Positions 1 through 43,078 of a DNA stretch of 43,078 bases are shown in pieces (within the stretch, counting starts at the first letter, position 1; each line of letters opens with the position of its first letter). The stretch is from a virus, in IMG/VR virus record IMGVR_UViG_3300043446_000524, positions 1 to 43,078 of that record; one strand, written 5' to 3'. Both the position numbers and the translations under genes were made by a program. The notes beneath the pieces are model-generated. The model ran no database searches, was not told the origin of the DNA, and saw only the letters and a program-made list of their open reading frames with translations.

Positions 1-3000
1 ATTGCTCGGCGCAATATTGCAATACTTGAAACTACGCAACGTAGGTTGTCCGACCTCCGCGCTAAAACTAAAGAGGCTGAAGTTGGCGTCAAGGTTGGTC
101 TTGGGCTACCGGGAACAAAAGTTGAGCTTAAGAAGAAGTATGACCGTGAAGTTAAAAACATTCGTAGTCAGTTGTCCAAGCTCAAGAAACAAGTTGAGAA
201 GGGAGAACAAGATAAAGTAGGTCCAGCTACAAGCAAGATGGCTGCGCTTTACGGCAAGATGGAAGCGCTGCGGCAAGACCTTGCCATACTACAAGATCAA
301 CCTGTTCAACGTCTTGACGTACAGCCTATTACTGCGCTGCCGTTTGATTTAGAAGCCCTTGAGAAAGCGCAGCTTGGGAAAGTCCAAGAAGCTACCGAAA
401 AGAAAAAGCAAGAATACGCGCAACGTATTCAAGATATTGATAAACAGATTGCCGAAGCCAAAGGCGTACAACGCGCTCAACTTGGCAAGAAAAAGAAACT
501 GCTGCTCAGGCAAAAAGAAATCTTTGAAAACACAGGCGGCAATGTTGACCTTCAAGCACTTGAGCTTGCCGAAGCCCTTGAAAACGCTAGGATGGGTACG
601 GTACGTGCCGATAAGTCCATACCCCGTATTTCTGAAGAACAGCTTGCTGCACAGATAGGCGCATACAAAGCTGACATTGCGGCTATTGATAAGTCGCTTG
701 CGGCAAAAGGCAAGAAAGCTATCGAAGGACCGTTACGCGATACGCTCATAACGGCTAAAGATAATCGTCTGGAAGCTATCAAAGAGATCCAGACACTGAT
801 CAATGCTTCTAACGAACGTATTGCTACGATCATTGACGAAAGCTTTAACAAGCCAAAAGGTACGCCAAAGACACGCGCTACGGAAGCAGCCAAGCTGCAA
901 TACGAAATTGATGCCATGTCTTACTCAGCACCGGCTGTTAAGAAGGCTGCTAAAGACTACGGGTTTAAGAGTGCGGAGTACGCACGTGCCCTACGTGATG
1001 CAAGACGTAATGCAATGGCGCATATGTCTGAGCTTGAGAATGTGCCGCAAGCGCACAGCGTACGGGATTACTTTGAACGTAAGGGCATCCTGAAGTCACG
1101 TGGACAAGTAGAGAACCCAACCACGGTTGCACAAGTTCGTAAGGTTATTCAAGGGGCGTTCCCATTAGTAACCGATTGGGATAACAAGAATGTGTACGTC
1201 TACCCTGACGTTAAATCTCTTGGGAAAAACATTGGTGAATACTACAACGTCCCAACCGACGCTCGTGGTTTTGTAACGCCTTACGGCGAAGTGTATTTAA
1301 TCGCCAGCAATATCACCAAAGGGCAAGAGCTTGCGGTATTCCTCCATGAGGTAGGTGCGCACGTTGGCTTCCGTAATATGCTGGGCGATGCGCAGTACAA
1401 AGCGCTTGTTAATCAGGTTGAAACTTGGGCTAAGCGTAATGACGGATCACAAGAATCCAAGATTGCTAAAGCAGCCATGCAGCGCGTTGAGTTTGCGCTT
1501 AAAGATGACATGGGTGGCATTGACGAGCAGGGTCGTCGAAAAGCTAGTCGAGCTGGAATTGATGAAATTCGTGATGACGAGATACTGGCTTACTTTGTAG
1601 AAGAAGCAGTTATAGCTGGCGTTAACCCCACAGAAAAAGGCAAAGGTCCGGTTGCTGGTTTCTTGTACCGCCTGTACGAGAACTTCAAAAAGATTATTGG
1701 CAAACTACTTGGGCCTGACTTTGCCAAAGAAATTAAGAACATGACCGCGCAAGACTTTGTGGACTTTGCGTACGGTGCTGCTGATTTTGAACTGCGCGGT
1801 GAATGGCACGGCACGGGTGTGACATTCCAAGAGTTCGACCATTCATACATGGGCACTGGCGAAGGTATGCAAGCGTACATGTGGGGTACGTACACGGGGA
1901 CTACACCGGAGACTTCTCTTGCATATGCCAGACAAGAACTAGAGAAAAAGCTTCAGTTAAATAAACCCAAAATAAAGTTTGACTATAAGACAGCCGTTAA
2001 ATTTAACGGAAAAACACGTGCAGAATTGTCCGTAATAGGGGACAAGGCGTTCAGTAAATATATGGAAGCTATTCAGCTTGCTAATGCTGAAGAATTTTCA
2101 GAATTAAGAAAAGAATACACAAAAATAGAAGACACTGTCAGTTTGATCGACATGTTTACGCACTATATTGATATGGCCGTTGAGTTTGGAGAAAACAAAG
2201 AAGTATACAGAGCCTTAGTTTTAAACAATAACGCTAAACTTGTTGAGGCGTTAATCAGGCGATTAAAAATTGATCGGGATTTAGATAGTTATAGCTTTTC
2301 GCCTGAAGAGCTAAACAAACTTTTAAAAGATTTTTCTTTTGAATACAGTGTTTCTACTCCAGACAAATCTTCTGCATATCTAAAGCGTGTCATTCGTGAG
2401 CGCAAAGAAGATGAATATTGGGAATTAGAAAAACCGCTAAGCGAACAGTCTAAACACGTTCAACAATCTTTCGACGCGTTATTAAATGATTTGGCAAGCC
2501 CCGAAGATGCTGAGATGTTGCGGTCTGCATCAATGCTCAATGATACAAACGACCGTTTTTTTGCAGCAAATTTATTTCCTGCGTATTTATACGCCCAACA
2601 AGTTATAAAAGGTAATAAGGGGGATACTGCTAAAGATATTGCCGAGGATCGTCGAAAGCTTACAGCTCTTGCTGCGAACAATCCAAGCAAATACATAGGC
2701 TCTGACGACGCATTTAAGGAGCTACAAAAAGCAACGGCTGAACTACTCTGGTCTTACGGAATTGCAGGCAATAAACACCGAGGCGCAAAAGCTGATAATT
2801 ACGTTAACTTCTACGATAAGCAGCAGCAGATCCTTACAACCGCAGAAGTAAGTGACCTCAAAGCAGGTGTTAAAGACGTACTGGGCACAAAAGGTCCAAC
2901 GCGTAAATTATTGCTCTCAGTCAATTACCCCGCTGATATGCCTGCCAGTGTTGCGGACACGGTGCAACGCATCACAGGCGCTGAGCAAGGTGTTGTTGAA

Positions 3001-5562
3001 CGGTTAAAAAATACCCTGCGTGGTGGGGAGTTTAGAGCGCGGTTTGTTGACAGGCTAGATCCGCTTGAGCAAGTGCTCAAGTACGCTAAGGACAAAGAGT
3101 TAGCCCAAGCACAGCAGATGTTTGAGGCTGTGTACTACGCACGGATGCACGACCAGCGCATGAACTTTACGGCTGCTGTGGTTAACCACGGTGGTATGAA
3201 GATGGTGCAGCGTCCCAAAGCTGACGGCACGATGGAATACATACCAGAGGCTGGGTTTGGCGTTAGCTTGCGTGAGATCTCTGAGTCATTACGCGAGTCA
3301 GGTATTGACGCTGACGCTGCCAACCGTTTGTTCACAACCTACATGGCCCACCAACGCGCCAAGAACAACCCGAACGTGGGCTTGCGCAAGCTGAACTTCA
3401 ATACCGATCCTGCCAAGGGTGGCATTTCGGTGGACATGCTCAAGGATGTTGATGCTTACATCAACTCCAAACCTGAGATTAAAGACGCCTTTGAAAAAGC
3501 GCGTACTCAATACAACGAGTACAACAAGAACCTCATTAACTTCCTTGAGGCTACGGGCGCTATTTCCAAAGACCTTGCCAAGACGCTCAACAGCACCAAG
3601 GACTACATCCCCTTCTACCGTGTTGATGAGAAGAAGGAGCAGGTGTTCCTAAGCATTGGCACAGAGGATGTGCCCATCAACATTGGCAGCTTGAAAGAGC
3701 AGCCGTACTTACGTGAACTTGTTGGTGGGAATGAACACATCGTTGACTTCTTTACCAGCTCGGTTCAAAACACCACCATCCTGACTGACATGGCGCTGCG
3801 CAACTTAGCGTCAAGCCGTGTAGCAACGTCTCTCAAATCTCTTGGGTTTGCCGAAATTAAGCCAAACGCTAAGCCTGAAGGTCCGAACGTTGTGCGCTTC
3901 AAAGTTAATGGGGAAACGCAATCGGCTGTGCTGAGCGAGGACAAGCTTGACGAGCTGGGTATTGACGCAAGTATTTTGGTCAAAGGGCTTGAAGGCGTGT
4001 CGATGACGCTACCGTTTATGGCACGTATGTTTACAGGCCCAGCACAGGTACTACGTAAGTTTGTTACCCGCAACCCTGTGTACATGCTGCGTCAGATTGT
4101 GCGGGATACGAGTGCTGCTGCACTTGTGACAGGCGCTGACATTACGCCTGTGTTCTCAGCTCTCAAGCAGTTCCCCTCGATGGTTAAAGGTACAAGTAAC
4201 GTAGAAGAGTTGCTGAAGAAGCGTGGCATATTTGGTGGGCAGACCATTACAGGCTCGCCAGAAGATATGGCTAAACTGCTGCGCGATCTGGCTAAAGGCG
4301 GCAAGACGCTGAACTTCCAACTTGCGCGTCTTGATGAGCTGTCAATGAAGGCTGACGCTGCCACACGCATGACGTTATATGAGGACTTCCGTGCCAAGGG
4401 TATGTCGGAGATGGAAGCCACACTGGGGGCGCTAGAGTCCATGAACTTCGGACGGCGTGGGTACTCTCCAACAGCTTATATGTTGAGCATGTTAGTGCCG
4501 TTTATGAATGCACAGATCCAAGGTCTGGATGTTGTGTATCGTGCCTTTACCGGAAAGATGTACGGCGAGAGTCAGCTTGATGTGCGTAAGAAGTTAATGA
4601 CACGTGGCGCGATGCTTGCCGCTACTGCCATAGCTTACGCAGCACTGATGCAAGATGACGAGGCGTACCAGAATGCGCCACCTGAAGATAAGTACAACAA
4701 CTTCTTTGTGTACATCCCCGGTGTCAGTGAACCACTGCGTGTGCCCATCCCGTTTGAATTAGGGTACATCTTCAAGGCACTGCCTGAGATGGTGTTCAAC
4801 ATGGCGACAACTGATGAGACTTTGCAGAAGAACATCCCTGCGCTTAAGTCAATGGTCGTCAACAGCATACCCATCGGACTGCCACAGTTCATCAAACCTG
4901 CGCTTGAAGTTGCTGTGAACTACTCCTTCTATGGTGGTCGTGCAATTGAAAGTCAGCGTGAGCTTGATATGACCAACGCTGAGCGTGTGCGTCAAAACAC
5001 AACAGAGGTTGCCAAACTGCTCAGTAAGATGACTACGGTCACGGTGGGGTCCAAAGAGTACGGACTGTCACCCATTGAGATTGATCACTTGATGCGTGGT
5101 TACTTCGGTGGGCTTTTACCTGCGCTAATGAGTGTGGCTAACCCTGTGCTTGAGGAGCCGACCAAGGTTAAACCTGAGACACGGGCAAGCGGCACTATTT
5201 TGATCGGTGGGTTGTTCCAGCCTAAAGACGCAACAGGTCTTATCAACTTTGCCTACGAACAAGTGTATGACATTCAGCAACGCCAGCGTACGCTCAAAGA
5301 GCTTGAGAACACAGGTCGTGCGGCAGATGCGGACATCTTCTACAAAGAAAATGAGTTCCTGCTTGACCTGACTAAGGACGCAGGGCGCTTCAAGAAGAAG
5401 ATGGGTGACCTTGCTGCTGAAGAACGTGTAGTGCGCGAAGACCCCGACATGACGCCTGCCCAAAAGCGCAAGGAGCTTGATGAAATTAGGGCTGAGCGGA
5501 TCGCATTTGCCAAGGATATGATAGCTGCTGTCGCTGAAAGTAAACGCCAAACTGCCCGTTGA
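1..5562 (+). CDS. Giant polyvalent virion protein, 5' truncated (zincin-like, ART-like, LPD38-like regions)
   Basis: The reading frame is open from base 1, so the true start is left of the window; the TTG at 46 is only the first possible start inside it. About 1,853 residues are visible. The first ~330 are Lys/Glu/Gln-rich coiled coil. Around 1345-1362 is HEVGAH, a zincin-like motif with non-standard spacing (HExxxH rather than HExxH). From about 1800 the pattern WHGTG...MGTGEGMQAYMWGTY, closed at about 2770-2840 by NYVNFYDKQQQIL, resembles the ADP-ribosyltransferase domain of phage polyvalent proteins. An AT-richer helical stretch (about 1930-2750) lies between those halves. The last third (about 3000-5000, with MNFGRRGYSPTAYMLSMLVPF) resembles the LPD38 large polyvalent protein domain. 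Such proteins are thought to be packaged in the virion and ejected with the DNA. Membership in the polyvalent class is fairly secure; enzyme activity is inference. Confidence 0.8.
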   Translation: MARRNIAILETTQRRLSDLRAKTKEAEVGVKVGLGLPGTKVELKKKYDREVKNIRSQLSKLKKQVEKGEQDKVGPATSKMAALYGKMEALRQDLAILQDQPVQRLDVQPITALPFDLEALEKAQLGKVQEATEKKKQEYAQRIQDIDKQIAEAKGVQRAQLGKKKKLLLRQKEIFENTGGNVDLQALELAEALENARMGTVRADKSIPRISEEQLAAQIGAYKADIAAIDKSLAAKGKKAIEGPLRDTLITAKDNRLEAIKEIQTLINASNERIATIIDESFNKPKGTPKTRATEAAKLQYEIDAMSYSAPAVKKAAKDYGFKSAEYARALRDARRNAMAHMSELENVPQAHSVRDYFERKGILKSRGQVENPTTVAQVRKVIQGAFPLVTDWDNKNVYVYPDVKSLGKNIGEYYNVPTDARGFVTPYGEVYLIASNITKGQELAVFLHEVGAHVGFRNMLGDAQYKALVNQVETWAKRNDGSQESKIAKAAMQRVEFALKDDMGGIDEQGRRKASRAGIDEIRDDEILAYFVEEAVIAGVNPTEKGKGPVAGFLYRLYENFKKIIGKLLGPDFAKEIKNMTAQDFVDFAYGAADFELRGEWHGTGVTFQEFDHSYMGTGEGMQAYMWGTYTGTTPETSLAYARQELEKKLQLNKPKIKFDYKTAVKFNGKTRAELSVIGDKAFSKYMEAIQLANAEEFSELRKEYTKIEDTVSLIDMFTHYIDMAVEFGENKEVYRALVLNNNAKLVEALIRRLKIDRDLDSYSFSPEELNKLLKDFSFEYSVSTPDKSSAYLKRVIRERKEDEYWELEKPLSEQSKHVQQSFDALLNDLASPEDAEMLRSASMLNDTNDRFFAANLFPAYLYAQQVIKGNKGDTAKDIAEDRRKLTALAANNPSKYIGSDDAFKELQKATAELLWSYGIAGNKHRGAKADNYVNFYDKQQQILTTAEVSDLKAGVKDVLGTKGPTRKLLLSVNYPADMPASVADTVQRITGAEQGVVERLKNTLRGGEFRARFVDRLDPLEQVLKYAKDKELAQAQQMFEAVYYARMHDQRMNFTAAVVNHGGMKMVQRPKADGTMEYIPEAGFGVSLREISESLRESGIDADAANRLFTTYMAHQRAKNNPNVGLRKLNFNTDPAKGGISVDMLKDVDAYINSKPEIKDAFEKARTQYNEYNKNLINFLEATGAISKDLAKTLNSTKDYIPFYRVDEKKEQVFLSIGTEDVPINIGSLKEQPYLRELVGGNEHIVDFFTSSVQNTTILTDMALRNLASSRVATSLKSLGFAEIKPNAKPEGPNVVRFKVNGETQSAVLSEDKLDELGIDASILVKGLEGVSMTLPFMARMFTGPAQVLRKFVTRNPVYMLRQIVRDTSAAALVTGADITPVFSALKQFPSMVKGTSNVEELLKKRGIFGGQTITGSPEDMAKLLRDLAKGGKTLNFQLARLDELSMKADAATRMTLYEDFRAKGMSEMEATLGALESMNFGRRGYSPTAYMLSMLVPFMNAQIQGLDVVYRAFTGKMYGESQLDVRKKLMTRGAMLAATAIAYAALMQDDEAYQNAPPEDKYNNFFVYIPGVSEPLRVPIPFELGYIFKALPEMVFNMATTDETLQKNIPALKSMVVNSIPIGLPQFIKPALEVAVNYSFYGGRAIESQRELDMTNAERVRQNTTEVAKLLSKMTTVTVGSKEYGLSPIEIDHLMRGYFGGLLPALMSVANPVLEEPTKVKPETRASGTILIGGLFQPKDATGLINFAYEQVYDIQQRQRTLKELENTGRAADADIFYKENEFLLDLTKDAGRFKKKMGDLAAEERVVREDPDMTPAQKRKELDEIRAERIAFAKDMIAAVAESKRQTAR

Positions 5563-5660
5563 CAATGCACGTGGTGTGCTTGATGTGAAAGATATGCTGC
5601 TCTGTTGCTGAGCGAAATGCTTTCTGTATAGTAAGTTCTGGATTGAGCGTAGGTATGAAG

Positions 5661-5682
5661 AAACCCCCTCCCGGTGGGGTTT
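5661..5682. terminator. Bidirectional terminator between convergent units
   Basis: AAACCCC ... GGGGTTT forms a 7-bp stem between the stop of the giant rightward gene and the stop of the leftward primase gene. An overlapping alternative stem uses CCCGGTGGG with the downstream CCCACGGG. T residues flank the hairpin on both strands, as expected for a shared terminator where two transcription units meet. Confidence 0.65.
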
Positions 5683-5702
5683 GCTCCCACGGGAAGGTAA
5701 AG

Positions 5703-8573
5703 TCAGTCTTCGATTTCTGGCATTGAGATTCTGATTGCATTGACGCGCATTCCCGGTCCACGGGTTTTCTTCATTAGGTCAGTCTTACCGTACGTGACAC
5801 GGTAGATACGCTCAATTTGTTTCTTAAAGTCAGCGTACCCAAAACTCATCGTGGCGCAGTAAGACTTCAGTAAGTTTTCTTCAATGATGTAATCAATGTA
5901 TCCCGGCGTCAGTCCGTGTTCAACGCGCCCTGCAATCTCAGACCGAGATATGGTTTCGTCAATCACACCACCATCACCAAGTGTCGCAGCAAGCGTACCA
6001 TCGACAGCCTTGATGACAACAAACTTACCGTAAAACTCACGTGTGTAGCTGTTGAGTACATCCTCAACCGTACGTTTGCTGCTCTTCACTGTTTCCCTAC
6101 TCCTGAACACAAGGTCACGAAAGACCCGCATGATGCGCTGCACAGGGAGGTCAATAATCCCCATGTACTTGTTACCCATAACGGCAGCGCCTGCAATACA
6201 AGCAGTACACCCCGCAGTCCAGAAGCGTTCATCATCAGATGACCTGAACTCCATGCGCACATGTTTTTCAATTTTCTTATACAGCTTTTGCGCTTCCAGT
6301 GCGTTTTGTGACAGCCATTGTGCATACAGGGGGCCAACAAGTCCGTAATTTTGTGAAAGCGACACAATCACATCACGCTCATGATCATCCCACGTCAACA
6401 CGTTTGTGAGCGTTAATTCAAGCACACGGCGCAGCTCACCTTCAGAAGAGTGCTTGCGGTTACCCGTCATGTAATCAACCACGTGCGTGTTTGATGCCAT
6501 CAATGCAAGCAGTGACCACGCTGTGGTGTTGAGCCTCTCCTTGTTAGCGCCAGACTCCATACGCTCTTTGCCCTTGCCCTCGCTAAAGTCAAAGACCATA
6601 GCTGGGAACCATTCAAAGTCGCGCCTGTTCTTAACAGTGATTTCATCAGAGATCAATGGTATTGAACCCAACATACCTGCGTGGTGCAGCATAGCTACGT
6701 CTGATGTGGAGCGGCTAACGCGAAGGTGATCAGGATGCCCCCAAACACTTGCTGCTAAACGTAGTGCTAGCGATTTACCCGTACCAGATTCTGTTGACCC
6801 AAGGTGAAACGTCAGCCCCGCCAATTTACTAAAAGCCATGAAGGGGGAACCTAGACCCACGCACAGCATGGCTAAGATTTCATCCAAACCTTTTTCAATC
6901 AAGACCTGAATGACATCTTTCCATTTTTCTAGAGCGCCCATTGAGCGCATACTAGTTGTGATGTTTTGAAGATCCGGCATGGGCACCCTCCGCGCCATAC
7001 CGTTTTGATACACCATGCCACCATGAACAAAAGGCGTGTTGTGTCCTGTTATCAACCTGTCAGTGTTCTGCCACCCGTAGCTTGACGGGATGATGAGCGG
7101 TGTTTGAGATACGCTGGCACTTTCGACACACCCACGCACGTAGTCAAACAAGTTCTTGTCATTACCTGCACCAAACGAAGCGATGATGTTTTGCGCTGCC
7201 AGCGTTTTGAGTGTTTCATCTTTACTGACTACGGACTTTTGATTTAATAGTATGTCGTGGTATTCGTTGTCACGTTCAGTCACCATGTGGACAACGTGTT
7301 CGCCCGTTGGCTGCTTAAGAATGTCCACCGCGAATAAAGTGTACGGCAGCACCATCACTGATTTTTTAGACTTATTACCTTGATCATCCTCAAGCGTTTT
7401 GTCTGCAAACACACCTCCCTTGGCACCATAGCTAAATCCTCGTGGTGGTGCAGGGCGCGTAATCTGGATGGGTAAAACTTCTTCCTCATCCTGTATCTCA
7501 ATTTGTTTCTCAGTGTTGTCTGTTATTACAGTCCGGCACAACACTAAAGGGTTGGTTATCTTTCCCCAGTGCGGACACTTTGTGCAAACGCCCGGATTCT
7601 CGCTATCCATCTTGACGCACGGATACGGGCCTTTAATGTCGCGCAGCTTCTGGCGCATACGATCTTCGTCATACGGGTGCATCTCCGAAATGCGGCTCGC
7701 ATAGTCACCTCCATCTGTACAACGCGTTGTCCAAGATAGTAAGCCTCGCCATAGCGGTTCCATTCCGTCTTCGCTGGCGTGTTCTTTGTAGTATTCAAGC
7801 TGTCTGCACCCCGTGCCTTCAATTGTTTTGATCCACAGGATCTTAAACTCACTTTGAAGATTGTCCAGTAGCTTTATGCTTGTAGTGCCTTCTGCAAACT
7901 TAGGACGCTCTCCTTCAATCTCAACCTTCTGCGCCAGCATGGGGCTGTAAGCATGACCGTTTAGTTTTTTAATCAGGTGATTTGAGAACGCATCAAACTC
8001 AAACGCTTCAGGTTTTGCTTCAACCATGATGCGCACAGCACGAGGCTTGGGGTACTTAGGCTTGAAGTTAACTGTCCCCGGTATGCGCAAGACACGCGCT
8101 GCATCAGCAGTCACGGAGTTATCAATACGCATGTTCTCCTGAGCGCACAAACGCTTTAAGTTCTCTGCAACAGGTTTCCAAACGTCAATAGAAACGTTTT
8201 CTGTGAAAGGCCAATACACATGTAGCCCTCCACCCGAATCAACAACAAGCGGTTGCCCCAGCTGCGCGAGGTCTGTCTTCTCAAGAAATACGTCAAGCGC
8301 CTCCGCAGCATCACGCTTGGTTTCGTAACCGTCCAAGTCTAAAAAAGCAGCACGTATGTACTCAGCGTTCTTTGCTGTACGGTTTCCTTCTTCTTTGAAC
8401 GTAGCCAACGCAAAGTAAACGTCCCGCCTGTCCTTAACCCACTTATCTACGACATGCTCAAACTCTCCTAAATTTGTTGAGAAAACGTGTTCTTTCTTTT
8501 TACTTGTTAGCTCGGCTATGCAGTACACACCTGTCGATGGGAGCACTGCCGCCAAAAACTCTTGCGGTTGCAT
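5703..8573 (-). CDS. Primase-helicase fusion (AEP-type primase plus DUF927-like ATPase)
   Basis: A 956-residue replication protein. The N-terminal ~200 residues carry archaeo-eukaryotic primase motifs: FLDLDGY (D79, D81), SGGGLHVYW (H118) and DAARVLRIPGTVNF (158-170). A putative zinc site follows (C319, C330, C333, C346). The C-terminal half is a helicase-like ATPase with Walker A GSTESGTGKS (592-601) and Walker B PLISDE (639-644), arranged as in DUF927 proteins. It would synthesise primers and unwind DNA at the phage fork. The start has a GGAG ribosome site 6-7 bases upstream. It is the last gene of the leftward block and reads into the shared terminator at 5661-5682. The primase and ATPase calls are strong; the exact helicase family is less certain. 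Confidence 0.88.
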   Translation of the reverse strand: MQPQEFLAAVLPSTGVYCIAELTSKKKEHVFSTNLGEFEHVVDKWVKDRRDVYFALATFKEEGNRTAKNAEYIRAAFLDLDGYETKRDAAEALDVFLEKTDLAQLGQPLVVDSGGGLHVYWPFTENVSIDVWKPVAENLKRLCAQENMRIDNSVTADAARVLRIPGTVNFKPKYPKPRAVRIMVEAKPEAFEFDAFSNHLIKKLNGHAYSPMLAQKVEIEGERPKFAEGTTSIKLLDNLQSEFKILWIKTIEGTGCRQLEYYKEHASEDGMEPLWRGLLSWTTRCTDGGDYASRISEMHPYDEDRMRQKLRDIKGPYPCVKMDSENPGVCTKCPHWGKITNPLVLCRTVITDNTEKQIEIQDEEEVLPIQITRPAPPRGFSYGAKGGVFADKTLEDDQGNKSKKSVMVLPYTLFAVDILKQPTGEHVVHMVTERDNEYHDILLNQKSVVSKDETLKTLAAQNIIASFGAGNDKNLFDYVRGCVESASVSQTPLIIPSSYGWQNTDRLITGHNTPFVHGGMVYQNGMARRVPMPDLQNITTSMRSMGALEKWKDVIQVLIEKGLDEILAMLCVGLGSPFMAFSKLAGLTFHLGSTESGTGKSLALRLAASVWGHPDHLRVSRSTSDVAMLHHAGMLGSIPLISDEITVKNRRDFEWFPAMVFDFSEGKGKERMESGANKERLNTTAWSLLALMASNTHVVDYMTGNRKHSSEGELRRVLELTLTNVLTWDDHERDVIVSLSQNYGLVGPLYAQWLSQNALEAQKLYKKIEKHVRMEFRSSDDERFWTAGCTACIAGAAVMGNKYMGIIDLPVQRIMRVFRDLVFRSRETVKSSKRTVEDVLNSYTREFYGKFVVIKAVDGTLAATLGDGGVIDETISRSEIAGRVEHGLTPGYIDYIIEENLLKSYCATMSFGYADFKKQIERIYRVTYGKTDLMKKTRGPGMRVNAIRISMPEIED

Positions 8574-8587
8574 GAAAACTCCACAGG

Positions 8588-8770
8588 TCAGAACAGGGGT
8601 AGCTGGCGCTCGTCTTTTTCTTCAGTGTTGTTGGGAGTGTGCGTTTCTAGGTAGCGAACCATGCGCCGTACAAGTTCTTTTAGAAACTCTGGCCCCACCT
8701 CATCCCAATGTATTTCACAGTAGTTAAGCAACTCCGTGTCTGTCAGGCTTGTAGGTTGTATGTCTCGCAT
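8588..8770 (-). CDS. Small protein with C-terminal sliding-clamp-binding motif
   Basis: A 60-residue acidic helical protein between an HTH gene and the primase-helicase. Its last residues are RQLPLF, matching the bacterial beta-clamp-binding pentapeptide consensus (QLxLF), placed at the exact C-terminus where such motifs often act. I start it at the internal ATG (8770) because GGAG lies 6-7 bases upstream; an ATG at 8782 is possible but lacks a good ribosome site. It overlaps the end of the upstream HTH gene by 28 bases. The remaining fold is unknown. Clamp binding is inference from the motif and from its position among replication genes. Confidence 0.6.
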   Translation of the reverse strand: MRDIQPTSLTDTELLNYCEIHWDEVGPEFLKELVRRMVRYLETHTPNNTEEKDERQLPLF

Positions 8771-9021
8771 ATATGTCTCCATGCGTGATCGGCTGTTGGT
8801 TGCCTCTCAAGAATATTAATAAGTTCTTGTACACGTGAACGGTACGCAGGTGTTACCTCAACGCCCGATAGCCAGTTATAAACTGTTTGCCTAGTAGCAC
8901 CAGTAAATTTGGAAATACGTAGTACAGAGAAGTCTCGATGAATTGCCCAACGTCCAAGGCGCGAACCAAGGGAGCGCGGGGCATGTTTCACAATATTTTT
9001 TGTGCGGTCAGAATAGGGCAT
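8743..9021 (-). CDS. Helix-turn-helix DNA-binding protein
   Basis: A 92-residue basic protein with a predicted helix-turn-helix in the middle (FTGATRQTVYNWLSG, with the TVYNW recognition-helix pattern of XRE/Cro-like or recombinase-type HTHs). No other domain is visible. It sits between the probable SSB gene and the clamp-motif protein. A GGGGGC hairpin lies just upstream and there is no clear Shine-Dalgarno, so expression may be low. It is one candidate for the factor that reads the palindromes elsewhere in the window, but nothing in the sequence ties it to them. Confidence 0.6.
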   Translation of the reverse strand: MPYSDRTKNIVKHAPRSLGSRLGRWAIHRDFSVLRISKFTGATRQTVYNWLSGVEVTPAYRSRVQELINILERQPTADHAWRHICETYNLQA

Positions 9022-9030
9022 AGTGTTTAA

Positions 9031-9046
9031 GGGGGCGTTAGCCCCC
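9031..9046 (-). terminator. GGGGGC-GTTA-GCCCCC hairpin after SSB-like gene
   Basis: A perfect 6-bp GC stem with a 4-base loop lies between the stop of the SSB-like gene and the start of the HTH gene. The leftward transcript continues with UUAAAC rather than a long U run, so it may be a partial terminator or an mRNA-end stabiliser. A near-identical hairpin occurs at 22769-22784. Confidence 0.45.
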
Positions 9047-9052
9047 GGTTGA

Positions 9053-9961
9053 TTACTCGTCGTCAGTGTCCCACTGCGCTACGGTAGCAGCAATCCCCGA
9101 CTTCTTAGGTACAGCGTTAGTAGGGGTTGACTCTTTACGCACTGCGGGTTCTTCATCTTCCTCAGCAACTTCAATAGCTTTCTTCTTTGCTGCTGCTTTA
9201 GGTTTTGAACCTTCAAGCGAAGGTGCTGCGGGAGCAGCTACAGGTTGCACGGCTGCGTATGACATGGCTACAAGTTTGCGAACTTCTTCCGATTCAACCT
9301 TCTCTGAAACAGATTCAAACTCATCATCCGTCAACCAACGCATAGCCTTGAAGAACAACTTGGGCACTGCCGCTTTTGTATCAAACTTCATGCGCGTAAC
9401 AACGTGCTCAGGGTTGATGTCTTGTGCGGCCAGCCAACGTGCGTATGCCTGTAAGGGCATGTCACCGTTAACTTCTTTACCAAAGATACTTGTAGCCGGT
9501 AAGCTGAGGGCTAGTGCATCACCCGTAAGATCATTGGCAAGTGTTACAGCAATAGGTTGCTTAAACCCACAAGCGCGACTGTTACCTTCACCGCTGCCCT
9601 GAATATTTTTAGGACAGTCAGCACAGTTGTGGTGCTGCGGTTCGGCAGCTTTCGGGTCAGGCTTATCACCATCTGCTGACCAGCAAACAGGAGGTGAGTT
9701 TTTACCTTCCTCAAACTTCTCAGCAAAAAACGTACGTCCAATTTTTGGAGCGGCAGCGACAATAACAACATCAAGATGGCGCTCATCAATTGACGCAACC
9801 TCTTTGCCATCACTGATCAAACGAAACACACCACCTTTGATGGATATGTTTTTACCTTTGCGCCCATTACCTCCACCAGTAAGTGCGGTTGAGATTGCGG
9901 ACGTTTGTCCCTTTGCAAACGAAGGAACTTTGGAGGGATTAAAAACTGTTACGTTACTCAT
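9053..9961 (-). CDS. Probable single-stranded DNA-binding protein
   Basis: 302 residues. The N-terminal two thirds look like a compact beta-rich domain with a possible zinc site (Cys of PVCW, HHNCADC, and RACG). The C-terminal ~80 residues are disordered, Ala/Lys/Glu/Pro-rich, and end in the acidic tail QWDTDDE. That arrangement, a folded core with possible zinc followed by a flexible acidic tail, is typical of phage SSBs such as gp32-like proteins, where the tail recruits partners. It overlaps the upstream coiled-coil gene by ATGA and lies among replication genes. Family assignment by homology was not possible, so the SSB role is inference from architecture and context. Confidence 0.5.
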   Translation of the reverse strand: MSNVTVFNPSKVPSFAKGQTSAISTALTGGGNGRKGKNISIKGGVFRLISDGKEVASIDERHLDVVIVAAAPKIGRTFFAEKFEEGKNSPPVCWSADGDKPDPKAAEPQHHNCADCPKNIQGSGEGNSRACGFKQPIAVTLANDLTGDALALSLPATSIFGKEVNGDMPLQAYARWLAAQDINPEHVVTRMKFDTKAAVPKLFFKAMRWLTDDEFESVSEKVESEEVRKLVAMSYAAVQPVAAPAAPSLEGSKPKAAAKKKAIEVAEEDEEPAVRKESTPTNAVPKKSGIAATVAQWDTDDE

Positions 9962-10356
9962 TTAGAAGGCTTCCTTACAGAAACGTCATACTCTTTATCA
10001 GAGTTAAGACCGGGGGGAACAAGCGTGGGATTGTCTTCAAGAAACTTTGCCATGTTGCTTTGGTGAATGCGCTTTTCAAACAAGTCAAGCGCATCATGCT
10101 CCGTGACAAAGGTTTTGAATGAATCCCAGTCTTGGGTGTAGTACCGTGTCTTGATAGACAAGATCACAGTTCCTTGATCGGTTTTCACCGATTTACTGCC
10201 TAGAGCCATCAACTGTTCTTTAAGTGCAGTTTTGATTTCATCTTGCTGCGCCTTAAGTTCTTCAATCTCAGACTCATATTGTTGAGTAAGCTGTTGAATG
10301 CGCGTACGAATTTTTAAGTACACCCGCGCCAGCTTATCCATAGATACTGTATCCAT
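9958..10356 (-). CDS. Coiled-coil protein paired with SSB-like gene
   Basis: 132 residues. The first ~55 form a charged coiled coil (QQYESEIEELKAQQDEIK); the rest is a small mixed domain. The layout resembles the Gp157-like phage proteins found beside recombination or SSB genes, but the match is by general form only. An AAGGAG ribosome site precedes the ATG at 10356, and the stop overlaps the SSB-like start (ATGA), so the two are probably translated together. No enzymatic motif is visible. Confidence 0.65.
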   Translation of the reverse strand: MDTVSMDKLARVYLKIRTRIQQLTQQYESEIEELKAQQDEIKTALKEQLMALGSKSVKTDQGTVILSIKTRYYTQDWDSFKTFVTEHDALDLFEKRIHQSNMAKFLEDNPTLVPPGLNSDKEYDVSVRKPSK

Positions 10357-10401
10357 ACATACGCTCCTTTTTGTTATGTCAAGAATTATACATGCAATTC
10401 G

Positions 10402-11964
10402 TCATCGTGCAACCTCCTCTTCATAAAGTTTTATCAACATGGCGTGATCTTCCACACGCTCCTCTAGCAGCTTGAACATCTTGCGCTCTATGTCACTACC
10501 TTGTAAGTGAATGACTGTTACTTTGGTGGAGTCCTGACCAATACGATCTGAGCGAGCGATACATTGTTTATATGTTTCGACAGACATGACTGGACCCCAG
10601 AAGATGACAGTATCAGCAGCAGTGAGGGTCACGCCGTGTGATGCAGCTTGAGGCTGTATCACCAGCACACGCGGTGCGTCTTCAGTCTGAAAGCGTTTGA
10701 ATATGTCTGTTCTTTTTCTTGGAGACACATCACCATGAATCATCTCATTGGTAATGCCGTGCTTGTTGAGATAGTTATGAATTGTGTCGATGCTATGTCT
10801 GAACGGCGCAAACACCAGCACCTTGCGCTGTGTCTCTTCCAGTGCTTCCATGAGTACAGACAGACGTGGCGCACAATCAAACTCCACAACTTCTTTGTCG
10901 TCTGTGTACGCTGCACCTGCGCTAATCTGCAATAACTTACTAACACCCGCAGCGGCGTTGACTGCTGTAATTGTTTCTCCCGCTGCTTGTACTAGCATGA
11001 GTTCCTTCAGCAGCATGTAGTATTTTTTCTGTTGCGGTGTCAGCGGTATATCTCTTGTCTCAACAAGCACAGGAGGTAAGTCTGTACACTGTTCCTTTGT
11101 ATAACGTATTGCTGGTTGCAGTGCGTCATACACGAGCTGTGCCGCAGATTTTTTTGGAGCCCACTTAAACTGCGTGATTTTATTCATGGTCTTATCACGC
11201 CACGCTGTGAAAAAGTTTGGTACACCTGTTGGGTTAACAAGTTTAGCTAGCCCGTACGCATCAAGCGGTGACTGCGAAGCAGGTGTACCTGTCATCATCC
11301 ACAGGTATGTGTGTGGTGTGATCAATGAATTGAGCGCTTTCCATCGACGGGTGCTTATGTTTTTATAAGCGTTTGCTTCGTCAACAATGACCAGATCAAA
11401 CCGACCGTCAGCTTTTATTTCATTGGCAATCAAGTTCAAACCGTCATAGTTAATGATGACAAACTCGTAGTCGCCTTGCACCATTTCAATACGTCTTACT
11501 GCTTGTTGATGATGGGCAATGATTGCTGTGCGGTGAATGATGCTTTTACTTATTCCATTCATCCAAGCATCGTGCATGATGGACAGTGGGCACAGTATGA
11601 GACAACGTCTTACATAGCCTTTGTTCATTAAGTAATCAGCAGCCCACAGAGCAGACAGTGTCTTACCCGTGCCGGGATCGTTGAACACAAATGAACGTCG
11701 ATGTAGTGTTAAGAACGATGCGGTTTCAATCTGATGTGCAAACGGCTTGAGCTTTCCCGGCCAATCGTACTTAGCTTTGATCGGTGACGGGACTGCCTTA
11801 ACACCCAGATTGCGCAAGACGCGCATCTCATCCAAACCCCAGAACACTAACACTTCATGTAGTCCGGGCGCTACCTCTCCGAGGTTTTTACTTCTTGGTA
11901 TGACAGTGTATTTGTCAGGCTTGCGCGTCCTGAGCAGCACTGCTTTGTTATTTATGATTTGCAT
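10402..11964 (-). CDS. SNF2-like superfamily 2 helicase
   Basis: 520 residues with the full SF2 motif set: Walker A NDPGTGKT (95-102), motif II VDEANAY (DEAN at 195-198 instead of DEAH), motif III MTGTPA, and motif VI QCIARSDRIGQ. The QxxxRxxRxGQ form of motif VI points to the SNF2/RapA branch of translocases. In phages such proteins remodel forks or recombination intermediates. No clear Shine-Dalgarno precedes the ATG; the start overlaps the upstream gene by 13 bases, so translation may be coupled. The helicase call is secure, the precise role is not. Confidence 0.9.
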   Translation of the reverse strand: MQIINNKAVLLRTRKPDKYTVIPRSKNLGEVAPGLHEVLVFWGLDEMRVLRNLGVKAVPSPIKAKYDWPGKLKPFAHQIETASFLTLHRRSFVFNDPGTGKTLSALWAADYLMNKGYVRRCLILCPLSIMHDAWMNGISKSIIHRTAIIAHHQQAVRRIEMVQGDYEFVIINYDGLNLIANEIKADGRFDLVIVDEANAYKNISTRRWKALNSLITPHTYLWMMTGTPASQSPLDAYGLAKLVNPTGVPNFFTAWRDKTMNKITQFKWAPKKSAAQLVYDALQPAIRYTKEQCTDLPPVLVETRDIPLTPQQKKYYMLLKELMLVQAAGETITAVNAAAGVSKLLQISAGAAYTDDKEVVEFDCAPRLSVLMEALEETQRKVLVFAPFRHSIDTIHNYLNKHGITNEMIHGDVSPRKRTDIFKRFQTEDAPRVLVIQPQAASHGVTLTAADTVIFWGPVMSVETYKQCIARSDRIGQDSTKVTVIHLQGSDIERKMFKLLEERVEDHAMLIKLYEEEVAR

Positions 11965-12290
11965 TTTAGTTTGTATAGGGTTGCTTGTTCAGCCATATGG
12001 TGGTGTTTTTCAACCAAACCTCTGCGCGACATTTCTTTAGTAAACGCCACATCAAAAGTTTCTTCCCATTGTTCCCATTGAAGCGTTATGCTTTCTAAAT
12101 GTGAAATGCGCCATCCATCACCATATCGTGCGGCCCACAAAGCTATCAGTTCATCGTCACTTGCCGTTGTCAGCCATGTTTTTATTTGGGGATCTGAGGC
12201 GTGTGTTTCCTTTTGTGGAAGTGCCTCCATTACGAATGGGGTTGGTGTGGTCGATGTGTTTTCCGCTACGGTCAATACCTTCTTTGTCAT
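11952..12290 (-). CDS. Hypothetical protein overlapping the HNH gene
   Basis: 112 residues of unknown function. A Thr/Pro-rich N-terminus is followed by a helical region (ASDDELIALWAARYGDGW) and a His-rich tail. The start at 12290 has a textbook AAGGAG site, yet it lies 134 bases inside the upstream HNH gene in another frame. A start at the internal ATG (12230) would still overlap. Both frames look protein-like, so this may be a true overlapping gene pair. Confidence 0.6.
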   Translation of the reverse strand: MTKKVLTVAENTSTTPTPFVMEALPQKETHASDPQIKTWLTTASDDELIALWAARYGDGWRISHLESITLQWEQWEETFDVAFTKEMSRRGLVEKHHHMAEQATLYKLKCKS

Positions 12291-12396
12291 ACATTCTCCT
12301 TGCGCGTTGGCGCTCGATTTGATCTTTGGTTTCTCCAGATTTCTTCTGCAATTTATAAGCGTGTTTGTAATCGCGTTTGCCGTTTACTTGTGTCAT
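12157..12396 (-). CDS. Small HNH-type nuclease-like protein
   Basis: 79 residues starting at the ATG at 12396, just after the upstream stop, with AAGGGG about 7 bases before it. An extended start at 12495 would run deep into the upstream gene and is unlikely. The C-terminal half (GKHIDHTNPIRNGG ... NTRLRSPNKN) has the HIDH pair at residues 47-50, a central Asn at 64 and a final Asn at about 71-73, the spacing of minimal phage HNH endonucleases. It may act in packaging, recombination or host-DNA attack. The motif is clear but the protein is short, so activity is uncertain. Confidence 0.7.
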   Translation of the reverse strand: MTQVNGKRDYKHAYKLQKKSGETKDQIERQRARRMYDKEGIDRSGKHIDHTNPIRNGGTSTKGNTRLRSPNKNMADNGK

Positions 12397-12397
12397 A

Positions 12398-13057
12398 TCA
12401 ATACCCCTTATTAAATTCACACGTTTTAACAGGACACCACGGACATAGTGGTGTTGCGGTTGGGTTCCACACGTTATTAGCAAACGCTGCTTCAAGACGC
12501 GCTACCCGTTCACGATAGTCTTGCCAATAGCTTGTAGCTTCTTCAAGCATGACCTTGTGCTTGACCATCGAATCCTTTACTACAAATAACAGAGCAGACT
12601 TCACCATACGTACGATGGGGAAGTGAGCAAACACCATGAGTGACATTAGCGTTAGCTGTTCTTTATCGGGGTACTTGTCTTTACCCGTTTTGTAGTCCAC
12701 CACCCACGCAGTCAAACTTTCTTCGTCAACAATCAACAAGTCAGCAATACCGCGTACCCAACAGTTCTCATCTTTGAAACCACACGGGCGCAAATCAACA
12801 GTCAGCCCCATCTCATGCTCAGCGTATTTAGTCCCCGGCTTGGCAAGCAGCGCATCAATCGTAGGTTGCACAAACGAGAACTGTGGGGGTATGGGGGTGT
12901 TATCTTTCACATAATCTTCTGCGGCTTTGTGTAACTCCTTACCGTAGCGGATTTGTTCAGTGGGTTTCTGTACGTAATTCTTCAACACACGTACTTCGTG
13001 ATAACGTCTTGCACACCCTTCAAAATCTTTGAGTGCTGAGTGGGACCATGCTTTCAT
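12398..13057 (-). CDS. PD-(D/E)XK nuclease, Cas4/RecB-like with Cys cluster
   Basis: 219 residues. The catalytic core is GIADLLIVD (D106) followed by VVDYKTGK (D121, K123), with an upstream His/Glu-containing helix (GKELHKAAEDY). One Cys near the N-terminus (C15, FEGCARRY) plus three near the C-terminus (LCPWC, KTC) match the four-Cys iron-sulfur cluster layout of Cas4/AddB-type exonucleases. It likely processes DNA ends during replication or recombination. The start shares one base with the upstream stop (TAATG arrangement). Family assignment is firm; polarity and partner are unknown. Confidence 0.88.
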   Translation of the reverse strand: MKAWSHSALKDFEGCARRYHEVRVLKNYVQKPTEQIRYGKELHKAAEDYVKDNTPIPPQFSFVQPTIDALLAKPGTKYAEHEMGLTVDLRPCGFKDENCWVRGIADLLIVDEESLTAWVVDYKTGKDKYPDKEQLTLMSLMVFAHFPIVRMVKSALLFVVKDSMVKHKVMLEEATSYWQDYRERVARLEAAFANNVWNPTATPLCPWCPVKTCEFNKGY

Positions 13058-13341
13058 TAGAACCTCGCTGACTTAACGATCTGGTGCATTGTCTCTGCAA
13101 AGTGCTCAACAAATTGCTCGTCGTTAGATAACTTGGGGCGCACATGATCAAGGATGACGTGCGTTAACTCGTGCCAAAACGTCAAGGCACGTTCGTTTGC
13201 TGTAGTGTGTTTGGTCTTGTTGCTGGACGCTATAACAATTAAATTGTCCACGGTATAGCCTGTGGTGTAAGGCTCGTCCACGTGTTTAATCTCAATGATG
13301 TAGCGCCTGTTACCAACCTTTACTGACTTTGGTATTTCCAT
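13057..13341 (-). CDS. Small HExxH metallopeptidase-like protein
   Basis: 94 residues with a clear zincin motif FWHELTHVILDH (H57, E58, H61) and a downstream EHFAETM helix that could give the third metal ligand. The length and layout resemble minimal phage zincins near the ImmA/IrrE or SprT groups. Possible roles are cleavage of a host repressor or DNA-bound protein, but no substrate can be read from the sequence. It has a good Shine-Dalgarno and lies between the polymerase and the Cas4-like nuclease. Confidence 0.75.
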   Translation of the reverse strand: MEIPKSVKVGNRRYIIEIKHVDEPYTTGYTVDNLIVIASSNKTKHTTANERALTFWHELTHVILDHVRPKLSNDEQFVEHFAETMHQIVKSARF

Positions 13342-13351
13342 TTACTCTCCT

Positions 13352-15289
13352 TTATTTTGCGTCACCATAACGCTTTGCTGAACTAACTTCTGCTGCCAGA
13401 GGTATGCCCTCCATGTACTTCGGTACAACCGTCATCTGCTCCAAGACCCACTGCTCTGCCTCTTGTGCATAGGCATCCGGCACGATGGCTACTTCTTCAT
13501 CGTGCACGGTTAAACACACTGAGTACCTCTTTTGAGTTCTCAGCATTCCATCAGTCATCACAATACGAGCTAGCGCCTGAACGATGTTTTCGGTCAGCTT
13601 CCCGCCATACAACTTAGTCTCGTCGGGGCCATACACCACCCCCTTCTCTTTTGAGAATTTGATGTCAGGATAGCGCAGCTTCATGCCGTTTGGCAAGAGG
13701 ATTTGTTCTTTACTGAACGTCAATCCCTTGTATTTATATTCGTTACCTCCAAGCAGGCAGTGATCAATTGATGACTGGCATAACGCCCAGAAGTCTGTGA
13801 CGGGCTGTGCAGCACGTCGGTACTTGTCAATAATTGCTTTAGCAGCTAGGGCGTGTACCAGCAGCTCTTGGTCAGTGCATGTATGCGGGATTTTCTCCAG
13901 ACGCTTCATAGCTTCTTTGTCATTAACGAAGCGTTGGGCATCTACTCCAGTTACACCAACTTGTTTAGCAAAAGCTTTGTCGTACCGCATGGGGGGTGCG
14001 CCGAGGAATCCCGTCAGCAACTGCGCAGCAAACGACGCCCATCCCATGCCGTAACCTGCGCCCAGTAGTGCTGATTTGGCAGACTGCCGTAAGTCAGGGT
14101 GACTCTCCTTGGACAGGTTAGGTATGCCAAACATCTGTGCACCAAACGCGGCGTATGCGTCTTGACCACTCCTAAAGATCTCTAGCAGTGCATCGTATCC
14201 ACTGATCCATGCAAGCACCCGTGGTTCAATCTGGGAAAGATCACAGACAACGAGGCTGTGTCCTTCAGGGGCAAGGATAGCCCGACGTAGAAAAGATTTA
14301 CGCTTGAGGTTCTGTAGGTTTAATCCTGAACCTTTACTTGCTGACCACCTCCCTGTGTGCGCTCCGTAATAGTTGAGGGGCACAGGCAGCGTACCTCTTG
14401 AGGCTATATCCACGAATCGTTGCGCACGAGTGCGCTCAAGTGTGGACTTAACTTTTAACCGCGCCTCGCACAGCAGTGCTACTTCTTCCTCTGAGCTGTT
14501 GAGCAACGCTTGAAACAGCGCGTCATTTTTAGCGAACGCATAAGTTGTCTTACCCGTGGTCTTACTTATTTTTGTCGGGGGCTCCACGCCTAATGCACGA
14601 AGTAAATCAGCAAACTTGTCGTTACTCGCCAATGCTGCCTCCTCCACCCCCAGACGCGTCAGCAGCGCCTTGCGCTTGTGTTCTTCCTCCTCAATAGCTT
14701 GTGTCAGCATCTCAACGTCCAGCATCAGCCGAGGCTGCGTGAACATCTTCAGCGTCATATCAATCAGCTTGAGTTCCTTGGCAGGGTATCCCTTGACCAG
14801 ACGGTTAAACACCTGCTCGCACAGGAAGGTGTCGTGCGCACAATACTCAGCAAGCTCTTTCTCAATCTCAGGGGTCAGCTCCTCCAAACCATCTGTGCTG
14901 TGTACTGCCTGACCTTTAGGCGGCAAGCCAAACTCCTGCGCCAGCTTAGCCAAACTGTTCCCCACCTCCACACCACGCAGCGCCCGTGCCATTGACAGTG
15001 AATCAAAGATCAGCGCAGGATGCGCTCCGTATCGCCATGACAATATCGCCACATCAAACTGCGCGTTGTGTGCCAATACTGCTGTGTCTGCCCAATCGAC
15101 GGATGATACGAACTCAGTAATATCTTTGTGAGAAATCCACAAGGGATCATCATCTGAACCCAGCTCTTTAACGCACAACCCAAATGCTTTGAACCGCTCG
15201 TCCCTGATGTACTGCTCAGTAGTTAACTTACTCAGTGTGTAATCTTTACGATCCCATCGTGTTTCAAAGTCAATCACTAATGTTTTCAT
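13352..15289 (-). CDS. Family A DNA polymerase with 3'-5' exonuclease
   Basis: 645 residues. The exonuclease domain has IDFET (D7, E9), LAHNAQFD (D79) and YCAHDT (D153), so proofreading looks intact. The polymerase domain has TGRWSASKGSGLNLQNL (about 312-328), motif A VVCDLSQIEPR (D350), motif B R401/K405/Y413 and motif C LTVHDEE (H596, D597, E598). No 5'-3' exonuclease domain is present, as usual for phage replicative Pol A enzymes. This is the phage replicase. The start overlaps the upstream gene (ATGA) with only a weak AGGA site, suggesting coupled translation. Confidence 0.95.
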   Translation of the reverse strand: MKTLVIDFETRWDRKDYTLSKLTTEQYIRDERFKAFGLCVKELGSDDDPLWISHKDITEFVSSVDWADTAVLAHNAQFDVAILSWRYGAHPALIFDSLSMARALRGVEVGNSLAKLAQEFGLPPKGQAVHSTDGLEELTPEIEKELAEYCAHDTFLCEQVFNRLVKGYPAKELKLIDMTLKMFTQPRLMLDVEMLTQAIEEEEHKRKALLTRLGVEEAALASNDKFADLLRALGVEPPTKISKTTGKTTYAFAKNDALFQALLNSSEEEVALLCEARLKVKSTLERTRAQRFVDIASRGTLPVPLNYYGAHTGRWSASKGSGLNLQNLKRKSFLRRAILAPEGHSLVVCDLSQIEPRVLAWISGYDALLEIFRSGQDAYAAFGAQMFGIPNLSKESHPDLRQSAKSALLGAGYGMGWASFAAQLLTGFLGAPPMRYDKAFAKQVGVTGVDAQRFVNDKEAMKRLEKIPHTCTDQELLVHALAAKAIIDKYRRAAQPVTDFWALCQSSIDHCLLGGNEYKYKGLTFSKEQILLPNGMKLRYPDIKFSKEKGVVYGPDETKLYGGKLTENIVQALARIVMTDGMLRTQKRYSVCLTVHDEEVAIVPDAYAQEAEQWVLEQMTVVPKYMEGIPLAAEVSSAKRYGDAK

Positions 15290-15519
15290 TGCAACGTCCT
15301 GTCGGGGTGCATGTTTTCTTTATACATTTCTTTAACCCTATCCAGCGCCTCTAGGATCAGGCTGACCATGTCCTCCATGTCAGCGTTGAGTCCCATCAAC
15401 TGCAACTTCCCAGACTCAGGGTCAACCATGATCATGATGCCAATAAGTTCTCTCTTAACTGCACGAGCCAAGAGTTCCTGCGCCATATCATTCGCATCCG
15501 ATTGTTTCAGCAAGTCCAT
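15286..15519 (-). CDS. Hypothetical helical protein upstream of DNA polymerase
   Basis: 77 residues, mostly acidic helices, with one beta-like stretch (IGIMIMVDPESGKLQLMG). No family recognised. It has a strong AGGAG site, overlaps the VRR-NUC gene by 32 bases and the polymerase gene by ATGA, so it is co-translated with replication enzymes and could be an accessory subunit. Confidence 0.65.
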   Translation of the reverse strand: MDLLKQSDANDMAQELLARAVKRELIGIMIMVDPESGKLQLMGLNADMEDMVSLILEALDRVKEMYKENMHPDRTLQ

Positions 15520-15775
15520 TTACATTCTCCTCGTTAATGACGACTGCTACTCCACCTGCTGCCCTAATACGCGCAATGTGCGCGTCTTGTAGGGGTGTGG
15601 TCTTATTCTTTCCTGCTTTGCACTCAATGGCAATGAAGCGTCCATTGTGGCAACAAATGATGTCTGGTATGCCTGACATACCGAAACCACCCGTCACAGG
15701 AAAGAAGTAATACACCTTGTGTTCTTTAAGGATCTTGACGACTTTGTCTTTGACCTTACCCTCTGGTGTTCTCAA
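15488..15775 (-). CDS. VRR-NUC domain nuclease
   Basis: 95 residues that make up a minimal VRR-NUC fold: GIPDII (D38), IAIECKAGK (E51, K53) and a following Gln (Q63), preceded by GFGMSG. VRR-NUC enzymes cut branched DNA such as Holliday junctions. The start is a TTG at 15775, chosen because GAGGAGG sits 7 bases upstream and the TTGA overlap couples it to the preceding gene. It immediately precedes the polymerase cluster, suggesting a role in resolving replication intermediates before packaging. Confidence 0.88.
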   Translation of the reverse strand: MRTPEGKVKDKVVKILKEHKVYYFFPVTGGFGMSGIPDIICCHNGRFIAIECKAGKNKTTPLQDAHIARIRAAGGVAVVINEENVNGLAETIGCE

Positions 15776-15981
15776 AACGGAGCCTCCTCAATATCTTGTA
15801 AGGCTTCATGCTTGTCACGCTTAACAACTTGTAGCTGAGCGCGGGGCAGAAACACATAGTGCGGGAAAGGCCAGCCGTTGGTAGCGGGAATGCGCAAGCA
15901 CACGAACCCATCCTCATCCACCTTAACAACGTAGCCAATCTCGCCTGTTGATTTGATCTTTACTTTTGTATCAGGGTTCAC
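15772..15981 (-). CDS. Small SH3/KOW-like hypothetical protein
   Basis: 69 residues if started at the GTG at 15981, which has AGGAGG 8-9 bases upstream; longer ATG starts (16014, 16071) lie well inside the upstream gene. The pattern TKVKIKSTGEIGYVVKVDEDGFVCLRI is a typical small beta-barrel as in SH3 or KOW domains. Function unknown. Confidence 0.6.
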   Translation of the reverse strand: MNPDTKVKIKSTGEIGYVVKVDEDGFVCLRIPATNGWPFPHYVFLPRAQLQVVKRDKHEALQDIEEAPF

Positions 15982-16204
15982 GGATTTTTCCTCCTGCTTC
16001 TTTCCAACCTTCATAAAAACCTTCACGCCAAGCCTTCTCCCAAGCGATACACCACAGTTCGTACGATCCATCGGTGGGAAACTTAAAATCTTCTTTGCCT
16101 TTCATCATCGCTTTAACATCTTTGCGTCTGATAAATACTGCCCATGCTTTATCCCGTTTTGGGTCACTAACTGGTACGTCATCGAACAGTCCTTTCTTGC
16201 TCAT
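15971..16204 (-). CDS. Hypothetical protein
   Basis: 77 residues, rich in Trp and Lys (AWAVFIRRKD, CIAWEKAWREGFYEGWKEAGG). No family recognised. GGAG precedes the start at 16204, which overlaps the upstream stop by ATGA. Part of the chain of small accessory genes between 19.7 and 15.8 kb. Confidence 0.65.
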   Translation of the reverse strand: MSKKGLFDDVPVSDPKRDKAWAVFIRRKDVKAMMKGKEDFKFPTDGSYELWCIAWEKAWREGFYEGWKEAGGKIREP

Positions 16205-16428
16205 ATACTTTTCTCCAGTAATAGTTGTTTAATATGTTCTGGAACTTTCGGTAATGGTGCCCAAGCCACAGCCCAGTCAGCCCAAGTCCCGATGACGCAG
16301 ACGCCACTAGGGTTTAGCAGTAGTATCTTCACGCCAGTGGGTGGTGTGTCTTCTTCTGGCGTACGCCAAAACGCGTTACCAGATAAATAAGACGTGGCTT
16401 TTTGAAACATGTTGTGATCGCCACTCAT
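16201..16428 (-). CDS. DUF551-like small phage protein
   Basis: 75 residues. The segment TPPTGVKILLLNPSG ... WAPLPKVPE matches the recurring pattern of DUF551 proteins (a short beta domain ending in W-x-P-L-P-x-x-P). These are common in phage accessory regions; function unknown. ATGA overlaps join it to both neighbours and AAGGGG precedes the start. Confidence 0.65.
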   Translation of the reverse strand: MSGDHNMFQKATSYLSGNAFWRTPEEDTPPTGVKILLLNPSGVCVIGTWADWAVAWAPLPKVPEHIKQLLLEKSI

Positions 16429-16676
16429 TTATTTCCCCTTGCTCGGATTGCTTGCGCGGCCACCTTTGTAATGTCTGACGCATATTCAGGATGTACAGCA
16501 AGCACATCACACACCTTCGCACACGCCTCGTTTTCTTCTGCTCTTGCGGCAGCGGCGACAAGGGCAGCGAAGCGTTCAAGTTCCTCTAGCCACCAGCCAT
16601 CGGTTATCCATACGTCGGTTTCGTAAACTTCAAACCCAGCCTCCCGCGCCAGCTTGATGATGTCTTCTCTGTTCAT
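16425..16676 (-). CDS. Hypothetical protein, duplicated N-terminal module
   Basis: 83 residues beginning MNREDIIKLAREAGF. The same opening (xxEDIIxxAREAGF) occurs in the next gene upstream, and a 20-base identical stretch is shared at the DNA level (16632-16651 and 16889-16908), showing recent duplication. The middle is Ala/Glu-rich helix with three Cys. Common small phage protein type; function unknown. Confidence 0.65.
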   Translation of the reverse strand: MNREDIIKLAREAGFEVYETDVWITDGWWLEELERFAALVAAAARAEENEACAKVCDVLAVHPEYASDITKVAAQAIRARGNK

Positions 16677-16933
16677 GATTCTTCCCCTTCTTTGTTACTC
16701 CATTCTTGCCACCTTGCTGCGATGAGATCTAATAAATGTTTAAGCAGCGATTGATCTGAATCAGATAAATCATCTCTACCTGCGTACTCAAACAGCAAGT
16801 TCCATATAGCTTCGCGCTCATGCTCGGCAACAAGATATGCAAAGTATTCAAGCTGATAAAAGGCATGAACAACCCCGTTGGAATCAGCAAACCCAGCCTC
16901 CCGCGCCATGCGGATGATGTCTTCTTTATCCAC
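16673..16933 (-). CDS. Hypothetical protein, paralogue of the downstream gene
   Basis: 86 residues from the GTG at 16933, which has GGGAG 7-8 bases upstream; the longer frame to 16978 only reads through the end of the upstream gene. The N-terminus (VDKEDIIRMAREAGF) duplicates that of the gene at 16425-16676, after which the two differ. ATGA overlap with the downstream gene. Confidence 0.6.
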   Translation of the reverse strand: MDKEDIIRMAREAGFADSNGVVHAFYQLEYFAYLVAEHEREAIWNLLFEYAGRDDLSDSDQSLLKHLLDLIAARWQEWSNKEGEES

Positions 16934-17303
16934 GGTTTTTCTCCCGCAGCTTGGCTTCGATGGCTCGGGCGAACTCATGCGTGTCTATCGTCACAAAATC
17001 GGTGTTGCTGACTTTGCACCATAGATCGCTTATCTCCTCATCCGTCAGCCCAACCCATTCACGCTTTGGTGGGGATGTGTAAAGGGGGTTGCATTTAAAT
17101 CCCATTTCATCCATATACCGTTTACTACGAGACACATCGCCGCCCTCTGATAGCCACGCCACCGGCTCTTGCTCTGTCTCCAGCGCTTGACGCAGGGCGG
17201 TGATAGCTTCGCTGTAGTAATTTTCATTGCCCGTTTCCGTCAACATCTCTGCGCTTGCATCCTCCAGCACCTCTATCGCTTCTTCAATAGCTTCTCTATC
17301 CAT
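16926..17303 (-). CDS. Hypothetical mosaic protein with PPKREWVGLT module
   Basis: 125 residues from the ATG at 17303 (GGGAG 7-8 bases upstream). The N-terminal helix is acidic; the C-terminal part contains SPPKREWVGLTDEEI and ends KLREKN, both shared with the next gene upstream. The two genes also share 30-base and 26-base identical DNA blocks. This looks like a duplicated C-terminal cassette joined to different N-termini. Function unknown. Confidence 0.6.
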   Translation of the reverse strand: MDREAIEEAIEVLEDASAEMLTETGNENYYSEAITALRQALETEQEPVAWLSEGGDVSRSKRYMDEMGFKCNPLYTSPPKREWVGLTDEEISDLWCKVSNTDFVTIDTHEFARAIEAKLREKNRG

Positions 17304-17559
17304 GATTCTTCTCCCGCAGCTTGGCTTCGATGGCGCAAGCAAAATCACCCCAGTGCTGATTTACTGAATGGATCTCTTGTATTTCATAAGCCGTCAGCCC
17401 AACCCATTCACGCTTTGGTGGTTTGCTTGAAATACAAGTAACCGTATACGGTTTGCCGCACTGACACTGCCATGCCGTAGGCCCTGGCCCATACCACACA
17501 CCGTCGATAAAACCTGTTCCACTATCCGTTGGTGTCTTTGCTGTTTTGTTTTCACTCAT
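17296..17559 (-). CDS. Hypothetical mosaic protein, second PPKREWVGLT copy
   Basis: 87 residues from the ATG at 17559, preceded by GGTGGTG. The N-terminal half has a WQCQCGKPYTVTC segment that could bind metal; the C-terminal half repeats KPPKREWVGLT and the ending EAKLREKN of the gene at 16926-17303. The start lies 3 bases after the stop of a newly recognised 47-residue membrane peptide gene. Confidence 0.6.
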   Translation of the reverse strand: MSENKTAKTPTDSGTGFIDGVWYGPGPTAWQCQCGKPYTVTCISSKPPKREWVGLTAYEIQEIHSVNQHWGDFACAIEAKLREKNHG

Positions 17560-17561
17560 AT

Positions 17562-17705
17562 TCACCACCACTTTTGAGGTTCAAGAAATAAAGCAGCACA
17601 GACCGCTGCCATCGCAAACCACCCACCCGCTGCCATCGTCATCGAGATGCCCAGACCGAGCAGGGCGAGCACACGGAACCACATATCAATTTCACCTAGC
17701 TTCAT
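17562..17705 (-). CDS. 47-residue membrane peptide
   Basis: A short frame beginning MKLGEIDMWFRVLALLGLG and ending LEPQKWW. Two hydrophobic stretches (about residues 9-24 and 25-41, the second Ala-rich) suggest one or two membrane helices. The start overlaps the upstream stop by ATGA (17702-17705) and the stop falls 2 bases before the next ATG, exactly the packing of its neighbours, so it is very likely translated. Possible roles include a holin-like or superinfection-exclusion peptide, but nothing specific is shown. Confidence 0.65.
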   Translation of the reverse strand: MKLGEIDMWFRVLALLGLGISMTMAAGGWFAMAAVCAALFLEPQKWW

Positions 17706-17887
17706 GCCCTATCCCCCGCATGTTGCTTCCATGTTTCCTTCTCCTTCATACGTTGTTCGTACACTTCCATCAGCAGTTCTGCTGCTTCTTTAATCTTGAA
17801 CTTCTCAGCAGTACAGTAATCAGGCAAGCCCTCGGCGTAACCTTCAAGCCATGCGGCGAGCATGGCGAACTTATAGTCAGGGCTCAT
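17702..17887 (-). CDS. Hypothetical small helical protein
   Basis: 61 residues, mostly charged helix (FKIKEAAELLMEVYEQRMKEK). AGGAG precedes the start; ATGA overlaps connect it to both neighbours. No family recognised. Confidence 0.65.
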   Translation of the reverse strand: MSPDYKFAMLAAWLEGYAEGLPDYCTAEKFKIKEAAELLMEVYEQRMKEKETWKQHAGDRA

Positions 17888-18129
17888 CCCTCACTCCTCT
17901 TCATAAAGGGAGGTTCGTCTGCGTTGTTCAGTATTCGTGCAATCTCACGGTCGATATACCAACGTGCTTTACGCAAGTCCTCAACCTGTTCACCCTTCAG
18001 GCCAGCTCGCCATAAATATTTTATAGCGTTACCCACACAGAAATTCATGTGCTCGGTAATCTCGATACACTCCACACCGCTAGGGTGCTCGGTGTAATGC
18101 TTGGGGTGATTAACGGGGTCGTGGTTCAT
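17884..18129 (-). CDS. DUF3310 family protein
   Basis: 81 residues from the ATG at 18129, supported by GGAGG 5 bases upstream and an ATGA overlap with the previous gene. The signature NHPKHYTEHPSGVECIEI ... NAIKYLWRAGLKG ... EDLRKARWYIDREI is that of DUF3310, a family widespread in phages and sometimes labelled nucleotide kinase-like by association. The biochemical role is not established. Confidence 0.88.
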   Translation of the reverse strand: MNHDPVNHPKHYTEHPSGVECIEITEHMNFCVGNAIKYLWRAGLKGEQVEDLRKARWYIDREIARILNNADEPPFMKRSEG

Positions 18130-18365
18130 AAAATCCTCCATCCTTTCACTTCATCAGTCCATGATCGTTTCCATAACTGCATCGTCGTAAGACGTGCGTG
18201 TGCTTCTGCTAACTCAGTCGTGGTGTACTCCTCACGCTTTGTCCAATGCCCCGGCCCTACCCATTTATGTGGAGTACCGTAGTGTGGGTAGTACGGCACA
18301 CCACGCAAAATAAATACAGGTTGTGTTTCTGTGTCTGCTGCTTTATTTAGATTCATCAAACTCAT
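18126..18365 (-). CDS. Hypothetical protein
   Basis: 79 residues. The middle is aromatic and His-rich (GVPYYPHYGTPHKWVGPGHW), followed by a helix. No family recognised. AAGGAAAA precedes the start, with ATGA overlaps at both ends. Confidence 0.6.
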   Translation of the reverse strand: MSLMNLNKAADTETQPVFILRGVPYYPHYGTPHKWVGPGHWTKREEYTTTELAEAHARLTTMQLWKRSWTDEVKGWRIL

Positions 18366-18847
18366 TTAGATTTTCCTTTTACTGTTGACCACGAACTACG
18401 TAAATGGCCGACGACTGTAGCGTTATAAACCTTTCCTTGCAGGTATGTTCTAGCAAGTGTATTGCTATCCCTCTTCCTTTCTCTTGACTCTTTTGCTGTT
18501 ATGTGCGAGTCCACCATGTTCATCAACGTATCTATCTTGCTCTTACCTAACCACGCAACAAGCTCATCATCATTCATCTTGCCCTCCCACAACTTATCGC
18601 TGAGCTTGGGTAAATACGCTGCTATAAAACGCGCAATAGTTGTCCAGTGCTGCTTGCCATAACGTGGCGTTCGCTTGAGTGTGTTGAACTTCTCGTACGT
18701 GATATTGTTTTCTTCCACAAACATAGGAACTGCTTTGCTTGTGTACATATGACGCGGTGCTCGCCACAACTGGATTAGCTTTCTGTCCCACAACTCCTGT
18801 AACACCTCGTCGTGGGCTTCAGCAAACAGATCATTCAAGAGGCTCAC
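18362..18847 (-). CDS. Hypothetical protein, GTG start
   Basis: 161 residues from a GTG at 18847 with AGGAG 8 bases upstream. Basic C-terminus (ESRERKRDSNTLARTYLQGK) and several tryptophans; the first two thirds have a repeated helical character that could be DNA-binding, but no domain is recognised. It overlaps the preceding small gene by 17 bases. Confidence 0.6.
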   Translation of the reverse strand: MSLLNDLFAEAHDEVLQELWDRKLIQLWRAPRHMYTSKAVPMFVEENNITYEKFNTLKRTPRYGKQHWTTIARFIAAYLPKLSDKLWEGKMNDDELVAWLGKSKIDTLMNMVDSHITAKESRERKRDSNTLARTYLQGKVYNATVVGHLRSSWSTVKGKSK

Positions 18848-19007
18848 GGTGTTCTCTCCTCTTGAGCATGGCGTCTGCTACGCGATACGCAAAATCAGCA
18901 AACGCTTCTTCTGGTTTGTACTGCGGCATATGCCCCCACTTACCTGCAAGTATTCCCGTGATGGCAGCTTTGGCAAACTCATCACGTAGCTTGTCGTACT
19001 CATTCAT
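18831..19007 (-). CDS. 58-residue conserved-type phage protein
   Basis: A short frame beginning MNEYDKLRDEFAKAAITGIL and containing EEAFADFAYRVADAMLKRRE. This two-helix pattern (YDKLRDEFAKAA ... AYxxADAML) is familiar from many small phage proteins of unknown function. GGAGGT lies 5-6 bases before the ATG, and the start overlaps the upstream stop by ATGA (19004-19007). Confidence 0.75.
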   Translation of the reverse strand: MNEYDKLRDEFAKAAITGILAGKWGHMPQYKPEEAFADFAYRVADAMLKRREHREPLE

Positions 19008-19180
19008 GATTCACCTCCACTTAGTCTGAACTCAATACGCGCTCTGTCCAGTGCAGCAATACGCTTGCGCTCTGCAACAACTTTTGGATCTTTCCACGGG
19101 TACGGTTGTTTAAGAAGACGCCACTGTCTTTTGAACGTTTCGAGTACGTTTGTGCTTTCGCTTGTTGTCTTTATTTGCAT
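19004..19180 (-). CDS. 58-residue basic hypothetical protein
   Basis: A short frame beginning MQIKTTSESTNVLETFKRQW and ending IEFRLSGGES, rich in Arg/Lys. AGGAG lies before the ATG at 19180 and the stop is coupled by ATGA to the next gene. It overlaps the 3' end of the winged-helix gene by 71 bases in another frame. Function unknown; a nucleic-acid-binding peptide is possible given its charge. Confidence 0.6.
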   Translation of the reverse strand: MQIKTTSESTNVLETFKRQWRLLKQPYPWKDPKVVAERKRIAALDRARIEFRLSGGES

Positions 19181-19541
19181 CTCTAGCTCCTGTCATGTTG
19201 AATGGATCACTGAAAAAAGGTTCGGGTATGGTCACCCTTGTTTTGGCAAACTTCTTGCAATACATCTGGTCTTCGTTTTTCTGAAATAGCTTCTCCTGTT
19301 TTGTAGGTTCCATCGTTATAAACTTGTAGTGCCGCTCTGCCGTGATGTACGGCCTGTCGGGATCTTTCTTTAAGAAACTTTCAACACACCCCAACCGCGT
19401 GAGTCTGGTCATCAATGAGTAGACAGTGTTCTTGTCGATCTTTGTCTGCAAGGATATATCCCTGACAGTGGGTGGTGTTGTCCGCTTCTTAACGTACTTG
19501 AGTACCTTGAGTTGTTTATCGGTCAGGGGCTGTGGGGTCAT
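19110..19541 (-). CDS. Winged-helix DNA-binding protein
   Basis: 143 residues from the ATG at 19541 (AAAGGAG 7 bases upstream; a TTG three bases earlier is less likely). The N-terminal ~60 residues form a MarR/LexA-type winged helix: LTDKQLKVLKYV, TVRDISLQTKIDKNTVYSLM and LTRLGCVE. The C-terminal half is basic and probably disordered. It is a second candidate regulator of the leftward operons, besides the 92-residue HTH protein. Confidence 0.7.
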   Translation of the reverse strand: MTPQPLTDKQLKVLKYVKKRTTPPTVRDISLQTKIDKNTVYSLMTRLTRLGCVESFLKKDPDRPYITAERHYKFITMEPTKQEKLFQKNEDQMYCKKFAKTRVTIPEPFFSDPFNMTGARDANKDNKRKHKRTRNVQKTVASS

Positions 19542-19698
19542 CAAGTCTCTCCTTTAACCATAACACCGCGCAGCGTGAATGAAACAAGGCTTCCTCTGCA
19601 TGATGTGATGCTTGCTCATACTGTCGCTCGTTAACGTGTTCGTACACGAGCTTTAACTCTTTGTGTGCGTTGTGTAAGTGTTCGCTTATATCTTTCAT
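19516..19698 (-). CDS. Small His-rich helical protein
   Basis: 60 residues forming two amphipathic helices with several His (EHLHNAHKELKLVYEH, ASHHAEEALFHSR). AAGGA precedes the start at 19698. It overlaps the winged-helix gene by 26 bases. No family recognised. Confidence 0.6.
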   Translation of the reverse strand: MKDISEHLHNAHKELKLVYEHVNERQYEQASHHAEEALFHSRCAVLWLKERLDDPTAPDR

Positions 19699-19713
19699 AT
19701 CTTTCCTTTATTA

Positions 19714-20703
19714 TTACCAAAAGAACTTACGTGGTAGCTCAGCAAATTTAGGCAGTGCCTCAAACGTGTCAGGCTCATCGAGTTTGACTGCTTTTAATAG
19801 CGCTCGTTCAAGCGCAGCGAGGAACTGCTTAGTCGTAATGTTAGACGCATGTGCCTGTGGAGAGTCACGAAGTGACATACCGCGCATCGAGTAACGACTG
19901 CCATTTATCAGGTCATTGTTTGTGAGATACGTTGAGTACAAGTTATCAAAAACAACCTGACCCAACTCGTTAAGGATGAACTCAATTTGCTCATCTAGCT
20001 CATCGTTACGAAGCGTACGTTGTAAGTTATTTATCTCTGTAGTTGCGAGTGATTTACTGAATGACCCTCGTGAATCCCACTGCGCGTTTTCACGGTATGA
20101 ATCTAAGCGATACGTTGCCAAGAGCTTGATGGTTTCAATCTGCTTACGAAACGCAGCACGTTGCTGTCTACGCTCATCAGACACCACACGCTTGTGCACG
20201 GGGATGTGATCGGATGCACTGACGACGAGTTTGCCTGTCGAAGTAAACGTGAGCATGGCTGAGAACAACTCGTTCTCGTGCTTGATCTCTGGATGATCGC
20301 GCTTGTAGTGCCTATGCACGACGTGGTTAAACGGTACGACATACTGCTTGCCGTCCTCACCCATAAAGCTCGCTACCTGTCCACCGTAGCAACCCGACAC
20401 GTTCCGTGCAATAAACTTACGAGAAGTCAGTGAGTCATACCCACGGATATACACAACACGATAGCCGTGCTGATCGGGCTTGAGATAGCGGATCATCTTA
20501 GTGTGATACAGACACACATCGAAGTACGCGTCATCGTCGCCGCGCTCAAGTCTGTACTGCCATGATGATACGTTCTTGAGCGGTCGCTCGTGGTTGCTCC
20601 ACTTCTTTGAACGTGGAGGCTTAGGTGTTTTATCAAACCACTTCTTGGCGTGTTCGTACGATGTGATTGCGGGTAATGCCCATACGTCTGCTGAAAATGC
20701 CAT
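19714..20703 (-). CDS. Hypothetical protein of the AAA/VWA cassette region
   Basis: 329 residues of unknown function. The first half is rich in Tyr/His/Arg (YRLERGDDDAYFDVCLYH, VVHRHYKRDHPE) and the second half is helical and polar. No catalytic motif stands out. GGAG precedes the start. It follows the 123-residue gene by two bases and is probably read from the promoter upstream of the AAA gene, so it may belong to that functional group. Confidence 0.7.
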   Translation of the reverse strand: MAFSADVWALPAITSYEHAKKWFDKTPKPPRSKKWSNHERPLKNVSSWQYRLERGDDDAYFDVCLYHTKMIRYLKPDQHGYRVVYIRGYDSLTSRKFIARNVSGCYGGQVASFMGEDGKQYVVPFNHVVHRHYKRDHPEIKHENELFSAMLTFTSTGKLVVSASDHIPVHKRVVSDERRQQRAAFRKQIETIKLLATYRLDSYRENAQWDSRGSFSKSLATTEINNLQRTLRNDELDEQIEFILNELGQVVFDNLYSTYLTNNDLINGSRYSMRGMSLRDSPQAHASNITTKQFLAALERALLKAVKLDEPDTFEALPKFAELPRKFFW

Positions 20704-20705
20704 GA

Positions 20706-21077
20706 TTACTCTCCAAAGTTAGTTTCAATACGGTGTACCGTGCTGATGTAGTCGTACAACGCCCCGTGTTCATCGACTTCGTCAAATGTTTCAGCGCCGT
20801 CCTCACCAATAGCGAGGAAGCGATAGTCAGCTTCAAAGTACTGATGCGCGTCTTTATATAACTGCTCGTGCGCTTGAACATCAGGGTAGTCTGGATACCA
20901 CTTCACATCATCCACTTCAAAGGTGATGAGCGGTTCTTCTTTGTAGTCGTGCTTAGTCTCATTAACAGCTTGATAAATGTTGGGGTCGTTCTTAGCTAGC
21001 ATGAGCGCAATGAACGCTTCACGGTCGTCAAACGATTTGAACTTTATGACATACGCAACATCTGATCTATATCCCAT
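20706..21077 (-). CDS. Hypothetical protein (MGYRSDVAYVI type)
   Basis: 123 residues beginning MGYRSDVAYVI, an opening I recognise from phage proteins of unknown function. It is acidic and aromatic (FEVDDVKWYPDYPDV, HQYFEADYRFLAIGED), suggesting a compact alpha/beta domain. AAGGAG precedes the ATG, and one of the GTAGAC-N5-GTCTAC palindromes lies 27 bases upstream of it. Confidence 0.7.
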   Translation of the reverse strand: MGYRSDVAYVIKFKSFDDREAFIALMLAKNDPNIYQAVNETKHDYKEEPLITFEVDDVKWYPDYPDVQAHEQLYKDAHQYFEADYRFLAIGEDGAETFDEVDEHGALYDYISTVHRIETNFGE

Positions 21078-21103
21078 AGTTACTCTCCTTGAAAAGTTGT
21101 TGT

Positions 21104-21126
21104 TGAGTAGACATGATGTCTACTCA
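21104..21126. promoter_or_regulatory. Palindrome A, GTAGAC-N5-GTCTAC family
   Basis: 10-bp perfect arms (TGAGTAGACA / TGTCTACTCA) around a 3-base centre, in the gap upstream of the 123-residue gene. It shares its GTAGAC/GTCTAC core with four other sites at 24936, 26517, 27678 and 28134. Confidence 0.7.
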
Positions 21127-21131
21127 TGTAT

Positions 21132-21584
21132 TTATTCGACGCGCAAAACCTGAACTTCGTTATTGGACACACAGGTCTTGTAAGTCTTTGGCCCCCAATG
21201 TTTGGAAGCCCAGCCTGTTATAGAACTTTGTAGTGAGTTCGCATCGAAAGGTGTAATGGGTACACACGCAACATCACCAACTTGTAGTGAAGCCAAGTAT
21301 GGGTGATAGTGTTTGTGCATTGCGCCGTATGGATACAGCTTGCCAAACTGTTTCTTTTTCTTAGCGGGTGCACGAACAATCTCAAGCTCCCCGAACTCTT
21401 GACCATCGGTTGCTATAACTTTGTATTTGCAACCCGTGGCATTCAGTAATCGAATTGCTTGCTCGATGGTCTTTAGCGTGATGGCAGGTAACTGCTGCTG
21501 AACTGGTTTGGTTTGTTCCATGATGTGCTCCTGTTTGCGGTAAGAAGAAAGTGACACTGGTTGAAAGAGGTCAAGTTGGCTCAT
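21132..21584 (-). CDS. Hypothetical protein with N-terminal QLDLF clamp-like motif
   Basis: 150 residues. It begins MSQLDLFQPV, where QLDLF fits the bacterial beta-clamp-binding consensus. The rest includes a helix (TIEQAIRLLNATGCKYKVI) and a beta domain with PYGAMHKHYHPYLASL. No family recognised. AAGGAAGG precedes the start, and the gene follows the VWA protein by two bases. Confidence 0.65.
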   Translation of the reverse strand: MSQLDLFQPVSLSSYRKQEHIMEQTKPVQQQLPAITLKTIEQAIRLLNATGCKYKVIATDGQEFGELEIVRAPAKKKKQFGKLYPYGAMHKHYHPYLASLQVGDVACVPITPFDANSLQSSITGWASKHWGPKTYKTCVSNNEVQVLRVE

Positions 21585-21586
21585 GA

Positions 21587-22750
21587 TTAAATCCTTCCTT
21601 TGATGTGGATTGCTTTACCCTGCGGGGGGACGAAGGACTCGTTGTCAACGATGCCCCACAACGCAGCGCAAGGCACGACTGCATTGTTCCCATCGAGATA
21701 GCCATCGGTCAGCCAGATGACTGCACGTGGCTTGTACTGCTTCTCAGCGATATACTTCACAACACACTGTGGAGTCGTACCACCCCCACCCATTGGCTTC
21801 ATGAGCGTGGCAATCGAGTGATACTCATCAGGCTTGAACAACTGCTCGCCACACACGGACGTGTCCCACCAGATAACGCGCAGTGCATCGGGCATAACAG
21901 TCTGTGCGATCTGTGCAATCTCACCGAACAAGATGGGATATATCGGCCCCATCGAGCCTGACGTATCGCCAGCGATAATGACCTCGCCTTTGTTGTATGA
22001 GAAGTGTGAGGGCAGCAAGATACCGAGTGGTGCGAAACGCTTGTTAGGCGGCACGAACCGTGAGTGCTCATCACCCTTACAGATTGTGTCGAAGAACTCG
22101 CGCAGGTGTTGACGCCACTCGGTGCTACGTTTTGTAGCGTTGAGGTCAAGTCGTCCGCCACCCTTGTCGTTACCTGCTAGCTTATCAGCAAGCAGCTTGC
22201 CCTGCCGCCCTGCCTCATCGACTTGTCGGTGTGCCTCCTCAGTCTCAGCATCATCAAGCTCATCGAACAAGTGCTCATCGAAGCCACCCTCGCCACTATC
22301 CTCATCACCCTGATCAATGAGGTCACGCAGCACACGAAGAAAACCCCAACCCTTGTACTTGGCATCAACGAGTGGTGGTACGGTGGGACGCTCGACCCAT
22401 GTGAAGTTAGGATCAATCTCCTCGATGGTCAGGTTGATGACGTGATCCATAGCCATGTTGGACAGCTTGGGGTAACGCTTGCAAACATCTTTATACTCGA
22501 CACAGTGCTTGAGCATCTTGTGTAAGTTCTCGTGGATGCGTACATAGCGCAACTGCTTGCGACTCTGTGCAAGCACAAAGTCAGGGTTGTAATACTCATC
22601 ACGACCATTAGTCGCAGCCGTGGGCAGACGGTCAGTGATCTCAATCCTGCCCACCATTGCCACGCCGCTAAGCTGAGCAAACAACGCGTTACGTGTGAGG
22701 TCGATGCCTACAGCAGTCACACGCTCATGTGGTGTCATATCTTTATACAT
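21587..22750 (-). CDS. HExxH metallopeptidase-like / VWA protein (DUF2201 type)
   Basis: 387 residues. The N-terminal domain has RIHENLHKMLKH (H73, E74, H77) followed by PKLSNMAMDHVINLTI, the pattern of the putative metallopeptidase domain of DUF2201/COG3864 proteins. A linker rich in Asp/Glu/Gly follows. The C-terminal VWA domain has an intact MIDAS: DTSGS (D262, S264, S266), GGGTTP (T325/T326) and LTDG (D349). Such proteins pair with MoxR-type AAA ATPases, one of which is two genes upstream. Family placement is strong; the target of the system in this phage is unknown. Confidence 0.88.
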   Translation of the reverse strand: MYKDMTPHERVTAVGIDLTRNALFAQLSGVAMVGRIEITDRLPTAATNGRDEYYNPDFVLAQSRKQLRYVRIHENLHKMLKHCVEYKDVCKRYPKLSNMAMDHVINLTIEEIDPNFTWVERPTVPPLVDAKYKGWGFLRVLRDLIDQGDEDSGEGGFDEHLFDELDDAETEEAHRQVDEAGRQGKLLADKLAGNDKGGGRLDLNATKRSTEWRQHLREFFDTICKGDEHSRFVPPNKRFAPLGILLPSHFSYNKGEVIIAGDTSGSMGPIYPILFGEIAQIAQTVMPDALRVIWWDTSVCGEQLFKPDEYHSIATLMKPMGGGGTTPQCVVKYIAEKQYKPRAVIWLTDGYLDGNNAVVPCAALWGIVDNESFVPPQGKAIHIKGRI

Positions 22751-22768
22751 AGCTCTCTCCTTGGAAAT

Positions 22769-22784
22769 GGGGGCGTGTGCCCCC
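22769..22784 (-). terminator. GGGGGC-GTGT-GCCCCC hairpin between cassette genes
   Basis: A perfect 6-bp GC stem between the DUF3150-like and VWA genes. No U run follows on the leftward strand, so it more likely protects mRNA ends or adjusts the ratio of the two gene products than terminates fully. It is the twin of the hairpin at 9031-9046. Confidence 0.4.
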
Positions 22785-22788
22785 GAAA

Positions 22789-23661
22789 TTAAAAGTTAAA
22801 CTTATTGAGCAGATCGTCCACGTTCTTGCGCACGTCATCACGCACAGCCTCATTAGTGCGTAACTCCTTGGCATCCACACCCTGTAAGGCTTGCACCAGA
22901 CCGACACGCGCTTGCTCAAGCGTGTGGTCGTTGATGATGTTGAGGTGCTTGACCATGTCGCACAGCTCCAGCGCACCCGTGACAAGTGAGTCGTGGAACT
23001 TACGAGTCTTGCGATCACCGTCCACGTTGTCATAGCCCAGCCTGTCCTGCATACGCACGAGGTGCGTCTTGAGTCGCTCACGCACGTCAGACATCGCAAC
23101 CTCAACACGCTCATCAGCAAGCTTGGCTAACTTCTCCTGAAGTTCTTTCTGAGCGTCATTGCCTATGTCAACACGGAAGTCACCCGCACGTGGCACGGGC
23201 ATATAGTTAAGACGGAAGGCGAACTTACGCTCGATCTCGCTCACATCAGGATAGTCATCACGCTTGAACATGTCACCGAGCGCCATTGCCTGTGCTGTAA
23301 TCAGCGATGGGTACACACGGATGAAGTCCTCCACGAATGAGAAGAACGTCTGTTCGCTGTCCGTCATGCGTTGGTTAAACGCTATGAAGTTTGCTGTGGG
23401 CAGCAGCCTGATGCCGGTGTCTGACCACGGCATGGTGTTCTCGTACACGTATGTGCGGACGCTGCCAACGTATGTATTGATCACGTCCAGTTCGTTACGT
23501 CCTGCAAGCAGGTGCTTGTTGACGCGAGCTGCATCTTTAGCGGCAGCATTCTTGGATGTGACCACCTCGTCGGTGGTTTTCTTGTCCAGCTTACGCGCAG
23601 TCCATACTGATGCGTTGAACTCAACAAGCATCGCACAGGTATCAATGTTGTAACGTGTCAT
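22789..23661 (-). CDS. DUF3150-like protein of the AAA/VWA cassette
   Basis: 290 residues, almost all helical and charged, with no catalytic motif. Its position between a MoxR-like ATPase and a VWA protein, and its general character (long amphipathic helices, KELQEKLAKLADERVEVAMS), match the DUF3150 proteins that accompany such pairs in other phages. It may be the adaptor or substrate-binding part. The label is tentative; being part of the cassette is well supported by tight spacing. Confidence 0.6.
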   Translation of the reverse strand: MTRYNIDTCAMLVEFNASVWTARKLDKKTTDEVVTSKNAAAKDAARVNKHLLAGRNELDVINTYVGSVRTYVYENTMPWSDTGIRLLPTANFIAFNQRMTDSEQTFFSFVEDFIRVYPSLITAQAMALGDMFKRDDYPDVSEIERKFAFRLNYMPVPRAGDFRVDIGNDAQKELQEKLAKLADERVEVAMSDVRERLKTHLVRMQDRLGYDNVDGDRKTRKFHDSLVTGALELCDMVKHLNIINDHTLEQARVGLVQALQGVDAKELRTNEAVRDDVRKNVDDLLNKFNF

Positions 23662-23691
23662 GTTATTTCTCCTTGTGGTTGTGGGTACTGC

Positions 23692-24828
23692 TTAGTTCAA
23701 ATCCAAGAACTGCTTGGACTCACGCAACATGCGACCGAATGAATCGACACGCACGAATGTCGTGACCTTTGTGCTGTTACTTATTGCAGCAATAAACATG
23801 TGTTTGATCTCCTCGCGCATACGCTCAACGTATGTGGTCACAGCCTCAGCTTCCTCGCGTGTGTTAGCGAATGCCACGAACTGCTGCGCTTGAATGATCT
23901 GCGCCACGGGGTCTTGAACAAGTGGTGCGTTGGCAGGGTCGCGCACGATGAGACTGAAGTCTGGCAACGTGTTACCAAGTCTGATGTGTGTGCACAGGTT
24001 CTCAGCGAATGGGCCAATAGCACCCCACAGTTGAGCACGTACGAGGTTCATGCCCACATCATCAAGTGTCTTGACAATGTCAGACGCTGCCTCGTATGAG
24101 CGTGGGTTGACGTATGCGTCCTGCATCTCACGTGGGTTATAAATGTGCGGGTTATCCTTGGCTAGCGACTTGCCTGCATACTTGCCCCCCTCCTCGTAGT
24201 CGAGGAATGAATCGAATATCTGCGGATGCTTGACGGCACACGCGATCACCCGATAGTCCAGACCCTTGCGCTCAGCATACGGACGCCACTCGGTAAGTAT
24301 GGGCTTACGCATCTTGGTACGTATGAGTCGGCTGCGGATGTGTGCAGGGATGTTGTCACCGAGTCCCTCGATGCCGAGGTTCGTTGCCATGATGACGAGC
24401 GACCCTTCAGGGAAGTGATAGTCACCGACCCGATAGTCATACACCACAGGCGCAAGGATGTTCTTGACATAAGGCGCAGCCTTGGCGAACTCATCAATAA
24501 AGCACAGGATAGGACGCGAACCGTTAACACCGAGGCGATTCTTCTTGCTCAAACCAAAGCGCTCGTTGGGCAGCTCGCGTGATACACCTGCCTCACGGTC
24601 AATGTCAGGCATCCACACGCTACCGTCAGACAACTGAGTTGCGTCGATGGGGTCAACGGCTATGTGGTCAGCGAACTGAGGATCACGGCGCAGTGCGTGA
24701 TACACGGCAGTCTTGCCGATACCGTTCTCACCCTCAATGAGGATAGTACGGCGCAGTCCACGCTTGTGGTGCGACTTGATGATGGTTACGATCTCGTCAA
24801 ACGAAAGAAAGATTGATTGGTTATCCAT
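23692..24828 (-). CDS. MoxR-type AAA+ ATPase
   Basis: 378 residues with Walker A GENGIGKT (33-40), Walker B ILCFIDE (107-113), sensor-1 MATN (N150) and an arginine-rich stretch HIRSRLIR (163-170). The layout is that of MoxR/CbbQ/CobS-type ATPases, which drive VWA partner proteins. Phage copies are sometimes labelled CobS, but no cobalt-chelatase context is seen here. AAGGAG precedes the ATG, and the gene has its own near-consensus promoter about 40 bases upstream. It is the first gene of the AAA / DUF3150-like / VWA unit. Confidence 0.9.
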   Translation of the reverse strand: MDNQSIFLSFDEIVTIIKSHHKRGLRRTILIEGENGIGKTAVYHALRRDPQFADHIAVDPIDATQLSDGSVWMPDIDREAGVSRELPNERFGLSKKNRLGVNGSRPILCFIDEFAKAAPYVKNILAPVVYDYRVGDYHFPEGSLVIMATNLGIEGLGDNIPAHIRSRLIRTKMRKPILTEWRPYAERKGLDYRVIACAVKHPQIFDSFLDYEEGGKYAGKSLAKDNPHIYNPREMQDAYVNPRSYEAASDIVKTLDDVGMNLVRAQLWGAIGPFAENLCTHIRLGNTLPDFSLIVRDPANAPLVQDPVAQIIQAQQFVAFANTREEAEAVTTYVERMREEIKHMFIAAISNSTKVTTFVRVDSFGRMLRESKQFLDLN

Positions 24829-24869
24829 GCTTAACTCCTTGATTTATATGTGATTGTGTTACACAGTAG

Positions 24870-24898
24870 GTTATACAGCAGATTAGACATCATGTCAA
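24870..24898 (-). promoter_or_regulatory. Sigma70 promoter of the AAA/VWA cassette
   Basis: On the minus strand TTGACA (24893-24898), a 17-base spacer and TATAAC (24870-24875). Predicted start near 24862, giving a short leader with AAGGAG before the AAA gene. The -35 box is embedded in operator-like repeats: TTAGACATCATGTCAA and ATGTCAAGTATTAGACAT. Confidence 0.75.
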
Positions 24899-24935
24899 GT
24901 ATTAGACATTTAGTTCTCCTTAAGATGTTTGTGTA

Positions 24936-24956
24936 AGGTAGACGGGTTGTCTACCT
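24936..24956. promoter_or_regulatory. Palindrome B, GTAGAC-N5-GTCTAC family, with orphan leader
   Basis: 8-bp arms (AGGTAGAC / GTCTACCT). Downstream on the minus strand is AACATCTTAAGGAGAACTAA followed by ATG and only four codons before a stop (24895-24909). The same leader precedes a real gene at 27652, so here it appears to have lost its gene or to act as a leader peptide just ahead of the AAA promoter. Confidence 0.65.
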
Positions 24957-24970
24957 AACGGGGGGTGAAT

Positions 24971-25453
24971 TTACTCGTCGTTGTTGTGGACTATGCGTAC
25001 CGTGAGGCGACTGAGCGCGGTGTCAATCTTCTCCTCAAACATCTCATCAAACATGTCGCGTACTGCGCTGTCTGAGATGAGATCGTTCTCACTGATAGCG
25101 TCTTCAATCTGTGAGCTGAAGTCGTGGTTACCCACAGCTTCTTCAATGACATCCTCGAAGTCCATGCGTTGGACGCGCTCATTAACCGAAGCATCCACCA
25201 TTGATGCAAGGTTGTAGTCCGATATGTGTGCCTCGACGTGTGTCTCAATCAGCCTGTCGAACCATGTGGATGATTGAAGCAGGGTCTCCAGTGACTGCTC
25301 CACTTCAGGCTTGCGCTCGTGCATCTCTGCCTCAAGCTTGTCGAGCCTGACGTGTATGTCACGGATGATTCCGAGTTCACCAATACGGTGGAAGATGTGG
25401 TTGGTGATAGCGGTGATGATGCCGTCAATAAGTTTGATGTTGTTAGTGTCCAT
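24971..25453 (-). CDS. Acidic hypothetical protein
   Basis: 160 residues, strongly acidic, with repeated helical segments (MDFEDVIEEAVGNHDFSSQIEDAISENDLI). No catalytic motif. It is the last gene of the first leftward unit, ending just before palindrome B and the AAA-cassette promoter. The repeated short helices could be a protein-interaction scaffold or DNA mimic; that is speculation from charge alone. Confidence 0.65.
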   Translation of the reverse strand: MDTNNIKLIDGIITAITNHIFHRIGELGIIRDIHVRLDKLEAEMHERKPEVEQSLETLLQSSTWFDRLIETHVEAHISDYNLASMVDASVNERVQRMDFEDVIEEAVGNHDFSSQIEDAISENDLISDSAVRDMFDEMFEEKIDTALSRLTVRIVHNNDE

Positions 25454-25511
25454 AGTGTTTCTCCGTTTGTATAAGATGTTTGTGAGTGTGTATGAATGGT
25501 GTAAGTGTCAG

Positions 25512-25694
25512 CTAGTCATCATCGTTCTCCTTATCTTCAGTTTCTTTCAAGGCCAATTTGTACAGCTCCACGCACTCATCAGCGCATGTGGCTGTGTCGA
25601 GATAACCTGTGTCACGTAGTTCAATGAGCACAGCCTGTGCTCTGACTGCTTCTTCCCATACGTCTACCCTTCGTTTCCATATGCTCGTTGTCAT
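25512..25694 (-). CDS. Small hypothetical protein
   Basis: 60 residues; a helical core ends in a highly acidic tail (KETEDKENDDD). Strong GAGGAG site upstream. No family recognised. Confidence 0.65.
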   Translation of the reverse strand: MTTSIWKRRVDVWEEAVRAQAVLIELRDTGYLDTATCADECVELYKLALKETEDKENDDD

Positions 25695-25705
25695 GCTTGC
25701 TCTCC

Positions 25706-25954
25706 TCAGATGATGAACTTGTGTATGGGGTCAGGATCTAGTGGCCTTGTGGCACGACGCGTGGAGTTTTCAGGGTATGCACAGACCTGAAAGTCTTTAT
25801 CCCCAACGTCAGCGTACTCTGCGCCACACAGGTTGATGTCGTACCCACCCCAAGTGATCCAATCGTCAACGTGGCTTGTGTCCATGTCCACGTTGTTGAT
25901 ATAGGCTCGCAGGTAGCCCTCACAAAATATTGTCAGCGTCTCGATGCTTTCCAT
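25706..25954 (-). CDS. Hypothetical protein
   Basis: 82 acidic residues with aromatic patches (DDWITWGGYDINLCGAEYADVG). AGGAG precedes the ATG. Unknown function; sits in a run of early small genes with similar spacing. Confidence 0.6.
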   Translation of the reverse strand: MESIETLTIFCEGYLRAYINNVDMDTSHVDDWITWGGYDINLCGAEYADVGDKDFQVCAYPENSTRRATRPLDPDPIHKFII

Positions 25955-25955
25955 G

Positions 25956-26213
25956 TCACTCTCCTGTGTATAAGCTCATGTATTGATGACCCTTGAGTCC
26001 GAAGCGGAAGCCCATGTACTGTGTACCCTCGATGCAATAGAACACACACGCCGGATACTGCAACGCCATGCTGATCTGCATGTAGCGACTCAACTTCTGC
26101 TCGGTTCTTGATACAGCGTCACACCACTTGTACATATCGTGCACTGTTAAGCGTTTACTGTTGGGCCACTCGCGCAACTGCACGTCCCACAACTTCTTCT
26201 TACTTATTCCCAT
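25956..26213 (-). CDS. Hypothetical protein
   Basis: 85 residues, basic N-terminus, Tyr/Met-rich C-terminus (CVFYCIEGTQYMGFRFGLKG). AGGAG precedes the ATG at 26213; it overlaps the upstream gene by 10 bases. No family recognised. Confidence 0.6.
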   Translation of the reverse strand: MGISKKKLWDVQLREWPNSKRLTVHDMYKWCDAVSRTEQKLSRYMQISMALQYPACVFYCIEGTQYMGFRFGLKGHQYMSLYTGE

Positions 26214-26410
26214 GGTTCTCTCCTTGTGTATTGATAGTGTGCGTTCAGCACCATGTGTGCCTCCATCGCGTCACCCATCTGATCAAATCCATACTTCATA
26301 CCGTAGTCCAACGCTTCCTTCTCGGTATCGAAGAAGCCATAAACATCCATCGGCTCGTAGTTCCTGTGGCGCAACAGCACCCACTTGCCTGTTTCCTCGT
26401 TGTTCTCCAT
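26204..26410 (-). CDS. Hypothetical protein
   Basis: 68 residues, acidic and aromatic (EPMDVYGFFDTEKEALDYGMKYG). Its ribosome site (AGGAG) lies inside the end of the 29-residue membrane peptide gene, and its ATG starts one base after that gene's stop. Function unknown. Confidence 0.65.
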   Translation of the reverse strand: MENNEETGKWVLLRHRNYEPMDVYGFFDTEKEALDYGMKYGFDQMGDAMEAHMVLNAHYQYTRREPWE

Positions 26411-26411
26411 G

Positions 26412-26501
26412 TCAATCTCCTAGTATGAGTATGGTCAGCGCTACACCTAGCGCGAAGGCTATGGCGTAGCCAATTAGGGTGTCCCAAGTTTCGGGTGTCA
26501 T
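26412..26501 (-). CDS. 29-residue membrane peptide
   Basis: A tiny frame MTPETWDTLIGY... with one continuous hydrophobic helix (about residues 9-27) and a charged end. AAGGAG lies 7 bases before the ATG; the start overlaps the upstream stop by ATGA and the next ATG follows the stop by one base. The packing makes translation likely in spite of the size. A small membrane-acting early peptide is the best guess. Confidence 0.55.
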   Translation of the reverse strand: MTPETWDTLIGYAIAFALGVALTILILGD

Positions 26502-27022
26502 ATCTTTTCTCCTTGAGTAGACGAGTTGTCTACGTAAGGTGTGGTTGGTATGAGTTGTTTGGGTGGGCGTCCTCGCTTTCGTGGTGGGGTTGATAGTTTG
26601 GCGCTGTGTTTAGCGTCACGTTGTTCCTGCTTGAGTTGGTTGGCTTGTTGTTCGCGTATGGCTTTTTCCAGTAGGTGTAGTTTGAGTTGCGTTGGGCGTA
26701 GGCTCATGTGCTTGAGCATGGCGTGTCGGACTTTCATGTACTCGCTGATCTTGGCTCGGCGTTTGAGTTCGCGTTCATTCAGGATGCGCTCGGCCTCGAT
26801 GGGGGAGACATCACCTGCCGTGACTCGGTTGGCTAGCTCGTTGCGTGTGAGCTTGCTTGGTGGTTTGCGCTTGGGTCTGCAAGCCTTGCAACGGTTGGAT
26901 TCAACCCATGCGGTGGTGTTTCCACTGAGTCCTTTTCGCTTGGCTTCTTCGCGTGTTGCGCGGTACTTGAATAGGTTTGATGGAAGGGTTTGTTTGCATG
27001 TGATGCAGGTTCGTGTGTGCAT
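26498..27022 (-). CDS. Zinc-ribbon and AT-hook protein
   Basis: 174 residues from the ATG at 27022 (AGGA about 12 bases upstream; the TTG at 27043 lacks a ribosome site). N-terminal CITC and a later CKAC form a four-Cys zinc site. A long basic helical middle follows, then RKRGRPPKQ, a canonical AT-hook core (RGRP). This combination suggests a DNA-binding protein for AT-rich sites, perhaps acting on the TA-rich region just upstream of its own gene. The zinc site could also belong to a degenerate HNH fold. Palindrome C lies within its last codons. Confidence 0.7.
   Translation of the reverse strand: MHTRTCITCKQTLPSNLFKYRATREEAKRKGLSGNTTAWVESNRCKACRPKRKPPSKLTRNELANRVTAGDVSPIEAERILNERELKRRAKISEYMKVRHAMLKHMSLRPTQLKLHLLEKAIREQQANQLKQEQRDAKHSAKLSTPPRKRGRPPKQLIPTTPYVDNSSTQGEKI
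26517..26533. promoter_or_regulatory. Palindrome C, GTAGAC-N5-GTCTAC family (inside coding sequence)
   Basis: 6-bp arms around GAGTT, located in the 3' end of the AT-hook gene (encoding VDNSST) and 16 bases before the start of the 29-residue peptide gene. Its presence inside coding sequence suggests the element is selected for itself. Confidence 0.6.
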
Positions 27023-27344
27023 TTTCTGTCTAATCCTTGACAATAAATACCAAAAGTGTCCACTTTGTCCACTTGGCTAGTGGACATTGGCGCTAGCCTG
27101 TAGTTTAAGGGTTTGTAATTGATTCATAAATTTAGTCCTTTTTTTCTAGTGGACATTGGTTTGCCCAATAGAATCAGGGTGTTTGGGAAAAGTGTCCAAG
27201 TGTCCACCAAATTTTAAGAAAAACGAAAAGGAAGCTACTTTTTTAAGAAGCGAGGACAAACGCAGGTCAATCAGCCTATAAGAATAATAACGTCCAAATA
27301 AATACGTATATATATAGAGTAGACAGTAAGACATATATATATAG

Positions 27345-27365
27345 AAGCCCCGTGGGACGGGGCTT
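27345..27365. terminator. GC hairpin in noncoding region
   Basis: AAGCCCCGT-GGG-ACGGGGCTT, a perfect 9-bp stem. There is no long U run on either strand; CUAUAUAUA follows on the minus strand. Possible terminator or structured element next to the TA tracts. Confidence 0.5.
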
Positions 27366-27422
27366 TGCGCTTGTCCACGCTGGTGTCCACGTGGATAAAA
27401 AACTGGAAAGCACAAAAAAACA

Positions 27423-27461
27423 CTCCTTAAGATGTTAAGGAGAACTTCTCCCTAACATCTT
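27423..27461 (-). promoter_or_regulatory. Attenuator-like pair of mutually exclusive hairpins
   Basis: On the minus strand, CTCCTTAA-CATC-TTAAGGAG (27423-27442) is an 8-bp stem followed by TG and seven T, a good intrinsic terminator. A competing stem pairs 27446-27461 with 27429-27444 (15 of 16 bp) and would use the terminator's left arm. It lies just after the stop of the 60-residue gene. Confidence 0.6.
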
Positions 27462-27469
27462 GCTGAGAA

Positions 27470-27652
27470 CTACTGAAGCCAAAGATGGCGTTTGTCCTTG
27501 TTGTATTGGGCAACGAGCTTGAGTAGTTCGCTTGGGTTGGGGGTGCGTGTGCCACGTTCAAGACCGCCATAAAACTTCTGACGCTCCATTTGTTGGGCAG
27601 TGAGTTGCTCGCGTTCAAAGGTGATGTACCAGCTGGGTTTAGCTTTAGCCAT
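27470..27652 (-). CDS. Small hypothetical protein
   Basis: 60 basic residues (MAKAKPSWYITFEREQLTAQ ... NKDKRHLWLQ). Leader CATCTCAAGGAGAACTAAC provides an ideal ribosome site. Palindrome D lies 26 bases upstream of the start and the attenuator-like structure just downstream of the stop. No family recognised. Confidence 0.65.
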   Translation of the reverse strand: MAKAKPSWYITFEREQLTAQQMERQKFYGGLERGTRTPNPSELLKLVAQYNKDKRHLWLQ

Positions 27653-27677
27653 GTTAGTTCTCCTTGAGATGTTGGTG

Positions 27678-27702
27678 CTAAGTAGACGGGATGTCTACTT
27701 AG
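27678..27702. promoter_or_regulatory. Palindrome D, GTAGAC-N5-GTCTAC family
   Basis: 10-bp perfect arms (CTAAGTAGAC / GTCTACTTAG) in the gap between the first two leftward genes. The outer bases differ from palindrome A (TGAGTAGAC / GTCTACTCA) but remain complementary. Confidence 0.7.
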
Positions 27703-27706
27703 TTGA

Positions 27707-28120
27707 TCAGAGGGCAGCTTTGAGTGCGCGGACTTGCGCGGGTGTGAGTTCCTTCTTGATCTTGGCAAGCATGAGCGCGACCTTGTCGGTGCGCTTCTTG
27801 GGTTTGTTGCTTGGCTTGCGCGGCTCGGTAAGACCGAGCGCGGACATGATGCGATTGATTTGCTTCTGCCGCATGGCGTAGTCGCTGTGGTCTTTGTTGT
27901 AGGCGATGCCTAAGCCTATGTCTGCACCACGTGTGCGTTCGACATACAGCTCGCCTGAGCCTGAGTAATAGAACTCATCACACGCCACGATGAGCGTGTG
28001 TAGGACGGTGTGAAAGTCCTCGCCTTCTACGATGGATTTGAGTTCACGCACTTTGTCCGCAAAGGACTCACCTGCACGAAAGACGGCGTAGGTGGCTTTC
28101 TTGATTGCTTTGGTATCCAT
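27707..28120 (-). CDS. First gene of the leftward block, hypothetical
   Basis: 137 residues from the ATG at 28120 (GGAAGGAA just upstream); an earlier frame start at 28141 would overlap palindrome E and lacks a ribosome site. The first ~90 residues are a mixed alpha/beta region; the C-terminus is Lys/Pro-rich then helical (KPSNKPKKRTDKVALMLAKI ...). A DNA-binding tail is possible. Being the first leftward gene behind strong promoters, it is a candidate immediate-early protein. Confidence 0.65.
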   Translation of the reverse strand: MDTKAIKKATYAVFRAGESFADKVRELKSIVEGEDFHTVLHTLIVACDEFYYSGSGELYVERTRGADIGLGIAYNKDHSDYAMRQKQINRIMSALGLTEPRKPSNKPKKRTDKVALMLAKIKKELTPAQVRALKAAL

Positions 28121-28133
28121 AACTTTTCCTTCC

Positions 28134-28150
28134 GTAGACATGTTGTCTAC
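28134..28150. promoter_or_regulatory. Palindrome E, GTAGAC-N5-GTCTAC family
   Basis: 7-bp arms (GTAGACA / TGTCTAC) around TGT, 14 bases upstream of the first leftward gene and touching its ribosome-site region. Confidence 0.7.
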
Positions 28151-28251
28151 TTAGTGGTGCATCACGCGCACGTGTGTAGGTGTGCTTGTGATGCTTGGGT
28201 GTTTTGACACGACAACAAACCTGCGAAAGACCTCGCATCCTCGTTGCCGCA

Positions 28252-28280
28252 CAAAACAAAAAACCACGCAAACGGCGTGG
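28252..28280 (-). terminator. Leader terminator in the early leftward transcript
   Basis: On the minus strand CCACGC-CGTTT-GCGTGG followed by TTTTTTGTTTT. It lies between the leftward promoters and the first gene, so early transcripts must read through it. This suggests attenuation, antitermination or release of a small leader RNA. Confidence 0.55.
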
Positions 28281-28310
28281 CAACGTATGGCTGAGCAACT
28301 CCCAACCATG

Positions 28311-28338
28311 ACTATAGTTTACCACAACGTGTTGCCAA
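28311..28338 (-). promoter_or_regulatory. Possible second leftward promoter
   Basis: TTGGCA (28333-28338), 16-base spacer, TATAGT (28311-28316) on the minus strand. Predicted start near 28304, about 30 bases before the leader terminator. Weaker than the promoter at 28601-28629. Confidence 0.45.
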
Positions 28339-28472
28339 GAACTCTAGGGGGTTATGCGATTTTGCCGTTTGGCGACCCCACTCACCCCGTATCCCCCCAG
28401 ATGTGGCAAACGCAGCGGCGTGGCTACGGACACTATTTGTCTCCAACACCACATAATTTTTACAAACTCTCA

Positions 28473-28562
28473 ACCACGCAACGCCTAAACCACGCAACGC
28501 CTAAACCACGCAACGCCTAAACCACGCAACGCCTAAACCACGCAACGCCTAAACCACGCAAC
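28473..28562. repeat. Five tandem 16-bp iterons plus a partial sixth
   Basis: ACCACGCAACGCCTAA repeated exactly at 28473, 28489, 28505, 28521 and 28537, then ACCACGCAAC at 28553. The copies are identical and have no gaps. Single related CCACGC/GCGTGG sites lie nearby at 28264-28280. The 16-bp period and position beside the main promoter suggest protein-binding iterons of an origin or regulatory site. Confidence 0.9.
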
Positions 28563-28600
28563 ACCCCCCACCACTAAACCAAAAGCACCCCCTACAAAAA

Positions 28601-28629
28601 ATTATAAAAATTCATACAATAAATGTCAA
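28601..28629 (-). promoter_or_regulatory. Perfect-consensus sigma70 leftward promoter
   Basis: TTGACA (28624-28629), exactly 17 bases, TATAAT (28601-28606) on the minus strand. Transcription would start near 28594, cross the iterons and reach the first early gene after about 470 bases of leader. Confidence 0.85.
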
Positions 28630-28640
28630 GTATTTGACAT
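28623..28640. promoter_or_regulatory. Operator-like palindrome over the -35 box
   Basis: ATGTCAA-GTAT-TTGACAT, a perfect 7-bp-arm palindrome covering the -35 hexamer of the main leftward promoter. A close relative, ATGTCAAGTATTAGACAT, covers the -35 box of the AAA-cassette promoter at 24892-24909. Confidence 0.7.
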
Positions 28641-28647
28641 ACACATA

Positions 28648-28675
28648 CAAAAAAATCCCGGCGTTGCGCCGGGAT
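28648..28675 (-). terminator. Terminator shielding the early promoter
   Basis: ATCCCGGCG-TTG-CGCCGGGAT, a perfect 9-bp stem, followed on the minus strand by seven T. It would stop leftward antisense transcripts coming from the virion genes just before the main early promoter. Confidence 0.8.
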
Positions 28676-28703
28676 AACGTCGTTAGACCAACAGGAGAGT
28701 AGC

Positions 28704-28808
28704 ATGGACAGCTACACGCTAAATATAACGTCGTGTTGCATAATCGTCAATAACCTATTAACCTACGCTAACTTACACAGAGGTGCCCCTTTTCCCTCCT
28801 ATGTTTGA
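28704..28808 (+). CDS. Possible 34-residue leader ORF coupled to terS
   Basis: A frame beginning MDSYTLNITSCCIIVNNLL with a strong AGGAGAG site. It ends in TGA at 28806-28808, overlapping the ATG of the terminase small subunit, which itself has no good ribosome site. It may serve to couple translation. The peptide has no recognisable domain, so this is tentative. Confidence 0.4.
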   Translation: MDSYTLNITSCCIIVNNLLTYANLHRGAPFPSYV

Positions 28809-29367
28809 ACATCTTATTACGCCAGCTATTTATGATGACACGCCAGATATAACGCATGTCATTAAAGCCACGCCTCAAGAGCTTCTTGACTCACAGATTA
28901 AGACAGCTGACTTCTTAGAGTCTATTGGCGCAACGTCTGATGAAGAGATTGAAGTAAAAGCCCAACAGAAAAACGCACAGCTTGCGTTTGCAGCAATGGC
29001 TGCTGGGGCTCCTACAGAAAAAGTTAAGCAAACGTTGTTGGCAAATACCACACCAGTAGCGGTTAAACATCTTGTGGGTATGTTGACAGCGTATGACTGG
29101 GCATTTGTTGAACAAGCGAGACAGATGCGCGGCTATGCTGTGGCAAAAATTCTTGAAGATACAGAACACCCGGACCCACGCTACCGTCTTAAAGCGTTAG
29201 AAATGCTAGGGCGAGTGACGGAAGTAGCGCTATTTACAGAGCGCGTGGAAGTTAAAAAGACTGAAATGAGCGATGAAGAGATTGAATCCAAGATTAAAGC
29301 AAAGCTTGGTAAATATATGGGGGCTATTGAAGTAGAAGCGTCCGAGAAAACAAATGAATCTAAGTAA
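28801..29367 (+). CDS. Probable terminase small subunit
   Basis: 188 residues from the ATG at 28801; a GTG at 28783 is an alternative. The protein is helical, with a central region (LVGMLTAYDWAFVEQARQMR) and a charged C-terminus (EMSDEEIESKIKAKLGKYMG), and lies directly before terL with a 14-base overlap. Small subunits bind the packaging site and load DNA on the large subunit. The call rests on position, size and helical character rather than a specific motif. Confidence 0.65.
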   Translation: MFEHLITPAIYDDTPDITHVIKATPQELLDSQIKTADFLESIGATSDEEIEVKAQQKNAQLAFAAMAAGAPTEKVKQTLLANTTPVAVKHLVGMLTAYDWAFVEQARQMRGYAVAKILEDTEHPDPRYRLKALEMLGRVTEVALFTERVEVKKTEMSDEEIESKIKAKLGKYMGAIEVEASEKTNESK

Positions 29368-30892
29368 TCAAGAAGTAGAAGCGCTAAGAAAAGCGTTACC
29401 GTTAATGCCTGCGGCAGAAAAACTGGAGGTATTAACATTATTAGACGAGCATGAGCGTAGAAAATCAATAAAACAAGCTAAAACCTCATTATTATCGTTT
29501 GCCCATCACGTATATCCGGGGTTTAAAGAAGGCGCTCACCATCGAAAACTGGCAAAAATATTTGAAGATGTTGTAGCAGGACGTAAAAAACGGGTGATTA
29601 TTAATATTGCACCCCGTATGGGTAAGTCTGAGTTCTCTAGTTATTTATTTCCTGCTTGGTTTTTAGGTCAGTTTCCTGATAAGAAAATTATTATGGGGAC
29701 GCATACTGCGTCTTTATCAGAAGATTTTGGGCGTCGTGTTAAAAATTTGGTAGACGCTGATGAATATAAAGAAGTATTTTCAAAAACAGCCCTCGCAGAA
29801 GACCAAAAAGCAGCCGGAAAATGGTCTACCGGAGCTGGAGGTCAATATTATGCTGTTGGCGTTGGCGGTGCTCTGGCTGGCCGTGGTGCTGATCTGTTTG
29901 TTATTGACGACCCTCATTCTGAGCAGGACATAAAAGCAAATTCCAGACTGACTTTTGATCAGGCATGGTCGTGGTTTCAGACAGGACCACTACAACGCTT
30001 AATGCCGGGGGGCGCTATTATCGTTATTATGACTCGGTGGAGTTTAATTGATCTTACGGGACGATTAATTGATTATCAGGTTAAGAATCCTGAATCAGAT
30101 CCGTGGGAAATTGTCGAACTTCCCGCTATATTGAATGAAAATGAAGATAACGAGAAGAGTTTATGGCCCGAACAGTGGCCTTTAGACCAGTTAAAAGCAA
30201 AACGTGCGGGTATGGACCCGCGATATTGGCAGGCCCAATATATGCAGCAGCCTACAAGCGATGCGGCTGCTGTTATTCAACGCAATATGTGGAAAGTGTG
30301 GGAGAAAGAAGACCCCCCACGCTGTGAATTTATTATTCAGTCGTGGGATACCGCGCATGAAACTAAAAACTCTTCAGACTACACGGCGTGTACGACATGG
30401 GGGGTTTGGTATAACGACGAAGATAATGGTGCGCCTAATATTATTTTGATTGATGCGTTTAAAGCGCGATTAAATTTTCCTGATTTAAAGAAACGCGCTA
30501 TAGAAATGTATAAAGAGTACGAGCCAGATATTGTGCTCATTGAAAAGAAAGCCGCAGGTGCGCCTCTCATTCAGGAATTGTTTCGTATGAGTGTGCCCAT
30601 ACAAGAGTTCAGCCCGTCACGGGGTAATGACAAGCATGTGCGCGTTAATGCTGTGGCAGATATGTTTGCAAGTGGTAAAGTCTGGGCACCTGACACACGC
30701 TGGGCCAGAGAAGTCATTGAAGAAGTTGCGGCATTCCCGGTCGGAGAGCATGATGACTACGTGGATACGATGACGCAGGCGCTGCTACGGTTTAGGCAGG
30801 GTGGATTTATTTCGCTACCAAGCGACGATCAGGACGACGTTCGTTACTTCCGTGGCTTCCGTGGACAAAAACGCGGCTATTACTTAGGTTAG
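29354..30892 (+). CDS. terL: Terminase large subunit
   Basis: 512 residues. The ATPase domain has Walker A APRMGKSE (86-93) and Walker B LFVIDD (181-186). The C-terminal RNase H-like nuclease has SWDTAHETKNSSDYT (D332), VLIEKKAAG and EHDDYVDT. This is a complete packaging motor and headful or site nuclease of the Terminase_6 type. The first ~1,200 bases use AT-rich codons, whereas the final ~300 bases look more GC-rich, hinting at a mosaic junction near 30590. It is followed by the portal gene after 8 bases. Confidence 0.95.
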   Translation: MNLSNQEVEALRKALPLMPAAEKLEVLTLLDEHERRKSIKQAKTSLLSFAHHVYPGFKEGAHHRKLAKIFEDVVAGRKKRVIINIAPRMGKSEFSSYLFPAWFLGQFPDKKIIMGTHTASLSEDFGRRVKNLVDADEYKEVFSKTALAEDQKAAGKWSTGAGGQYYAVGVGGALAGRGADLFVIDDPHSEQDIKANSRLTFDQAWSWFQTGPLQRLMPGGAIIVIMTRWSLIDLTGRLIDYQVKNPESDPWEIVELPAILNENEDNEKSLWPEQWPLDQLKAKRAGMDPRYWQAQYMQQPTSDAAAVIQRNMWKVWEKEDPPRCEFIIQSWDTAHETKNSSDYTACTTWGVWYNDEDNGAPNIILIDAFKARLNFPDLKKRAIEMYKEYEPDIVLIEKKAAGAPLIQELFRMSVPIQEFSPSRGNDKHVRVNAVADMFASGKVWAPDTRWAREVIEEVAAFPVGEHDDYVDTMTQALLRFRQGGFISLPSDDQDDVRYFRGFRGQKRGYYLG

Positions 30893-30900
30893 GACAAATC

Positions 30901-33234
30901 ATGGCTATTAGTAAACCATTGTATGAAATGCCTGAAGGCATCGAGATGCTCGCTCAGCAGGAGATACCTGTTGAAATTGAGATTGAGGTTGAAAACATTG
31001 GTGGTGATGGGGTTGAGGTTTTACTTGGAGAAGCTGAAGAGGAAGGTGAAGAAGAAGCGTTTGAGGACAATCTTGCAGAACATATGTCTGAAGCTGACTT
31101 GCAGAAGATTGCAGGTGACATTATGGAGTTGGTCGAAGCAGATATTAACTCACGCAAAGATTGGGTCGATACCTACGTAAAAGGTTTGGACGTGCTTGGG
31201 TTGCGCTATGACGAGGTGACTGAACCTTGGGACGGCGCTTGTGGCGTGTTCTCTACATTGCTGACGGAAGCTGCGATACGGTTCCAAAGCGAATCTATCA
31301 TGGAGACATTCCCTGCGGCTGGGCCGGTAAAGACAAATATTATTGGTGCTTGGAACCCGCAGGTAGAACAAGCCGCCAAACGTGTGCAGGCTGATATGAA
31401 TTATCAGCTAACAGATAAGATGCCTGAGTACAGATCAGAGCATGAACGCGCATTATGGGGCGTAGCGCTGGCAGGTTCATCATTTAAAAAGGTCTACTAC
31501 GACCCGTCACTTGAGCGCCAAGTTTCATTTTATATACCTGCGGAAGACATCATCCTCCCCTACGGTGTAACAAACATACGCCGCACTGATCGCCTTACGC
31601 ACATCATGCGTAAGACTAAAAATGACATCAAGAAGCTGCAAGTTAGCGGTTTTTACCGTGATATAGACCTCGGTGAGCCTCTTTCCACGCAAACAGATAT
31701 TGAAAAAGCTAAAGCTCAAAAAGAAGGTATTGAGCAGACTAAAGACGAGCGCTATCAGATTTATGAGGTGCATATTGAGTATGACCTGCCGGGGTATGAG
31801 GAAGAGTTACCGCTGCCCTACGTCATCACAATTGATAAGAGCACTAATAAAGTTTTAGCTGTACGGCGCAACTACCGTGAAGATGATCCACAGAAACGTG
31901 CGCGGCAGCACTTTGTACATTACATGTACATCCCCGGCTTTGGTGCTTACGGCTTTGGGTTAATTCATATTATTGGTGGCTATGCGATGGCTGGCACCAT
32001 GCTGATTCGTCAGCTTGTGGATGCAGGGTCGCTATCAAACCTTCCCGGTGGGTTGAAGTCCAGAGGGTTGAGAATTAAGGGTGATGACACACCCATTGCT
32101 CCGGGTGAATGGCGTGATGTGGATGTGCCGGGAGGGGCGATTAAAGACAACATCCTGCCGCTTCCGTATAAAGAACCAAGCCAAGTCTTATTAGCGCTAC
32201 TCAATCAAATCACTGAAGAAGCACGACGGCTCAGTGGTATGGCTGATATGAAGATCAGCGATATGTCGAGTCAGGCTCCGGTGGGCACAACGCTAGCGCT
32301 CTTGGAGAGGCAGTTAAAGACGATGGGTGCGGTACAGGCTCGCATCCATGCGTCCATGAAAGAAGAGTTCAGACTGCTCAAAGAAATTATCAGGGAGTAC
32401 ACATCACCTGATTACAGTTACACACCCCAAGACGGTACACCGCAGGTCAAAGTTGAAGACTACGACATCGTGGAAGTTATTCCGGTGTCTGACCCCAATG
32501 CTTCAACAATGGCACAACGTGTTGTGCAGTATCAAGCTGCCTTACAGCTCGCTCAGGGTGCGCCACAACTCTACGACTTACCCCGCCTTCACAGACAGAT
32601 GTTGGATGTTTTAGGTATCCCCAACGCAGACAAGCTTGTGCCGCTGCCAGATGATCAGATGCCGAAAGATCCCATCAGTGAAAACATGAACGCGTTAAAA
32701 GGTACGCCGCTTAAAGCGTTTATTTATCAAGACCACAATGCGCACATGCAGGCCCATATGAACTTCATGCAAGACCCGATGGTGGCTGCGCAGATTGGGC
32801 AGAACCCGATGGCACAAGCCATACAGGGCGCGATGATGGCGCATATTGCTGAGCACCTTGGGTTTGAGTATCGCAAACAGATTGAGGAGCGTGTGGGTGT
32901 ACCGCTGCCGCCGCCTGATAAACCGATGCCTGAGGACATCGAGCTTGAGATGTCACGATTTATTGCTCAAGCCTCGCAGCAGTTGTTACAGATCCACCAG
33001 TCTCAGGCTGCGCAACAACAAGCTCAGCAGCAGGCACAAGATCCGCTCATCCAGATGCAGCAGCAGGAGTTGCAGATCAAGCAGGCTGAAGTGCAGCGTA
33101 AAACCCAGAAAGATGCGACAGATGCACAGATACAGCAGCAGCGGTTGGGTATTGAGCGCGAGCGCATACAGGCACAGTTGGTGAAAGATGGACTCGACAT
33201 TGCAGAAAAAACAAGAGCAGCCGGACGACGTTAA
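30901..33234 (+). CDS. Portal protein
   Basis: 777 residues, long for a portal. An acidic N-terminus is followed by the portal core (DVLGLRYDEVTEPWDGACG, the GLIHIIGGYAMAGTMLIRQL stretch and the SSQAPVGTTLALLERQLKTM segment before a long helix). The C-terminal ~100 residues are Gln-rich coiled coil (QAAQQQAQQQAQ). The size and long helical tail suggest a podovirus-type portal with an extended barrel. Position between terL and head genes supports the call. AGGA precedes the ATG. Confidence 0.88.
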   Translation: MAISKPLYEMPEGIEMLAQQEIPVEIEIEVENIGGDGVEVLLGEAEEEGEEEAFEDNLAEHMSEADLQKIAGDIMELVEADINSRKDWVDTYVKGLDVLGLRYDEVTEPWDGACGVFSTLLTEAAIRFQSESIMETFPAAGPVKTNIIGAWNPQVEQAAKRVQADMNYQLTDKMPEYRSEHERALWGVALAGSSFKKVYYDPSLERQVSFYIPAEDIILPYGVTNIRRTDRLTHIMRKTKNDIKKLQVSGFYRDIDLGEPLSTQTDIEKAKAQKEGIEQTKDERYQIYEVHIEYDLPGYEEELPLPYVITIDKSTNKVLAVRRNYREDDPQKRARQHFVHYMYIPGFGAYGFGLIHIIGGYAMAGTMLIRQLVDAGSLSNLPGGLKSRGLRIKGDDTPIAPGEWRDVDVPGGAIKDNILPLPYKEPSQVLLALLNQITEEARRLSGMADMKISDMSSQAPVGTTLALLERQLKTMGAVQARIHASMKEEFRLLKEIIREYTSPDYSYTPQDGTPQVKVEDYDIVEVIPVSDPNASTMAQRVVQYQAALQLAQGAPQLYDLPRLHRQMLDVLGIPNADKLVPLPDDQMPKDPISENMNALKGTPLKAFIYQDHNAHMQAHMNFMQDPMVAAQIGQNPMAQAIQGAMMAHIAEHLGFEYRKQIEERVGVPLPPPDKPMPEDIELEMSRFIAQASQQLLQIHQSQAAQQQAQQQAQDPLIQMQQQELQIKQAEVQRKTQKDATDAQIQQQRLGIERERIQAQLVKDGLDIAEKTRAAGRR

Positions 33235-33418
33235 CCCAGAGGGACTGAAGAAAAATGGGTACATCTTGATAAATAAAGACGTCAGGGATGCGCGGTACGC
33301 GGTGTGTAAGGTGTGCCCCGAACTGCGCCCCCTGATAAAGACGTGTAAACAATGTAACTGCATCATGCCTGCTAAAACATGGCTAAAAGATGCGTGGTGC
33401 CCCAACCATTGGTGGTGA
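33188..33418 (+). CDS. Small zinc-finger protein (DUF6171-like)
   Basis: 76 residues overlapping the end of the portal gene by 47 bases. Six Cys in the pattern CKVCPEL ... CKQCNCIMPAKTWLKDAWCPNHWW match a small zinc-binding family common in aquatic phages near head genes. Function unknown; a morphogenesis role is inferred from position. Confidence 0.75.
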   Translation: MDSTLQKKQEQPDDVNPEGLKKNGYILINKDVRDARYAVCKVCPELRPLIKTCKQCNCIMPAKTWLKDAWCPNHWW

Positions 33419-33420
33419 AT

Positions 33421-33624
33421 ATGGCGTATGAAAAACAGATGTTAGATCACTTATTTAATAAGCTCAAAGAACGCGAACGCGAGATGAGTGACGCAATAGC
33501 TGAAGGCTCAAGTCAAGATTTTGCTGAATATAAGTATTTGTGCGGCGTAATCCAAGGTCTACGCCGTGCAAGGATGGAAGTACAAGACCTTGTGCAACGA
33601 TATGAGGAATTTGAAAATGACTGA
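33421..33624 (+). CDS. Small helical protein near portal
   Basis: 67 residues from the ATG at 33421 (GGTGGTG just upstream); an earlier start at 33379 would read through the end of the upstream gene. Two helices with KYLCGVIQGLRRARMEVQDL, a pattern common to small head-region phage proteins. Overlaps the GroES-like gene by 8 bases. Confidence 0.7.
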   Translation: MAYEKQMLDHLFNKLKEREREMSDAIAEGSSQDFAEYKYLCGVIQGLRRARMEVQDLVQRYEEFEND

Positions 33625-33994
33625 AGCAGCAGATGCAGTAATTGAAGAAGCTAAAGAAAGAGCAAAGCAATTACCTATTGTTAAGGGTTACAAAATACTT
33701 TGCACATTACCTAATATCGAGAATAAGTTTGATAGTGGGATTGTCAAAGCTGATGTAACCGTGAAGCATGAAGAATTACTAAGCAATGTGCTGTTTGTCG
33801 TAGCACTAGGTGATATGGCTTATGCAGATCAAAGCCGTTTCCCTACTGGGGCTTGGTGCAAACCGGGGGACTTTATTGTGACCCGCGCAAATACTGGTAC
33901 TCGGTTAAAGATTCACGACCGTGAGTTTCGGATTATTAACGATGATTCCGTAGAAGCTGTGGTGGAAGATCCCCGTGGCATTCAACGTGCGTGA
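33617..33994 (+). CDS. GroES-like co-chaperonin
   Basis: 125 residues from the ATG at 33617. The C-terminal ~100 residues follow the Cpn10 pattern: GYKILCTLPNIENKFDSGIV, a beta-barrel strand set with VVALGDMAYAD, WCKPGDFIVTRANTGTRLKI, and REFRIINDDSVEAVVEDP. Phage GroES-like proteins (for example T4 gp31) replace host GroES to help fold the capsid protein, and this gene lies between portal and capsid. The mobile loop sequence (about 35-50) differs from host GroES. Confidence 0.78.
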   Translation: MTEAADAVIEEAKERAKQLPIVKGYKILCTLPNIENKFDSGIVKADVTVKHEELLSNVLFVVALGDMAYADQSRFPTGAWCKPGDFIVTRANTGTRLKIHDREFRIINDDSVEAVVEDPRGIQRA

Positions 33995-34002
33995 GGTGAA
34001 TA

Positions 34003-34962
34003 ATGGACAAGACTGAATTTAAATTTCCTGACGAAAAAGAACAGGAAACCAAGCAAGAAGCCAAAGATGGTTTTGAGTTTGATATTGAAGTTGTTGATGA
34101 CACGCCAGAGCCAGATAAAGGACGTAAGCCTTTAGATGAGCCTGTCAACGAAGTAACAGACGACGAGCTGGCTAAATACGACGAAAGTGTTCAAAAACGT
34201 ATTAAAAAAATTACGCACGGGTATCACGACGAGCGTCGAGCAAAAGAAGCTGCGCTACGTGAAAAAGAAGAAGCGCTGAAGTTTGCACAAAAAATCATTG
34301 ATGAAAACAACAAACTCAAAGGTTCTGTGCATGAAAACACTACTGCGCTTGTAGAACAGGCCAAACGTGCAGCAGCTTTGGAGCTTGAAGAAGCCAAGCG
34401 TAAATATAAAGAAGCCTATGAATCGTTTGATGCAGATCAGGTTGTTGCGGCGCAAGAAGCATTAACGGCTGCAAAAATAAAAGCTGATCGGTTGGCAAAT
34501 TACAAAGTTACTGCGCCACCTAAAGAAACACCTGCTTTACAAACAACACAAAACGATGTAAAAATAAACCCCGAATCCGCTCCAGCGCCTTCAGATCCCA
34601 AAGCACTTGCGTGGCAGGAAAAAAATCAGTGGTTTGGGCAAGATGAAGAGATGACCAGCTTTGCGCTAGGGCTGCACCAAAAATTGGTCAAAGAAGGCGT
34701 CGATCCACGGAGCGACGACTATTATGAACGCGTAAACAAACGTTTACGTCAGGTATTCCCCGAAAACTTTTCTGATGCAACAGAGAAATCAGAGGAGAAA
34801 CCTAAACGGACGAGCAGTAATGTTGTAGCCCCAGCAAGTCGAAACGTTGCGCCAAAGAAAATCACGTTGACACAAACTCAGGTTGCACTAGCTAAGAAGT
34901 TAAAGATCCCTCTTGAACTGTATGCCCGAAAAGTGGCGGAAGGAATGACACAAAATGGCTGA
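34003..34962 (+). CDS. Scaffolding protein
   Basis: 319 residues, acidic, with a long central coiled coil (RRAKEAALREKEEALKFAQK onwards), a Pro/Thr linker and a basic C-terminal helix (KKLKIPLELYARKVAEG). This architecture, with the capsid-binding helix at the end, is typical of phage scaffolds. It lies upstream of the capsid gene and has a GAGGTG site. No protease was identified nearby. Confidence 0.75.
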   Translation: MDKTEFKFPDEKEQETKQEAKDGFEFDIEVVDDTPEPDKGRKPLDEPVNEVTDDELAKYDESVQKRIKKITHGYHDERRAKEAALREKEEALKFAQKIIDENNKLKGSVHENTTALVEQAKRAAALELEEAKRKYKEAYESFDADQVVAAQEALTAAKIKADRLANYKVTAPPKETPALQTTQNDVKINPESAPAPSDPKALAWQEKNQWFGQDEEMTSFALGLHQKLVKEGVDPRSDDYYERVNKRLRQVFPENFSDATEKSEEKPKRTSSNVVAPASRNVAPKKITLTQTQVALAKKLKIPLELYARKVAEGMTQNG

Positions 34963-35422
34963 GAATCGTACAAACAGAGAATTGAATACCCGCGACAAAG
35001 TTGAGCGTCCTCGTAGCTGGGCACCTCCCACGTTACTGCCGGACCCTGCACCTGAGCCGGGGTATAAGTATCGCTGGATTCGTGTTTCCATGATGGGTCA
35101 ATCAGATCCACGTAACGTGTCAACCAAACTGCGTGAGGGGTGGGAACCTGTTAGAGCTGTAGATCATCCTGAGATTTCTGGTTATCTAGAAACCGATAAT
35201 GCTCGATTCAAAGACAATATCGTGGTGGGTGGTTTAATGCTTTGTAAAACACCGACAGAATTTGTTGAGCAACGGAATGCTTATTATCAACAGCAGGCCG
35301 ATGCGCAAATGCGTTCTGTAGACAACAACTTCATGCGCGAAAATGATCCAAGAATGCCTCTGTTTTCAGAGCGCAAAACCTCGGTTTCATTTGGACGCGG
35401 TAATCAACAATCCAAGGAGTAA
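34955..35422 (+). CDS. Head-region structural protein
   Basis: 155 residues, Pro/Trp-rich in the first part (RPRSWAPPTLLPDPAPEPGY) then a helical Gln-rich part and disordered end. Proteins of this type occur between scaffold and capsid genes in related aquatic phages. Overlaps the scaffold by 8 bases. Confidence 0.6.
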   Translation: MAENRTNRELNTRDKVERPRSWAPPTLLPDPAPEPGYKYRWIRVSMMGQSDPRNVSTKLREGWEPVRAVDHPEISGYLETDNARFKDNIVVGGLMLCKTPTEFVEQRNAYYQQQADAQMRSVDNNFMRENDPRMPLFSERKTSVSFGRGNQQSKE

Positions 35423-35428
35423 TTCCAA

Positions 35429-36088
35429 ATGGCTTACCCGACTGTTTCAGCCCCCTACGGGCTAAAGCCGATCAATTTGATCGGTGGTCAGGTCTTTGCC
35501 GGTGCTACTCGTCAACGCCGTATCGCATCCGGTGCTTCTAGCATTGGTTTCGGTGACCCCGTTATTTTTGTTAATGACGGCACCATCGCGGTTTCGACTT
35601 CGACAACGGCTGCACCTGCAACAGGCTTTGCTGGCGTCTTTCTAGGCTGTCAGTTTGTTTCGTCTGTAACCGGACAACCCACGTTCTCGCAAGCATGGAT
35701 TAGCGGCACCTCGGTAAAGGCAAACACCTTTATCACCGCGTTCGTGTGCGAAGATCCAGATCAGTTGTTCCAAGTCGCCGTAGTTACTGGCACGACGGTT
35801 GTTTCGACGACCACGGGCTTGACCTACAGCAACATCAACAACAATGCAGCTTTGGTGGCTAACACGCTTAACACCACAAGCAACGATTCTCAGCAAGCTA
35901 TTTTGTTGAGTTCGGCAGATGTGACGGCTTCTTTGCCGATCCGTATTGTTGATCTGGTGCCTGATACGGCATTTTCTTATAGTGGCACTGTTTACTACCC
36001 GGAAGCTATCGTTAAGTTCAATATGCCGAACATTAGCGGTTCTACTTTCCTCGGTGGTCATGCCTACTACAACCCAACCGGACTGTAA
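35429..36088 (+). CDS. Capsid-associated (decoration-like) protein
   Basis: 219 residues starting MAYPTVSAPYGLKPINLIGG. Gly/Ser/Thr/Val-rich beta protein with no catalytic motif. AAGGAG precedes it, its codons are well optimised like those of the capsid gene, and the position directly before the major capsid protein suggests a decoration or minor head protein. Confidence 0.6.
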   Translation: MAYPTVSAPYGLKPINLIGGQVFAGATRQRRIASGASSIGFGDPVIFVNDGTIAVSTSTTAAPATGFAGVFLGCQFVSSVTGQPTFSQAWISGTSVKANTFITAFVCEDPDQLFQVAVVTGTTVVSTTTGLTYSNINNNAALVANTLNTTSNDSQQAILLSSADVTASLPIRIVDLVPDTAFSYSGTVYYPEAIVKFNMPNISGSTFLGGHAYYNPTGL

Positions 36089-36101
36089 TAGGGGAACATA
36101 A

Positions 36102-37010
36102 ATGGCTATTTCACGCGCACAACTATTGAAAGAGCTGCTCCCCGGCTTGAACGCATTGTTCGGTTTGGAGTATGCGAAGTATGGCGAAGAGCACAAAGAG
36201 ATTTACGAAACTGAATCTTCTGAGCGCTCGTTTGAAGAGGAAACCAAGCTGTCAGGCTTTAGTGCTGCCCCGGTTAAAAACGAAGGTAGCGCAATTGCTT
36301 ATGACAACGCGCAGGAAGCTTGGACCGCACGTTATACGCACGAGACCATTGCTTATGGCTTCTCAATCACTGAAGAAGCAATTGAAGATAACCTGTACGA
36401 CAGCTTGTCGGCTCGTTATACCAAGGCACTTGCACGGTCGATGGCTTATACCAAGCAGGTTAAAGCTGCTGCTGTTTTGAATAACGGTTGGGCTTCTACC
36501 GTAACTTACGGTGACGGTCAGACTTTGTTCTCCACAGCACATCCGCTGGTTTCCGGTGGTACTAACAGCAACACGACCGCTACGGGCGTGGATCTTAACG
36601 AAACCTCGTTGGAAAATGCAGTGATTCAGATCGCTGCGTGGACTGATGAACGTGGGCTTTTGATTGCTGCTAAACCCCGCAAGCTTATCGTTCCTCCTGC
36701 TTTGATGTTCGTGGCAACTCGCTTGTTAGAAACCGAACTCCGTGTCGGTACTAACGACAACGACATCAATGCCCTGAAGAACAACGGTTCGATTCCTGAG
36801 GGTTATACGGTCAACCACTTCTTGACCGACACTAACGCTTGGTTCCTGACGACCGATGTTCCTAACGGCTTGAAGCATTTTGTACGGACACCGTTACAAA
36901 ATTCAATGGACGGGGACTTCGACACCGGAAACGTTCGCTACAAAGCTCGTGAACGTTATAGTTTTGGTGTGTCTGATCCTCTCGGAATCTACGGATCTCA
37001 GGGAGCCTAA
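36102..37010 (+). CDS. Major capsid protein
   Basis: 302 residues with the character of Mu-gpT/HK97-fold capsids: an N-terminal helical arm, RYTHETIAYGFSITEEAIED, a loop with LFSTAHPLVSGG, PRKLIVPPALMFVATRLLE and a C-terminal YSFGVSDPLGIYGSQGA. GGGGAA precedes the ATG. A strong terminator follows immediately, as expected for the most expressed gene. Confidence 0.88.
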   Translation: MAISRAQLLKELLPGLNALFGLEYAKYGEEHKEIYETESSERSFEEETKLSGFSAAPVKNEGSAIAYDNAQEAWTARYTHETIAYGFSITEEAIEDNLYDSLSARYTKALARSMAYTKQVKAAAVLNNGWASTVTYGDGQTLFSTAHPLVSGGTNSNTTATGVDLNETSLENAVIQIAAWTDERGLLIAAKPRKLIVPPALMFVATRLLETELRVGTNDNDINALKNNGSIPEGYTVNHFLTDTNAWFLTTDVPNGLKHFVRTPLQNSMDGDFDTGNVRYKARERYSFGVSDPLGIYGSQGA

Positions 37011-37017
37011 TCAGGCT

Positions 37018-37046
37018 AAAAAGGGGGTTGCAAAACCCCCTTTTTT
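37018..37046 (+). terminator. Strong terminator after major capsid gene
   Basis: AAAAAGGGGGTT-GCAA-AACCCCCTTTTTT, a 12-bp stem ending in a T run. Separates head genes from the downstream neck/tail group. Confidence 0.92.
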
Positions 37047-37139
37047 ATTTATACTGTGAGTATCTGGGAAACCAGCTTGCTAAACTGTCCCAGCAGACGA
37101 TGCACCGATTAGCGAGCGACTTGTGCATAAGGAATTATC

Positions 37140-37640
37140 ATGGCAGTTTCAACAACCCAAGCAATTTGGCGTTCGGGTGGTGGCGATCAAACTCGCACCG
37201 CTTATTGTGGCACTCCTCTTATGGTTGCCGAGTTTTATATTTCTGGCGCGTCTGCAAATAGTGCAGCCGTTCAGGTTTCTTCTACTAACACTGCCCCAGT
37301 TATTCTTCCGGCTGGCGCTGTTGTTACTCAAATTAATGCTTTGTGCGCTGCAACAGGTGGCACGACCCCCACGTTTGATATGGGCTGGATTGGCTATTCT
37401 GATACGACAGTTTCTGACGACAACGGACTTGTTGCCGCTGCTGTTGCTACCACGGGCAAGCTGGTTATTAATTTTGCTTCTGCTACCGCAGGGGATGATC
37501 TAAACACCATTATGTCTGCTACTCAGATGGTAAAAATCACTGGTGGCGGTACGACAGGTGACGCTCCCACAGGTGGCAACATTACTGGCGAAATTTTTTA
37601 CTACGTCACTGATCCATACCTCGGTCAGCAAAACGTCTAA
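37140..37640 (+). CDS. Virion structural protein (beta-rich)
   Basis: 166 residues, Ala/Thr/Gly-rich beta protein (ILPAGAVVTQINALCAATGG). AAGGA precedes the ATG. First gene after the capsid terminator; no clear promoter is visible in the ~90-base gap. Likely a head or neck component; specific role unknown. Confidence 0.6.
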   Translation: MAVSTTQAIWRSGGGDQTRTAYCGTPLMVAEFYISGASANSAAVQVSSTNTAPVILPAGAVVTQINALCAATGGTTPTFDMGWIGYSDTTVSDDNGLVAAAVATTGKLVINFASATAGDDLNTIMSATQMVKITGGGTTGDAPTGGNITGEIFYYVTDPYLGQQNV

Positions 37641-37655
37641 TGACGGAGGCCAATT

Positions 37656-37934
37656 ATGGCTATGCAAACAGACGTAAAAGCTATATCGTTAGCAGCCTCT
37701 GGTGATATTAGTGCGTACCCAACCCGCATACGCGGGTTGGTTGTTGAGCCGGGAGCCTCTGCCGGTAGTGTGGTTGTTAAGGATGGTGGGTCTGGCGGTA
37801 CGGCGCTGTTCACAATTAATACGATTGCTGGCGGAGAAACCTTTAACGTTTTTATCCCTGCCGAAGGTGTGCGCTGCATTACTAGTGCGTATGCAACCCT
37901 GTCAAATGCAAAAGTGACGGTGTTCTATGGCTAA
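37656..37934 (+). CDS. Small beta structural protein
   Basis: 92 residues of strand-turn repeats (IRGLVVEPGASAGSVVVKDG) typical of small virion beta-sandwiches. GGAGG precedes the ATG. Possible decoration protein. Confidence 0.6.
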   Translation: MAMQTDVKAISLAASGDISAYPTRIRGLVVEPGASAGSVVVKDGGSGGTALFTINTIAGGETFNVFIPAEGVRCITSAYATLSNAKVTVFYG

Positions 37935-38181
37935 ATCTCCGGCGTGGCAGCGCAAGGAAGGCAAAAACCCAAAAGGTGGTTTGAACGCCAAGGGGCGAGC
38001 TTCGTACAACGCAGCTAATCCGGGGAAACCCGGACTCAAACCCCCTCAACCAGAGGGTGGGTCACGCAGAGATTCTTTTTGTGCCCGGATGAAAGGCATG
38101 AAGAAGAAGCTTACGAGCGCTAAAACAGCTAACGATCCAGATAGCCGCATCAACAAATCGTTAAGGGCTTGGAAGTGTTAA
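37927..38181 (+). CDS. Small basic protein (DUF6321-like)
   Basis: 84 basic residues: WQRKEGKNPKGGLNAKGRAS, then SFCARMKGMKKKLTSAKTAN and NKSLRAWKC. This is a recognisable family in phage virion regions (DUF6321-like). Strongly cationic; function unknown, but DNA contact is plausible. Overlaps the upstream gene by 8 bases. Confidence 0.75.
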   Translation: MAKSPAWQRKEGKNPKGGLNAKGRASYNAANPGKPGLKPPQPEGGSRRDSFCARMKGMKKKLTSAKTANDPDSRINKSLRAWKC

Positions 38182-38433
38182 ATGGAAACGGGTACGCTGG
38201 TTTGGAATCTGATCACTTCTTTTTTAGTGGGGCTGGTGATGTTCATGGTGAAGCAGGCGTCTGATGAGCAAAAGCGGATTCAGATTTTGCTAAACCGTAC
38301 GCGGGAAGAAATTGCCCGTGAGTACATCACCCGCGCAGAAGTTAAGCAGGATTTTGAAAAAATTATGGAACGGTTTGATTCAGGCTTTACAAGACTTGAA
38401 GCAAAGATTGACGCGCTTGCTAAGAAAGGATGA
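38182..38433 (+). CDS. Small membrane-anchored coiled-coil protein
   Basis: 83 residues: one N-terminal membrane helix (about residues 6-25, LVWNLITSFLVGLVMFMV) then a charged coiled coil. Could be a holin- or spanin-like lysis component or a membrane-associated virion protein; no lysis partner is visible. Confidence 0.6.
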   Translation: METGTLVWNLITSFLVGLVMFMVKQASDEQKRIQILLNRTREEIAREYITRAEVKQDFEKIMERFDSGFTRLEAKIDALAKKG

Positions 38434-38438
38434 TGGCA

Positions 38439-38678
38439 ATGTCAACCAATAGAAATATACCTAGCCCCCCGGATATGGATTCGTCTAAGTACGAGCCGGA
38501 TTTAAACAAACCTAAAAAACCTGCGCCAAAACCTAAGCCCAAGCCTGTAAAAAAGGCTGAGTTTGAAATGGACGATACAGAAACATTTACCGCTAAAAAA
38601 GGCGGTAAAGTAGGTTCAGCTTCTAAACGTGCAGATGGCATTGCTAAAAAAGGCAAAACTCGCGGAATGATGCGTTAA
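38439..38678 (+). CDS. Small basic Lys/Pro-rich protein
   Basis: 79 residues from the ATG at 38439 (AAAGGA 8 bases upstream; ATGs at 38430 and 38433 are alternatives). A Pro/Lys linker leads to KRADGIAKKGKTRG, a motif shared with the next gene. Disordered and cationic. Confidence 0.6.
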   Translation: MSTNRNIPSPPDMDSSKYEPDLNKPKKPAPKPKPKPVKKAEFEMDDTETFTAKKGGKVGSASKRADGIAKKGKTRGMMR

Positions 38679-38697
38679 TTTTTAAAGGAGTATTAAT

Positions 38698-38865
38698 ATG
38701 AAAAAGATGGCTAAAGGTGGTGGCGTAGCCCCAACAAAAATGGGTACAGTGAAAACAGCAGCTCCCAGCCGTGATGGTGTTGCTACCAAGGGTAAAACCA
38801 AAGGTACGCAAATCAAAATGAAAGCTGGCGGATACTGCTACGGTGGAATGGCTAAAAAGAAATGA
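38698..38865 (+). CDS. 55-residue basic protein
   Basis: MKKMAKGGGVAPTKMG opens a Lys/Gly-rich peptide with SRDGVATKGKTKG, paralogous to the motif in the previous gene, and a C-terminal GGYCYGGMAKKK. AAAGGAG precedes the ATG and the stop overlaps the next start (ATGA), so it is very probably expressed. Confidence 0.7.
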   Translation: MKKMAKGGGVAPTKMGTVKTAAPSRDGVATKGKTKGTQIKMKAGGYCYGGMAKKK

Positions 38866-39137
38866 TGCCTTCTCGCGGCATGGGAGCAATTGCTCCCTCT
38901 AAAATGCCCACCGCCAAGCGCAAAGCTAGGCGGGATGATACTGACTTTGATCAGTACGCTGAAGGTGGCAAGGTGAATGCGGCAGGTAATTACACCAAAC
39001 CGGAGCTACGCAAGAAGATTGTGTCTCAGGTTAAAGCCGCAGCTACTCACGGTACTAAAGCAGGGCAATGGTCCGCGAGAAAAGCGCAGCTTGTAGCTAA
39101 GAAGTACAAAGAAGCTGGTGGAGGTTACCGTGACTGA
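38862..39137 (+). CDS. Small basic protein
   Basis: 91 residues: KRKARRDDTDFDQYAEGGKV and a helical part KPELRKKIVSQVKAAATHGT ... QWSARKAQLVAKKYKEAGGG. A common small phage protein near adaptors. Function unknown. Confidence 0.7.
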   Translation: MMPSRGMGAIAPSKMPTAKRKARRDDTDFDQYAEGGKVNAAGNYTKPELRKKIVSQVKAAATHGTKAGQWSARKAQLVAKKYKEAGGGYRD

Positions 39138-39303
39138 GAAGTGGATTCAAAAAGCAATCAAAAAGCCCGGAGCCTTACGTGCACAGCTTGGTGTCAAAGG
39201 CGACAAACCGATTCCCGCAGGTAAGCTGGCTAAAGCTGCTAAGGCTCCCGGTAAATTAGGGCAGCGAGCAAGGCTAGCGCAGACGTTGAAGAAGATGAAG
39301 TGA
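39130..39303 (+). CDS. Small basic protein, GTG start
   Basis: 57 residues from the GTG at 39130, which has GGAGG upstream and overlaps the preceding stop. EKWIQKAIKKPGALRAQLGV is a recurrent motif of small virion-region proteins; the C-terminus is Lys/Ala-rich. Confidence 0.65.
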   Translation: MTEKWIQKAIKKPGALRAQLGVKGDKPIPAGKLAKAAKAPGKLGQRARLAQTLKKMK

Positions 39304-39533
39304 AAGCCCCGCAGCAAAGTTTGAAGGATTGGGGTGACCAGAAATGGCGGACAAAAAGTGGTAAACCGTCTAGCAAAACTGGCGAACGATACCTCCCGGA
39401 GGCGGCAATTAAGTCTCTTACACCTTCAGAATACGCTGCGACGACAAAGGCAAAACGAGCTGGAAAAAGCGCAGGAAAACAGTTTGTTAAGCAACCGGCA
39501 AAAATTGCCGCTAAGACTGCGAGATTTAGATGA
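39300..39533 (+). CDS. Small basic protein, GTG start
   Basis: 77 residues: SLKDWGDQKWRTKSGKPSSK, TGERYLPEAAIKSLTPSEYA and a very basic end. The KWRTKSGKPS ... GERYLP pattern recurs in phages near DNA-contacting virion proteins. GTGA overlap with the upstream stop. Confidence 0.7.
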   Translation: MKAPQQSLKDWGDQKWRTKSGKPSSKTGERYLPEAAIKSLTPSEYAATTKAKRAGKSAGKQFVKQPAKIAAKTARFR

Positions 39534-40294
39534 CTACATCCGGCTCAACCGACTTTAATCTTGAGTTTGTAGATATAGCCGAAGAAGCCTTTGAAAGGGC
39601 TGGTCGGGAGATGCGCTCTGGCTACGACCTGCGTACTGCACGTCGTTCGATGAACCTGCTAACCATTGAGTGGGCAAATCGTGGCATCAATATGTGGACG
39701 ATTGAGCAGGGCACGAAGAATTTGGTACAGGGCACTGCGACGTACGATTTACCGGACGACACCATTGACTTGCTTGAGCACGTCATAAGAACAGGAGCTG
39801 GCAATGTTTCTACGCAAGCTGACCTCACACTTACCCGGATTAGTGTCTCCACCTACGCCACAATCCCAAACAAGCTTTCTCAAGCGCGACCGATACAAAT
39901 TTACATCAGCAGGAACTCTGGAGCCACGTACCCCGCCACCAGCAGCTATTCTCCGGGTGCAAACGCACACCCCCAATTCACAGTTTGGCCTGTCCCTGAC
40001 CAAGGCACTGAAGCCGCGCCGTACTATCAAGTAGTTTACTGGCGTATGCGTCGAGTACAAGATGCAGGTGACGGTATTCAAACCCCTGATATGCCCTTTC
40101 GTTTTTTACCTTGTATTACCGCAGGATTGGCGTATTACATTGCACAAAAAATCCCTGAGGGGCAAGAGCGCATCCCTTTACTAAAAGCTTCTTATGAAGA
40201 GCAGTGGAATTTTGCTGCTGGGGAAGACCGTGAAAAAGCGGCAGTTCGTTTTGTTCCACGACGGATGTATGTAGGTAATACTGGGAGCTTCTGA
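39530..40294 (+). CDS. Head-tail adaptor (P22 gp4-like)
   Basis: 254 residues: FERAGREMRSGYDLRTARRS, LLTIEWANRGINMWTIEQGT, TATYDLPDDTIDLLEHVIRT and FRFLPCITAGLAYYIAQKIP. This helical-plus-beta pattern is that of adaptor proteins that bind under the portal in podoviruses. It points to a short-tailed virion. Confidence 0.75.
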   Translation: MTTSGSTDFNLEFVDIAEEAFERAGREMRSGYDLRTARRSMNLLTIEWANRGINMWTIEQGTKNLVQGTATYDLPDDTIDLLEHVIRTGAGNVSTQADLTLTRISVSTYATIPNKLSQARPIQIYISRNSGATYPATSSYSPGANAHPQFTVWPVPDQGTEAAPYYQVVYWRMRRVQDAGDGIQTPDMPFRFLPCITAGLAYYIAQKIPEGQERIPLLKASYEEQWNFAAGEDREKAAVRFVPRRMYVGNTGSF

Positions 40295-40722
40295 TGCCCA
40301 ATCAGTTTGCTGCTGGTAAATATGCTATCGCACAGTGCGATAGATGTAATTTTAGATTTAAGTTAAAGCAGCTAAAGTCATTGGTGATAAAGACCAAGAA
40401 TGTCAATATTCTTGTCTGCCCTGAATGTTGGGAACCTGATCAACCGCAGTTACAGCTTGGCATGTATCCGGTGTACGATCCGCAAGCTATACGTAACCCA
40501 AGAGTAGACTCAAACTCTTACCGACAAGCAGGGCTTAATGGATTACGCGTCGAACCTGTTAACAATGATTCTAGCCAAGATGAATTAGGTACGATTACAA
40601 TGGGTAGTCGAATTATTCAATGGGGGTGGAACCCTATTGGTGGTTCAAGATCGTTTGATGCTGCGCTAACGCCAAATGATTTAGTAGCGCAGGGTTTGGT
40701 TAATTCTGTCACCGTGTCATAG
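40294..40722 (+). CDS. Zinc-ribbon virion-region protein
   Basis: 142 residues. CDRC near residue 15 and CPEC near residue 42 form a zinc ribbon; the C-terminal half (NPIGGSRSFDAALTPNDLVA) is probably extended. A TGATG overlap couples it to the adaptor gene. Likely a neck component, role unknown. Confidence 0.6.
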   Translation: MPNQFAAGKYAIAQCDRCNFRFKLKQLKSLVIKTKNVNILVCPECWEPDQPQLQLGMYPVYDPQAIRNPRVDSNSYRQAGLNGLRVEPVNNDSSQDELGTITMGSRIIQWGWNPIGGSRSFDAALTPNDLVAQGLVNSVTVS

Positions 40723-40731
40723 GAGTAAATG

Positions 40732-40911
40732 ATGGATAAGAAAGACTTAGCGCAAGACAAAAAGATGATTGCTGGTGCCGTGCATAAGCATGAAAAAGCC
40801 AAGCATAAAGGTCAGCCACTTACTAAGCTCAAAAAGGGTGGTCCTACTGGCATGGATATGCGTAAAATGGGGCGTAACATGGCACGTGCGCGTAATCAGG
40901 GGATGCGGTAA
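40732..40911 (+). CDS. Small basic protein
   Basis: 59 residues: MDKKDLAQDKKMIAGAVHKH, then KAKHKGQPLTKLKKGG and an Arg/Met-rich tail. AGGAG upstream; ATG at 40729 is an alternative start. Typical cationic small protein of this phage type. Confidence 0.7.
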   Translation: MDKKDLAQDKKMIAGAVHKHEKAKHKGQPLTKLKKGGPTGMDMRKMGRNMARARNQGMR

Positions 40912-41174
40912 TGGCTAAATACTCCATGAAAAAAGATGGTAAAGAAGTCGGCCCTGCGTCAGTCTACGCTGAGCCACACACGATGAAGGGGCAGAAAACT
41001 AAGGTTGAAGCTAACCCCGGAAGTGGGCCTGACCATAGTGACTCAAACACGGTCGCTATGAGCGTTGGTACTTACACAAACAAGTTAGACAAGCCTGTTA
41101 AAACCTCTGGTATCAAAATGCGTGGGGCTGGGGCAGCTACTAAAGGTTTTATGTCTAGGGGACCAATGGCGTGA
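40911..41174 (+). CDS. Small basic protein with GIKMRGAGAATKG ending
   Basis: 87 residues. The C-terminus GIKMRGAGAATKGFMSRG is a strongly conserved tail in many aquatic phage proteins; the rest is polar and probably disordered. TAATG link to the gene before, GTGA link to the gene after. Confidence 0.75.
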   Translation: MAKYSMKKDGKEVGPASVYAEPHTMKGQKTKVEANPGSGPDHSDSNTVAMSVGTYTNKLDKPVKTSGIKMRGAGAATKGFMSRGPMA

Positions 41175-41884
41175 ACTACACGGAATTAAAAAAGGCGATT
41201 CGCGGGTACGTTGAAAACGACTTCCCAACGATTACCTTTTCTGATTCAGTTACGACATTTACGTCGGACGAACAGATTGCTACATTTGTTAAACAAGCTG
41301 AGCAACGTATTTTTAATTCCGTTCAATTTCCATCAATTCGTAAAAATGTAACAGGAACATGCACTTCGGGTAACAGGTATTTACAGTGTCCTTCTGATTT
41401 TCTTGCTCCGTACAGTATGGCAATTATTGACAGTACGGGGCGGTATTACTACTTGTTAAATAAAGACGTTAATTTTATTCGTGAGGCTTACCCTGTTCCT
41501 ACAGGGACAGGAAACACAGGACGCCCAAGGCATTACGCTATTTTTGGTCCTTATGTATCTGGCGCTACGGTTTCCGATGAACTTTCATTTATATTAGGTC
41601 CAACACCGGATCTTTCGTATTCTGTAGAACTTCATTATTACTATTATCCAGAGTCCATTACAGTAGCCTCAGACGGGCAGACATGGCTTGGGGATAACTT
41701 TGATTCTGTACTTTTGTACGGTGCTTTGCGTGAAGGCTATATGTTTATCAAAGCCGAGCAAGATCTTATGGCAAAAGTTGAAGAAAAGTACAGTGAAGCC
41801 TTAGCACTTGCTAAGCGCCTTGGAGATGGTATGGATAGGCAGGATGCTTATCGGTCAGGACAATACCGGCAAACGGTAACTTAA
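41171..41884 (+). CDS. Second adaptor / neck protein (SU10-adaptor-like)
   Basis: 237 residues: YTELKKAIRGYVENDFPTIT, FVKQAEQRIFNSVQFPSIRK, YLQCPSDFLAPYSMAII and LHYYYYPESI, then a C-terminal helical region. This is the pattern of adaptor proteins that extend the portal in SU10-type podoviruses. Starts at a GTG overlapping the previous stop. Confidence 0.75.
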   Translation: MNYTELKKAIRGYVENDFPTITFSDSVTTFTSDEQIATFVKQAEQRIFNSVQFPSIRKNVTGTCTSGNRYLQCPSDFLAPYSMAIIDSTGRYYYLLNKDVNFIREAYPVPTGTGNTGRPRHYAIFGPYVSGATVSDELSFILGPTPDLSYSVELHYYYYPESITVASDGQTWLGDNFDSVLLYGALREGYMFIKAEQDLMAKVEEKYSEALALAKRLGDGMDRQDAYRSGQYRQTVT

Positions 41885-41885
41885 T

Positions 41886-42314
41886 ATGGCAATCTACCAA
41901 ACCATGTGCACAAGCTTTAAGGCGGAAGTTGCCCAAGCTTTGCATAACTTTACGACGGGGACAGGAAATGTTTTTAAACTTGCCCTTTACACAGCCAGCG
42001 CTAATCTTGGTCCCGAAACAACTGTGTACACAACGTCAGGTGAATCCAGTGGAACCAACTATTCCGCTGGAGGAATTGCACTCACAAACATCACGCCAAC
42101 TACGTCAGGAACAACAGGGTATTGGTCGTTTGAAGATGCCACTTTTTCAAACGTTACTCTTACGTGCGCAGGGGCGTTGATTTACAATTCTACTAACGGT
42201 AATCGTGCAGTTTGTGTTTTAAACTTCGGTTCTACGGTAACAAAAACCGGTCAAAATTTGACCATAACTTTCCCGCCTATGGGCGCAACCGAGTCTGTTT
42301 TGAGGATTTCATAA
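41886..42314 (+). CDS. Virion structural protein (neck/tail)
   Basis: 142 residues, Thr/Gly/Ser-rich beta protein (FKLALYTASANLGPETTVYT). Proteins like this form beta-sandwich rings or fibre bases. One-base TAATG overlap with the next gene. Confidence 0.6.
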   Translation: MAIYQTMCTSFKAEVAQALHNFTTGTGNVFKLALYTASANLGPETTVYTTSGESSGTNYSAGGIALTNITPTTSGTTGYWSFEDATFSNVTLTCAGALIYNSTNGNRAVCVLNFGSTVTKTGQNLTITFPPMGATESVLRIS

Positions 42315-42886
42315 TGGAACAAGCAAAGACAAAAGATGTCGTATCAAGTGGATTAATTGCCCGTCCCGCACAAGAAGAATTTGCTCGTGCAATGGGTAAG
42401 TATTTTTTTGAATGTTACGACAAAGATGGCAATCTTAAATGGGTTGCTGAGTCCAAAAATCTTGTGGTCAATGTTGGCCTCCAATACATGGCTGGCACGT
42501 CGCTTGATGGCGCTACTTCAAGAATTACTTCTTGGTATATCGGTCTTTATGGCGCAGGTGCATCTAATACCCCCGCCGCAGGCGATACCATGTCGTCACA
42601 TGCTGGCTGGACGGAGAACACAACGTACAGTAATGCAACGCGTCCTGCGGCTACGTTTGCTGCTGCAACCACAGCTAATCCTTCAGTTGTGACAAACACA
42701 GCAAGTAAAGCATCATTCAATATTAACGGTACAACAACTGTTGGCGGCGCTTTTTTAACAAGTGACAGCACTAAAGGTGGCACAACAGGTACGTTATTTT
42801 CTGCTTCTGACTTTACTGGTGGAGATCGTTCGGTAGTTAGCGGAGATGTTCTTCAAGTAACGTATCAATTTAGTTTGTCAGCGTAA
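42314..42886 (+). CDS. Virion structural protein (tail)
   Basis: 190 residues from the ATG at 42314; a longer frame upstream only shadows the previous gene. YFFECYDKDGNLKWVAESKN leads into WYIGLYGAGASNTPAAGDTM, typical of tail-spike or tail-tip-associated beta proteins. Unknown specific function. Confidence 0.6.
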   Translation: MEQAKTKDVVSSGLIARPAQEEFARAMGKYFFECYDKDGNLKWVAESKNLVVNVGLQYMAGTSLDGATSRITSWYIGLYGAGASNTPAAGDTMSSHAGWTENTTYSNATRPAATFAAATTANPSVVTNTASKASFNINGTTTVGGAFLTSDSTKGGTTGTLFSASDFTGGDRSVVSGDVLQVTYQFSLSA

Positions 42887-43078
42887 TGGCTTTTGTTGTC
42901 GCGGACCGAGTACAAGAAACTACAACTAGCACCGGCACAGGAACAATAACTTTAGCCGGTGCGGTTACGGGGTTTCAATCGTTTGCCGCTGTAGGTAACG
43001 GCAATACAACTTTTTATACCATCGCTGACCAATCTGGGTCCAATTGGGAAGTTGGTATAGGAACTTACACTTCTTCCG
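42886..43078 (+). CDS. Tail protein, 3' truncated at the window edge
   Basis: 64 codons are visible, beginning MAFVVADRVQETTTSTGTGT and continuing GAVTGFQSFAAVGNGNTTFY. This N-terminal beta motif is common in phage tail-fibre or tail-tip proteins. The frame runs off the right edge. Confidence 0.6.
   Translation, partial: MAFVVADRVQETTTSTGTGTITLAGAVTGFQSFAAVGNGNTTFYTIADQSGSNWEVGIGTYTSS

Follow-up and report, generated by a model that had tools for sequence, protein, structure and literature searches.

Palindromic sites in a phage early block change together with the first gene of the block, a candidate autoregulator

What reads the five copies of a short interrupted palindrome in the early block of an uncultured virus of bacteria? 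The window, as we call the whole stretch analyzed here, is the complete virus record of 43,078 bases. A scan of the whole record with the pattern GTAGAC-N5-GTCTAC revealed five exact sites (GTAGACNNNNNGTCTAC), as the initial annotation had reported. In 100 shuffles of the sequence the same pattern had a mean of 0.00 and a maximum of 0 occurrences. Partial sites with one or two mismatches were absent from all 43,078 bases. The virion genes thus have no GTAGAC palindrome, either exact or with one or two mismatches, in agreement with the earlier statement that no such family was found in them. That annotation had also placed four sites before start codons and one inside coding sequence. The S3 site (26517) does lie within the last codons of the 174-aa gene, but it precedes a start as well: all five sites are followed on their 3′ side by an SD sequence and a start codon in the leftward block, at gaps of 13-29 nt (Table 1). 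The four-codon ORF behind the S2 site is about 80 nt ahead of the AAA ATPase gene.

Table 1. Palindromes, genes and promoter-like sites of the early block (window coordinates)
Feature	Position	Strand	Remarks
Promoter, sigma-70-like	28601..28629	minus	Perfect, TTGACA-17-TATAAT; points into early block
Second promoter-like site	28311..28338	minus	TTGGCA-16-TATAGT; points into early block
Palindrome, S5 site	28134..28150	minus	GTAGAC AACAT GTCTAC; 13 nt 5′ of S5 gene start
S5 gene, 137 aa	27707..28120	minus	First gene of early block; variable N-terminal domain and conserved C-terminal tail
Palindrome, S4 site	27682..27698	minus	GTAGAC ATCCC GTCTAC; 29 nt 5′ of 60-aa gene
60-aa gene	27470..27652	minus	3′ of S4 site; weak HTH_3 match, below Pfam cutoff
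174-aa gene	26498..27022	minus	S3 site in its 3′ end
Palindrome, S3 site	26517..26533	minus	GTAGAC AACTC GTCTAC; 15 nt 5′ of 29-aa gene
29-aa gene	26412..26501	minus	3′ of S3 site; hydrophobic small protein
Palindrome, S2 site	24938..24954	minus	GTAGAC AACCC GTCTAC; 28 nt 5′ of four-codon ORF
Four-codon ORF MSNT	24895..24909	minus	With SD; kept behind S2 site in close relatives
MoxR-like AAA ATPase, 378 aa	23692..24828	minus	Query for finding relatives
Palindrome, S1 site	21107..21123	minus	GTAGAC ATCAT GTCTAC; 29 nt 5′ of 123-aa gene
123-aa gene	20706..21077	minus	3′ of S1 site

Using the AAA ATPase as a query, we found relatives at 56 loci with identities of 43-95%; their genes were called by a simple script and many of the records are fragments. 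Conservation of the sites in related phages, a point raised by the initial annotation, was observed in two forms. In close relatives, most or all of the sites were present at the starts of the corresponding genes; their arms did not vary, and the flanks had drifted. More distant relatives had the same arrangement but a different palindrome. Each genome had one perfect palindrome, which differed between genomes and was repeated 3-10 times within the early block. These palindromes (half-site and spacer) were GGACAG-4, GGACGG-4, GGGGAC-6, GTGGAC-5, GTGGAG-5, GAGGTG-5, GGGTTC-4, GTGGGA-5, TGGGAC-5, GCAGAG-5, GTTGAC-5, GGTGTG-5 and TGTGTC-5. In the full records, the sites clustered in about 7-10 kb of the early block beside the AAA gene, and degenerate copies were nearly absent. 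At the site in front of a 290-aa gene, the flanks of L132 and L131 aligned closely and the palindrome had been replaced in place. Repeats of this kind were absent from the examined part of Pseudomonas phage KPP25, which is distantly related as judged by its DNA polymerase.

Only one gene was found to track the palindrome type: S5, the first gene of the block. In a comparison of 23 genomes, 25 pairs had the same palindrome, and every one of them shared a full-length S5 with an identity of at least 61%. Comparatively, none of the 18 pairs with different palindromes and AAA proteins at least 80% identical (observed range 81-99%) had full-length S5 similarity; they had either no S5 match or a short C-terminal match only. 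This one-to-one match between palindrome and S5 type covers about ten lineages; those in which no S5 gene was assigned, such as L158 and L174, are not among them. Two comparisons served as natural experiments, each between phages that have nearly all genes in common. Between the window (GTAGAC) and G001 (GGACAG), the AAA protein was 90% identical and most early genes were 55-96% identical, but the S5 gene of the window had no counterpart in G001. The first block gene of G001 was a different one of 144 aa, related only to that of G002 (GGACGG). Similarly, L132 (GGGGAC) and L131 (GGACGG) had AAA proteins 98-99% identical and unrelated S5 genes. S5 was the sole sizeable gene replaced in both comparisons. 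A further locus, L234, was found solely by a scan with type-B S5 (31% identity), and it carried GGACGG-N4-CCGTCC twice, flanking its S5 gene, as was predicted from its S5 type.

Two GGACAG phages each retained one GTAGAC site (S2 in L231 and S1 in L230), which departs from strict tracking. Such lone sites are as expected if the re-addressing was recent and piecemeal. The two proteins proposed as binders in the initial annotation are poor candidates, since they were conserved across different palindromes. The 92-residue HTH protein (8743-9021) had an identity of 93% to its counterpart in G001 and of 84% to that in G002; for the 143-residue winged-helix protein (19110-19541), the identity in G001 was 79%.

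The S5 proteins fell into types that aligned over their C-terminal 37 residues only (types A and B, hhalign E 9.5e-8). The model of type A (A1, 16 sequences) was of moderate confidence (pLDDT 70) and winged-helix-like, with three helices, a two-stranded wing, a helix, a basic linker and a helical hairpin of the pattern D-V ... LT-AQ ... L-AL. The N terminus of type B was modeled as all helical (pLDDT 76). The winged-helix-like fold is seen in type A only. Neither type had a significant match among solved structures; the winged-helix-like structure matches of type A all had E above 0.5, and the haemagglutinin matches in the profile search were attributed to chance. These structural results count against S5 as a reader of DNA dyads. 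The window S5 had no Pfam or PHROG match, and no relatives of type A or type B were found in 50,697 phage records (tblastn for the window S5) or in the bacterial genomes searched. Judged by these searches, S5 appears to be a previously undescribed small phage protein. On the simplest reading, the tail would be a constant part to which a variable reader is joined at the N terminus. We tentatively suggest that S5 might represent a new class of regulator, in which unrelated N-terminal domains (A and B) are swapped on the constant tail and the regulon is re-addressed by local replacement of sites of 16-18 bp.

The placement of the sites was surveyed at 26 loci. An SD start lay within 55 nt on the 3′ side of 86 out of 125 sites (69%), compared with 16.5% of random control positions; the remaining sites, about 31%, had no SD start within this distance. 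The excess of SD starts behind the sites would also suit an element of the mRNA. Some sites were deep in coding sequence and others were ahead of terminator-like hairpins. In L139 and L143, sites were inside the coding sequence of S5, 117 and 287 nt in; such an internal site in the S5 gene is found in the GTGGAG and GGGACA-3 lineages and favors DNA. Strong sigma-70 matches were not enriched (3% of the sites and 2% of the controls), so operators of sigma-70 promoters were rejected; the exceptions were three AAA-gene sites, in L151, L166 and L171.

From the sequences, we consider it probable that the five palindromes are dyad operators of S5, an early-gene regulator that would also control its own gene. 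Early transcription from the two upstream promoters would make S5 first. S5 would then bind each 17-bp dyad of the double-stranded DNA as a dimer. The variable domain at its N terminus would recognize the half-site GTAGAC, and the helical tail at its C terminus, which is conserved, would either dimerize or contact a shared partner. Overlap with a sigma-70 promoter is very rare among the sites, and most of them are between a stop codon and the next SD sequence. The most likely action of bound S5 is therefore a roadblock to RNA polymerase arriving from the upstream promoters; a block of translation seems less likely. As S5 accumulates, it would switch off its own gene and individual early genes. 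In related phages, exchange of the S5 gene would have been accompanied by a corresponding re-addressing of the sites, giving each lineage its own specificity. Direct binding by S5, its action as a dimer, the choice of DNA over RNA and repression by roadblock are what we infer.

The alternative that most needs weighing is a regulon of RNA hairpins. Here the palindrome would form a stem-loop in the mRNA before the SD sequence, and S5 would be an RNA-binding translational regulator or processing factor with lineage-specific recognition of the stem. The frequency of nearby SD starts and the scarcity of promoters at most sites fit this reading. So do the predicted hairpins, which fold well in all five window leaders (z -2.0 to -4.3), and the terminal G-U pair in the stems of L132 and L133. 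The spacer of the window clade is directional, following A-N-C-N-Y at all five sites on the minus strand (Table 1), as a loop might be. In the GGGGAC clade it is 4, 6 or 7 nt long, with 6 and 7 in one genome and 4 and 6 in another. An RNA loop would tolerate such variation, which speaks against a rigid S5 dimer; a flexible linker between the reader and the dimer domain could reconcile the two. However, an invariant stem with variable loops is the opposite of the usual constraint on RNA, and within genomes we found no compensatory arm changes. Imperfect stems were too rare for a comparison of G-U and A-C pairs to favor either side. In lineages other than the window clade, the spacers of one genome were as alike when flipped as when unflipped (0.43 and 0.42; 0.33 between genomes), and exact reverse-complement spacers occurred inside one genome (AAAAC/GTTTT in L143 and AAAT/ATTT in L124). 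A leader element would also fit poorly with the sites that are far inside genes, ahead of terminator-like hairpins or without an SD start within 55 nt. The hairpin reading is thus rather unlikely in our view. Two features of spacer composition also favor DNA. In type-B phages, the spacers of 42 sites were AATT, ATTT or AAAT only and never ATAT. TpA was depleted in spacers (5 observed, 25.4 expected; observed/expected 0.77 in flanks), although avoidance of UpA in RNA loops could have a like effect. There was no Rfam match at the gathering threshold, and a known RNA family was therefore rejected. Concerning hairpin promoters of an N4-like virion RNA polymerase, the large protein of 1838 aa had no match in solved structures, and the loops were directional within the window clade and non-directional outside it.

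The initial annotation had described outer arms that differ between sites but stay complementary. Extension of the stem was seen at three window sites (TGA/TCA, AG/CT and CTAA/TTAG), whereas the sites at 26517 and 28134 had none, neither here nor in the close relatives that were inspected. Pairing beyond the core in the window gave P = 0.06 against 3′ flanks shuffled among sites; this and the following P values are indicative, as sites of related genomes share descent. Across 87 sites of 17 lineages, the outer pairing run was 1.10 compared with 1.13 expected when 3′ flanks were shuffled within each genome (P = 0.63). Four related genomes of the window clade gave P = 0.0035, which is not independent evidence because the sites are orthologous copies. 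Covariation of the outer arms is not a general property of these sites, and it was rejected as evidence for RNA. Of the two possibilities that had been left side by side, a dimeric operator family and RNA hairpins, the operator appears better supported and the hairpin weaker. On the sequence features surveyed, we judged DNA about twice as likely as RNA.

Two other explanations would take S5 out of the reading role. The sites could be operators of another protein that is co-inherited with the S5 gene. The linkage between S5 and the palindrome is correlative, and several short genes also differ between genomes. However, S5 was the only sizeable gene replaced in both natural experiments, and the link holds in L234, with its distant S5 on a separate contig; we regard a different reader as improbable. 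It might also be that the palindromes are passive repeats, REP-like or marking recombination boundaries, which aid the shuffling of cassettes and have no binding protein. The sites do occur at cassette boundaries, and the neighboring small genes vary among relatives. But re-addressing in step with one gene, invariant arms amid drifting flanks and the confinement of copies to the early block are difficult to reconcile with passive repeats, and this explanation seems very improbable.

If S5 is the reader, the system would be a natural and modular pairing of address and reader that works without promoters at the sites, among neighbor genes that are up to 99% identical. The co-change of palindrome and S5 suggests a new exchangeable switch for phage genes. 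About ten natural pairs of regulator and site are available, including pairs in near-identical genomes. Such matched pairs make the rewiring of a regulon upon a regulator swap directly testable, and they could be a source of orthogonal switches. The control layer appears to be undescribed, since no relative was present among the cultured-phage records searched.

The operators of classical phage repressors are short interrupted palindromes with a variable spacer, read by a small autoregulated protein. S5 and its sites share these features, including a possible winged helix in the protein, but the sites here are mostly without a promoter and stand ahead of many genes inside one operon. In Cluster K mycobacteriophages, the SAS is an asymmetric 13-bp repeat, 5′-GGGATAGGAGCCC, whose consensus differs by subcluster, and the ESAS are 17-bp inverted repeats, imperfect and with a spacer of variable length, which stand just upstream of some SAS (PMC3203893). 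Both systems tie repeats to translation starts, in Cluster K to those of a subset of genes. However, the GGGATAGGAGCCC repeat was not matched by the site sequences here, and each S5 site is a single short perfect dyad that is ahead of a normal SD sequence and tracks a phage protein. The stoperators of Cluster A mycobacteriophages are scattered over the genome, asymmetric and mainly in one orientation, and are bound by a monomeric HTH-domain repressor that is thought to be autoregulated and is reported to terminate transcription elongation (PMC6550527, PMC9283540). Like the S5 sites, they occur in many copies per genome, all of one motif that is specific to the lineage, and the divergence of the motif follows that of one phage regulator, as we observed here. 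In contrast, every lineage studied here has perfect dyads, which do not occur beyond the early block, and the Pfam, PHROG and tblastn searches described above gave the window S5 neither a recognized HTH domain nor a match to a known family. It seems that the S5 system resembles the Cluster A stoperators in its logic rather than in site symmetry or protein family.

In the window, six tandem copies of a 16-bp unit, CTAAACCACGCAACGC, lay directly downstream (leftward) of the perfect sigma-70-like promoter. A terminator-like hairpin with a T run preceded the S5 gene, the first gene of the early block, about 30 nt downstream of the second promoter-like site. At a similar position, the leaders of L131 and L137 carried a copy of the lineage palindrome, the genome's own repeated dyad, with a T run. 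In L234, a palindrome was followed by an intrinsic-terminator-like hairpin with seven T and then by the SD of the S5 gene. This arrangement is possibly an attenuator.

Between palindrome site S2 and the AAA ATPase gene, a promoter-like TTGACA-17-TATAAC was overlapped by a second inverted repeat, TGTCTAATACTTGACA. Further, different palindromes lay behind one site each in L166, L165 and L172 (GATGTCAAATATTTGACATC, CATGTCAAATTTTTGACATG and GCTGACATTTTGTCAGC). Elsewhere in the window, adjacent small genes contained imperfect 57-nt direct repeats (81-84% identical).

Coordinates of the additional sequence features
Feature	Genome	Position
57-nt direct repeats	window	16631-16944
57-nt direct repeats	window	16921-17347
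Promoter-like sequence with overlapping inverted repeat	window	24863-24909
Terminator-like hairpin	window	28263-28281
Second promoter-like site	window	28311-28338 (-)
16-bp tandem array	window	28469-28580
Perfect promoter	window	28601-28629 (-)
Palindrome, terminator-like hairpin and SD of the S5 gene	L234	7893-7985

A named phage, Rhizobium phage RHph_TM3_14A (MN988472.1), also encodes DNA polymerase I and an SNF2 helicase and carries genes annotated as ATPase and metallopeptidase. In its genome the degenerate palindrome (G)TTACC-N5/6-GGTAA(C) recurs at about 38 places, many of them within coding sequence; the copies are scattered over the early genes and are sparser in the virion genes. These form a repeat family distinct from that of the window.
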